Below are positions 1 to 39,012 of a stretch of 39,012 nt of DNA, piece after piece. The DNA comes from Phycisphaerales bacterium (lineage in GTDB: Bacteria > Planctomycetota > Phycisphaerae > Phycisphaerales > SM1A02): NCBI GenBank assembly GCA_009692045.1, contig SIAA01000018.1, positions 1-39,012 of the forward strand, given 5' to 3'. Below the pieces are notes generated by a model. The model did no database searches, was not told the origin of the DNA, and worked only from the letters and a program-made list of their open reading frames with translations. Numbering within the stretch: position 1 is the stretch's first letter; every line of letters starts with the position of its first letter. Made by a program: the position numbers and the translations under genes.

Positions 1-30
1 TCGCAGGAAACTGGCATTCAGTTCGGGCAT
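1..30 (-). CDS. 5' end of an unidentified leftward gene (partial)
   Basis: On the minus strand an ATG at 28-30 opens a frame encoding M-P-E-L-N-A-S-F-L-R that runs off the left edge. The start is supported by a TAGGCT hexamer (minus strand, 38-43) ending 7 nt before the ATG, the same arrangement seen before several confident starts in this window. Ten codons are too few to identify a product. The gene would be divergent from the cysteine desulfurase, with 114 bp between the two start codons. Confidence 0.45.
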   Translation of the reverse strand, partial: MPELNASFLR

Positions 31-37
31 CGAGGCA

Positions 38-43
38 AGCCTA
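38..43 (-). promoter_or_regulatory. Putative -10 box (TAGGCT) of a leaderless leftward gene
   Basis: TAGGCT on the minus strand lies 7 nt upstream of the ATG at 30. A transcript starting at the usual distance from this box would begin at or next to the start codon. No clear -35 element is visible. Confidence 0.35.
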
Positions 44-132
44 CTCGCCGCGGATCCGTTGCCGGCGCTGCGGATCTGCCGGTTGTGCCGCGGTTCAACT
101 GCTGCCACCGCAGTGCTGCGCGGGCGAACAAC

Positions 133-138
133 TAATAT
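133..138 (+). promoter_or_regulatory. Putative -10 box (TAATAT), leaderless start of cysteine desulfurase
   Basis: TAATAT lies 6 nt before the ATG at 145 and there is no Shine-Dalgarno sequence in between, so the mRNA probably starts at the AUG. It is the closest match to TATAAT among the start-proximal hexamers in the window. Confidence 0.5.
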
Positions 139-144
139 CTTGGC

Positions 145-1356
145 ATGCGCGCCTACCTCGACTGCAATGCGACGACAAGTCCGAGCGCTGAAGTCATCGC
201 CGCTATGACGGCCTGCATGGAAAGCAACTGGGCCAATCCGTCCAGCATTCACCGCGCGGGGTCGGCGGCGCGCGCAGCGATTGATTCGGCGCGCGAGCAG
301 GTCGCCGAGTTGCTGCGAGTGCATCCTCGGGAGTTGGTATTTGTCAGCGGCGGAACCGAGAGTGCCAATCTGGCGATCCGCGGAACACTTGCTGCTCGTC
401 CGAATCGGCGGGTGATCATCTCCAGTCGACTCGAACACCCGGCGGTGCGGGAGACAATCGAGACTCTCGAGGAATCAGGATTGGCGGAGCCTGTCTGGAT
501 CCCGCACGCGAATTCAGGCGAGCTCGACTACCACGCTCTGGCTCAGGCGATTGCCGAGCATGGTGAGCGAATCGCGCTCGCCAGTTTCATGTGGGTGAAC
601 AATGAGACTGGCGTGGTGACTGACATCGCTAGGTGCGCGCGCATTTGTCACGGCCAGAACGCCGAACAGGCGGGCGCGGGCGGCGCGGGCAACGGCGTGT
701 TGCTGCACACGGATGCCACGCAGACGGTGGGGAAGTTGGCGATCGATCTGGGAGCATCAGGCGCGGATCTTGCCAGTTGCTCGGCCCACAAACTGCACGG
801 GCCGCGAGGAGTCGGAGCCTTGTTCGTGCGGCGAGGCGCGAGTGTGGCGCGGCAGATGAGTGGTGGCCCACAAGAACGGGATCGTCGCGCCGGAACCGAG
901 AACACCGCGGCAATCGTGGGATTCGGGCAGGCAGCGCGCGAGGCTCTCTCGTGGCTCCCCTCGGCGGCGCACCGTGAGGCTGAAGCTCTGCACCACCATC
1001 TCGAGAGTGCGCTGCTTCAATCAATCGAAGGAGCGGTCATCAATGGAGCAGAAGCCGAGCGCTGCTGGACCACAACCAGCGTGGGCTTTGAATCTCTTGC
1101 TGCCGAAGCCATCGTCGTGGCACTCTCAGAGAGAGGCGTGTCCGTGAGCGCTGGTGCGGCCTGCAGCAGTGGAAGTCTCGAACCATCACCGGTGCTGCTC
1201 GCCATGGGTGTGCCCGAAGCATTCGCCCACGGGTCGATTCGCTTGAGTATCAGCCGCACAACTTCATCAGCAGAGGTCGATTTCGCTCTTGAGGCGCTGG
1301 CGGCCGTGGTGGCCAAACTCCGCGCCAGCAGTCAGCGACCCCGCGCCGCGCGGTAA
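145..1356 (+). CDS. Cysteine desulfurase (NifS/IscS family)
   Basis: A 403-aa PLP enzyme of the class V aminotransferase fold that removes sulfur from L-cysteine to give alanine and an enzyme persulfide, for Fe-S clusters or tRNA thiolation. Visible landmarks are the N-terminal YLDCNATT segment, [12 protein letters not shown] (cofactor phosphate region), HTDATQ, the PLP-lysine motif [12 protein letters not shown] (Lys216) and the persulfide cysteine in GAACSSG (Cys340). A short Gly/Ala-rich insertion occurs near residues 175-185. The start has no SD but a -10-like box 6 nt upstream, suggesting a leaderless mRNA. No iscU, iscR or mnmA lies next to it, so Isc, Suf or tRNA-thiolation duty cannot be decided. 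Its last 25 bp overlap the end of pgi on the other strand. Confidence 0.9.
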
Positions 1357-3011
1357 CGATTGATCAGATTGTTGGTGGAACTGTCATGCGCTGTTGCAGG
1401 TGCCGCTGCCGTCAGCTCAGGAATGATGCGCACTGCCAACACTTTGCCCAGTTCTACGCCCCACTGATCAAAACTGTTGATTCCCCAGATGCAGCCCTGA
1501 GTGAAAGCCTTGTGTTCGTAGAGAGCGATCAGTCGGCCTAGTGCTCGAGGGTCCAGTTTGTCGCAGATGATCATCGAGCTGGGTCGATTCCCCTCCATCG
1601 TCTTGTGCGGTGCCAGCCAGGCCGGCACTCCCTCGGCGGTGATCTCGGCCAGAGTCTTGCCAAATGCCAGCGCCTCAGCCTGAGCCAGCACATTGGCGAT
1701 GAGCAGATCGTGATGATTGGCGATGTCATGTACAGGATGGTCGAAGGCGATGAAGTCGCAAGGGACAAGTCGTGTTCCCTGATGCAGCATTTGATAGAAG
1801 GCATGCTGCCCATTGGTGCCAGGCTGTCCCCAGACAATCGGGCAGGTGTCCCAGCTCACGCGCTCCCCAGAGAGAGTGGTGTGTTTGCCGTTGGACTCCA
1901 TCTCCAGCTGCTGGAGGTAGGCGCTGAATCGATCGAGGTGCTGGTCGTAGGGAAGAACCGCCAATGTCTGGCATCCGAAGAAGTTGGCGTACCAGATGCC
2001 GATCAATCCCATGAGAACGGGGAGATTGTTGGCAAACGGAGTGGTGCGAAAGTGCTGATCCATCTCGCGGAAACCTTCGAGCATCTCGGCGAATGCAGCA
2101 GGCCCCACGGCGATCATGGTGGATAATCCGATGGCGCTGTCCATGGAGTAGCGCCCACCGACCCAATCCCAGAAACCAAACATGTTGCTGGTGTCGATGC
2201 CGAACTTTGCTACTTCCGTGGCATTGGTGCTGACGGCAACAAAGTGCTTGGCCACGGACTTGGGATCGTTCCCCAGTGCTGCCATGCTCCAGGCCCGCGC
2301 TGTCTGAGCATTGCGCATGGTTTCGAGGGTGGTGAAAGTCTTGCTGCTAACGATGAAGAGAGTTTCGGCGGGATCGCAGCCCCGAGTGGCCAGCACGAAG
2401 TCGTTGGCATCGACATTAGAGACGAACCGGCAATCGAACTCATCCGAGGAGTAAGAGCGCAGAGCGTCATAGGCCATGGCCGGGCCGAGATCGCTGCCAC
2501 CGATTCCGATGTTGATCACATGTCGAATGCGCTTGCCCGTGTGACCCTTCCAGCCGCCGCAGCGGATGGAGTCGGCGAAGGAAGCCATGCGGTCGAGGAC
2601 GACATGAACCTCCTCCACGACATTGACTCCGTCGAGCATGATTCTCGTACCCTTGGCAGCCCGCAGAGCGGTGTGCAGCACGGCGCGGTTCTCGGGCGTG
2701 TTTATCTTGTCGCCGCGAAACATGGCATCCATGTGGGCGCGCAGACCGCGCGCGTCAGCCAATGCCAGCAGGAGTTCGAGCGTGCGTTTGGTGATGCGGT
2801 GCTTGGAGAAGTCGATGGTGACACCGGCACCGGTGTGGCAGAAGGTGCTGCCGCGAGTGGGGTCCTCATGGAACAAATCGCGCAGATGGCGCGGCGAAAT
2901 CTCGGCGTGGTGCGCCTCGAGCTGTTGCCAGGCGGGCAGGGCGGTCAAGCCGCCCGAAGTGGCGGCGAAGTCGGCGATAGAGGTCGCGGAAGATTGGGCG
3001 GATTGTGGCAT
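1332..3011 (-). CDS. pgi: Glucose-6-phosphate isomerase
   Basis: A 559-aa cytoplasmic enzyme interconverting glucose-6-phosphate and fructose-6-phosphate. Landmarks typical of long bacterial PGI are [22 protein letters not shown], the [13 protein letters not shown] segment, QLEMESNGK and a C-terminal [11 protein letters not shown] motif, all in the right order and at normal family length. The start is placed at the ATG at 3011 because AAGAGAGAAG, a purine-rich ribosome-binding site, lies just upstream. An ATG 8 codons further upstream would swallow that site. The gene is divergent from tal across a 93-bp shared control region and convergent with the cysteine desulfurase, overlapping it by 25 bp. 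Pairing with tal suggests coordinated control of upper glycolysis and the pentose phosphate pathway. Confidence 0.95.
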
Positions 3012-3027
3012 GGCGGACTTCTCTCTT

Positions 3028-3044
3028 GAGTGCAACTTACACTC
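3028..3044. promoter_or_regulatory. Inverted repeat over divergent -10-like boxes (pgi/tal)
   Basis: GAGTG-(7 nt)-CACTC is an exact inverted repeat between pgi and tal. A rightward TACACT (3038-3043) and a leftward TAAGTT (3034-3039) overlap inside it, so a protein bound here could affect both directions. A second possible tal promoter is TTGCAC (3055-3060) with TATAAA (3080-3085), spacer 19, although its transcript would begin very close to the RBS. Confidence 0.35.
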
Positions 3045-3104
3045 GAAACATATCTTGCACCCTCCGCACTCGGGGCGTGTATAAACAAAGGTGGAGAAAC
3101 AGTC

Positions 3105-4184
3105 ATGCAGTCAACCGCGCTACTCTCAATGACCGGTCAGTCCATCTGGCTGGACAACATCACTCGAAGCATGCTGGATTCAGGAACGCTGGAGCGTTAC
3201 ATCCGCGACCTCTCCGTGGTTGGACTTACCTCGAATCCCACAATCTTTGAGAAGGCTGTCAAGGGCGGCGCTGAGTACGACGCGCAGATCCGCGACCTTC
3301 GTGCCAAGGGGCTCACGGCCGAGCAGACCTTTTTCGAGATAGCCATCGCCGATCTCACCCGTGCCACTGATCTATTCGCCCGAGTCCACGCTCGCACCGG
3401 CGGCGTGGATGGTTGGGTCTCACTGGAAGTGTCACCGCTCCTTGCCAATGACACGGTTACGACGGTGGCTGAGGCCAAGTCGCTCTGGCACAAGGCTGGA
3501 CGAAAGAACCTCTTTATCAAAGTGCCAGGGACGAAAGAAGGCATTCCCGCCATCGAGGAACTCATCGCCTCGGGTGTGCCCATCAATGTGACGCTGTTGT
3601 TTTCCTGCGAGCAATACCTCGCCGCCGCCGAGGCATATCTACGGGGCTTGGAGCGACGAGTGAAGGTTGGGCAGGCTCCGGATGTGACGAGCGTTGCCAG
3701 CGTGTTCGTCTCGCGCTGGGATCGCAAGGCATCGCCCTTGTTGCCCGCGAACCTCAAAGAGACGGTCGGCATTGCCGTGGCCAGACGCTGCTACAACGCT
3801 TACTGCAATCTCTACGCGAGCGATCGATGGCTGACTCTCGAAGCAGCGGGCGCGAGGCCGCAGCGGCTTCTCTACGCCAGCACGGGTACGAAGGACCCCA
3901 AGCTGTCGCCCTCCATGTACATCGAGGCGCTCGCCAGCGCCCGCACTGTGAACACCATCCCCGAGGAAACGCTTCTCGCCTTTGCCCAGCAGGGCAAAGT
4001 TGGCGCCGTGCTCTCTCCGACAGATGCGTCATGCGAGTCGCAACTTGCTGAGGTCACCAAGGCCGGGGTGAATCTGGGCCGCTGCGCCGATGAACTGCAA
4101 CTCGAGGGCCGCGACTCCTTCAACAAGAGTTGGAATGACTTGATCGCCACCATTGAGGCTAAGTCTGTCGCGCTGGTTCGCTGA
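3105..4184 (+). CDS. tal: Transaldolase
   Basis: A 359-aa transaldolase transferring a dihydroxyacetone unit between sugar phosphates in the non-oxidative pentose phosphate pathway. The early SIWLDNITR segment and [12 protein letters not shown] mark the long transaldolase subfamily. The Schiff-base lysine is in NLFIKVPGT (Lys139 from this start), followed by the PINVTLLFS strand. The ATG at 3105 is chosen because GGTGGAG lies 9 nt upstream. An in-frame upstream ATG at 3030 would read through the control region shared with pgi. Length and motif order are normal and no PGI fusion is present. The gene ends 4 bp before the stop codon of the convergent metalloprotease. Confidence 0.93.
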
Positions 4185-4188
4185 CTGC

Positions 4189-6408
4189 TCAGCCCGTCCA
4201 GTTGCCCAGAAGCAGCGCGAGATCGCCACCGTCGACGACGCCATTGTCATCCATGTCTGCCAGGGCATCGGTGGAGCCCCAGCGCCCGAGGAAAATGGCG
4301 AGATCGACACCAGTTACCTGAGCATCACCATCGAAGTCGGCGAAGGTCATGCTGCCGCCGGAGGTGAGCATCCCGGCAGGCACGAACTGCTTGGCGAGTC
4401 CGCCGCCTTCGATGCGCATGATGCAGCCGGCACTTCCGGTGGCTTCGAAAAAATCCAGCACTAGTGCATGCTTGCCCACGGCAAGTTGCTTCACGCCCGA
4501 CTTCTCGAGCATGGCGTGCAGCCCGTCGTTGTCCACCACCAGAGCACCGTCGATGCGGAGACGACTGCCCTCGTTGCTCTCGGTGTACAGGGTGTAACTG
4601 GCGCTGGCGGGAACATTGAGCCAGCCGGTGTAACGCGCCCCCACATTGTTGTTGCGACCGCTGTCGGCGAACGCTCCACTTGAGTCCTGATAGTTGATGG
4701 TTGCAGCGGTGGAGATCAGATAGGGAGTGAGAGTGGGGAAGTCGGGGAGAATGGTGGGGGAGATCAACTCGAAGTACTTCACCCCCAGGCCGGGCAGATC
4801 GCCAAAGGGATTCGATGCCGGAGAGAGGGGCGAAATCCAGACACTCACGATGGTGCTGGCGATTGCTCCGCCGCTGTCGCGGACCACATAGCTGAAGGTG
4901 TCCACGCCAAACCATCCTGCCGCTGAGGTGTATCGGATAAGGTCTCGTCCTCCTGGTCCGCCGCCCACTACCCGGGTCATTACCGCGCCGTGAATCGTGC
5001 CTGCAGGAAATGAGTTGATGGTCACCGGGTCGCAGGTTGTGCGCGCATCATTGAGGAGGACATCAATATCAACTGCTGCGCCCTGATTGACGCTCGCCCA
5101 ATCAGGGACTGCCGTGGGACCAGCGGGTCCGCCATCGAGTATGCAGGAGACCTGAGGCAGATAGGCCTCAATGGAGGCAATCGATGCGGGGTGAAACTCC
5201 ATCCGCATGTTGGCCATGCCACCAGTGCATAGGTGGCAGTAGGACATGATGGTGCCGAGCCCCGCCGTTGCCGCGCTACAGTCCTGCGGACTCGAGCCGC
5301 AACCGTCAGCCGGAGGACTCTCACTGTGGGTGTGCGGCGATCCGAAGTTGTGGCCGAGTTCATGGGCGAACACCATGATGTCCCAGTTCTGGGCATGATT
5401 GTGCAGCAGCGGATAGGGGAAGAACCCGCCGATGTTGGCGGAGAGTCCGTACCCCTCGTTGGGCGAGCAGATGGCATTGAGCCATGCCACACCGCCACCG
5501 AGCGATCGCCCGGAGACAAAGTGGGCGAGATGGCGCAGAGTTCCTCCCATGTTGGACTGCCAGTAATCACGGAAGGCGTAGAGCTCGCCCGAAGTGCTGG
5601 AAGCGCTCCACGGATCGTTGGGCAGCGGCCACAAGCGCAGCAGTGACATCCACGTGCGGGCGTTGACACTATTGATATAGATGTCTTGAGTCGCGGCGAA
5701 CAGAGTGGCGGTGTATTCGACAGCAGCCAGTACATCGCCCTGAAACAGTTGCAGATACTCGTAGTCAGACTCGATGGCGATCTTTACCTGACGGCACGGT
5801 TGAGCTCCGGCAAGCCCACCCTCCTGCGGAGCGGGCGCGTTTTCATCGGGCGTTTCACAGGCCCACTGTCGCCAGTCGATGGCACCAGCAGGCAGTGCGT
5901 CTATCTCGGTGACGAGAAGCGGAGCATCGGCGGGAGCGGGCAGGGGGCCATTCGACAACACAAAGGTGCGACCGTCGATTTCGGCGTAACCGAGACACAC
6001 GCGCTCTCCGATAGAGAGGAGGAAACGACTCTGGGGGTCACCATTGATGACACCAGCGAAGCAGTTCAGATTGGGCAGCGGCACCTGCGCCTCGACCACA
6101 GCGCCTTTGTCGTCCAAGTGGGCCAGGATGATTTCAGCATCCGGAGAAAACGGGAGAACACGGTAAGCGGCGACCGTCGCGCTCTCGGTGGCGGTAAGGG
6201 GGAAGTCGGCGAGGATGGCAGTCTCCACTGCGGCCAGTGCTTGGGCGCTCGCGCGATCGAGTCGGACCTCGATGCAGGCGCCGCGGAGTTCCGGGCCCAC
6301 GAGCGGGGAGGTCGCCACCCGAACTATCGGGCTGGGAATGACGACCGTGTCTGCCACTGCGCCCAGAGTTGAAAGCAGGGCGATTGCGATGGCGATGCTT
6401 TGATTCAT
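4189..6408 (-). CDS. Secreted reprolysin-like metzincin protease with PA14-like and dockerin-like domains
   Basis: A 739-aa exported protein. Order from the N-terminus: signal peptide (about 1-20); a prodomain-like region; a catalytic domain with the zinc motif HELGHNFGSPH (349-359) and Met-turn IMSY (387-390), diagnostic of metzincins; a cadherin/Ig-like stretch (about 433-527, with the LLNDA motif); a PA14-like region (about 545-685, containing YTGWLNVP and RIDG); and a dockerin-like tail (about 690-739) with two calcium-loop repeats, DFDGDAQVTGVD and DMDDNGVVDGGD. It probably digests or binds extracellular or surface polymers. The gene lies 45 bp downstream of the M20 amidohydrolase and may be co-transcribed. 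A TAGGCT box (6451-6456) overlapping that gene's stop codon could be its own -10. The RBS is poor. Confidence 0.85.
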   Translation of the reverse strand: MNQSIAIAIALLSTLGAVADTVVIPSPIVRVATSPLVGPELRGACIEVRLDRASAQALAAVETAILADFPLTATESATVAAYRVLPFSPDAEIILAHLDDKGAVVEAQVPLPNLNCFAGVINGDPQSRFLLSIGERVCLGYAEIDGRTFVLSNGPLPAPADAPLLVTEIDALPAGAIDWRQWACETPDENAPAPQEGGLAGAQPCRQVKIAIESDYEYLQLFQGDVLAAVEYTATLFAATQDIYINSVNARTWMSLLRLWPLPNDPWSASSTSGELYAFRDYWQSNMGGTLRHLAHFVSGRSLGGGVAWLNAICSPNEGYGLSANIGGFFPYPLLHNHAQNWDIMVFAHELGHNFGSPHTHSESPPADGCGSSPQDCSAATAGLGTIMSYCHLCTGGMANMRMEFHPASIASIEAYLPQVSCILDGGPAGPTAVPDWASVNQGAAVDIDVLLNDARTTCDPVTINSFPAGTIHGAVMTRVVGGGPGGRDLIRYTSAAGWFGVDTFSYVVRDSGGAIASTIVSVWISPLSPASNPFGDLPGLGVKYFELISPTILPDFPTLTPYLISTAATINYQDSSGAFADSGRNNNVGARYTGWLNVPASASYTLYTESNEGSRLRIDGALVVDNDGLHAMLEKSGVKQLAVGKHALVLDFFEATGSAGCIMRIEGGGLAKQFVPAGMLTSGGSMTFADFDGDAQVTGVDLAIFLGRWGSTDALADMDDNGVVDGGDLALLLGNWTG

Positions 6409-6453
6409 GGGAGAGAACTCCGTGGGTTCGAGGGCAAAGAGTGGCGAGCAAGC

Positions 6454-7668
6454 CTAGCCCGTGACGAACGAATCCCCCAAGGCAATACGACAAAAGGACT
6501 CAATTCCTATAGGAATCGCCCCATCGTTGAAGTCGAAGTTCGGGGAATGGAGATCGGCAACGGGCGCAGAATCTGATCCTCGCAGTCCGAGGAGAAAGAA
6601 ACAACTCGGCACTCGCTCGGCATAGAAGGAGAAGTCCTCAGCGCCCATGGCCGGGTTCTCGACATTGATGACTCGCGCTTCGCCCACGGTGGCACGGGCG
6701 GCGGTCCTGAAAGTTTCGACTGCGGCGGCATCATTGAATGTCATGGGATATCCCTCGCTGAACTCGATATCGGCGCTGCACCCGTGCGCCGTGGCGAGGG
6801 AGGATGCGATCCGCCCAATTTCGCTGCGAATCAGATCGCGAGTCGATTGCCGTATCGAGCGGAATGTGCCCTTCATCGTTGCCGTCTGCGGGATCACATT
6901 GAAGGCATTGCCTGCCTCCAGGGCACAGACGGAGACGACAGCGGAATCGATGGGGTCAACCGCGCGGGAGACGATTGCTTGCAACGATTGGATGATGGCC
7001 GCTGCTGCGAGGACAGGATCGCGCCCGAGGTGAGGCCACGCGGCATGGACACCCTTGCCGGTCACGGTGATGACGAATCTATCGCTTGATGCCAAGAGGG
7101 CGCCCACTCTGGTTCCGGTACATCCCAGAGGCATCCAAGGCCAACCGTGCAAACCGAACACGCCGCCCACGGGAGCGCCGATCCGTGAGCCATCAAGGCA
7201 GCCATCTTCAATCATGCGCGCCGCGCCGCCGCCGCCCTCCTCAGCTGGTTGGAAGAAGAGGGTGATGGGATGAGGCAACTCGTGCTCCTTCGCCAGTTTC
7301 GCAAGCACTCGGGCCGTTCCGATGAGGATCGCAGTGTGTCCATCGTGTCCGCAGGCGTGCATGCGTCCGGGGATAGTGGACTTGTAGGGAAGTTTGGTGT
7401 TTTCGATAATCGGCAGCGCATCCATGTCCGCGCGCAGGGCGATGGCTTTGTCGCGCTTACCAGCGATGGCGGCCAGCACACCAGTTCCGCCAGCCAGATC
7501 GGGGATGAAAGAAACGCCAGCTGCCTGAAGCTCGCGCTGAACTATGGCGCTGGTGCGCTTCTCTTCGTACATGAGTTCAGGATGAGCGTGAATGTCGTGG
7601 CGCAGTGCCACGAGCGAAGCGACCTCCTCACCAATCATCGATCGCAGGTTGGCGCTGGAAACTCCCAT
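6454..7668 (-). CDS. M20D family metal-dependent amidohydrolase (hippurate hydrolase / N-acyl-amino-acid deacylase type)
   Basis: A 404-aa cytoplasmic hydrolase of the HipO/YtnL/ILL type that removes acyl groups from N-acyl amino acids or related amides. Metal and catalytic motifs are visible: LRADMDALPI, HACGHDGHTA (with the metal-binding Cys of this subfamily), PAEEGGGGA (catalytic Glu pair), and AMGAEDFSFY near the C-terminus. A dimerisation insert starting around SDRFVITVTGKG follows the usual plan. The substrate cannot be predicted. The start ATG at 7668 has no SD but TATGCT ends 6 nt upstream, suggesting a leaderless mRNA. Confidence 0.9.
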   Translation of the reverse strand: MGVSSANLRSMIGEEVASLVALRHDIHAHPELMYEEKRTSAIVQRELQAAGVSFIPDLAGGTGVLAAIAGKRDKAIALRADMDALPIIENTKLPYKSTIPGRMHACGHDGHTAILIGTARVLAKLAKEHELPHPITLFFQPAEEGGGGAARMIEDGCLDGSRIGAPVGGVFGLHGWPWMPLGCTGTRVGALLASSDRFVITVTGKGVHAAWPHLGRDPVLAAAAIIQSLQAIVSRAVDPIDSAVVSVCALEAGNAFNVIPQTATMKGTFRSIRQSTRDLIRSEIGRIASSLATAHGCSADIEFSEGYPMTFNDAAAVETFRTAARATVGEARVINVENPAMGAEDFSFYAERVPSCFFLLGLRGSDSAPVADLHSPNFDFNDGAIPIGIESFCRIALGDSFVTG

Positions 7669-7674
7669 GTTTGC

Positions 7675-7680
7675 AGCATA
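7675..7680 (-). promoter_or_regulatory. Putative -10 box (TATGCT), leaderless start of M20 amidohydrolase
   Basis: TATGCT on the minus strand is separated by 6 nt from the ATG at 7668, with no SD between. It lies in the 27-bp gap behind the RF-1-domain gene, so the amidohydrolase appears to have its own promoter rather than depending on tsaD read-through. Confidence 0.4.
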
Positions 7681-7695
7681 TCCCCTTGATGAATC

Positions 7696-8253
7696 TCACG
7701 AGCGCAGACGCGGCAGTCCGATTTCTTCGCGGCACTGATTGAGGCGTTCGAAGGCGGTGCGGTGGGCCCGCACTAGACGGCTCAACTGGCTCATGGTGAT
7801 CTCCAGGGCTCCGGCAGCACCGGCAACATCGAAGCGCCGAGCGACAATCACATCGAGTGCTTCCGAAAGCAGTGCGGGATAGTCGGAGTGTTCGGGATTC
7901 ACCGACATCTTGTTACCGGCGCGCCTATGAGTCCAGAGCGCACTTGGTTGATGGCGATCGCGGCTGCCGGGGCAGCGGCACTGTGCCGCCAGTTTCAGGC
8001 GCAGGCGCTTTATCGCCATGTGTTTGTTCTGCGCCTGATGACGCCGCTCTCCGGCACTCGCGCCGATGCCGGTGGGCTCATGAGTCACATGGATGCCGCT
8101 CTCGGTGGTGTTGCGGTGCTGTCCGCCAGGACCACCGGTGCGTCCGGTGCGGAAATCACACTGCTTGAGCAGGTCGTCCTCCAGCAGAGTTGCCGGATGA
8201 GGCGAGTCGACCATGGTGTACTTGTCACTGACGAAGGGTGGTCGATAGGTCAT
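7696..8253 (-). CDS. RF-1 (class I release factor) domain protein, peptidyl-tRNA hydrolase-like
   Basis: A 185-aa protein with the release-factor catalytic motif in TGGPGGQHRN (about residues 40-49), followed by a basic stretch (GERRHQAQNKHMAIKRLRLKLA) typical of stand-alone RF-1-domain proteins such as ArfB. The GGQ glutamine is intact, so it can plausibly hydrolyse peptidyl-tRNA on the ribosome. It lacks codon-recognition domains. The C-terminal third (about 120-185: PEHSDYPALLSEALD ... SQLSRLVRAH ... REEIGLPRL) is not the ArfB mRNA-channel tail and resembles a small helical domain I recall from planctomycete homologues. The start overlaps the tsaD stop as ATGA, implying translational coupling. 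Its role in rescue or quality control is inferred. Confidence 0.8.
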   Translation of the reverse strand: MTYRPPFVSDKYTMVDSPHPATLLEDDLLKQCDFRTGRTGGPGGQHRNTTESGIHVTHEPTGIGASAGERRHQAQNKHMAIKRLRLKLAAQCRCPGSRDRHQPSALWTHRRAGNKMSVNPEHSDYPALLSEALDVIVARRFDVAGAAGALEITMSQLSRLVRAHRTAFERLNQCREEIGLPRLRS

Positions 8254-9320
8254 GGTGTTACTCGCTTGATCGCGGAGATGGGTTCAGCGCCGATCTCCCA
8301 GCCATCATGTTCGCCGCGCTGCAGACGCGAGTGAGCCGACGCTGCCACCATGGCGCCGTTGTCGACGCACAGCTCCAGAGGTGGCATGTGCAGAGAGATT
8401 CCGCGCGTCTGAGCCAGCGTGACAAGTTCGCGGCGCAGCAGCCGATTGGCGACAACGCCGCCGCCCGCGATCAGGGCGCGGCTGGGCTCAGACGCAAGCG
8501 CCAATTCGACTCGCTTGATAATGGTTGCGACCACGGCGCGGCGAAAGCTGGCGGCGAAGTCAGCGCGCGCGTGGTCAGAAAGCGGCGTGCTCGCAGCGGC
8601 AGCGTGCTGATTGCCACTGCCGCCTCGAACTGCATAGAGCAGCGCGGTCTTTAGACCGCTGAAGGAGAAGTCGAGGGGGTTGGCCGTCTTTCCGGAGGGA
8701 AGCACAAAGGCCGAGGGATCGCCCGACTCAGCGAGCTCATCGAGCGCTGGCCCGCCGGGATAACCGATGCCGAGAATGGTGGCAGCCTTATCGAAAGCTT
8801 CGCCGGCAGCATCGTCGATGGTGCAACCGATGAGCTCGATAGAGTGCGCGTCACTCATGCGAAAGATGCTGGTGTGGCCGCCGGAGACCACCAGGCCCAG
8901 AGCAGGGCGTGGCGCCGCTTCACAATCGAGTTGGGCGGCAGCCAAGTGCGCGGTGACATGATCGACCGCGATGAAGGGGATCTGGCGCGCCATCGCCAGA
9001 GCCTTGGCATAAGAGAGTCCGACCAGCAGCGAGCCGATGAGCCCGGGCCGATTGGTGGCAGCGACTGCGCTCAGATGCAACGGGCCTCCGAGCGTGCGGG
9101 CCGCTTGAGTGAGGGCGCGATCCACTACCGGGGAAATGTGTTGCAGATGGGCGCGACTGGCAATCTCCGGTACCACTCCTCGGAATTCCTGATGCAAATC
9201 ATGCTGAGTCGCCACGATGCTCGAGAGGGTTCGCAGCCGATCGCCCGTTCGGCAGACCACGGCCGCCGCGGTTTCATCGCAGCTGGTCTCGATGCCAAGG
9301 ATGCAGGAGTCGGGCTTCAC
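8250..9320 (-). CDS. tsaD: tRNA N6-adenosine threonylcarbamoyltransferase
   Basis: A 356-aa ASKHA-fold enzyme that transfers the threonylcarbamoyl group to A37 of ANN-decoding tRNAs (t6A), normally with TsaB and TsaE. Landmarks are ILGIETSCDETAAAVV at the N-terminus, the metal-binding HVTAH motif in AVDHVTAHLAAA, LVVSGGHTSIF, and DNGAMVA near the end. A GTG at 9320 is preferred over the upstream ATGs because it gives the family-typical N-terminus (VKPDSCILGIETSC), avoids overlap with divergent hflX, and has TACGCT 7 nt upstream (leaderless pattern). tsaB, tsaE and tsaC are not in this window. Confidence 0.93.
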   Translation of the reverse strand: MKPDSCILGIETSCDETAAAVVCRTGDRLRTLSSIVATQHDLHQEFRGVVPEIASRAHLQHISPVVDRALTQAARTLGGPLHLSAVAATNRPGLIGSLLVGLSYAKALAMARQIPFIAVDHVTAHLAAAQLDCEAAPRPALGLVVSGGHTSIFRMSDAHSIELIGCTIDDAAGEAFDKAATILGIGYPGGPALDELAESGDPSAFVLPSGKTANPLDFSFSGLKTALLYAVRGGSGNQHAAAASTPLSDHARADFAASFRRAVVATIIKRVELALASEPSRALIAGGGVVANRLLRRELVTLAQTRGISLHMPPLELCVDNGAMVAASAHSRLQRGEHDGWEIGAEPISAIKRVTP

Positions 9321-9327
9321 AGCCCCA

Positions 9328-9333
9328 AGCGTA
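9328..9333 (-). promoter_or_regulatory. Putative -10 box (TACGCT), leaderless start of tsaD
   Basis: TACGCT on the minus strand ends 7 nt before the GTG at 9320. This placement supports the GTG start, which is also favoured by homology. Confidence 0.4.
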
Positions 9334-9365
9334 GCGGCAGAGAGATCGACGCAGCATCCGCCCCC

Positions 9366-9371
9366 TAGAAT
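9366..9371 (+). promoter_or_regulatory. Putative -10 box (TAGAAT), leaderless start of hflX
   Basis: TAGAAT ends 7 nt before the ATG at 9379. There is no SD between them. With the tsaD box at 9328-9333 it makes a compact divergent promoter pair within the 58 bp separating the two start codons. Confidence 0.45.
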
Positions 9372-9378
9372 CGTTGTC

Positions 9379-10773
9379 ATGGAGACTGGCAGTCGCAGCG
9401 ACATAGGTATTCAAGCAGAGCGGGCGGTACTCGTTGGCATCCTGCTGCCGGGCACCCAAGATCAGATTGATCCGCTGGCAGAGTTGCGCGCTCTCAGCGA
9501 TACCGCCGGAGTCCTGGTTGTTGGGGAGATGATCCAATCTCGAAAGACGCCTGAGGGCCGAACCTACCTCGGCAAGGGAAAGGTTGAGGAACTTGCCGCC
9601 ATGGCGGCAGAGCTTCGAGCCAAGGTGGTCATCTTCGACAACGACCTCTCGCCGAGCCAGTTGAAGAACCTTGAAGAAGTGACCAGCGTGAAGGTGCTCG
9701 ACCGCACCGAGTTGATTCTCGACATCTTTGCCAATCGCGCCACCACGAGGGCGGCTCAGCTGCAGGTGGAGATTGCCCAACTTGAGTACACCGCGCCACG
9801 CTTGCGTGCCATGTGGAGCCATCTCGGGCAGGTGACTGGCGGCTCACCGATGGGAGTAGGCACGCGCGGACCGGGAGAAAAGCAGATCGAGATCGATCGC
9901 CGCTTGGTGTCGAGGCGACTCACACAACTGAAACGAGAACTCAGCGAGGTGCAGGCGCGCCGTTCGCGCGAGATCGAGCAGCGCCGCCGTGAGCACTTCA
10001 CTGTTTGCATCGTGGGTTACACCAATGCGGGGAAGTCAACCCTGTTCAACGCCCTTACGGCCGGTGGTGCCTATGCAGACAACAAGCTCTTTGCCACACT
10101 GCACACGCGCGTTGAAGGCTGGAACATCGGATCGGGCGACATGGCGATGCTCTCGGACACCGTGGGATTCATTCGCAATCTTCCCCACCGACTCGTGGCC
10201 AGTTTCAAGTCCACTCTTGAGGATGCCGTGGCAGCGCATCTACTCCTTTTGGTGGTTGATGCCGCCGACCCCAGTGCCAGCGATCAGTTGCGTGTTGTGC
10301 GCGAGGTGCTCGACGAGATCGGCGCCGCCCATCAACCGCGTCTGATCGTGCTCAACAAGAGCGACCTGCTGGGGGAGGACGCCGCAGAACGCGTAGAGGC
10401 TCTCAAAGCCAATGAGCCGGGAGCGATTTCGGTCAGCGGTCGAACTGGTGCCGGGCTAGATTCACTGCGCGATGCTGTCCGCGGCAAGGTTTTGGGAGAG
10501 TGGGTGGAACTGCTGATTGAGATTCCGCTGGCGGAAGGTCGCACGGTTGACTTTCTGGAGCGGCGTACCCAAGTGATCGAGCGCGACTACACGGAAACCT
10601 CGGTTCTGCTGCGCACCAAGCTGTCGCGGCGCCACCTAGAGCAGTTGGCGGCCTCCGGATCGCGCTCGACGATCGGGGGCAAGTCGCCAGCCGACGCTTT
10701 GACTCGATCATTTCCCGAGCGATCTGTGCTCGAACCTCGCCGCGTCTCACCGCACGAAAAGTTGGGCGGCTAG
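9379..10773 (+). CDS. hflX: Ribosome-associated GTPase HflX
   Basis: A 464-aa GTPase that binds the 50S subunit and splits stalled or stress-inactivated ribosomes. The N-terminal HflX domain shows PEGRTYLGKGKVEELA and VIFDNDLSPSQLKNLE. A glycine-rich linker follows (GVGTRGPGEKQIEIDRR), then the G domain: G1 GYTNAGKST (from about residue 213), G3 in MLSDTVGFIRNLPH, and G4 NKSD. The ATG at 9379 is chosen over an in-frame ATG 54 codons upstream because the latter lies inside tsaD antisense and lacks family similarity. The stop codon TAG is the second half of a CTAG shared with the convergent gene. Confidence 0.95.
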   Translation: METGSRSDIGIQAERAVLVGILLPGTQDQIDPLAELRALSDTAGVLVVGEMIQSRKTPEGRTYLGKGKVEELAAMAAELRAKVVIFDNDLSPSQLKNLEEVTSVKVLDRTELILDIFANRATTRAAQLQVEIAQLEYTAPRLRAMWSHLGQVTGGSPMGVGTRGPGEKQIEIDRRLVSRRLTQLKRELSEVQARRSREIEQRRREHFTVCIVGYTNAGKSTLFNALTAGGAYADNKLFATLHTRVEGWNIGSGDMAMLSDTVGFIRNLPHRLVASFKSTLEDAVAAHLLLLVVDAADPSASDQLRVVREVLDEIGAAHQPRLIVLNKSDLLGEDAAERVEALKANEPGAISVSGRTGAGLDSLRDAVRGKVLGEWVELLIEIPLAEGRTVDFLERRTQVIERDYTETSVLLRTKLSRRHLEQLAASGSRSTIGGKSPADALTRSFPERSVLEPRRVSPHEKLGG

Positions 10774-11609
10774 GACTTTCTCGGGGCGCGCCGCCTGCTG
10801 CGGCGGCGGATCGATTGGCAGAGATGAGACATCAAGTCGATGTAAGGCGCAGCAGGTGAGCGAACGGATTCTGGTAGCCAAATCTTGCCGCTGCAGTGAG
10901 TGTCTGCTCCATCCACCAGAGGCAACCACGCGACAGCCTGCGGCTCAACTGATTTCGTCGAGCTGAAAAACCCATCATTGGCACGACCCAAGGCGACAGA
11001 ATCACCCCCCAGCGGGATGGCATCCCATCTCTCAACGGGGGTTCCCAGCACTGCGAGTTCGATTCCCCCGGTCGCGCCGGGATCGCCACAGATCACCACG
11101 ACATTGGGGACCCGAGGCATGTACTGAGCCCGAGCCCGCCGGAGCAATCGGCGCGCCCGTTCCGCGGCCCGGTCGGTCGCACCATCTGCCCCGACCGCGA
11201 CTACCGCGTGCGTGCCCGACCAGGAGCCGAGAAGTCTGCACCTTGCCTCCAGCGCGCCGTTCTCATCTCGCAGAGCGCACTCCTCGCCGATGCTCGCACC
11301 GAGAGTGAACTCGCGCACGAGTCTGGCGAACCTCGAGAGTTTGCCCGCGGCGAGCCCCGGCACGCTCCATATTCCAATGAGGACTGGTCGGCGAATGTTG
11401 GCGAGAGCGCGGATTGATGGGGGTGGAGGTTCTACAGCCTCAACTGTCATTACCAGGCGCTTGACATGGAGGGCGACAGTGGCGCCTTTCCACCGGCATA
11501 GAAAGTCGCAGGATCGCAACTGGGGGGTCGCAACATCACGGCGGTACTTACACATCAGCCCTTCTAGGCGCTCGGAAACCAGAGACTCGGCTGGGTCGAT
11601 CTGGGGCAT
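10770..11609 (-). CDS. Hypothetical protein, function not recognised
   Basis: A 279-aa protein with no family I can name. There is no signal peptide or clear membrane helix. The central part (about 75-225) looks like an alpha/beta domain: hydrophobic strands such as RPVLIGIWSVPG, THAVVAVGADG and NVVVICGDPGATGG alternate with an Arg/Ala-rich helix (RAAERARRLLRRARAQY). The last 15 residues are very basic (RRRSRRRAPRKS), which could contact nucleic acid or simply reflect composition. The ATG at 11609 is chosen as the conservative start; an ATG 31 codons upstream would cover much of the intergenic region. The stop codon overlaps that of hflX on CTAG. Confidence 0.6.
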   Translation of the reverse strand: MPQIDPAESLVSERLEGLMCKYRRDVATPQLRSCDFLCRWKGATVALHVKRLVMTVEAVEPPPPSIRALANIRRPVLIGIWSVPGLAAGKLSRFARLVREFTLGASIGEECALRDENGALEARCRLLGSWSGTHAVVAVGADGATDRAAERARRLLRRARAQYMPRVPNVVVICGDPGATGGIELAVLGTPVERWDAIPLGGDSVALGRANDGFFSSTKSVEPQAVAWLPLVDGADTHCSGKIWLPESVRSPAAPYIDLMSHLCQSIRRRSRRRAPRKS

Positions 11610-11624
11610 GGTGCGGGGCTGATA

Positions 11625-11641
11625 CCGCCTGATGCAGGCGG
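11625..11641. repeat. Perfect 6-bp inverted repeat between divergent genes
   Basis: CCGCCT-GATGC-AGGCGG lies in the 146-bp gap between the hypothetical gene starting at 11609 and the MshEN-like gene at 11756. It could be an operator or a leader hairpin. No T-run follows on either side, so it is not a standard terminator. Confidence 0.35.
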
Positions 11642-11755
11642 GAACTGAGGGAATGTTGCCCAAATTTCCCGCAGATGGCAAGTTCATCCGCCAAAGTTTC
11701 ACCTGTGATCTAAGTCGCTCCTGCCGATGGCCGAAGCATCCTGCAGAGGATTGTC

Positions 11756-12268
11756 ATGAATGCAAGAGCACCAAGACTTGGCGAAATACTCACAGCGCAC
11801 GGCATAGTTACGCGCACTCAGGTTGAGGAGATTTTGGCGAAACAGCGCAGCGACAGCCGTCCCTTCGGCGTTCTCTGCGAGGAGTTGTTTGGCATCGATC
11901 CAGCATTCATCGAAGCGGCCTGGGTGGATCAGTACAAGCGACTGGTGAGCCATTTGGAGGCGCGATTCGCCGAATCGGACTCCGAGGCACTTGCGTTGGT
12001 CTCTCGGAGGCAAGGGTGGCAGTTTCGCATTGTGCCCATTCGCTTCGACGAAGGTGTACTGATCGCAGCAACCACATCTGAGCATCTGCCCCGGGCTACT
12101 CGATTTGCGTCCTCAGTTCTTTCACGCCCCGTTCTCTTCATTGTTGTTGACGCCGAGGAACTCGCCGGAGCTCTCGATGCCTACTACCCCATCGGGGGGC
12201 TCGACGCGCGGCATGTGCGCGGCGGCGTTCTCAGTAAAGAGAGCGTGAATGGCAACACCCGGACTTGA
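11756..12268 (+). CDS. Stand-alone GspE/MshEN N-terminal domain-like protein
   Basis: A 170-aa protein resembling the N-terminal domain of type II secretion / type IV pilus ATPases without any ATPase. PRLGEILTAHGIV ... QVEEILAKQ matches the typical RLGEILVEKGLI...QLEEALAxQ helix pair, and a second half (about 80-145: ALALVSRRQGWQFRIVPIRFDEGVLIAATT) matches the following alpha/beta half that supplies hydrophobic contacts to c-di-GMP in MshE. Whether it binds a nucleotide is unknown. CAGAGGA lies 6 nt before the ATG and sets the start. Its final 19 bp are antisense to the 3' end of tRNA-Phe. No other pilus or secretion ATPase is in the window. Confidence 0.65.
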   Translation: MNARAPRLGEILTAHGIVTRTQVEEILAKQRSDSRPFGVLCEELFGIDPAFIEAAWVDQYKRLVSHLEARFAESDSEALALVSRRQGWQFRIVPIRFDEGVLIAATTSEHLPRATRFASSVLSRPVLFIVVDAEELAGALDAYYPIGGLDARHVRGGVLSKESVNGNTRT

Positions 12269-12322
12269 ACCGGGGACACCCGCATTTTCAATGCGGTGCT
12301 CTACCAACTGAGCTATGTTGCC
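12250..12322 (-). tRNA. tRNA-Phe (anticodon GAA)
   Basis: A 73-nt cloverleaf on the minus strand. The acceptor stem GGCAACA pairs with TGTTGCC, followed by discriminator A. U8-A9, a D arm (GCTC...GAGC), an anticodon stem CCGCA/TGCGG with loop TTGAAAA (anticodon GAA, 12287-12289), and a T arm CCCGG-TTCAAGT-CCGGG are all present. CCA is not encoded. The 3' end overlaps the MshEN-like gene on the other strand, and the 5' end overlaps the stop codon of the upstream sigma-like gene. Confidence 0.97.
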
Positions 12323-12876
12323 AGCGAATCCGTGACGAGTCCGATCCTTGCTGAGTTCCTAAAGGTACGCACTGATTTTCTGCTGTCAAGCGCCTGCAGG
12401 ATGGGCCAAGCGCCCACGCGCTCCCGCTCCAGCAGGGCGACTAGGCGGGAAGCGAGAAAAATGGTGAGTGGACGGTCGCCGCGGTAGGCATTGAGACCAA
12501 GGGCAGCCCGCGATTGTGACTCAGTGTCCACCCTAAGCTCATGCCAGAATCTTTCGAGAATGAATCCCTCGCGGTCGCTGGCGCACCTCGAACGGTAGGC
12601 GTCTCGAAGTCTCCAGGAGTGTTCGGTGCGAAGTTGTGACCAAGCATCCGCTGACCCTCGAGCGCAGGCTAGGGAGAGAACCAAGTCTGCCAGCCAAAGT
12701 TCGCCGACGCGGTGGGAGCGGTCGCCGATGGCGAGCTGCAGATCTTCGATGGAAATGCCGTGGCGTAGAGCATCCACGCCTAGTTTCGAGAAGTAGAGCG
12801 ATCGCAAAGTGGCCCATGGATCAGCAGGAGTGCATGGAACCGATTGTTTCCCCTGACTGGAACGCCTTGGCTTCAC
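12313..12876 (-). CDS. Sigma-70 region 2-like protein lacking a recognisable region 4
   Basis: A 187-aa protein. Its middle (about 55-135: GELWLADLVLSLACARGSADAW ... FILERFWHEL ... NAYRGDRPLTIFLASRLVALL) has the helix pattern of ECF-type sigma region 2, including the acidic/aromatic stretch before a Y-x-G-x-x-x-L turn. The remaining 45 residues do not look like a region 4 helix-turn-helix. The GTG start at 12876 is chosen because TACACT lies 8 nt upstream; a TTG 12 codons earlier is the alternative. The reading frame ends on TAG, which is also nucleotides 8-10 of tRNA-Phe. The protein may be a truncated or diverged sigma factor, and the assignment is by eye only. Confidence 0.5.
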   Translation of the reverse strand: MKPRRSSQGKQSVPCTPADPWATLRSLYFSKLGVDALRHGISIEDLQLAIGDRSHRVGELWLADLVLSLACARGSADAWSQLRTEHSWRLRDAYRSRCASDREGFILERFWHELRVDTESQSRAALGLNAYRGDRPLTIFLASRLVALLERERVGAWPILQALDSRKSVRTFRNSARIGLVTDSLAT

Positions 12877-12884
12877 TCGGCGCA

Positions 12885-12890
12885 AGTGTA
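12885..12890 (-). promoter_or_regulatory. Putative -10 box (TACACT), leaderless start of sigma-like gene
   Basis: TACACT on the minus strand is 8 nt upstream of the GTG at 12876, with no SD sequence between. It is identical to the box before the HEAT-repeat gene at 29604-29609. Confidence 0.4.
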
Positions 12891-12918
12891 CGAGAGTTAG
12901 GGAGGCGTTCAAGCCCGA

Positions 12919-13785
12919 TCAAGAAACTGATCGATTTCGCAACCGCCAATAGCGGGACTCGTTGCCCGGAGGTGACAGGGCCTCGGGCGGGGCGCATCCG
13001 GCATCTCGTAGCGCAGGGAACTTGGCTCGCCATGAATCGACTTCTGCGACCGTGACTGTCACATCAAGCACACCTGCCTCGGAGCCAAGTTCTGCCAACA
13101 CCTCGCCCGTGGGTCCGACCGCGATGCTTCCGCCTCCATACTGGCAGTTTGGGTCGGTTCCGATGCGATTGCAGGCGATCACCAATGCTTGGTTTTCGAT
13201 GGCTCGCGCCAGACACAGGTTGCGCCAGTGCGACTGGCGGACAGTTGGCCAGTTGGCGCCCAGGAGCAGAGCCTGCGCGCCCGCAAAGGCTGCCATTCGC
13301 CATAACTCAGGAAATCGGAGGTCGTAGCAGATGAAGGGGCTGACTAGGAACTCGTCGCACTGAGCGGTAAGAAGCAAAGTGCCCGCGGGGTAGTGCCGTG
13401 CCTCTCCGAGAGGGCTGAAGGGGTAGGCCTTGCGATAAGCACCCACGACTTCTCCTGCGGGGCTGAAGATGATTGACGCGTTGGCGGCGCCCGGTTGCGC
13501 CGCGGCGCAACAGCTTGCGCAACTGGCAAGAGCGTCAGCCTCACTGATCGCGAGGCCAGCGCAGAGCCAGATCCGATGCCTGCGTGCCAAGGTTCGCGCC
13601 CACTCAATGGAGGTGCTGGAAGCGGCAACCTCCGGTCGCATCGAGAACCCAGTTTCTCCCATCTCCGGCAGGAGAACAAACTCCCCGCCGGTCGGCTTGG
13701 CCATGGTCACCATCGACTCGACGGTGCGGCGATTGGCCGCGTGGTCCTCCCAAACAATGTCGTACTGGAGTGCAAGGAAGCGCAT
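12919..13785 (-). CDS. Carbon-nitrogen hydrolase (nitrilase superfamily, omega-amidase/YafV-like)
   Basis: A 288-aa cytoplasmic amidase. The nitrilase Glu-Lys-Cys triad is visible in LLPEMGETGFS, AYRKAYPFSPLGE and FICYDLRFPELWR. The sequence around these residues and the FLALQYDIVWED start resemble omega-amidases (YafV/Nit2), which deaminate alpha-ketoglutaramate or alpha-ketosuccinamate, but substrate specificity is inferred. The ATG at 13785 is the right start. Extending the frame upstream simply translates tRNA-His. There is no SD, and the gene begins 20 bp after the tRNA 3' end, so it may be transcribed from the tRNA promoter. The sigma-like gene follows 6 bp after its stop if counted from the longest frame. 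Confidence 0.85.
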   Translation of the reverse strand: MRFLALQYDIVWEDHAANRRTVESMVTMAKPTGGEFVLLPEMGETGFSMRPEVAASSTSIEWARTLARRHRIWLCAGLAISEADALASCASCCAAAQPGAANASIIFSPAGEVVGAYRKAYPFSPLGEARHYPAGTLLLTAQCDEFLVSPFICYDLRFPELWRMAAFAGAQALLLGANWPTVRQSHWRNLCLARAIENQALVIACNRIGTDPNCQYGGGSIAVGPTGEVLAELGSEAGVLDVTVTVAEVDSWRAKFPALRDAGCAPPEALSPPGNESRYWRLRNRSVS

Positions 13786-13805
13786 GGGGCGGCGGGGCGA
13801 AGAAG

Positions 13806-13879
13806 GGCGACCGACGGGATTTGAACCCGCGACTCCCAGGATCACAACCCGGTGCTCTACCAACTGAGCTACGGTCGCC
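13806..13879 (-). tRNA. tRNA-His (anticodon GTG)
   Basis: A minus-strand cloverleaf with acceptor GCGACCG pairing CGGTCGC, an encoded extra G at -1 opposite discriminator C (the histidine identity pair), U8-A9, a D arm, an anticodon stem CCGGG/CCTGG with loop TTGTGAT (anticodon GTG, 13843-13845) and a T arm GCGGG-TTCAAAT-CCCGT. CCA is not encoded. The end coordinate includes G-1. Confidence 0.97.
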
Positions 13880-13891
13880 GAAGAGGGGACA

Positions 13892-13920
13892 AGTCTAACG
13901 CGGTCCTTGATTGATGGCAA
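13892..13920 (-). promoter_or_regulatory. sigma-70-type promoter of tRNA-His
   Basis: On the minus strand TTGCCA (13915-13920) and TAGACT (13892-13897) are separated by exactly 17 nt and lie 12 nt upstream of the tRNA 5' end. This is the best two-box promoter seen in the window. The nitrilase-family gene directly downstream may share it. Confidence 0.6.
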
Positions 13921-13955
13921 TCGACTCTGCGCTTCGGGTCAGCGGTCCTAGTTGT

Positions 13956-13982
13956 TAGCATCTGTACCTTTCCCCAGAGGAT
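13956..13982 (+). promoter_or_regulatory. Possible pckA -10 box and ribosome-binding site
   Basis: TAGCAT (13956-13961) is a possible -10. AGAGGAT (13976-13982) is a clear Shine-Dalgarno sequence 7 nt before the ATG at 13990. This gene therefore has a leader, unlike many of its neighbours. Confidence 0.4.
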
Positions 13983-13989
13983 TTATCAG

Positions 13990-15588
13990 ATGTCAACCGC
14001 GACACCAGCAGCTCCCCCCACCGGGCACTCCCTCAACTTCGGCAAGGTGACGGTGCATCGGAATCTTCCGGTGGCGCAACTGATCGAACTCGCTATTCAG
14101 CGCGGCGAGGGTGTGCTTGCCGCCAATGGGGCACTCGCCTGTGACACCGGCGTGCGAACTGGTCGCAGCCCCAATGACAAGTTCCTAGAGGACTCACCTG
14201 GCATCCATGGCAACATCGCCTGGGGCAAAGTCAATCAGCCCATTTCTCCCGCCAACTTCGAGGCCTTGCACACCAAGGTGATGGAGTACATGCGCGGCAA
14301 GTCGGACCTGTTCCGCTTTGACGGCTTCGCGGGTGCGGACACGAACTTCCGCCTCAAAGTGAGCGTCGTTACCGAGGAATGCTGGCAGAGCCTCTTTGCC
14401 AAGACTCTCTTCATCAACGCGGACGCCCAGGAACTTCGCGATTTCAAGCAGGACTGGACCATCATCAATGCTTGCAATCTCACTCTGGATGATCCGGCCA
14501 TGTATGGGGTAAAGGACAAGATCTGCATCGTGCAGAGTCTGGAGAAGAAATTGGTGCTCATCGTGGGCACTCGCTACGCCGGCGAAATCAAGAAGTCGAT
14601 TTTCTATGCGATGAACTACGACCTGCCCGACATGGGCGTATTCCCCATGCACTGCAGCGCCAATGTGGATCGCGAGGACTCGGGCAATGTGGCGATTTTC
14701 TTCGGGCTCTCTGGGACGGGCAAGACCACCCTTAGTGCTGATCCCAACCGCGACCTCGTCGGGGATGATGAGCACGGCTGGTCACAGAAGGGCGTGTTCA
14801 ATATCGAGGGCGGCTGCTATGCCAAGTGCATCAAGCTCTCCAAGACAGGCGAGCCGGAAATCTGGAACGCCATCAAGTTTGGCAGCGTCCTGGAGAATGT
14901 GACGCTCGATCCGGCGACTCGTATTCCGGATTACGACAGCTCGGCGCGGACCGAGAACACTCGGGTCACATACCCCGTCAGTTTCATTGCCAATGCGCGC
15001 ACGCCCAGCGTCGCGGGGCATCCCACCAACTGCGTGTTCCTTTCGGCGGATGCCTTCGGGGTGCTGCCACCGGTCTCCAAGCTCTCGCCTGAGCAAGCGA
15101 TGTATTACTTCCTCAATGGATACACCTCGAAGCTTGCCGGTACGGAAGCAGGTGTCACCGAGCCGCAGCCCAACTTCAGCGTTTGTTTCGGCGGACCTTT
15201 CATGCCGCGCGAGCCCATGGTCTACGCCGAACAACTCGCGGAGCGCATCAAGAAGCACGGCACGGATGTGTGGCTTTTGAACACAGGTTGGACAGGCGGT
15301 CCCTATGGCACGGGGTCTCGATTCAAGTTGGCGTGGACCCGCGCCATGGTGACGGCGATCCTCGACGGCTCGCTGCGCCATGCCAAGTTCACCGAGCACG
15401 CGATCTTCGGCCTGATGATTCCCACGGCGGTGCCTGGGGTTCCCTCCGAGGTGCTCGATCCTCGCAACACCTGGAGCGATAAGGCGGCCTATGACGCCAA
15501 GGCCAAGGATCTCGCTCAGCGCTTCCGCCAGAACGATGCCAAGTTCAACATCTCAGCGGCGGTTCGCGCCGCGGGGCCGAGGAACTGA
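13990..15588 (+). CDS. pckA: Phosphoenolpyruvate carboxykinase (ATP)
   Basis: A 532-aa cytoplasmic enzyme converting oxaloacetate and ATP to phosphoenolpyruvate and CO2, the entry step of gluconeogenesis. The PEPCK P-loop FFGLSGTGKTTLS (about residues 237-249) is followed by the metal-binding LVGDDEHGW and EGGCYAKCI segments. The N-terminal CDTGVRTGRSPNDKF contains the oxaloacetate-binding Arg motif. Length and motif order are normal for the ATP-dependent family. It heads a rightward run with ilvA 3 bp behind and nadE 5 bp behind that, so the three are probably one operon. Confidence 0.96.
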   Translation: MSTATPAAPPTGHSLNFGKVTVHRNLPVAQLIELAIQRGEGVLAANGALACDTGVRTGRSPNDKFLEDSPGIHGNIAWGKVNQPISPANFEALHTKVMEYMRGKSDLFRFDGFAGADTNFRLKVSVVTEECWQSLFAKTLFINADAQELRDFKQDWTIINACNLTLDDPAMYGVKDKICIVQSLEKKLVLIVGTRYAGEIKKSIFYAMNYDLPDMGVFPMHCSANVDREDSGNVAIFFGLSGTGKTTLSADPNRDLVGDDEHGWSQKGVFNIEGGCYAKCIKLSKTGEPEIWNAIKFGSVLENVTLDPATRIPDYDSSARTENTRVTYPVSFIANARTPSVAGHPTNCVFLSADAFGVLPPVSKLSPEQAMYYFLNGYTSKLAGTEAGVTEPQPNFSVCFGGPFMPREPMVYAEQLAERIKKHGTDVWLLNTGWTGGPYGTGSRFKLAWTRAMVTAILDGSLRHAKFTEHAIFGLMIPTAVPGVPSEVLDPRNTWSDKAAYDAKAKDLAQRFRQNDAKFNISAAVRAAGPRN

Positions 15589-15591
15589 TCG

Positions 15592-16938
15592 GTGCCAGTT
15601 CCAGAAAGCGCTCCGACGGTTAGTTTCGAGGACATTCTCGCGGCGAGGCGGCGCATTGCTGGTGCTGTGTTCGAGACACCCTGCCGAGAGAGTGTCGCTC
15701 TGAGCGAACTGTGCGGCGCGCGCGTGTTCTGCAAGCTGGAGTTTCAGCAGCGCACCGGATCTTTCAAGGAACGCGGGGCGCGCAACGCCCTCCTGCAACT
15801 CACTGCGGAGAATCGCCAGCGCGGCATCGTTGCCGCTAGCGCTGGGAATCATGCGGCGGCGCTGGCCTATCACGGCCGTGAACTGGGCATTCCAGTGACG
15901 GTGGTGATGCCGGTGTTTGCACCGCTGGTGAAGCAGGAGCGTTGCAAGGCGCTGGGCGCCCGCGTGCTGCTGCACGGATCGAATATTGCCGAGGCCAAGG
16001 ATCGAGCTGATGAGATGGTGGCGCGCGATGGACTTATCTACATCCATGGATTCAACGGACCCCAACTCATCGCAGGGCAGGGCACCATCGGACTGGAACT
16101 CATTGAGCAAGTTCCCTCACTTGATGCGGTGATCGTCCCCATCGGCGGCGGCGGACTCATTGCGGGCGTCGCCTTGGCCATAAAGAAGCTGCGGCCCTCG
16201 GTGCGAGTGATCGGGGTCGAACCCTCGCGCTGCGCCAGTTTCCAAGCGGCGCTGCGCGCTGGTCGGCCGGTGATGGTCGCAGGCGAGCCGACCCTGGCGG
16301 ACGGCCTCGCTGTGCCTCAAGTCGGCGATCTGGCGTTCGCTATCGCTCGTCCGCTCGTGGACGAAGTGGTATCGGTTGATGAAGAGTCGATTTCACTGGC
16401 GATGCTCCGGCTGGTCGAGTGCGAGAAAGGCGTAGTGGAGGGGGCAGGGGCCGTGGGTCTCGCAGCATTTCTTGAAGGACATCTTCGCCACCTGCGTGGT
16501 CGTACTGTCGTCCTCTTGCTGTGCGGCGGCAATGTCGATCCCATGACTCTCAGCCGTGTCATCACTCACGGACTTGCTGTGGATGGCCGTCTGGTGCAGT
16601 TCACAGCCATGATCAAGGATCGACCGGGTGGACTCGCCGATCTGGCATCGGCACTCGCCGCAGCCGGAGCGAGTGTGCAGCAGGTCACGCACGAGCGCGC
16701 CTTCGGCGGGCCTGATGTTTCCATGGTGCAGGTTCTCTGCGAAGTGGAGGTGCGCGGGCCCGCCCATGCCGAGCAGGTGTATGCCGCCTTGCGCGAGCGA
16801 GGGATTCGTGTGCTGGCGCGCACTCAAGTGGAGTCGCGCAGTGGTGTCGTAGGGCGCACGGTGGATGGCGCGCGAATTGCGGATGAAACGCGAAATCGTG
16901 TTGGCACGGCTGTGCCATCAGAGGAAGTGGCGGGCTGA
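15592..16938 (+). CDS. ilvA: Threonine ammonia-lyase (threonine dehydratase) with C-terminal ACT domain
   Basis: A 448-aa PLP enzyme deaminating threonine (and possibly serine) to 2-oxobutyrate. Lys59 in QQRTGSFKERGA is the PLP lysine, SAGNHAAALAYHG binds the substrate carboxylate, and PIGGGGLIAGVALAI is the glycine loop. The C-terminal part (about 335-415, QFTAMIKDRPGGLADLASAL onward) is a single ACT domain, as in the catabolic TdcB-like or short biosynthetic forms, so effector binding by an amino acid is likely. The start is GTG, 3 bp after the pckA stop. A TTG/ATG alternative was not seen nearby. The last 30 residues beyond ACT are unconserved. Confidence 0.9.
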   Translation: MPVPESAPTVSFEDILAARRRIAGAVFETPCRESVALSELCGARVFCKLEFQQRTGSFKERGARNALLQLTAENRQRGIVAASAGNHAAALAYHGRELGIPVTVVMPVFAPLVKQERCKALGARVLLHGSNIAEAKDRADEMVARDGLIYIHGFNGPQLIAGQGTIGLELIEQVPSLDAVIVPIGGGGLIAGVALAIKKLRPSVRVIGVEPSRCASFQAALRAGRPVMVAGEPTLADGLAVPQVGDLAFAIARPLVDEVVSVDEESISLAMLRLVECEKGVVEGAGAVGLAAFLEGHLRHLRGRTVVLLLCGGNVDPMTLSRVITHGLAVDGRLVQFTAMIKDRPGGLADLASALAAAGASVQQVTHERAFGGPDVSMVQVLCEVEVRGPAHAEQVYAALRERGIRVLARTQVESRSGVVGRTVDGARIADETRNRVGTAVPSEEVAG

Positions 16939-16943
16939 TCAGC

Positions 16944-18632
16944 ATGCGGATCGGCCTGATACAGTTCGATCCGGTAGTGGGCGATCTGTCAGGGAATGTC
17001 ACCCGCCTAGCGCGCATGATCAATGATGCGCCAGCGGCAGACCTCTATGTAACGGGTGAACTCTCCTTGATCGGATACCCGCCCCGAGATTTGCTGCAGC
17101 GCGAAGGATTGGGAGAGGCGTGTGTTGCTGCCGCATCGCATCTGGCGTCGTTAGTAGGGGATAGAGCGGTGCTGGTGGGATTCCCCCGGCCAGTACAAGG
17201 TTCATCGCGCCCTCTCACCAACGCGGTGGCGCTGCTGCGCGGTGGAGTGATCGAGGCGCACTACGACAAGCGGCTTCTTCCCGCCTACGACGTATTCGAT
17301 GAGGAGCGACACTTCGCCCCCGGTAATGAGTCCCTTGTGATCGATGTGGCTGGATGCAAAGTCGGTGTACTGGTGTGCGAGGATTTGTGGCGCGCCGTGG
17401 AAACCGGCCTGGCCGATCGCTATCAGGCCGACCCTGCGGCCGATTCTGTGGCGGCTGGAGCAACGGTGCTCGCCGTCCTCACGGCCAGCCCGTTCGGCAA
17501 GGGCAAGCCCAGCAAACACCGAGACATTCTTCGAGGCTCGGCCCAGAGATTTGGCTGTTCGATCATCTCGGTGAATCAATGCGGTGCCAATGATGATTTG
17601 GTGTTCGATGGCACCTGCGCGGTCGTGAATCGAGATGGGTCATTCGCTCTCTGCATGCCGAGATGGAAGGAAGGTGTCGCCACGGTGGAGGTCGCGGCGA
17701 CGCCTACCGCAGAAGCGACAAACGCTGTTAAGTCGTCGCTCGACTCAGCGGCAGATCACGGCATGGCTGACCTGTTCGCGGCGCTCCGCTGCGGCATTGA
17801 GGGTTACTTTCGCAAGACCAATCACCAGCGGGCGCTCATCGGACTTTCAGGCGGCGTTGACTCGGCGGTGGTGGCAGCACTGGCATGCAGGGCGATAGGC
17901 GCGGAGCATGTTCGCGGTGTTTGCATGCCCAGTGTGTACTCATCACCTGGAAGCATCGTTGACGCCCAGGCCCTTGCTTCGGCGCTGGAGATGCCTCCGC
18001 CCGACATGCTGCCCATTGCGGACTTGCACAGAGCACACGGGGAGTCTCTGGGCAAACTCGTGCCGATTCAGGGGCTGGCCGATGAGAACCTTCAGAGTCG
18101 AATCCGCGGACTCTCACTTCTGACTCTTTCCAACGCGACTGGGGCGCTGGTTCTCACGACTGGCAATAAGAGTGAGTTCGCGACCGGATACTGCACTCTG
18201 GGCGGTGACATGCTGGGTGGCATCGCTCCCATCGGTGACTTGCTCAAGACCGAGGTATACGAGCTGGCGAACTATATGAATAATGAGTGGCGTAGCTGCG
18301 GATTCAGCCGCCCACCGATTCCTGCGTCCTCCATTACCAAGGCGCCGAGCGCGGAACTTCGCCCCAATCAGTTAGATCAGGACTCGCTTCCACCCTATGA
18401 GATGTTGGATCGGATTGTGTCGGCATGGATCGAAGGGGAGAGAGATGCGCGCCGCATCGCCGCTTCGCACTCTCTCGACTTGCCTCTGGTAGAGAAGTGG
18501 ACTGCTGCCATCGAGCGCGCGGAGTACAAGCGATTGCAGTCGCCCCTGATTCTCAAAGTCAGCGGGCGAGCGTTCGGACGCGGCCGTCGAATGCCGATTG
18601 CCTGCAAGTGGCGACCACTGCTCGAGGGGTGA
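16944..18632 (+). CDS. nadE: Glutamine-hydrolysing NAD+ synthetase
   Basis: A 562-aa two-domain enzyme making NAD+ from deamido-NAD, ATP and glutamine. The N-terminal glutaminase has the nitrilase triad in TGELSLIGYPPRD (Glu), HYDKRLLPAYDVFDEERHF (Lys) and GVLVCEDLWR (Cys). The C-terminal synthetase has the PP-loop LIGLSGGVDSAVVAALA (from about residue 297) and TGNKSEFATGYCTLGGD, which forms the deamido-NAD site and ammonia tunnel end. Length is typical of the shorter bacterial glutamine-dependent type. It follows ilvA by 5 bp. A second nitrilase-fold protein in the window (12919-13785) is unrelated in function. Confidence 0.95.
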   Translation: MRIGLIQFDPVVGDLSGNVTRLARMINDAPAADLYVTGELSLIGYPPRDLLQREGLGEACVAAASHLASLVGDRAVLVGFPRPVQGSSRPLTNAVALLRGGVIEAHYDKRLLPAYDVFDEERHFAPGNESLVIDVAGCKVGVLVCEDLWRAVETGLADRYQADPAADSVAAGATVLAVLTASPFGKGKPSKHRDILRGSAQRFGCSIISVNQCGANDDLVFDGTCAVVNRDGSFALCMPRWKEGVATVEVAATPTAEATNAVKSSLDSAADHGMADLFAALRCGIEGYFRKTNHQRALIGLSGGVDSAVVAALACRAIGAEHVRGVCMPSVYSSPGSIVDAQALASALEMPPPDMLPIADLHRAHGESLGKLVPIQGLADENLQSRIRGLSLLTLSNATGALVLTTGNKSEFATGYCTLGGDMLGGIAPIGDLLKTEVYELANYMNNEWRSCGFSRPPIPASSITKAPSAELRPNQLDQDSLPPYEMLDRIVSAWIEGERDARRIAASHSLDLPLVEKWTAAIERAEYKRLQSPLILKVSGRAFGRGRRMPIACKWRPLLEG

Positions 18633-18696
18633 ACTCGCGCAGTTCGACTCCGCATCCATGCACATCGGGGATGACGACCGTTCCCTTCGAGACGGG

Positions 18697-18702
18697 TAGC
18701 AT
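18697..18702 (+). promoter_or_regulatory. Possible -10 box (TAGCAT) for mutL
   Basis: TAGCAT sits in the 128-bp gap between nadE and mutL, 58 nt before the mutL ATG. No good -35 or SD sequence is visible, so the box is a weak suggestion. Confidence 0.2.
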
Positions 18703-18760
18703 GTGTGTGTTGCTCGGCAAAGTCGCCCGTTGGCATCGGGATTTGCGCCGACTTCATCAA

Positions 18761-20515
18761 ATGCCTATCCAGTTACTGAGCTCTCAGGTCATCGATCAGA
18801 TCGCCGCCGGCGAGGTGGTGGAGCGACCGGCGAGTGCCGTGAAGGAGCTGGTTGAGAATGCGATTGATGCCGGCGCCACTCGCCTCGTCATTGAGATTGA
18901 AGAGGGGGGGCGGGACCTGCTGCGCATTCAGGATGATGGTCACGGCATTCCCCACGAGGAGTTGGCACTGGCGGTGACTGCCCATGCCACCAGCAAAATC
19001 GGCGGGATCGCTGACTTGGAACGGGTTTCCACTCTGGGATTCCGGGGCGAGGCGCTGGCGGCCATTGGCTCGGTGTCCCGGCTCTCTCTCACATCCAAAC
19101 CCGCGTCCCAGTCGAGTGCGGGCCGCATTGAGGTCAACTCCGGTTTGATAGCGGGCCCGATGCCCGCGGCGGGGAAGTGTGGAACCTGCGTTGAGGTTCG
19201 AAACCTATTCGGAAGTATTCCCGCACGGCGAAAGTTCCTCAAAAGCGCGGGTGCCGAAGCAGCGCGCATCGTGGAAGTGGTGCTTGCCGCTGCCCTGCCT
19301 CGCCCAGAGGTTTCATTCGAGGTGACGAGTGGGGGACGCACGCTGCTGCGGCTGAATCGCGCTGCGGGACTGAGGGCGCGAACGATTGACGCTCTCGGAG
19401 ATGAGCTTGATCCCCACCTGCTCACCGTCTCGGGCGTGGCGGTGGGTGATAGTGGCGAGTCGGTCTCCGTTGATGGGTTTGTGGGCACACCGGACACGGC
19501 GCGAGGGTCTTCCAAGTGGCTTCGCATCTATATGAATGGCCGCCCGATCATCGATCGATCGCTGCAGCACGCGGTGCGCGAGGGATTCCGAGGGTTGATC
19601 GAGCCCGGGGCGTTTCCCGTGGCAGTTCTCTTTGTTGCCTGTCCACCCTCGCTGGTGGATGTGAATGTTCATCCCGCTAAGACCGAAGTGAGATTTCGGC
19701 AGCCATCATTGATGCATCGGCTGGTTCATGCGGCCGTGCGCGATGCGTTGGCGGTGAGTGACATAGTGCCTGTGCTTTCACCGCGGCAGATGACCTGGGG
19801 TGGAGTGAATGCGACCGCGGCGCCGCTCCCGTTCGCGGCTTCCGTGTTGGCAAACTCGCCCGCAGAGGCCGCGGCATCAACAACTGACTCTCTATCACTC
19901 TCTGCCATTGCCGCCGGACGCCTGCTGCAAGTCAATCGAACTTGGCTGGTGTTTGAAGAGGCGGGTGCTCTGGTGGTGGTAGATCAGCACGCACTTCACG
20001 AGCGTGTTCTATTCGAGGAGTTTCTCGCTCGAGTTCAACAGGGGGATCTGGAGTCTCAGCCGCTACTGGTTCCGCAGATCTTTGCCGCAGATGCTGCCGC
20101 CATCGAACGAGTCGAGGCCATGGGGGCACTGCTTCTTCGGCTGGGAATCGACCTGCGCCAAGCCAGCCCGCGCTCTCTGGCGCTGCATGCCGTACCGACT
20201 CTGCTGGCATCGCGCGGCGTTGATGCTCTCGACTTTGCCAAGTCGCTGGTCGAGAATGAATCGTCCGCGGGCGCGCGCCTCGGTGACTCAGCATCAGCCA
20301 CTGGCAGCGAGGTCGAAGCTGCCCTCGCTGAAGTTCTGGACATGATGGCGTGCAAGGCCGCTGTCAAAGCCGGGGACACGCTGACTGCGAGCGAGGCCTC
20401 GGCACTTCTGGCACGCCGCGTGGATGTTGAGCGATCGAGTCGCTGCCCCCACGGTCGACCAACTTCAATGCGCATCCCTCTGGTCGAGCTCGAGCGTCGC
20501 TTTGGCCGCCGCTAG
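18761..20515 (+). CDS. mutL: DNA mismatch repair protein MutL with endonuclease motif
   Basis: A 584-aa mismatch repair ATPase. The GHKL ATPase motifs are ENAIDAGA (32-39), DDGHGI (58-63) and TLGFRGEAL (91-99). The C-terminal dimerisation domain carries DQHALHERVLFE (408-419), which fits the DQHA(X)2E(X)4E endonuclease motif, together with ACKAAVKAGD and CPHGRPT. This is therefore the nicking type found in bacteria without MutH. The ATG at 18761 gives the family-typical MPIQLLSSQVIDQIAAGEVV. A longer frame would overlap nadE. mutS is not adjacent. The TAG stop forms the second half of a CTAG shared with the convergent pseudopilin gene. Confidence 0.96.
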   Translation: MPIQLLSSQVIDQIAAGEVVERPASAVKELVENAIDAGATRLVIEIEEGGRDLLRIQDDGHGIPHEELALAVTAHATSKIGGIADLERVSTLGFRGEALAAIGSVSRLSLTSKPASQSSAGRIEVNSGLIAGPMPAAGKCGTCVEVRNLFGSIPARRKFLKSAGAEAARIVEVVLAAALPRPEVSFEVTSGGRTLLRLNRAAGLRARTIDALGDELDPHLLTVSGVAVGDSGESVSVDGFVGTPDTARGSSKWLRIYMNGRPIIDRSLQHAVREGFRGLIEPGAFPVAVLFVACPPSLVDVNVHPAKTEVRFRQPSLMHRLVHAAVRDALAVSDIVPVLSPRQMTWGGVNATAAPLPFAASVLANSPAEAAASTTDSLSLSAIAAGRLLQVNRTWLVFEEAGALVVVDQHALHERVLFEEFLARVQQGDLESQPLLVPQIFAADAAAIERVEAMGALLLRLGIDLRQASPRSLALHAVPTLLASRGVDALDFAKSLVENESSAGARLGDSASATGSEVEAALAEVLDMMACKAAVKAGDTLTASEASALLARRVDVERSSRCPHGRPTSMRIPLVELERRFGRR

Positions 20516-21279
20516 CGCGGGTCGTAAGCGCTGTCGTCTTCACTAAGAAATCCGTTGCGGGGGAAACCCATCACTTCATGGAGCAGATAGGGATTCGCTT
20601 GAGTTCCGGCGCAGCACTGGCGGCTGCACGAGACATGCCCGTCCAAGTACGCGACTTCGCTGCCGCCTTGATGGCGCAGCGCCTGTCCCCCGGCATAGAC
20701 AGCTCCCAGATCACCCTCGACAGATGCGCTGGGCGCGCGCATGAACTTGTTGGATCCGTTTCTCCAACCTCCATCGCCAAAGAGAGCTGTTTCAGAGCTT
20801 CGGCGCTGACTTGTAAGCGGAACACCGCGGCGAATCATCTCCCAGCCGCACTGGTTGGGCGAGGTGGGAAGCGGTGCTTCGGCGCCAATGAAAGAGGTGT
20901 TGTAGTTGTAGCCGGTGTGGAGATCCTGACCGGAGTTGGGGCCGCCAACGAAGCACGGACACTGCTGCACTCGACCGGGGTCCTTGCAGAATCCCCATAG
21001 GGCGCCGGGGCGAACACCGCCAACTCCCGAGGAATAATCCCAAGCGTTCACGACCACGCCAGATGCAGTCCACTCATAGACCAGTGCGGGCGGCATGCAC
21101 TCTTTGAATGTCGCGCTATAGGCGAAGGCGGCCACGGCCATCTGCCTGAGATTTGTCTGGCAGTTGAGACCGAGTGCAGTCTGGCGCGCGCCGCTCATTC
21201 CCGGCAGCAACAATCCCAGCATCAATCCGATCGTTGCCAGCACGATCAACAACTCGACAAGTGTGAAGGCGTGTTTCAC
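20512..21279 (-). CDS. Type II secretion/pseudopilin-like protein with H-X9-DG motif, second gene of the B12-riboswitch operon
   Basis: A 255-aa protein with a type IV prepilin N-terminus: short basic leader, then AFTLVELLIVLATIGLMLGLLLPG, in which FTLVEL carries the conserved Glu5 and is followed by the hydrophobic helix. The rest is the planctomycete-type globular domain (LNCQTNLRQMAVAAFAYS near 38-55, many Cys and Gly) ending in HQGGSEVAYLDG, an exact H-X9-DG motif. GTG at 21279 is taken as the start because it overlaps the TGA of the upstream gene as GTGA and GGAG lies 5 nt upstream. A TTG 3 codons earlier is possible. It is expected to be processed by a prepilin peptidase and inserted in the inner membrane or a pseudopilus. 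Control by the riboswitch at 22288-22472 is inferred from this coupling. Confidence 0.8.
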   Translation of the reverse strand: MKHAFTLVELLIVLATIGLMLGLLLPGMSGARQTALGLNCQTNLRQMAVAAFAYSATFKECMPPALVYEWTASGVVVNAWDYSSGVGGVRPGALWGFCKDPGRVQQCPCFVGGPNSGQDLHTGYNYNTSFIGAEAPLPTSPNQCGWEMIRRGVPLTSQRRSSETALFGDGGWRNGSNKFMRAPSASVEGDLGAVYAGGQALRHQGGSEVAYLDGHVSCSRQCCAGTQANPYLLHEVMGFPRNGFLSEDDSAYDPR

Positions 21280-22217
21280 GGACTCCAATCTGCCAGGAGG
21301 AGAGAGAGATCGCCACCGTTCACGCTGCCGTCGCCGTCGATGTCAGCAGCGACACCGCTGGCACCCCACGCCGACAACAGCAGAGCCAAATCCGCGCCTG
21401 AAACCACGCCATCATGATCAAGGTCGGTCGCTGGTGCGGCGGAAGCGACGATCGCAACTGCGTCGACCTCGATGTGAGCCCAGGCATCAGGCGCGGCGGA
21501 GATTCGCACGGCCGTCACCTCGGCAAGACCGTGAGCGCCGATGTCAATGCCGACACCGCCGCCGCTGCCGTTGTAAGCAGAGATGAGCGATTCATAGGGA
21601 GCGCCGTAAAAGTCGCTCCAGTGGAGCGCTGGGTTGACGGGAGCACGAAAGTCAGTTGGATTGAGCCCGCCCGTGAGTGCGTAGGGGCTCGTGTCCTCGA
21701 ACGCCAGCGTGGGCCAGCCACCATCGGCGGCCTGCGCGGGAACGGTGACCCAAGTGGTGCCATCGGCAGAGAGTTCGATCACTCCACCATCAAACGCCAG
21801 AGCCGCGGCGACTCCACCGGGGTACTGACTGTCGGTGAACATGGAGTTACCGAAGATGATCAGATCGATTCCGAACGGATGATCGGGATCGTCACGGATT
21901 ACTTCATCGAAGCCCAGCATGAGGTGCCCGCCCGCACCGATGGAAAGGATCTCGCTGGGCATGAACGCGGGATTGAAGGGCGTGACAACACTGGGGTAGA
22001 CGATGCCGCCAGTAAACCGAGTTGGTTCGCCGAGTGCAGAAGTTGGATTGGTGTAGCCGCTGGCTGGGGAAGTTCCGCCTGAATAGGAAATCACGGCGCT
22101 GGCATATCCTTGGGCCTCGGCGTAGGGGGGTTGCAGGGTGAGCGCACTTGCAAGTGTCAGAGCAGCAGTCCAGAATCCCAAATCAATAGATCGAAGCAGC
22201 GCGGTGATGAGGCGCAT
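21276..22217 (-). CDS. Secreted protein with dockerin-like tail, first gene behind a cobalamin riboswitch
   Basis: A 313-aa exported protein. A signal peptide (about 1-35, cleavage near AEA-QG) is followed by a beta-rich domain (about 37-255) with SYSGGTSPASGYTNPTSALG, SIGAGGHLMLGFDE, FGIDLIIFGNSMF and GGGVGIDIGAHGLAEV, then a dockerin-like tail (265-313) with two calcium loops, DLDHDGVVSGAD and DIDGDGSVNGGD. I recall similar domains annotated only as cell surface proteins, which I cannot verify here. The ATG at 22217 is preferred because GGTGA lies 5 nt upstream and longer versions would translate the riboswitch. The next gene overlaps by GTGA. Location behind a B12 riboswitch suggests expression when cobalamin is scarce, hence a possible role in B12 capture (inference). 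Confidence 0.8.
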   Translation of the reverse strand: MRLITALLRSIDLGFWTAALTLASALTLQPPYAEAQGYASAVISYSGGTSPASGYTNPTSALGEPTRFTGGIVYPSVVTPFNPAFMPSEILSIGAGGHLMLGFDEVIRDDPDHPFGIDLIIFGNSMFTDSQYPGGVAAALAFDGGVIELSADGTTWVTVPAQAADGGWPTLAFEDTSPYALTGGLNPTDFRAPVNPALHWSDFYGAPYESLISAYNGSGGGVGIDIGAHGLAEVTAVRISAAPDAWAHIEVDAVAIVASAAPATDLDHDGVVSGADLALLLSAWGASGVAADIDGDGSVNGGDLSLLLADWSP

Positions 22218-22222
22218 GAAGT

Positions 22223-22233
22223 CACCAGAGGTG
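22223..22233 (-). promoter_or_regulatory. Hairpin that could mask the ribosome-binding site (riboswitch output)
   Basis: On the minus strand CACC-TCT-GGTG pairs the Shine-Dalgarno-like GGTG, 5 nt before the ATG at 22217, with an upstream CACC. Such a sequestering stem is expected of a translational riboswitch. No intrinsic terminator with a T-run is visible between the aptamer and the start codon. Confidence 0.4.
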
Positions 22234-22287
22234 TCGGAAGTTGGGCGCAAGCGAGCCCTAGTCGCGAGGGGGCTGGCGCAATCCGCT

Positions 22288-22472
22288 GGCAGGTCTTCCG
22301 GCTTCGGGCATTCTGTCGGACCAGCCTTCCCAGCGCCGAGGCGCCAGTGGCTATCAGCAGTCCGGCAGTCGGTCGAGCCTATAACAGCCTCGACCATACC
22401 CGTCACGGCGGCGCGTCCGCAGCGGCTTTTCACCGCACTTCCCTCAACCGGCGAGTTCCCGCAGGAACCGGC
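22288..22472 (-). ncRNA. Cobalamin (B12) riboswitch
   Basis: Read on the minus strand, all conserved blocks of the cobalamin aptamer appear in order: GAGGGAAGTGCGGTGAAAAG with matching GCCGC (P3 region), CCGCCGTGACGG, a variable hairpin (GGTCGAGGC ... GGCTCGACC), GCCACTGG with the GCGCC/GGCGC stem, TGGGAAGG, and the B12-box end AAGCCGGAAGACCTGCC. The 5' boundary is set by GCCGGTTCC, which can close the outer stem. It lies 70 nt upstream of the dockerin-tailed gene on the same strand. Cobalamin binding is expected to repress that gene and its coupled neighbour. Coordinates at the 5' edge are approximate. Confidence 0.92.
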
Positions 22473-22519
22473 AGACTGAGTCCAGAGCACAAGCCCTAGA
22501 GCAACCAGCGACGGTGGAG

Positions 22520-22548
22520 AGGCTATCGAAATCCAGTCCGGGCGTCCA
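22520..22548 (-). promoter_or_regulatory. Candidate promoter of the riboswitch operon
   Basis: On the minus strand TGGACG (22543-22548, 4 of 6 matches to TTGACA) and TAGCCT (22520-22525) are 17 nt apart. Transcription would start near 22513, about 40 nt before the aptamer. Confidence 0.35.
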
Positions 22549-22627
22549 TGTGGGGATGCAGGCACTCTCAATCATCCACTTTGGCACAGGAGCATGTCTG
22601 TTGCTTGCCGATCCTCGCCTATTCTTC

Positions 22628-22663
22628 TAGCCTCACCAATCCCCCTCTGGCTTGCAATAGGAG
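22628..22663 (+). promoter_or_regulatory. -10-like box and RBS deciding a TTG start
   Basis: TAGCCT (22628-22633) is a possible -10, with TATTCT (22620-22625) as an alternative. TAGGAGA includes AGGAG at 22659-22663, which is 7 nt before the TTG at 22671. It is the strongest SD in the area and the reason for choosing a TTG start. Confidence 0.4.
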
Positions 22664-22670
22664 AACTGTC

Positions 22671-24881
22671 TTGCTCGATCCGATCGCCATCGCCTTGGCT
22701 TGGCCTCTGTTGACCCTTGCCACCTCGGAGAGTTTCGCTCTGTCCAGCCTGCCATGCATCAGCGCAGGCGTAATGCTTGCGGCTGATGACCCGACTGCTG
22801 CTCGGAGGGAGCCGGTGCTCGACGCCACCCAGCACAAGCAGCTAGAGGAGGCGATGCACTATGTGCTGATCGCAAGTCCCGATCTCGCGGCAGCGAATCT
22901 CACCGCGCTCTTTGAGTCGGGGGCTTCTGATGCGCAACTAGCGGGCACGATCGATGGTGACATGCTCACAGATCGAGTGGAGACGGTCATCAGTCGCGGT
23001 CGCCATATGCAGACCGCCGGTCCGCTGGTGCGTGATCTGGAAGTGCGCATTGAGCGAGGTCGGGGCGAGATGGCTCGCAATCCCGCTCGTATCTCGGCGG
23101 CGGTTGACATGCTGGGCGGCTCGATGCGGCAAGCCCTTCTGGCGCGCACGAGGCTTCTGGCCGCTGGCGAATACGCCATGCCCCAGTTGCTCACGGTCGT
23201 CGTGGTCGGCAAGAACAATCCTCAGGTAGCAGCGGCAATCGAGATCATGACGGAGCTGCGGCGTCATGCGGTGATGCCGCTGTGCGCGGCTCTGCCCCAA
23301 GTGGACGCCAGTGTCGCCGTTGAGCTGTGTGGAGTTCTGGGACAGATAGGCTGGCCCACCGCAGCGCCCACTTTGCTGGCGCTGGCGGGACGCGAGGGGA
23401 TCGCTGCCGATGTTCGGGAGGCGGCACTCGCGGCCTACGCGCGTGTGGGTGGAGTCAGCAGCAATCTTGTGGAGGCGTACATCGCCCTTGCTCGTAGATA
23501 CTTTGATTCCTCCCCGGCGCTCATCTCTTATCCGGTTGATCCTCTGAACAATATGTGGAAGTATGAGGGGCATAGCGGTCTTGTTCCCGTGCCGGTGCCC
23601 ACGGAGATTTTCGGTCAGGTCATGGCCATGAGCCTTACCTGGGAGGCGCTGAAGATTCAGCCCGAGAGTCAGCAGGCGCTGGCGTTGTTTGTGGCCTCAG
23701 ACCTGCGGCGGGAGAACTTGCTGGCAGCGGGTAAGACCGATCCGGTATATGGATCACCCCGATACTCGCCCGAGTTCTTTGCCATGATGAGCGGACCCAC
23801 GATCGGTCTGGATGTGCTGTCAATGGCCTTGGATTCTTTTGATACTGCGCTGGCCCTCGACGCCATCTCGGCGCTTGCTCGGACGGCTGGTTCCACCAAT
23901 CTGGTCTCCGGCACGAACCGGCTGCCAATCGTGGACTGCCTGACCTATCCCGACCGGCGTGTTCGATTCGAGGCGGCGCTGACTCTGGCTGCAGCCTCTC
24001 CGGTTACTGAGTTCCCTCAGCACACTCAAGTGGTTCCGGTGCTGGCATACATGGTGCAGAAGGACTCCGTCCCCAAGGCGCTCATCATTGCACGATCTGA
24101 AGAGGATCGAATGAGTTTGGGATCACGGGTGCAGACCCTGGGGTTTGGCTTGCTTCCTGGTGGTCGTGACCTCTCCGAAGTATCTCAGGCAATCACTATG
24201 AACTCCGGTATTGACTTGGTCGTGGCAGCGGGCGGCCGGGGCGAGATCATCGATGCCGTAAGAGGCTTCCGGGAATCGCCGCTGACCTCATCCGTGCCGA
24301 TCATTGCCATTCCCATCGGCGAGGATGTTGCCGCGGTTTCTGCCGAGTTTGCCGCTGACTTCCGCACCGTGATCTCCCAGAGCGGTGCCCCAGAAAGCGC
24401 CTTCGAGAATGCCGTCAAGACTGTCTCCCAGCGCGCGTGGGGCGGGCAAATCGACGGCGACTCCGCGCTGGCTTATGTGACTAGAGCGGTAGATGCACTC
24501 TTGGTGATTTCCCGCTCCTCCAACTCTTCGATATTCGATCTTCGCGCCGGAGAGAGCGCCCTACTGGAAGCGCTGGACAACTCATCCGACTCGCTCCGCA
24601 GTTCCATTGCTGAGATCGTGGCGGCGATTCCTACACCGAGAAGTCAGCGGGCACTTATGGGATTGTCCCTTTCATCCTCGGGCGAAGAGCAGGTCTGGCT
24701 GCTCAACTGGACGGCCGCCAGCGCGCGCCGATTCGGAAATCTCTTGGAGCCCGGTCAGGTCGCAGCGCTGCGCGCACTCATTGGCGAGAGTTCTGCTGCC
24801 AATGCAGATGCGGCTGGCGGACTGTATGGAGCGTTGGATCTCTCCTCGTCCCAGGCCGTGAAGTTGCTGCTTACGAACTGA
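22671..24881 (+). CDS. Large HEAT-like repeat protein with an embedded receiver-like domain
   Basis: A 736-aa protein not assignable to a named family. The start is TTG at 22671 with AGGAG 7 nt upstream. The first 40 residues are hydrophobic (IAIALAWPLLTLATSESFALSSL) and could be a signal peptide or anchor. Residues about 50-460 are alanine/leucine-rich helix pairs resembling HEAT repeats (VRFEAALTLAAASPV, VREAALAAYARVGGV). Residues about 468-590 (PKALIIARSEEDRMSLGSRVQTLGFG ... DLVVAAGGRGEIIDAVRGFRES ... VPIIAIPIG) follow the beta-alpha pattern of response-regulator receivers, but the expected phosphorylatable Asp position reads VVAAGG, so it is probably a pseudo-receiver. More helical repeats follow to the end. 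It ends 41 bp before tRNA-Thr and is divergent from the B12 operon. Confidence 0.65.
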   Translation: MLDPIAIALAWPLLTLATSESFALSSLPCISAGVMLAADDPTAARREPVLDATQHKQLEEAMHYVLIASPDLAAANLTALFESGASDAQLAGTIDGDMLTDRVETVISRGRHMQTAGPLVRDLEVRIERGRGEMARNPARISAAVDMLGGSMRQALLARTRLLAAGEYAMPQLLTVVVVGKNNPQVAAAIEIMTELRRHAVMPLCAALPQVDASVAVELCGVLGQIGWPTAAPTLLALAGREGIAADVREAALAAYARVGGVSSNLVEAYIALARRYFDSSPALISYPVDPLNNMWKYEGHSGLVPVPVPTEIFGQVMAMSLTWEALKIQPESQQALALFVASDLRRENLLAAGKTDPVYGSPRYSPEFFAMMSGPTIGLDVLSMALDSFDTALALDAISALARTAGSTNLVSGTNRLPIVDCLTYPDRRVRFEAALTLAAASPVTEFPQHTQVVPVLAYMVQKDSVPKALIIARSEEDRMSLGSRVQTLGFGLLPGGRDLSEVSQAITMNSGIDLVVAAGGRGEIIDAVRGFRESPLTSSVPIIAIPIGEDVAAVSAEFAADFRTVISQSGAPESAFENAVKTVSQRAWGGQIDGDSALAYVTRAVDALLVISRSSNSSIFDLRAGESALLEALDNSSDSLRSSIAEIVAAIPTPRSQRALMGLSLSSSGEEQVWLLNWTAASARRFGNLLEPGQVAALRALIGESSAANADAAGGLYGALDLSSSQAVKLLLTN

Positions 24882-24904
24882 GGATTGAGCTGGCGCATCC
24901 CTGC

Positions 24905-24910
24905 TAGACT
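24905..24910 (+). promoter_or_regulatory. Extended -10 promoter of tRNA-Thr
   Basis: TGC-TAGACT is an extended -10 placed 12 nt before the mature tRNA 5' end, the same distance and the same hexamer as the tRNA-His promoter. A TTGAGC (24885-24890) lies upstream but the spacer is only 14 nt. Confidence 0.5.
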
Positions 24911-24922
24911 CAGGCAACGCTT

Positions 24923-24994
24923 GCCACCTTAGCTCAGCGGTAGAGCGGTGCTTTCGTAAAGCACAGGTCGTGGGTTCGATTCCCATAGGTGGCT
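24923..24994 (+). tRNA. tRNA-Thr (anticodon CGT)
   Basis: A 72-nt cloverleaf: acceptor GCCACCT/AGGTGGC, U8-A9, D arm GCTC...GAGC, anticodon stem GTGCT/AGCAC with loop TTCGTAA (anticodon CGT, 24955-24957), T arm GTGGG-TTCGATT-CCCAT and discriminator T. CCA is not encoded. It reads ACG codons. The membrane protein gene starts 37 bp downstream on the same strand and may share the transcript. Confidence 0.97.
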
Positions 24995-25031
24995 TCCCTT
25001 CGCCGTATGAATCGAAGGCACCCGCACCGCT

Positions 25032-26414
25032 ATGGAAACCGCACTTGGAGCCTTATCACTTGGATTAGCAGCAGTTTTGCTGGTAGGGGGGTTATTCCGA
25101 CCCGGCTGGGCTTTCGCCGCCATCATGCTTCTCTTTCCGCTGGAGCAGGTCATCCAGACCTTTCTCCCGTTCTTTGTCTCCTACGGCCAATTCCTAAACT
25201 ATGCCGTGGGGATTACCGCTGTCTCCTCCCTGATCACCGCTGCGATGCGCGGGCGCCCGGTGATCCGTGGGTATTTGAACATTCCGGCGCTGGGGGCGAT
25301 TCTGCTATATGCCCTTGCCTGCACCTCGCTGATGTGGAGCCCGCAGTTGTATCCCGTGAAGGAGGTGCTGTTGTTCAACATGCCTCCGGTCATTCTGGCC
25401 ATCGTGTTCTCGCCGATGATCCTCAACAAGCTCGATGATGTCAGAGATTTCTGCCGGGCGTTCCTTTTCATCGGGACGATCATGGCAATCCTGGTGATGG
25501 TCAATCCCAATCGCCTCAATGTGTGGGGCCGGTTGAAGTTGGATCTGGGAGGTGTGGAGTCGAATCCGCTCGCGCTCAGCGATCTGGGCGGATCGCTGAT
25601 CATCATGGGAGCGTTCCTCTACCCCAAGGGAACGGCCTCGGTGATGTTCTGGGGCTTCGTGCGCGGCAGCGCCATTTTCTTCGGCAGCGCTCTCCTCTTC
25701 GCCAGCAGTTCGCGAGGGCAGGCCATTGCCGCTGGCGTAGTGGTGTTTCTCCTCTGGCCGTTGGCCCGCAGGATCAAGAGCGTCGGAAGCTTTATCGGGA
25801 CGGGTCTTGCCGCAGGATTGTTACTAGGAGTTGCCTCTATCGGACTTCAGGCGTTTCTGCTCTCGGGAACCGAAAAACGCTGGAGCACCGAGCGCATCGG
25901 CAACGATCTGCTTGGTCGGTTGGATGCGGTCGTCAACCTGCTGAGAGCTTTGGCCAAGAGCCCGTCCGGTTGGATCGTCGGGCTGGGTAGCGGCGCCTAT
26001 GAAACCATCGACTCTTCGCTTCCCTATGTGCACAACACACCAGTTGAGTGCCTAGGCGAGTTGGGAATAGTGGGATTCACGCTCTACGTGGCAGTGTTCA
26101 TAGGCGGCTGGTACGCGCTCTACCGCTATTGGAATATGTGGAAAATCGACCCCGCTACTCGTTGGGTGGCAGCGCTGTTAGTAGCAATGGCCGGGTACTT
26201 CTTCATCATCTCCCTCAAGCAAGGTCACTTGTGGGGCGACTACAAGTTCCTTATGTTCTGCATCCTCGGGGCGCGGCTTGCCATCATTGACGCTCCAGAT
26301 GAGGAGTACCTCGAGGCGCTGGAGTCGGAAGCAACTGAAAACGAGGATGCATCGTTCGACCAGGATTCCCTCGATTCGCCTGAAGCTGGCGAGCATTTGA
26401 AGGCTCGCTCATGA
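25032..26414 (+). CDS. O-antigen ligase/polymerase-like membrane protein
   Basis: A 460-aa polytopic inner-membrane protein with about 10-12 hydrophobic segments. The Wzy_C/O-antigen ligase hallmarks are SSSRGQAIAAGVVVFLL, a large periplasmic loop containing ERIGNDLLGRLDAVVNLLRA, and GLGSGAYETIDSSLPYVHNTPVECLGELGIVGF, where the H-N-x-x-V-E-C-L-G-E-L-G pattern is characteristic. Such proteins join or polymerise lipid-linked glycans. The donor and acceptor cannot be told from sequence. The C-terminal 40 residues are acidic and cytoplasmic-like. There is no good SD. The stop overlaps the next gene as ATGA, so the lipoprotein is translationally coupled. Confidence 0.8.
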   Translation: METALGALSLGLAAVLLVGGLFRPGWAFAAIMLLFPLEQVIQTFLPFFVSYGQFLNYAVGITAVSSLITAAMRGRPVIRGYLNIPALGAILLYALACTSLMWSPQLYPVKEVLLFNMPPVILAIVFSPMILNKLDDVRDFCRAFLFIGTIMAILVMVNPNRLNVWGRLKLDLGGVESNPLALSDLGGSLIIMGAFLYPKGTASVMFWGFVRGSAIFFGSALLFASSSRGQAIAAGVVVFLLWPLARRIKSVGSFIGTGLAAGLLLGVASIGLQAFLLSGTEKRWSTERIGNDLLGRLDAVVNLLRALAKSPSGWIVGLGSGAYETIDSSLPYVHNTPVECLGELGIVGFTLYVAVFIGGWYALYRYWNMWKIDPATRWVAALLVAMAGYFFIISLKQGHLWGDYKFLMFCILGARLAIIDAPDEEYLEALESEATENEDASFDQDSLDSPEAGEHLKARS

Positions 26415-26890
26415 ATCTGCTGCTGTCCTCGTTCGCTGCCCTTGCCATCCTCGCCGCGTGCGATGGTGCGCAACAGGGCGAAAGTTCACTCGACCAGACC
26501 AGCAGGGTTGCTCCGCCGCTTCGCTGCCCCATCAGTGGCGCGCCGGTGAGTGACGAGAAGTTCGTGGCATACTTTCAGGTTTATCCGGTGTACTGCGCCA
26601 GTGCCGTTGATGCGGCCGAGTTTGGGGCGCTGCCTCTGGGAAAGCGAGCCGAGGCGGCGAAGGCGCAGGTGTTGCCGCAAAAGGGAATCTCCAATCTGAC
26701 ATGTCCTCTGACGGGTCAGCCCCTCACAGCGGTTGCCATGCCCATTACCTATCAGAGTGAAGTGATCGGCTTTGCTTCAACGGCCGATGCCAATCAGTTT
26801 CTCTCGCTCAAACCTGACCAGCAGGAACAGCTCGTCTCAAGATGGCGAACCAGCGAGCGGGCGGCGCTGACGGTCTCTGAACCCAAGTAA
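26411..26890 (+). CDS. Lipoprotein with two YHS/TRASH-like Cys repeats
   Basis: A 159-aa exported protein with lipobox LAAC (lipidated Cys17). The mature part is a tandem repeat of about 48 residues. Unit 1 is CPISGAPV ... VYPVYCASAVDAAEFGALP and unit 2 is CPLTGQPL ... EVIGFASTADANQFLSLKP. The C-P-x-[ST]-G-x-P start and the following aromatic/Cys-Ala-Ser/x-x-F pattern recall YHS or TRASH metal-binding modules. Unit 1 keeps the second Cys (YCAS) while unit 2 has lost it (GFAS). Metal binding is therefore possible only in unit 1 (inference). It overlaps the O-antigen ligase-like gene by 4 bp and is convergent with the DegT-like gene 3 bp away. Confidence 0.6.
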   Translation: MNLLLSSFAALAILAACDGAQQGESSLDQTSRVAPPLRCPISGAPVSDEKFVAYFQVYPVYCASAVDAAEFGALPLGKRAEAAKAQVLPQKGISNLTCPLTGQPLTAVAMPITYQSEVIGFASTADANQFLSLKPDQQEQLVSRWRTSERAALTVSEPK

Positions 26891-26893
26891 GTT

Positions 26894-28060
26894 TCAGACG
26901 CGGGTGGCGGTGGTGCGCGAGAGCACGACTTCGAGGCTGTGGCAGACATGCTCGATGTCAACTTCGGTCATGCTGGTGTAAATGGGAAGCGTGATGGTGC
27001 GCTGCGAAACACTCTCGGCGACTGGGCAGGAGCCCACTAAGGTGTTGAGTTTCCGTCGTACCTCGGGCAGGAGATGGGTTGGCACATAGTGATTGGCAGC
27101 TCCCACATCGTGGCGGTGCAGTCCATCGACCACTCCATCGCGATCCTCCTCGGAGAACCTATCACTGAGCCGAACCCAGAACATGGACCAAGAAACTCGA
27201 GCAGCTGGGTCCATCGTGGGAAGAGTCAGATCGTGGCAGCCCGCCAAACGCCGCATGTAGAGGTCGGCCAGTGCCTGACGCTTCTCCACGATCTCCTCCA
27301 GCCTCAACAACTGCGAGGCTCCGATGGCGGCACAAACCTCGGGGATACGGGCGTCATAGCCGGTGAAACTGAAGGACATCAGCATGCCCAGGTCGGCGGT
27401 CTGATCGGGATAACTGCGCCGGTCGGTGCGACCCTGATTCCGTAGGGCACGGCAGATGCCGGCAAGATGATCATCATGAGTGACGAGCGCGCCACCCTCG
27501 CCGCAGCAGATGGGGCGACTCGCGGAGAACCCGAATGCTGCCAGCCGGCCGAAGCGGCCGACTCGATCAGCTCCCAGCCGAGAACCCAGCCCCTCGCTGG
27601 CATGCTCGATAGTGAGGATCTCGTGTCTGTCAGCGACGGCGATGACCTCGGCCATGCCGCTGGGATTCCCAAAGACCGGAACCGCGAGAATCGCGCGCGT
27701 CCTAGGCGTGATGAGTGACTCAACGCTCGATGCCGATGCGTTCAGGGTCCGCAGGTCGCAGTCGGCGAACACCGGAGTCGCACCCACATGAAGCACGGAG
27801 TGAACATTGGCAGCGAAGGAGAAGGAGGGGATGATTACCTCGTGCCCTGGCCCGACATTGAGAGCGCGCATGGCGATCTCGAGCGCGGTGGCGCCGCTGG
27901 AAACGGCGACGGCGTGCGGCCGCTGGGTGGCACGGGCTATCAGTTGCTCAAATGCGAGCGTGGCTTGCCCCATGCTCAAGCGGCCACCGCGAAGCGATCG
28001 GATCGCGGCTTGGATATCTGATTCGTCCAGATCGGGTTTGCTGAGAGGAATGATGGGCAT
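26894..28060 (-). CDS. DegT/DnrJ/EryC1/StrS-family protein lacking the PLP lysine
   Basis: A 388-aa full-length homologue of sugar aminotransferases. It begins IPLSKPDLDESDI and contains VSSGATALEIAMRALNVGPG, IIPSFSFAANVHSVLHVGATPVFAD and a normal C-terminal half. In the family the pyridine-nitrogen Asp lies in an IEDA motif and the Schiff-base Lys in x-K-x-x-x-x-G-E-G-G. Here these read IEHASEGLGS (His153, codon CAT) and SASRPICCGEGG (Arg182, codon CGC). Normal aminotransfer is therefore unlikely. It could be a PLP- or PMP-using enzyme of another type, a regulator, or a decaying copy, but the intact frame argues against decay. The ATG at 28060 gives the conserved N-terminus. It lies 56 bp after the secreted HEAT-repeat gene on the same strand. 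Confidence 0.85.
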   Translation of the reverse strand: MPIIPLSKPDLDESDIQAAIRSLRGGRLSMGQATLAFEQLIARATQRPHAVAVSSGATALEIAMRALNVGPGHEVIIPSFSFAANVHSVLHVGATPVFADCDLRTLNASASSVESLITPRTRAILAVPVFGNPSGMAEVIAVADRHEILTIEHASEGLGSRLGADRVGRFGRLAAFGFSASRPICCGEGGALVTHDDHLAGICRALRNQGRTDRRSYPDQTADLGMLMSFSFTGYDARIPEVCAAIGASQLLRLEEIVEKRQALADLYMRRLAGCHDLTLPTMDPAARVSWSMFWVRLSDRFSEEDRDGVVDGLHRHDVGAANHYVPTHLLPEVRRKLNTLVGSCPVAESVSQRTITLPIYTSMTEVDIEHVCHSLEVVLSRTTATRV

Positions 28061-28116
28061 GGCCAGAACTGGTGCGGTGCAGCGTGGAAATCCTGCGCTA
28101 CGGAGGAGGTCGCCCC

Positions 28117-29595
28117 TCAGGGTCTGCTCGCGGCCATTGCCTGAGCGAGTCGGCCGGAGTGGCGGAGGAACAACCACGCCGCCTGAATGCGAAGGGAGGG
28201 ATCAAGGTCACCGCCACCGGAAGCGACTCGCCCCAATTCAGCCAACTGGGTGGGTGTCAACTCGGTGCGGCTGCGGGCGATGGACAACAGTGCAAGTGCT
28301 TCACCGCGTCGGCTGAGCGAGCCTTTCACCGACTCGCAGAGTGCCGCACCCTTTTCTGATGATCTGTTGTTCAATCCGAGCAGAAGCAGTTCTTGTTCCA
28401 CCGGCTCGCGGGAGTTGCGAATGGCCTGCTCGACGAAGGAGGGATCCTCGTCCGCAAGTTGGGCGGCTTCGACCAGATAGGCACGCAGCATGGTGGCTGG
28501 GGCAGAATCGGATTGAACCTCTTCAATGACTGCTCGCTCTACCGCCGCTCGGTTCGTGGCGGGAAGTTGCTGGGCGATTCGCAGCGCCCACTCAGTCGCC
28601 TGTCGATTATGAGTGCGGACTAGATCAGCAAGAGCCTTTGCTGAGGCAGCCGGATCAGAGCCAGAACACGCGGTGATGGCATCGGCAATCGCCTCAACGA
28701 GAGGCTCCCCGTTGCGGAGCACATCAGCAGTGCCTGGTGGCAATCCTTCCGCGTGTCCCAATAGCTGCAATGCGGCGCGCACCAAATGAGTCTGACCGCG
28801 CTCGCGTTCCACGAATCGGCGCCACGGCCCCAGCCCGCGGTCGCGATCAAGAGCCAGCGCCGTGCCGTTGACCACGGCGACTGTCACGGGAGTAAGTGTG
28901 GTGTCAGAGGCGAGCTCCAGCAGAGGTGAAACGGCCCGCTTCATCTTGTAGGTGAGGGCCGCCTTGGCCAGCTCCTGCAGCACGGTATTGCGGCGAGTGG
29001 CGCTCAACTTGGAGAACCCCGCGGCGAATGCATCCCATGCCGCACGGTGATCGTGTGCCAGCAATTCCAATGAAGCCATGCCTCTGACTTCATCCGTCAC
29101 ATCGGCTCGCGTCGAGATGGCTTTAATGGGCGTGTAATCCCACTCTTCTCCCAGGAAATCGAGCTCGGCAACGAGAACGATTCGATCGATGTCGGTCAGA
29201 TCGCTCCACCCCAACATCTGCTGGATGCTGGCGGGCTTGACCAAGCCGAGAGAGATCGCTCCGCGAATAGCGGCTGACCTGTCCTCGGCGGATCCGAGGC
29301 GGCTCACCAGAAACGGTTCAATGTCCTTGTTCTCGCTGGTCTCAGCGAGGCCCAGAATGCCATCAACGCGCATCGACCAATCACCCGACTGAGCCAGCGA
29401 CTCAAAGAGTGGTCGCATCTTGGGATCCTGCAGAGCCCGAAGCGAAACCAAGAGTGCGTGCTGATCTCCCGTTGGCCCTGCGGCAGTGGCGCGGCGGATG
29501 GCAGCGGCTGCTTCCTCCGCGGGATCGACACGATCAGACTGTCCAACTGCAGTCGAGACGGAGACCACTACCGCGAGCAGAGCGAGAATGCGCAT
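28117..29595 (-). CDS. Secreted HEAT-like repeat protein
   Basis: A 492-aa protein with a signal peptide (MRILALLAVVVSVSTAVGQ, cleaved near residue 19) followed entirely by short amphipathic helix pairs (for example MRVDGILGLAETSE, RSAAIRGAISLGLV, VRGMASLELLAHDHRAAWDAF) typical of HEAT or related alpha-solenoid repeats used for protein binding. No catalytic motif is seen. The ATG at 29595 is chosen over one 9 codons upstream because it begins the signal peptide and has TACACT 8 nt upstream. It starts 31 bp after the dnaA stop on the same strand but seems to have its own promoter. Function unknown. Confidence 0.7.
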   Translation of the reverse strand: MRILALLAVVVSVSTAVGQSDRVDPAEEAAAAIRRATAAGPTGDQHALLVSLRALQDPKMRPLFESLAQSGDWSMRVDGILGLAETSENKDIEPFLVSRLGSAEDRSAAIRGAISLGLVKPASIQQMLGWSDLTDIDRIVLVAELDFLGEEWDYTPIKAISTRADVTDEVRGMASLELLAHDHRAAWDAFAAGFSKLSATRRNTVLQELAKAALTYKMKRAVSPLLELASDTTLTPVTVAVVNGTALALDRDRGLGPWRRFVERERGQTHLVRAALQLLGHAEGLPPGTADVLRNGEPLVEAIADAITACSGSDPAASAKALADLVRTHNRQATEWALRIAQQLPATNRAAVERAVIEEVQSDSAPATMLRAYLVEAAQLADEDPSFVEQAIRNSREPVEQELLLLGLNNRSSEKGAALCESVKGSLSRRGEALALLSIARSRTELTPTQLAELGRVASGGGDLDPSLRIQAAWLFLRHSGRLAQAMAASRP

Positions 29596-29603
29596 CTGCC
29601 GAG

Positions 29604-29609
29604 AGTGTA
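29604..29609 (-). promoter_or_regulatory. Putative -10 box (TACACT), leaderless start of secreted HEAT-repeat gene
   Basis: TACACT on the minus strand ends 8 nt before the ATG at 29595. The intervening CTCGGCAG has no SD complement. Confidence 0.4.
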
Positions 29610-29626
29610 ACGGCGCGAACACCCCG

Positions 29627-31033
29627 CTAGGTGCGTACCGATCGGGCCTCTCTCACGATTCTCTCCAGAGCGTCCTGAACCCGAGTTGGCTCGCCGGTTG
29701 GACCTAGGAACTCAGCACCGCTCTTGGCCAGAGTCTGGGCTTTGGCTGCGGCAGCGTGGGCGCTGGAGTGCGTCGATTGCCCGAGTTCCCTAGCGATTTC
29801 TGGCCAGGAGAGCGGAGTTGACTCTCGGAGTGCCAGCGCCGCGAGGCTGCGCGCGAGTGAGACTCGTCTCTGCCGTGATCGGCTCAGAAGTAGCTCGTTG
29901 GTTACGCCGACGATGGCACAGGTAGCTTTGATCAGAGCGCCGGCACGCAGGGGGAGTTGCTTGGCGTTGAGAAGACCGGCTGCTCGGAGTACGAGTTGGG
30001 GTCCGCACTCCCCAGTCGCACGATCAACCAATCGCTCGGCGGCCATGCGGGAGACGAGTCCCTCTATCTCCCGCACACTTGTAATGGGGACTTGCCCAGC
30101 GGCAGCGATTGCCGCGGTTGAGAGTGCTAGCCCTCGGGCGAGGGCGAATCGTTGGATGAGCAAGAGGCGTGTGGCCGAGTCCGGATACTCAAGGGAGACG
30201 ACTAGCCCTGATGAGAACCGGCTGGAGAGCGATTCGGCGAAAGCCTTGATTGCCCGCGGCGGGGCATCGCTGGCGCTTACGACCCGAACTCCTGACTGCA
30301 GGCAGGCATCCAGAGTGAGGAGCAGTTCCGTTTGCGTGCCGGGCTTGCCGCTGAGGAAGTGAATGTCATCAATCACCAGGAGGTCAACTCGCCGCACTCG
30401 GGCGCGCAGCGAGTCGAGTGAGCCGGTGCGCACAGCGGACACATACTCATTGAGAAACATTTCTGCGCTGGAGTAACGCACCTTCGCCGTAGGGTGAAGG
30501 CGCCGATAGCGCTGACAGATTCCCTGCAGCAGGTGGGTCTTGCCCACGCCGCAGCCACCGTGAAAAAACAGGATGGGGCTGGCTTCTTCGGGGTGCTCCG
30601 CCAGCTGGCAAGCGGCGGCGAAGGCCAGTTTGCTGCCTGGACCGACAACGAAGTGATCCAGCGACTTCCACCTGGGCATGAAGGCACGCCGCAGTGGGGG
30701 TGGCTGGGGCCGGTCGCTGGGATCTGGCAGGGGTAGAGTCACACCACAAGATTCGTTCTGGGTCTCAAACACCACGCTCGCACCCGCACAGATTGCACTG
30801 GCAGCAATGCGCTCAAGACTCTCGCGGAAGTGTCGTTCAATCCAGTTGGTTCGGAACTTCCCATCCGCTCGCACCAGCAGGCGCGCGCCATCGGTTTCGA
30901 TTTCGGTTGAGCCTCCGAACCACATCGCGAAGCGCTGCGCGCCGATCTCTTGCGCGAGCGCCTCGCGTATGCGAGTCGAACCCTGGCGTGCTGATCGAGC
31001 AGAGTGCGATTCCGTGCCTAAGCATCCGTGCAA
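29627..31033 (-). CDS. dnaA: Chromosomal replication initiator protein DnaA, divergent domain IV
   Basis: A 468-aa AAA+ initiator. Domain I is about 15-90 (REALAQEIGAQRFAMWFGG). Domain III starts near 115 with DHFVVGPGSKLAFAAA, Walker A GGCGVGKTHLLQ (159-170), Walker B LLVIDDIHFL (218-227) and the arginine-finger region LSSRF (269-273). Domain IV (about 365-435) keeps the helical pattern, but the DnaA-box recognition signature, normally GGRDHTTV, reads GQSTHSSA (418-425) with only His retained of the D-H-T contacts. The start codon is TTG at 31033, with AAAGG 8 nt upstream and no ATG or GTG near it. dnaN, recF and gyrB are not adjacent. The next best reading, an Hda/DnaA-like regulator, is less likely because domains I and IV are present. 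Confidence 0.88.
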   Translation of the reverse strand: MHGCLGTESHSARSARQGSTRIREALAQEIGAQRFAMWFGGSTEIETDGARLLVRADGKFRTNWIERHFRESLERIAASAICAGASVVFETQNESCGVTLPLPDPSDRPQPPPLRRAFMPRWKSLDHFVVGPGSKLAFAAACQLAEHPEEASPILFFHGGCGVGKTHLLQGICQRYRRLHPTAKVRYSSAEMFLNEYVSAVRTGSLDSLRARVRRVDLLVIDDIHFLSGKPGTQTELLLTLDACLQSGVRVVSASDAPPRAIKAFAESLSSRFSSGLVVSLEYPDSATRLLLIQRFALARGLALSTAAIAAAGQVPITSVREIEGLVSRMAAERLVDRATGECGPQLVLRAAGLLNAKQLPLRAGALIKATCAIVGVTNELLLSRSRQRRVSLARSLAALALRESTPLSWPEIARELGQSTHSSAHAAAAKAQTLAKSGAEFLGPTGEPTRVQDALERIVREARSVRT

Positions 31034-31312
31034 CGAAGTGACCTTTGCCTGCGCTTTGGGCGCAGTGCCACCGACGCGACTCGCGCGGTGCTATTGCGGT
31101 TCTCCGACCGCGATCAACAGTTCCAAGGTGCAGGATCCGTCCACGCCTGTCAGTGACCCGCGTCACTCACAGCGGCCAGTCCTAGGCCGATGCGCTCCAA
31201 GTTACACGGTCAACGAGCCTACTCAGGTCGCGCAATTGAATCGCTGCATCAACGGGTTCGGAATCCTTGGTCGCAGCGCGGTTTGCGATGGGGAAAAAAC
31301 TTTTCCGCCGCA
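31034..31312. other. 279-bp intergenic region upstream of dnaA
   Basis: No gene is seen. On the minus strand it holds the dnaA leader. Visible elements are the palindrome AGTGACccgcGTCACT (31152-31167), an A/T-rich run GGGGAAAAAACTTTTCC (31290-31306) that can form a short hairpin, and the left arm of a perfect inverted repeat beginning at 31311. No cluster of DnaA boxes is present. The only near match, TCATCCACA on the minus strand (31337-31345), lies just inside the GNAT gene. Confidence 0.4.
31152..31167. repeat. Palindrome AGTGACccgcGTCACT upstream of dnaA
   Basis: Perfect 6-bp arms separated by 4 bp, 119 bp upstream of the dnaA start codon. The form is that of a dimeric regulator operator. 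No T-run follows, so a terminator is unlikely. Confidence 0.4.
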
Positions 31313-31327
31313 TCATGCGTCATGATG
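31311..31327. repeat. Inverted repeat CATCATG-CGT-CATGATG at the 3' end of the GNAT gene
   Basis: A 7-bp perfect inverted repeat with a 3-nt loop spans the stop codon of the GNAT gene (31313-31315). On the minus strand it is followed by GGAAAAGTTTTTTCC, so hairpin plus T-run could act as a terminator between the GNAT gene and dnaA. Confidence 0.45.
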
Positions 31328-32272
31328 TGATTGACTTGTGGATGAAGGAAAGTCGAAGGAGTAAATGAACGCAGCCTTGCGAAAAACCCTGCGAAAACCA
31401 CCAGTTTCATACATATGCAGTGCCGGCGGATTCACCTCGTCGCAGGCCAACACAATCGAGTTCGACCCTGTCGTTGAACTCTCACGCAGTGCTTGGTTCA
31501 GGAGCAACTTCCCTAGGCCGCGACCGCGAGCGAATGGCAGCAGTCCGAGATAGATGAGTTCCACGACCTCGGCGGCAGGGTTGTTGGAGACGAGAGACAG
31601 TCCGGCCGCGACCCCATCCAAGTAGAGAATCGTCCACAGCTTCGGATCGTATTGACCTACTGATTGGTATCCATCGAGAATGTCTGCCGGTTGCCTTAGC
31701 CCCACCAGTTGTGGGCAATCGCGGGTTCCCTCGAATGTCCCCACAATGAGTTGTTCGAGCATGGGTCGACCGACCGACACACAGGTGGAAAGTGTGGAGT
31801 TCACGGGCCACGCTACCGGGGCTAGCGAACCCGGGGCGGGATTGGACCTCTCCATACCTGCCAACACCGCCAGATTCTGCATGCAGGAAGAGTTGAGAGC
31901 AGCGAGAGCGAGCCCGCCCGTGGTGTCGGCAAGTGACTGTGCCAGGGAGATCCCGGCTCCGCGGGAGCCCTCGACGCAGGCATCAATGAGAGCCGGCATG
32001 TGGGCGGCGTAGGGCGCTTCGGCATTGGCGTGAAGGTTGCCGAGTCGACCAGGGTGGCGAACCATTGCGGCAGCGGCTATGACTCTGCCGGCGGTGTCCT
32101 CGCTCACGAAGATCAAATCAAGTGATGGGTCACTCCGGCGAGCGTGTTCCCTGAAGGCCTTGGCTCGCGAGTTCGAACCGTTGGTGATGAGCAAGACTGC
32201 TTCTTCAAGCCGTTCGGGGGCCGCCCGCGGCTTCATCGGTTCCCCCATTGCAGTTGATTCGTTTGCAGCCAT
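31313..32272 (-). CDS. GNAT-family N-acetyltransferase
   Basis: A 319-aa protein whose C-terminal half is a clear GNAT domain: beta4 VVELIYLGLLPFARGRGLGKLLLNQAL contains the acetyl-CoA pyrophosphate loop (R-G-R-G-L-G), followed by SIVLACDEVNPPALHMYETGGFRRV, the typical beta5/alpha4 end. The N-terminal half (LITNGSNSRAKAFREHARRSDPSLDLIFVSEDTAGRVIAAAAMV) may be a degenerate second GNAT copy, as in tandem-GNAT proteins. The substrate is unknown. The ATG at 32272 has TAGCCT 9 nt upstream and no SD. The gene is divergent from the secreted hypothetical at 32338 and lies upstream of dnaA on the same strand. Confidence 0.8.
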   Translation of the reverse strand: MAANESTAMGEPMKPRAAPERLEEAVLLITNGSNSRAKAFREHARRSDPSLDLIFVSEDTAGRVIAAAAMVRHPGRLGNLHANAEAPYAAHMPALIDACVEGSRGAGISLAQSLADTTGGLALAALNSSCMQNLAVLAGMERSNPAPGSLAPVAWPVNSTLSTCVSVGRPMLEQLIVGTFEGTRDCPQLVGLRQPADILDGYQSVGQYDPKLWTILYLDGVAAGLSLVSNNPAAEVVELIYLGLLPFARGRGLGKLLLNQALRESSTTGSNSIVLACDEVNPPALHMYETGGFRRVFRKAAFIYSFDFPSSTSQSHHDA

Positions 32273-32281
32273 TACAGCGGG

Positions 32282-32287
32282 AGGCTA
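32282..32287 (-). promoter_or_regulatory. Putative extended -10 (TGC-TAGCCT) before the GNAT gene
   Basis: TAGCCT on the minus strand, preceded by TGC, ends 9 nt before the ATG at 32272. The predicted leader is 0-3 nt. Confidence 0.35.
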
Positions 32288-32321
32288 GCACCGCATGATG
32301 GCACAGCGGAGCCGCGGCGAC

Positions 32322-32327
32322 TACACT
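32322..32327 (+). promoter_or_regulatory. Putative -10 box (TACACT) before the secreted hypothetical gene
   Basis: TACACT ends 10 nt before the ATG at 32338. The sequence between (TCCTCACCCC) has no SD, so a leader of only a few nucleotides is expected. Confidence 0.35.
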
Positions 32328-32337
32328 TCCTCACCCC

Positions 32338-32985
32338 ATGCGTAAGTTGACAACTGCCAGTATCGGTCTGTTTCTGGGCATGCTTGCCTTGGCCAGTTCT
32401 CTGGTGTCCGCAGACGGAGATGGAGTCGGCAAGGTGCGCGCCGCTCCAGGAGCGAGCCAAGACCTGACCATGCAGAGCGGTCCGCTGCGGTTTTTCTTTG
32501 ATGCGGAGGGCGACAATGGGGAAGGCCAGCCTCAGGGGCGAGGGTATTGGTATCTCACATACACCGTGATCAACGGCACTGCCGAAGAACAGATTTGGGC
32601 TCCGCGATTTGATCTCTTTGACGACGATGGTCGCATTTTGCGCTCGGGCCGCGATGTGAGTCGCGAGGTCACCACGGCCATCTTGGAGAAGATCGGGGAT
32701 CCTCTGATGCATGATCAGTTTCAAGTTCTGGGCACGCTCCTGCCGGGTCAAGAGCACGCCCGTAGCGGCCTTGTCGTCTGGGTTGCTGACCCGCTGGAGG
32801 CGACGGAGCTAACGCTCTTTGTTCGGGGGCTCAGTCGGGAAATGGAGCAAACCAGCAACCCGGTCACCGGCGAGAAGGTGGTACTGCACCGAGCGCTGCA
32901 GCGGGAGTATGTGGTCCCCGGGGAACCGAAACTTCGCGGCCCCGAGCCCATGCACTTTGTTGCCGAGAGCTGGATTTTTCGCTGA
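32338..32985 (+). CDS. Secreted hypothetical protein
   Basis: A 215-aa protein with a clear signal peptide (MRKLTTASIGLFLGMLALASSLVSA, cleaved near residue 25) and a single beta-rich domain: GYWYLTYTVINGTAEEQIWAPRFDLFDDDG resembles an immunoglobulin-like strand pair, and LLPGQEHARSGLVVWVADP looks like another. No catalytic residues or lipobox are seen. I associate proteins of this pattern with planctomycetes but cannot assign a function. It is followed 108 bp later by rpmA, which has its own promoter. Confidence 0.65.
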   Translation: MRKLTTASIGLFLGMLALASSLVSADGDGVGKVRAAPGASQDLTMQSGPLRFFFDAEGDNGEGQPQGRGYWYLTYTVINGTAEEQIWAPRFDLFDDDGRILRSGRDVSREVTTAILEKIGDPLMHDQFQVLGTLLPGQEHARSGLVVWVADPLEATELTLFVRGLSREMEQTSNPVTGEKVVLHRALQREYVVPGEPKLRGPEPMHFVAESWIFR

Positions 32986-33057
32986 TCAAGGCATGGCGGT
33001 GCCGGGAACCCGGTTCGCTCACTCGTGACACTACTGGCGCGGGCGGCGATCTTTCGT

Positions 33058-33088
33058 TACACTTCTCGACTCGCCAGATAACAGGAGA
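33058..33088 (+). promoter_or_regulatory. rpmA -10 box and ribosome-binding site
   Basis: TACACT (33058-33063) is a probable -10, and AGGAGA (33083-33088) is an SD 5 nt before the GTG at 33094. The leader would be about 23-25 nt. Ribosomal L20/L25-type leader structures were not evident. Confidence 0.45.
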
Positions 33089-33093
33089 TTGCC

Positions 33094-33390
33094 GTGGCAC
33101 ATAAGAAGGGTCAAGGCTCGACACAGAACGGACGCGACTCAAACGCCCAATATCGTGGGGTGAAGCTCTATGGTGGGCAGACCGCACAGGTTGGCAGCAT
33201 CATCATCCGTCAGTGCGGGACCCGCTTCAAGGCAGGATTCCTGGTCAAGGAGTGCAAGGATTACACGCTGATGGCGATGGCCGATGGTGTGGTTCGCTTC
33301 CGTGGCCGCAAGGTCGACATAGTGCCCAGCGATCCATCGGCTCCTCGCATGGCGATCGATGTACCTCGCAAGGCAAGCACTACTAAGTGA
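33094..33390 (+). CDS. rpmA: 50S ribosomal protein L27
   Basis: A 98-aa large-subunit protein whose flexible N-terminus reaches the peptidyl transferase centre. It starts M-AHKKGQGSTQNGRDS, the usual bacterial form without a cleaved leader, and contains RGVKLYGGQTAQVGSIIIRQCGTRF and the conserved GVVRFRGRK. The start codon is GTG with AGGAGA 5 nt upstream. It is followed directly by obgE, as in many bacteria, but the usual partner rplU (L21) is not upstream. A promoter-like sequence and an unrelated gene take its place. Confidence 0.97.
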   Translation: MAHKKGQGSTQNGRDSNAQYRGVKLYGGQTAQVGSIIIRQCGTRFKAGFLVKECKDYTLMAMADGVVRFRGRKVDIVPSDPSAPRMAIDVPRKASTTK

Positions 33391-33400
33391 GCCTCGCGCC

Positions 33401-34426
33401 GTGTTTGTCGATACTGCTCGGATCTTCGTAAAAAGTGGCAAGGGCGGGGATGGTCGCGCCCATTTGCGTCAGGAAAAGAGCAGGCCCAAGGGCGGCCCCG
33501 ATGGCGGCGATGGCGGCCGCGGCGGTGATGTAGTTCTGTTTGCTGATGCCCACTTGGATTCATTAGTGGAGTTCGCCTACAAGGCGCACTGGTTCGCCCA
33601 AGAGGGTGAAGGCGGATTGAAGAAGTCCTGCGCCGGCAAAGATGGTGAGCACTGCGTGGTCTCTCTGCCTCTGGGATCGCAGGTGTTTGATGAAGCAACG
33701 GGTGACTTGGTGGCCGACATGCTGACCGCTGGTCAGCGAGTTGTAATCGCGCCGGGCGGCGCGGGCGGGTTTGGCAATGAGAGATTCAAGAGTGCGACCC
33801 ATCAGACCCCGCTGGAGTCCACCCCGGGTGGTGAAGCAGTGGAACGAACTCTTCGCATAGAGCTGAAGCTAATCGCCGATGTCGGATTTGTCGGCTTGCC
33901 TAACGCCGGTAAGAGCACGCTGTTGAAGGCATGCACTCGGACCAATCCGCGCATCGCCAGTTTCCCCTTTACCACTCTCAATCCTCAGCTGGGTATCGCC
34001 GAGCTGTCGGGGGAGAGACGCTTGATTCTTGCTGATCTGCCCGGTCTGATCGAGGGGGCGGCAGAGGGTGCAGGGCTCGGTCACGAGTTCCTTCGGCACA
34101 TCGAACGCACTCGAGTGCTACTGCACATTGTGGATGCCGCGCCGATCGATGGCAGTGATCCTTTGGCAAACTACGCCACCATTCGCCGCGAGTTGGCTGC
34201 CTTCAGCGACGAGTTGGCGCGGCGTGAGGAGCTGGTTGTACTCAATAAGATCGACCTCATTCCCGCAGAACTTCGCGAGGAGTTTGTGAAGGACCTGGTG
34301 AAGCAGTTCAAGAAGAAGCGAGCCAAGTCAGTGCTGGCCATGTCTGGTGCTACCGGCGAAGGTGTGCGCGCGACCATGGAAGCGTGCTGGCTCAAAGTCG
34401 CGCCAGCTCGCGCCGTGGGGAGCTGA
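33401..34426 (+). CDS. obgE: Obg/CgtA GTPase
   Basis: A 341-aa GTPase acting in late 50S assembly and stress signalling. The N-terminal glycine-rich OBG fold runs from about 1 to 155 (FVKSGKGGDGRAH, RPKGGPDGGDGGRGGDVV). The G domain has G1 GLPNAGKSTLL, G3 DLPGLIEGAAEG and G4 LNKIDL. It ends soon after the G domain, so the variable C-terminal OCT domain is absent, which is common. The GTG at 33401 gives the family-typical VFVDTARIFVKSG start but has no SD. An ATG at 33359 inside rpmA would add 14 unlikely residues. Translation is probably coupled to rpmA, which stops 10 bp upstream. Confidence 0.94.
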   Translation: MFVDTARIFVKSGKGGDGRAHLRQEKSRPKGGPDGGDGGRGGDVVLFADAHLDSLVEFAYKAHWFAQEGEGGLKKSCAGKDGEHCVVSLPLGSQVFDEATGDLVADMLTAGQRVVIAPGGAGGFGNERFKSATHQTPLESTPGGEAVERTLRIELKLIADVGFVGLPNAGKSTLLKACTRTNPRIASFPFTTLNPQLGIAELSGERRLILADLPGLIEGAAEGAGLGHEFLRHIERTRVLLHIVDAAPIDGSDPLANYATIRRELAAFSDELARREELVVLNKIDLIPAELREEFVKDLVKQFKKKRAKSVLAMSGATGEGVRATMEACWLKVAPARAVGS

Positions 34427-34443
34427 GACTCATTCGCCCGTGG

Positions 34444-34449
34444 TAGTGT
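34444..34449 (+). promoter_or_regulatory. Putative -10 box (TAGTGT), leaderless start
   Basis: TAGTGT ends 7 nt before the ATG at 34457, in the short gap after obgE. It favours the ATG over a GTG 3 codons upstream, which would overlap the box. Confidence 0.4.
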
Positions 34450-34456
34450 GACTCCT

Positions 34457-35992
34457 ATGCGGTCTGCCCTACGCCGACTCTGTATTGCGATCGGATGCGT
34501 GGCAGTTCTCTATCTGATGTTGGTGATCGTTTACTGGGGCGCTTCACCCAAGGTGACAACCGATTATGTGGCGCTCGCTCAGAGTCTGCAGCCGGTGGGG
34601 CCTGACGAGGAGCGTTCCTGGCCTTCCATCCGCGATGCACTGCAGTTCCTGCCCGGTGAAAGAGGTCCGAGCAAGGATGTGAACATTTCTGCGGCGCTGA
34701 CATCGCGAGAAACTGATTCCCCAGAGTGGAAGACGGCTGAGCAAGCGGTGACGGATTACGCTCGGGCCATCGCCGAACTTCGCCTAGCCGGTGCCCGGCA
34801 GCGCATCGGATTCCGGTTCCAGCCACCGTTGGATCCCGCAGACATCGCCGTGATGCCGCAGATTCAAGCTCCCCGGGTTAGTCCAACTCCGCCCTCCCTT
34901 GAGGGCAGCCTGCTCTATCTCTTGCTTCCGTACTTGACCGAGTATCGCACTGCCGCTCGGTGGCTAGCCGCCGATGCGGTACATGCAGCGGTCAACAGAG
35001 ATGGTTCCAGAGCAGCGGCGGATATTGGGGGGATGGTGGGGTACGCGCGGCAGATGCTGACGCCTGGCGCGCCGATGATCCAGTCTCTCATTGGTGCTGC
35101 CGTGCTGTCTCAGTCGCGGGTAACTCTGCAAAGCCTCATGTACGACTGGCCTGACGCGCTCTCGGACTCCGATCTGGAGGTGCTTGCTCGGACCTATGCG
35201 TCGATTTCCCCGCTGCAGTTCGCCATGGACTTCTCTTTGGAGAGAATGATGTTTTATGACTTCGTGCAGCGCGTCTACACCGATGATGGATCTGGTGATG
35301 GTCGTCTATGCGGATCGGGCGCGATATCGCTGCAGGCTGTGTCCGGACTCACCACGGGTCAGGGAGCATCGTCGCTGGAACAGCTCGCAGACAACCTCGC
35401 CGGTCCAGTGCGCGCTCTCATTGCTCCCAGCCGCCGCCAAATGGTCAGGCGTTTCGACTCGAACATGGACCATTGCCAGAAGCTGGCCGACACTCTTTGT
35501 CGAGATTGGGCCGCTCAAGGCTTGAGCGGGGGAGCGAGGGCGGAAGTGGATCGAATGGATTCGATCGATAGAGTGCGCTGGCAACTGCTCTGGATGCTGA
35601 CGCCCGCGAGCGACCACGCGATCGTGAGTCTTCGCCGGGCCCAATCCGAGTACGACGCCTGCGGGGCAGCCATTGCTGTGGAACGGTATCGGCGCCAACA
35701 CGGACTGCTGCCTGCGACGCTGGATCAGTTGGTTCCCGAGTTCTTGGCGCAACCCGCACCTGATCCGTGGGATGGCATGCCGCTGCGTATCGGCAGCACC
35801 AAAGAAGGCGCAGTTCTCATCTACAGCATTGATTACGACCTCACCGATGATCAAGGCAGAGTGGATTTGTCCAACGCCGCGCGGGTCAGCACTGACTCAA
35901 GGTGGGGTTTACCGCGTGGAGTTCCCGGAGTACCCGGGGACTTGACCGACGGGGGCGACTTCGTGCTGTTTGGTCCGACGCCAACACCCTGA
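34457..35992 (+). CDS. Membrane-anchored hypothetical protein
   Basis: A 511-aa protein with one N-terminal transmembrane helix (about 8-30: LCIAIGCVAVLYLMLVIVYWGA) and a large, probably extracytoplasmic, helical domain. Near the C-terminus CGAAIAVERYRRQHGLLPATLDQLVPEFL, followed by PAPDPWDGMPLRI and LIYSIDYDLTDDQG, resembles the module I recall in many planctomycete proteins and is loosely like the C-terminal part of major pseudopilins (x-x-Y-R-x-x-x-G-x-x-P ... D-P-W-G). No enzymatic motif is seen. It ends 1 bp before the convergent rluA-type gene. The function is unknown. Confidence 0.65.
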   Translation: MRSALRRLCIAIGCVAVLYLMLVIVYWGASPKVTTDYVALAQSLQPVGPDEERSWPSIRDALQFLPGERGPSKDVNISAALTSRETDSPEWKTAEQAVTDYARAIAELRLAGARQRIGFRFQPPLDPADIAVMPQIQAPRVSPTPPSLEGSLLYLLLPYLTEYRTAARWLAADAVHAAVNRDGSRAAADIGGMVGYARQMLTPGAPMIQSLIGAAVLSQSRVTLQSLMYDWPDALSDSDLEVLARTYASISPLQFAMDFSLERMMFYDFVQRVYTDDGSGDGRLCGSGAISLQAVSGLTTGQGASSLEQLADNLAGPVRALIAPSRRQMVRRFDSNMDHCQKLADTLCRDWAAQGLSGGARAEVDRMDSIDRVRWQLLWMLTPASDHAIVSLRRAQSEYDACGAAIAVERYRRQHGLLPATLDQLVPEFLAQPAPDPWDGMPLRIGSTKEGAVLIYSIDYDLTDDQGRVDLSNAARVSTDSRWGLPRGVPGVPGDLTDGGDFVLFGPTPTP

Positions 35993-35993
35993 T

Positions 35994-37142
35994 TCAGGGA
36001 GGCCCAAGTCCGACTTGTGCGAGGTCTACCAGCGTGCCGCTCACCGCTTCGCAGGGAAGAGATCTGTGCCGCCGCAGCAAAGCAATGGTCTCGCGCATGT
36101 CATCCCAGACCGGAGCGGTGAATGTCATGGGCACGCCGGTGATGGGATGGGTGAATCCCAGCAGAGCGGCATGCAGGGCCTGCCGTTTCAGCACCGGACG
36201 ATCGGTGCCATCCGCGTCAATGTCAGACTCGCGCAGATGCTTGCCGCCGTAGAGATCATCTCCGGCAATCGGATACCCGCGATGAGACATATGGACCCGA
36301 ATCTGATGGGTGCGCCCAGTTCGAAGTTCCACCTCTAGCAGGGTGAACCCCGCGAATGACTCGATGGTGCGATATACGGTTTGGCTCTCCTTGCCGGAAG
36401 CGTCGTGACGCACCGCGTAACGCTCGCGAATCCGCGGGTGCTTTCCCAGAGGCAGGTCGATGACATCGGCGCGCGGCTCAACCTGGCCATGAACCAACGC
36501 GATGTAGCGCTTTGTTGTCTGTCGCAGTTCGAACTGGCGGCCGAGTCGCCAGTGGGATGTGTCAGTCTTGGCGGCGACCATAACTCCGGTGGTGTGTCGA
36601 TCGAGGCGGTGCACGACACCAGGGCGCGCGAACTCCTTGCCCACCGTGGAGAGCGTGCCCGAACTGCTGTGCAGAAAGTGCCAGGCCAACCCATTGATGA
36701 GCGTGCCGTGCTTGTTGCCGCGAGCAGGGTGCACGATTATGTCGGCCTGCTTGTTGATGACGATCAGCTCAGCGTCCTCGTACAGAATTCGCAGCGGCAG
36801 TTCTTCGGCGGGGATTGAGTCGGAGGGGGGAGGAGGTAAGACCGCAACCACATGGTCGCCCCGATGCAGAGTCGTTGATGCCTTGGGAACCCGCCCGTTT
36901 ACCGTTACCGCTTGCTCTTGAATGAGCCGCTGAATCGCCGTGCGCGAGAGGAAGGGAACGCGGTCAACCAAGTAGCGATCTAGGCGCTTGTCCAGATCGC
37001 GGGTAAGGCGAAACTCCACCTTGACAGGCGCGTCCTCGTCGGATTCGTTTCGCTTGTTGTACAGATCGAACAGCGCCTCGCTGTCGAGTGCCTCGGATTC
37101 ATCCGCTCCGTCAGGGGTCTCGTCGGGCTTGCGCCTTGTCAC
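35994..37142 (-). CDS. RluA-family pseudouridine synthase (RluD-like)
   Basis: A 382-aa RNA-modifying enzyme. The acidic N-terminal extension (about 1-38) precedes an S4 RNA-binding domain (about 45-100: KRLDRYLVDRVPFLSRTAIQRLIQEQAVTVNG) and the catalytic domain with the signature GVVHRLDRHTTGVMVAAK containing the catalytic Asp, then LRTGRTHQIRVHMSHRGYPIAGDDLYGG. It most resembles RluD, which modifies helix 69 of 23S rRNA, but the target is inferred. GTG at 37142 is taken as the start because it overlaps the upstream stop as GTGA. A much longer frame upstream would just translate the other gene out of frame. Confidence 0.88.
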   Translation of the reverse strand: MTRRKPDETPDGADESEALDSEALFDLYNKRNESDEDAPVKVEFRLTRDLDKRLDRYLVDRVPFLSRTAIQRLIQEQAVTVNGRVPKASTTLHRGDHVVAVLPPPPSDSIPAEELPLRILYEDAELIVINKQADIIVHPARGNKHGTLINGLAWHFLHSSSGTLSTVGKEFARPGVVHRLDRHTTGVMVAAKTDTSHWRLGRQFELRQTTKRYIALVHGQVEPRADVIDLPLGKHPRIRERYAVRHDASGKESQTVYRTIESFAGFTLLEVELRTGRTHQIRVHMSHRGYPIAGDDLYGGKHLRESDIDADGTDRPVLKRQALHAALLGFTHPITGVPMTFTAPVWDDMRETIALLRRHRSLPCEAVSGTLVDLAQVGLGPP

Positions 37143-37930
37143 GGGCTGGCAGGTGCGGGGTTGGCAATCGCAGGTTCGACCGTGGGCGCAACTGCCGGTG
37201 TGTCTGTGGGCGTAACTGGAGGCGCGGCTGTCGGCGCTGCCGTTGGCGTGACTGAATCCAATATTGAGGGCAGCACAACACCCTCGGGAATCGGGTAGGG
37301 CGAGGCGAGTCCATCCAGAGTTTCCAAGCGGGTGGCAGCACGCGCGAGCGCTACGGGGAAGTTGGGAGTGGCTGCAACCTGAGCCTGCTCTAGAAACTGC
37401 TTGGCAGCGGCGAAGTCTCCCCGGCACTCGGCCACGGATGCGCGGCCGAGCAGTGCGGGAATCAGCAGCGGGGCGCCCGCGCCGCCGGCCATGGCACCAG
37501 CGCGGGATGCCACTTCGGCGTAGGCGGAGTCAGCATCAGCCAGGTACTGCTCGCGCAGATCTCGCGTCAGGGCAGCATCGGCGGCCCCGGGCTCGCGGTC
37601 GAAACGCACACCCCGCAGGACACTCATCAGATCGCCCTCGCCCACCTGAAGGAGCGCCATCATCGCCAGTCCGCCAAACTTCGAGTTCTTGTTCGCCACA
37701 TCTCGGAACGCTGGTGGGGTTGTGGCAGTTGCCAGTTCCTCCCACGCGGCATCGCGCGACTTGCTCTGATCTTTCTTGTACCACTCCCAGCCCAAGAAGG
37801 CGCATGCTCCCAAGAGGATCACCAGGGCATAGTTGCTGCCGCTGCCACGCAGCCAGAAAAGAAAGTCCTCATTGAGGCGACTCTCTGTCAGGTCCTTCTG
37901 CTGCACTTCACTCAGTCTTTTGCGGTCCAT
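37139..37930 (-). CDS. Membrane-anchored TPR-like protein with Pro/Ala/Thr tail
   Basis: A 263-aa protein. A charged N-terminus (about 1-30) is followed by one transmembrane helix (about 34-50: YALVILLGACAFLGWEWYKK) and an alanine-rich helical region (about 55-210) that resembles the YfgM/TPR_21-type chaperone-associated fold (ADADSAYAEVASRAG, GDFAAAKQFLEQAQVA). The last 40 residues are a low-complexity Pro/Ala/Thr tail (TAAPTAAPPVTPTDTPAVAP). It is translationally coupled to the pseudouridine synthase through GTGA, which is unusual for a membrane protein partner. Function unknown; a role in envelope protein assembly is a guess from the fold. Confidence 0.65.
   Translation of the reverse strand: MDRKRLSEVQQKDLTESRLNEDFLFWLRGSGSNYALVILLGACAFLGWEWYKKDQSKSRDAAWEELATATTPPAFRDVANKNSKFGGLAMMALLQVGEGDLMSVLRGVRFDREPGAADAALTRDLREQYLADADSAYAEVASRAGAMAGGAGAPLLIPALLGRASVAECRGDFAAAKQFLEQAQVAATPNFPVALARAATRLETLDGLASPYPIPEGVVLPSILDSVTPTAAPTAAPPVTPTDTPAVAPTVEPAIANPAPASP
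37150..37245 (-). repeat. Low-complexity Pro/Ala/Thr-coding stretch
   Basis: Imperfect short repeats encode alternating P-T-x-A-P and A-P-T units at the end of the TPR-like gene. They are typical of an extended linker, not a mobile repeat. Confidence 0.5.
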
Positions 37931-37941
37931 GTTGAATCGGC

Positions 37942-37948
37942 TAGTGTA
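37942..37948. promoter_or_regulatory. Overlapping divergent -10 boxes (TAGTGT / TACACT)
   Basis: CTAGTGTAG at 37941-37949 reads TAGTGT rightward (37942-37947, 10 nt before the GTG of the HAD gene) and TACACT leftward (37943-37948, 12 nt before the ATG of the TPR-like gene). One site could thus serve both genes, with mutual exclusion of polymerases. Confidence 0.4.
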
Positions 37949-37957
37949 GCCGTTGTC

Positions 37958-38863
37958 GTGCCGCGCTACCGACTGCTAGTGACGGATCTGGATGGCACCC
38001 TTTTAGGACGCACCCATGCAGTATCCCCTCGGAACCTCGAGGCTTTGCATGCAGCTCAGGCAGCGGGAATGGTGGTTCTGGTTGCCACGGGGCGTTCGTG
38101 GCTCGAGTCGCGCCTCGCTCTTGACCAGATTCCCTTCATCGACCATGCCATCACCGCCTCCGGAGCCTGTCTGGCTGATGCTCGGTCCGGGAGGTTGATT
38201 CACTGCTATTCAATGGGAGAGCAGGCGGTAGCAGGTTGCGTAGAGGCCATAGTGAGCGCCGGGCATCTCGCCTATGCGCTCACCAATCGCGAGCGGTGCG
38301 GGCACGACTATCTGATCGTGGGCGAGGCGGAGATGGACCCCGCGAGTCGCTGGTGGTTTTCCGAGTTCGCCCTCAAGCGGCGGGTGGTGAGCGACTTCGT
38401 TAACTGGGGTGATCGGGCACTGGCGCGGCATGTCTTTCGCGTGGGCACTGTCGCATCGCGTCATCAACTGAGTCGGTTGGTTGAGAATATGGAGTCGAGT
38501 CTGAGTGATTCGATCTCGGTGAAGCACTGGCCGGCGGTAACAGCCACCGAGGCGATTGGCAGCGAAACCCACATGCTGGAGGCGTTTCATCCCACTGTAG
38601 ACAAGTGGACGATGGTGTCTCGTGTTTGTCAGGACATGGGGATCGGCGAGCAAGAGGTCGTGGCGATTGGGGATGGCTTGAACGATTTGGAAATGATTCG
38701 TCGGGCTGGACTGGGGATCGCCATGGCCAACGCAGACGAGCGTGTGGCGCAGGTGGCTAGAGCGCATACCGGTCATCATGATGAGGACGGCTTCGCTGAT
38801 GCTGTTGAGAGACTGCTGGAGGGCGCAGCCCTTGCCGCAGAACCGCTAGGTGGGAAACTGTGA
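37958..38863 (+). CDS. Cof-type HAD-superfamily phosphatase
   Basis: A 301-aa cytoplasmic hydrolase of the HAD IIB (Cof) type acting on phosphorylated metabolites. Motif I is VTDLDGTLLG (nucleophile Asp), motif II VLVATGRSW, motif III a Lys in HPTVDKWTMV, and motif IV VAIGDGLNDLEMIRRAG followed by GIAMANADERV. The cap domain (about 85-190) is the variable substrate-specificity part and gives no substrate clue. The start is GTG, without SD, preceded by TAGTGT. The gene is divergent from the TPR-like membrane protein. Confidence 0.88.
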   Translation: MPRYRLLVTDLDGTLLGRTHAVSPRNLEALHAAQAAGMVVLVATGRSWLESRLALDQIPFIDHAITASGACLADARSGRLIHCYSMGEQAVAGCVEAIVSAGHLAYALTNRERCGHDYLIVGEAEMDPASRWWFSEFALKRRVVSDFVNWGDRALARHVFRVGTVASRHQLSRLVENMESSLSDSISVKHWPAVTATEAIGSETHMLEAFHPTVDKWTMVSRVCQDMGIGEQEVVAIGDGLNDLEMIRRAGLGIAMANADERVAQVARAHTGHHDEDGFADAVERLLEGAALAAEPLGGKL

Positions 38864-38975
38864 TGATCGCATCGGCGTTGCTCCACGGCCCATCGGTATT
38901 CTGCTGAGGTGCAGGTCGACTCCAACTTGATTCTCATAGCACTCTCATGGAGCTTCGGATGGCCATGGGGGCGTG

Positions 38976-39012
38976 ATGATCATGACCCTCGCAGGCCTCA
39001 TGTCGGGCTTGC
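38976..39012 (+). CDS. Possible 5' end of a further gene (partial)
   Basis: From the ATG at 38976 (a second ATG follows at 38982) the frame encodes M-I-M-T-L-A-G-L-M-S-G-L and runs off the right edge. The hydrophobic start could be a signal peptide or a membrane helix. A G-rich stretch (ATGGGGGCG) lies 3-11 nt upstream. The evidence is slight and the product cannot be named. Confidence 0.25.
   Translation, partial: MIMTLAGLMSGL

Follow-up and report, generated by a model that had tools for sequence, protein, structure and literature searches.

What does a cobalamin riboswitch control when the two genes behind it encode a secreted protein with a dockerin-like tail and a prepilin-like protein? 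The question is raised by a minus-strand locus of the window, that is, the whole stretch of 39,012 nucleotides from a Phycisphaerales bacterium that was analyzed here. The initial annotation had proposed a surface device for the capture or delivery of cobalamin or other corrinoids, found in planctomycetes and their relatives and built from proteins that belong to no known B12 class. The core of this proposal stands, since the first protein is homologous to BtuH and a riboswitch precedes most such loci, but the part about the missing B12 class does not. Very probably, the locus is a B12-starvation operon for the capture of cobamide outside the cell, with its B12 binding and its regulation predicted from sequence and structural models.

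The control region has the following features:

22271..22487, minus strand: cobalamin riboswitch aptamer, RF00174 (cmscan, 75.2 bits, model positions 1-189, complete)
22288..22304, minus strand (22304-22288): B12 box AAGCCGGAAGACCTGCC (direct reading, aligned to RF00174)
22254..22274, minus strand: hairpin AGCCC-CCUCGCGACUA-GGGCU, just 3' of the aptamer (predicted fold)
22223..22233, minus strand: small hairpin CACC-UCU-GGUG over the Shine-Dalgarno-like GGUGA, 5' of the start (direct reading and predicted fold)

The riboswitch had been placed at 22288-22472 from its conserved blocks. The match to the full Rfam model is slightly wider than this, with E = 6e-17 and a score well above the gathering score of 31.5 bits, and the B12 box quoted earlier was located within it. 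A covariance search of the whole genome (2.17 Mb) showed this to be the sole copy above the cut-off; contig C60 has one additional, weak match of 26.5 bits. The hairpin just 3' of the aptamer is probably the expression platform, similar to P13. Because the folding of the platform alone is not above that of shuffled sequences (z = -0.87), the argument for this hairpin rests on recurrence and not on energy: hairpins of the type CCC-(U)CGCG-GGG are found 3' of the aptamer in many relatives. The hairpin in the start region may also have a role in control. Judging from its sequence, the riboswitch would repress the operon in a ligand-dependent manner.

The two genes and their parts are as follows:

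21276..22217, minus strand: btuH-like gene, 313 aa, with signal peptide, BtuH-type B12-binding domain, and dockerin tail
21441..22106, minus strand: BtuH-type domain, about residues 38-258 (profile match 6e-81, the protein's own sequence being within the profile)
21846..21848, minus strand: codon of Asn124 in the FGN motif, aligned with Asn399 of BtuH2 (profile alignment)
21297..21428, minus strand: dockerin-like tail, residues 264-307 (PF00404, Dockerin_1, 25.8 bits, cut-off 22.9)
20512..21279, minus strand: prepilin-like gene of the DUF1559/H-X9-DG type, GTG start at 21279

The btuH-like gene begins with the ATG at 22217, 53 bases 3' of the aptamer, and stops at 21276. The N-terminus of its product resembles a signal peptide, and, together with the Dockerin_1 match, this agrees with the earlier description of a signal-peptide protein with a dockerin-like tail. 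The GC-type dockerin model NF041540 gives 25 bits on the same tail, below its cut-off of 29. What, then, is the main domain? Searches with Pfam and NCBIfam detected nothing but the dockerin above cut-off in this protein, and the homology to BtuH emerged only with a family profile. When a profile of 11 homologous domains was compared with the PDB, the top two matches, both spanning almost the entire profile, were chain B of 8BLW (8.5e-8) and 7BIZ (0.038, which is weak by itself). The match to 8BLW sits in the C-terminal BtuH domain of BtuG1 from Bacteroides thetaiotaomicron. An AlphaFold2 model of the protein (pLDDT 81.7) gave 8BLW as the sole Foldseek match below 0.001. When the model was aligned with 993 chains by VIA-align, 7BIZ (Z 12.6, 138 residues) and 8BLW (Z 12.4, 152 residues) took ranks 1 and 2, followed by the discoidin-like folds common to carbohydrate-binding modules, with Z of 11.0 or less (up to about 10.5 for the carbohydrate-binding modules). 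Structure prediction, which had been suggested as a check, thus brings the model closest to the B12-binding BtuH domains.

BtuH2 binds B12 with picomolar affinity and is required for growth at low B12, and its Asn399 contacts the phosphate of B12 (PMC8941943). By the chain numbering, Asn399 corresponds to the Asn in the GN motif; the offset used, 100, is consistent with Gln333, Tyr510, and Trp511 as well. Of 98 homologous domains, 99% have Asn at the position equivalent to Asn124. Among the other contacts of BtuH2, Gln333 is kept in only a few relatives, and no reliable alignment was obtained for the contacts made by Tyr, Trp, and His. Because the profile, the fold, and one key residue agree, we assign the main domain of the 21276-22217 product, by sequence and model, to the BtuH family of surface B12-binding proteins. 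The statement that this protein falls outside the known B12 classes is therefore refuted. By the same homology and model, the protein presumably binds cobamides. In addition, 7 of the 11 members show a distant similarity (best 2.6e-4, below the curated cut-off) to the NCBIfam family of the Leptospira lipoprotein LIC_13355. This published host-binding lipoprotein may share the BtuH-like domain.

The GTG start of the prepilin gene overlaps the TGA stop of the btuH-like gene as GTGA, and direct reading (start 21279, stop 21276) confirms the coupling of the two genes. In the product of the prepilin-like gene, DUF1559 is above its cut-off (28.6 bits against 23.3), but the N-terminal methylation and H-X9-DG motifs fall slightly below their curated cut-offs (N_methyl, 20.4 against 21.2; HX9DG, 16.4 against 19).

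Is this arrangement a peculiarity of one genome? A single-sequence search found homologues of the btuH-like protein in 15 others of 294 genomes of the phylum; many genomes in the sample are draft MAGs. A riboswitch above the gathering score is present 5' of the btuH-like gene in 82 of 86 testable loci, comprising the locus studied here, 14 of 15 relatives, 48 of 50 loci from a wider scan, and 19 of 20 further loci. This rules out a one-off association and bears out the expectation that homologues would be preceded by riboswitches. In the 15th relative (G111), the locus is cut at a contig end, and the sole riboswitch of the genome is found at the facing end of another contig. At locus L101 of genome G309, a riboswitch match of 56.4 bits lies 189 bases upstream, on contig C201. 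Two btuH-like/prepilin loci, L089 and L091, gave no cobalamin riboswitch even at E values up to 1. When the aptamer core was searched for with a rough pattern, 41 of 80 loci had an upstream match, and the downstream and antisense controls had none. Of the 88 loci with downstream room, 85 have a prepilin of the same group directly 3' of the btuH-like gene, as judged by profiles built here. Thus, the linkage of riboswitch, secreted BtuH-type protein, and prepilin is conserved across Planctomycetota. As had been guessed, most of the loci belong to Planctomycetota; a Kiritimatiellia bin is also represented. No second cobalamin riboswitch above the cut-off occurs in 14 of 16 genomes.

The operon has variants in which a secreted propeller-like protein, a PQQ-type propeller, or a PEP-CTERM protein is encoded between the riboswitch and the prepilin. 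Secreted propeller-like genes lie between the riboswitch and the btuH-like gene at L031:1121-2539, L033:10110-11177, and L139-L161. At the sequence level, the identification of these propellers as BtuG found no support, since they gave no PDB match to it. A small gene of the BFD-type [2Fe-2S] kind is often located just 3' of the prepilin (L019-L023, L082, and others). A Kiritimatiellia bin (L129) has two consecutive BtuH-like reading frames and then the prepilin, all behind a riboswitch. On a contig labelled Deltaproteobacteria (L128:1-2166), a btuB-like TonB-receptor gene and the btuH-like gene are transcribed divergently, and either side has its own cobalamin riboswitch. The planctomycete-type operon is also found on contigs titled Bacteroidia, Alphaproteobacteria, Caulobacteraceae, and Leptolyngbya (L082, L155, L095, and L115), which are probably mislabelled or misbinned.

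Outside the window, the weak riboswitch on C60 precedes a gene for a PEP-CTERM-like protein (L034:3047-3661, minus strand), whose PEP-CTERM motif scores below the cut-off. The same family stands behind all 10 of the extra riboswitches found outside the operon in 10 relatives (L167-L176). Seven of these riboswitches (L167-L173) score between 23.6 and 27 bits, below the gathering score. Since each of them precedes the same family, they are probably real, and the Rfam threshold probably misses planctomycete copies. Apart from the sorting motif, Pfam gave no match for the family, and none to DUF4430/transcobalamin in particular; a sequence search of the PDB was also negative. Nevertheless, the predicted model of the L034:3047-3661 protein (pLDDT 82.7) matches the beta domains of intrinsic factor (Z 13.4), haptocorrin (13.1), and transcobalamin (about 12), as well as the bacterial protein 3U7Z (11.6). 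The top 15 structures are 14 cobalamin-binding animal proteins and 3U7Z, and the next unrelated fold has a Z of 6.8. The model therefore predicts a fold like the beta domain of transcobalamin and intrinsic factor for this co-regulated protein. Transcobalamin-like domains were described as widespread in planctomycetes by Burroughs and others in 2007, with riboswitches unmentioned (PMC1796856). In two genomes, G209 and G261, the second cobalamin riboswitch (L036 and L037) precedes an anaerobic ribonucleotide reductase gene. Ribonucleotide reductase is a classical target of cobalamin riboswitches. In a Kiritimatiellia bin, an extra riboswitch (L177) precedes a gene for a TonB-dependent receptor. 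One more extra riboswitch lies at L178.

What use would the host have for these proteins? CbiC, a marker of corrin synthesis, was found in none of the 16 genomes, and B12-binding enzyme domains and a FecCD-type ABC permease were found in all 16. In the genome of the window, the FecCD permease is part of a binding protein-permease-ATPase cluster on contig C20, which is a candidate B12 transporter. In the proposed starvation operon, the aptamer would fold when adenosylcobalamin is ample, and the downstream hairpins, the one with the CGCG-containing loop and the one in the start region, would block translation. When B12 is scarce, both the btuH-like protein and the prepilin would be made. The btuH-like protein would be exported, held at the surface by its dockerin tail (PEP-CTERM in some relatives), and bind cobamide in a pocket to which the conserved FGN site contributes. 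The cobamide would then be passed inward to the FecCD-type ABC transporter. The second riboswitch-controlled protein, with its transcobalamin-beta-like predicted fold, probably does the same job.

How would the cobamide cross the outer membrane? Two versions of this step are contained within the starvation operon as proposed. In the first, to which we give somewhat less than an even chance, the BtuH-like protein delivers to a conventional B12 transporter that has diverged strongly and is TonB-dependent or of the porin type, and the prepilin only aids surface assembly or display. This would resemble Bacteroides, in which BtuH acts together with BtuB/BtuG (PMC8941943, PMC10404256), and the TonB-receptor gene behind a riboswitch in a Kiritimatiellia bin and the btuB-like gene divergent from btuH-like in L128 are consistent with it. 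However, the genome of the window, a 95% complete MAG, gave no match to plug, barrel, or TonB (PF07715, PF00593, and, for the TonB C-terminus, PF03544) in searches that were positive in the E. coli, Caulobacter, and Bacteroides controls. Furthermore, no TonB receptor is found behind any riboswitch in the 16 genomes, because all of those riboswitches go to the operon, the transcobalamin-like protein, or ribonucleotide reductase.

In the second version, which is unlikely, import is independent of TonB: the prepilin would form a short pseudopilus and, together with a secretin, take the place of BtuB by carrying either the cobamide or the BtuH-like protein loaded with it through the outer membrane. 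The nearly constant position of the prepilin 3' of the btuH-like gene and its translational coupling in the genome studied here argue for this version. The TonB-receptor plug and barrel are missing from the same 10 of 16 genomes, including that of the window, which also lacks the TonB C-terminus, and one single-contig genome, while secretins are present in all 16. On the other hand, DUF1559/H-X9-DG prepilin-like proteins are plentiful in planctomycetes, the operon contains no dedicated ATPase or secretin gene, and 6 of the 16 genomes have TonB receptors. It is similarly doubtful that, in planctomycetes without TonB or its receptors, the BtuH-like and transcobalamin-like binders made in starvation would hand cobamide to a prepilin/secretin machine.

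Least probable of all is that the domain has drifted to another ligand, for example, a polysaccharide, and that its B12 control mirrors a B12-dependent switch of lifestyle: the fold is discoidin/CBM32-like, most of the BtuH2 contacts are not visibly kept, and dockerin tails are frequent on polysaccharide-active proteins, but the nearest structures are two B12-binding domains, the phosphate-binding Asn is almost invariant, and the co-regulated partner has a transcobalamin-beta-like predicted fold.

With the operon taken as a cobamide-capture system of B12 starvation, a homologue of BtuH would be the main B12-regulated gene of another phylum, in hosts without the corrin-synthesis marker and, in many cases, without a TonB system. 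The passage of a 1.35 kDa vitamin through the outer membrane of such bacteria becomes directly testable. In addition, one group of planctomycete H-X9-DG prepilins gains a functional context, and cobalamin riboswitches are tied to a predicted bacterial transcobalamin-like fold.

How does this system compare with those already known? The riboswitch and the BtuH domain are of known kinds. BtuH has been described in gut Bacteroidetes, mainly adjoining btuB. The domain studied here is homologous to those of BtuH2 (BT_1956, 7BIZ) and the H-domain of BtuG1 (BT_1490, 8BLW) of B. thetaiotaomicron, and the phosphate-contacting Asn is conserved. Like the BtuH of Bacteroides, the protein is secreted and under a cobalamin riboswitch, and in relatives it sometimes has PKD domains (L032) or an adjoining propeller gene. 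In contrast to it, the protein has a dockerin tail, or PEP-CTERM in relatives, in place of a lipoprotein anchor; the operon contains a prepilin and no btuB, is mostly found in Planctomycetota, and leaves most other BtuH2 contacts unmatched. The secreted propeller-like genes of relatives resemble the BtuG beta-propeller in position, although the operon in the window has none. The co-regulated PEP-CTERM-like protein shares its predicted fold with the beta domain of transcobalamin and intrinsic factor (SLBB superfamily, DUF4430-like); unlike the animal proteins, it has no alpha-barrel domain. DUF4465/BtuJ proteins are widespread secreted B12 binders, with one tested member from the planctomycete Mucisphaera calidilacus (PMC13398666), but the operon proteins tested gave no DUF4465 match. 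In the non-subscription literature searched, no paper links cobalamin riboswitches with prepilins. Relative to that literature, the system is new in its phylum, in its use of dockerin or PEP-CTERM as anchor, in the absence of btuB, and in the constant prepilin partner; also new is, according to the structural models, the link between a cobalamin riboswitch and a transcobalamin-like fold in planctomycetes.

Follow-up and report, generated by a model that had tools for sequence, protein, structure and literature searches.

The dnaA-X-DegT locus and its altered protein

This study focused on a DegT-family gene from a Phycisphaerales contig (SIAA01000018.1), of which a stretch of 39,012 nucleotides, referred to here as the window, was analysed. 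The gene lies downstream of dnaA and of a gene designated X, and encodes a protein, P0001, in which several residues that are characteristic of the family have been replaced. The genes of the locus and the codons of interest are:

29627..31033, minus strand: dnaA, the positional anchor upstream of gene X and the DegT gene
28117..29622, minus strand: gene X, 501 aa, between dnaA and the DegT gene
26894..28060, minus strand: DegT-family protein P0001, 388 aa, open frame matching PF01041, without the family Lys and Asp
27890..27892, minus strand: codon 57, Ala at the position of the phosphate-binding Thr (Thr in 50 of 51 orthologues of the Asp/Lys type)
27602..27604, minus strand: codon 153 (CAT), His at the position of the Asp that pairs with the pyridine N1
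27515..27517, minus strand: codon 182 (CGC), Arg at the position of the PLP Schiff-base Lys
27401..27424, minus strand: codons 213-220, the loop D-R-x-S-[FY]-x-x-Q, a motif fixed in no group but the Arg182 clade
27353..27355, minus strand: codon 236, Asp (Asn in 50 of 51 Asp/Lys orthologues)

The frame of P0001, read from 28060 to 26894 on the minus strand, was open across all 388 codons, and the protein scored 329 bits against the Pfam profile DegT_DnrJ_EryC1 (PF01041; cut-off 19.8). Its profile match and its fold both place it in the DegT/DnrJ/EryC1/StrS superfamily. The AlphaFold2 model had a mean pLDDT of 94.0 and a pTM of 0.91, with lower pLDDT (73-77) around residues 211-230. Its best structural match was the GDP-perosamine synthase 3bn1 (Z 51.5, rmsd 1.5 over 366 residues), and the nearest solved structures were GDP-perosamine synthase, PseC, Spr1654 and ArnB. 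As modelled, the DegT fold of P0001 is intact.

Positions 182 and 153 were set on the family Lys and Asp by BLAST and HMMER alignments to relatives and by comparison with solved DegT structures. An earlier note on this DNA had reported Arg182 (CGC) and His153 (CAT) in an intact frame, and the codons and alignments agree with it on each of these points. It had also held that all other motifs were intact, which proved wrong: Thr57 is replaced by Ala, Asn236 by Asp, and residue 179, three before the Lys position, is Ser where Tyr is conserved in the Asp/Lys orthologues. The Asn at position 236 is presumably the residue that, in ArnB, contacts the PLP phosphate from the other subunit. For the N1-pairing Asp and the phosphate-binding Thr, the roles are those given in the cited passages of the Spr1654 paper (PMC5936713).

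P0001 lacks the residues expected of a functional DegT aminotransferase, namely the Schiff-base Lys, the N1 Asp and the equivalents of the phosphate contacts Thr57 and Asn236, and it has Arg182 in place of the His that replaces Lys in ColD and E1. What it presents is the pattern of a pseudoenzyme, with the catalytic residues gone and the frame, position and low dN/dS kept. Read from the sequence, the residue at position 182 rules out a Lys Schiff base there.

Gene X has a signal-peptide-like N-terminus and is predicted to be an all-helical solenoid or repeat protein (pLDDT 91.5). It had no match in Pfam or NCBIfam, and a fold search against the PDB returned nothing at E <= 0.001, only generic helical-repeat matches. 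Its location between dnaA and the DegT gene is conserved across the order of the window. A locus was regarded as testable when at least 2.6 kb lay upstream, and 16 Lys-less and 4 Lys loci were too short. On the same strand and at most 3.5 kb away, dnaA was found upstream in all 86 testable Lys-less loci (window included), and it was upstream in 42 of the 48 testable Lys loci, the remaining six having no dnaA on the stretch. Since dnaA-X synteny is common to both types, what is seen at the Lys-less loci is, judged by position, the orthologue of the canonical gene rather than some remote paralogue. The branch leading to the DnaA of the window is very long in the dnaA tree of the family, at 1.59 changes per column.

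Pocket residues in the Arg182 clade

The first search, covering 61 relatives, gave a match in every one (61/61). Later searches covered the family of the window, f1 (181 genomes), and a 400-genome sample of the order, and a second f1 search was seeded with a divergent relative. The orthologues extracted numbered 154 from f1 and the first sample of the order, with 33 more from other families; the set leaves out some genomes of g18, g33, g60 and g22 that were matched in the second family search, as well as matches below thresholds or missing from fragmented assemblies. Two of the sequences (L194, L199) are truncated at contig ends, and one genome (G193) is represented by two rows. Two genomes named as Phycisphaerae/Phycisphaerales (L032, L037) gave DegT matches of only 34-38%, and a search of both for gene X found no match. 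Lys was present in 52 of the 154 orthologues and absent from 102, all of which belong to f1, while the orthologues from other families were of the Asp/Lys type in 53 of 53 examined (20 + 33).

Alignment of homologues, the check that the earlier note had proposed, identified Arg182 as a clade trait, carried by all 59 sequences, which come from 58 genomes in eight genera (g1, g5, g15, g17, g25, g54, g61 and g62). The clade was monophyletic with an SH-aLRT value of 99 when columns 153 and 182 were masked (103-row subset), and again with a value of 99 when 15 pocket columns were masked (94-row subset). Position 153 was occupied by Asn in 38 of the sequences and by His in 21, and switches between them occurred inside genera g1 and g17, so the pair of Arg and His, which had been treated as a unit, is not one: His is no fixed partner of Arg. 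Such a joint change of Lys and Asp, without exception among the 59 sequences of a clade spanning several genera, is more than would be expected by chance. Codon usage at position 182 was informative as well. Among the 60 sequences with Asn/Arg or His/Arg at 153/182 (g2 included), CGC was used in 21, CGA in 16, CGG in 11 and CGT in 12, and the presence of all four CGN codons with no replacement means that synonymous change occurs at this site and amino-acid change does not.

The changes extend well beyond these two residues. At least 90% conservation in 51 Asp/Lys orthologues was found for 152 columns, of which 73 were still conserved to this level in the Arg clade and 18 had fallen below 10%, the switched columns including T57 (A, G or S in the clade), D153, Y179, K182 and N236. 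Contact positions had switched in 5 of 10 cases, compared to 13 of 142 other conserved columns (P = 0.002); nine of these ten positions were transferred manually from PMC5936713, and the tenth, Asn236, was assigned by reference to ArnB. Eight positions were fixed (at least 95%) in the Arg clade and rare (below 20%) in the Asp/Lys orthologues, namely R182, D213, R214, S216, F/Y217, Q220, D236 and H315, and five of these form the loop motif. Residues E156, E188 and G189 were kept, along with an aromatic residue at position 82 (Phe or Tyr in 57/59).

Selection and the loss of lysine within f1

Median within-genus dN/dS, calculated from pairs with dS between 0.1 and 2, was 0.056 in g17, 0.078 in g25, 0.136 in g5, 0.050 in g54 and 0.084 in g61, all of them Arg genera, and 0.221 for the single pair available in g1, also an Arg genus. 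The corresponding ranges were 0.034-0.128 in six Asp/Lys genera and 0.055-0.358 in other Lys-less genera. Distances between genera, relative to those of dnaA, were 0.74 for Arg pairs, 0.54 for Asp/Lys pairs and 1.31 for other Lys-less pairs, and the higher ratio of the Arg pairs signifies that some relaxation is present. The Arg clade is slightly faster than its canonical relatives and clearly constrained, with g28 and g60 being looser.

A decaying gene or a sequencing error is barely credible as an explanation. The faster evolution relative to dnaA is what decay would predict, but 58 genomes share the same change, their frames are intact, dN/dS is low, and Arg182 is conserved at the level of the codon, and on these grounds sequencing error and local decay were rejected. 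Judged from the alignments, Arg182 and the loss of Asp153 together are a conserved trait of the clade. The earlier note had named two outcomes that would have spoken against its interpretation, closest homologues having Lys and Asp or a pocket free of selection, and neither was seen: both residues are missing from the closest homologues too, and selection on the pocket is strong. The two options it left, a different solution or a non-enzymatic role, were the right ones to weigh.

Lys has also been replaced in other ways within f1. Genus g18 has kept Asp153, with Ala, Thr or Ser at position 182. The residues at 153/182 are Asp/Ser in g33, g35 and g55, Asp/Arg in g28, Leu or Ile/Ser in g6 and g13, Val or Ile/Ser in g16, Asn or His/Gly in g26, and Ile or Val with Glu or Asp in g60. 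Many of these other Lys-less types have a broken or shortened Gly-Glu-Gly-Gly motif after the Lys position and a broken or shortened 211-230 loop. Because the gene is kept in several genera with Ser, Ala, Thr, Gly, Glu or Asp at position 182, the role for which it is retained needs no Lys.

Lys was lost at least once in f1. By parsimony there were two losses on the gene tree and four on the dnaA tree, so the trees suggest two to four changes; a single grouping of all Lys-less rows was not rejected on the gene tree (p-AU 0.175), nor on the dnaA tree with the long row g22 dropped (p-AU 0.434).

Interpretation of the remodelled pocket

The interpretation that we consider probable is that P0001 is a maintained pseudo-aminotransferase, with a remodelled and probably ligand-binding pocket and without PLP catalysis. 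With the N1 partner, the phosphate Thr and Asn236 gone, use of PLP or PMP is unlikely, though possible, while the invariant Arg182, the new loop and the low dN/dS imply that the pocket has kept some task. The simplest account, and the most likely, would be binding of a ligand or partner by way of the rebuilt pocket.

A DegT gene of the sugar-aminotransferase type is found at the dnaA-X locus across the order of the window. In part of f1, Lys and other cofactor contacts were replaced, with frame, position and purifying selection kept, and in the clade to which P0001 belongs the pocket was rebuilt, with Arg182, Asp236, Asn or His at 153, a small residue at 57, the D213-R214-x-S216-[FY]217-x-x-Q220 loop, and His315. 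The protein would retain the fold-type-I homodimer, would no longer bind PLP as a Schiff base, and would not carry out transamination. The emptied cofactor space may be filled by charged side chains lying under the new loop, one candidate being a cross-subunit pair of Arg182 and Asp236. Most Lys-less relatives with Ser, Glu, Asp or Gly at position 182 have Asp236 too, and its being common in relatives without Arg182 means that such pairing is not required, which weakens the idea of a salt bridge. The function of the protein would presumably lie in binding a sugar-nucleotide-like ligand, or another anionic one, for which it might be a sensor, a scaffold or a carrier.

Several observations count against the pseudo-aminotransferase interpretation. 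None of the neighbours of the DegT gene explains a function, the retained E156, E188, G189 and aromatic residue 82 would also be expected of a cofactor-binding pocket, and the rate relative to dnaA points to some relaxation. Another comes from g2, a ninth genus with Asn/Arg at 153/182 but on a long branch of uncertain placement, which lacks R214, S216, F217 and D236. The g2 sequence in L191 (5986-7152, minus strand) has Asn/Arg, keeps Thr57 and is without most of the new loop motif; it is possibly an intermediate.

A new type of PMP enzyme, holding its cofactor non-covalently as ColD and E1 do, with Arg182 as catalytic base and His or Asn facing N1, is unlikely. The N1 Asp, the phosphate-site Thr and Asn236 have all gone, the last being replaced by a negatively charged Asp. 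Asn at position 153, unlike Asp, cannot keep the pyridine N1 protonated. More favourable to such an enzyme are the invariance of Arg182, the retention of E156 and of Glu188-Gly189, which in the cited passages on Spr1654 contact the phosphate via water (PMC5936713), and the existence of DegT dehydratases in which His has replaced Lys, as the cited passages of PMC8987622 describe.

The analogy with ColD drawn in the earlier note is weak, given the additional loss in P0001 of the Asp and of two phosphate-site residues. ColD, E1 and SpnQ share with P0001 a DegT fold without Lys, and presumably retain the cofactor-binding Asp. They are active enzymes with a catalytic His, whereas P0001 has Arg for Lys, and has lost the Asp and the phosphate contacts as well. 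According to the cited passages of PMC8987622, proteins with this Lys-to-His change are still PMP enzymes (3-dehydratases), and the Lys-less DegT proteins described there keep a PLP-type cofactor and enzyme activity, in contrast to what is proposed for the Arg clade. GDP-perosamine synthase of Caulobacter crescentus (3bn1/3dr4/3dr7), which has the same DegT fold and 34% identity in the structural alignment, carries the Schiff-base Lys (186) and the N1 Asp where P0001 has Arg and His; compared to it, P0001 is also without Thr57 and Asn236 and its loop is 11 residues longer.

Could the rebuilt pocket (Arg182, Asp236, D213, R214 and H315) instead form a new, cofactor-independent enzyme? The eight clade-fixed positions resemble the product of selection for chemistry or tight binding, and dN/dS remains low, but no case of cofactor-free catalysis in this fold was found in this study, and the gene is kept in related Lys-less genera that have neither the loop nor the Arg. 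This makes such an enzyme quite unlikely.

A further, very unlikely, explanation is a non-catalytic subunit paired with a canonical DegT paralogue, in the manner of LCB1 and LCB2 in serine palmitoyltransferase. There is a precedent in LCB1/SPTLC1, a Lys-less protein of PLP fold that, in the cited passages of PMC3794620, is retained in the heterodimer, and canonical Asp/Lys DegT genes (L102-L104) are present in the genome of the window and in one of the same genus. However, identity to these paralogues is only 30-32%, they are found on other contigs, and the Lys-less protein replaces the Asp/Lys orthologue in position, with no close copy beside it. LCB1 is eukaryotic and pairs with a homologous active subunit; for P0001, no close active paralogue was found in these two genomes, and a heterodimer with a close paralogue was rejected.

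Regulatory use of related folds offers another comparison. The original DegT of Bacillus is said to have been described as a regulatory gene. MocR/GabR proteins employ an aminotransferase fold for regulation (PMC6677901) and add a DNA-binding domain to it, whereas P0001 consists of a single DegT domain from end to end. In the cited part of a survey of Bacillus subtilis PLP proteins, the DegT members are aminotransferases and none is a pseudoenzyme (PMC6522883). Searches of the openly licensed literature turned up reports of neither an Arg-type, Asp-less DegT clade nor a Lys-less DegT pseudoenzyme, which does not prove that there are none.

From its residues, the Arg-clade protein appears to be a pseudoenzyme within the DegT family, and what had been noted for a single protein is confirmed and belongs to a series that runs through the family. 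In over 40 genera of f1, one orthologous gene in syntenic position is either canonical or has one of several dead-looking active sites, and is kept nonetheless. The 102 Lys-less f1 sequences examined are probably misannotated when they are called 'aminotransferase'. The series is a natural experiment on the non-catalytic roles of a sugar aminotransferase and on the refilling of a cofactor site, and since the orthologues are matched by position, exchanging intact for rebuilt versions allows direct tests. More tentatively, and perhaps doubtfully, lineages of f1 may have passed from PLP held by Lys, Asp and phosphate contacts to Arg182/Asp236 under a new loop, giving a ligand-sensing or cofactor-free protein, with living relatives showing the stages: intact (Asp/Lys), partly rebuilt (g2), fully rebuilt (Arg clade) and stripped (Ser, Glu or Gly).

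Three further genes on the opposite strand were noted. A 159-aa protein (26411-26890, plus strand) begins like a lipoprotein and carries two similar C-P-[IL]-[ST]-G-x-P motifs, with no match in Pfam or NCBIfam. Convergent to the DegT gene is a multi-helix membrane protein (25032-26414, plus strand) with a sub-threshold match to O-antigen ligase (Wzy_C; 26.6 bits, cut-off 31.7). A 777-aa protein (22548-24881, plus strand) shows a weak HEAT-repeat match and, on visual inspection, a stretch similar to a response-regulator receiver domain; g54, g17 and g5 likewise have members of its sequence cluster downstream of their DegT genes. Planctomycete-like features were also noted, namely DUF1559 with an N-methylation motif, and a dockerin.
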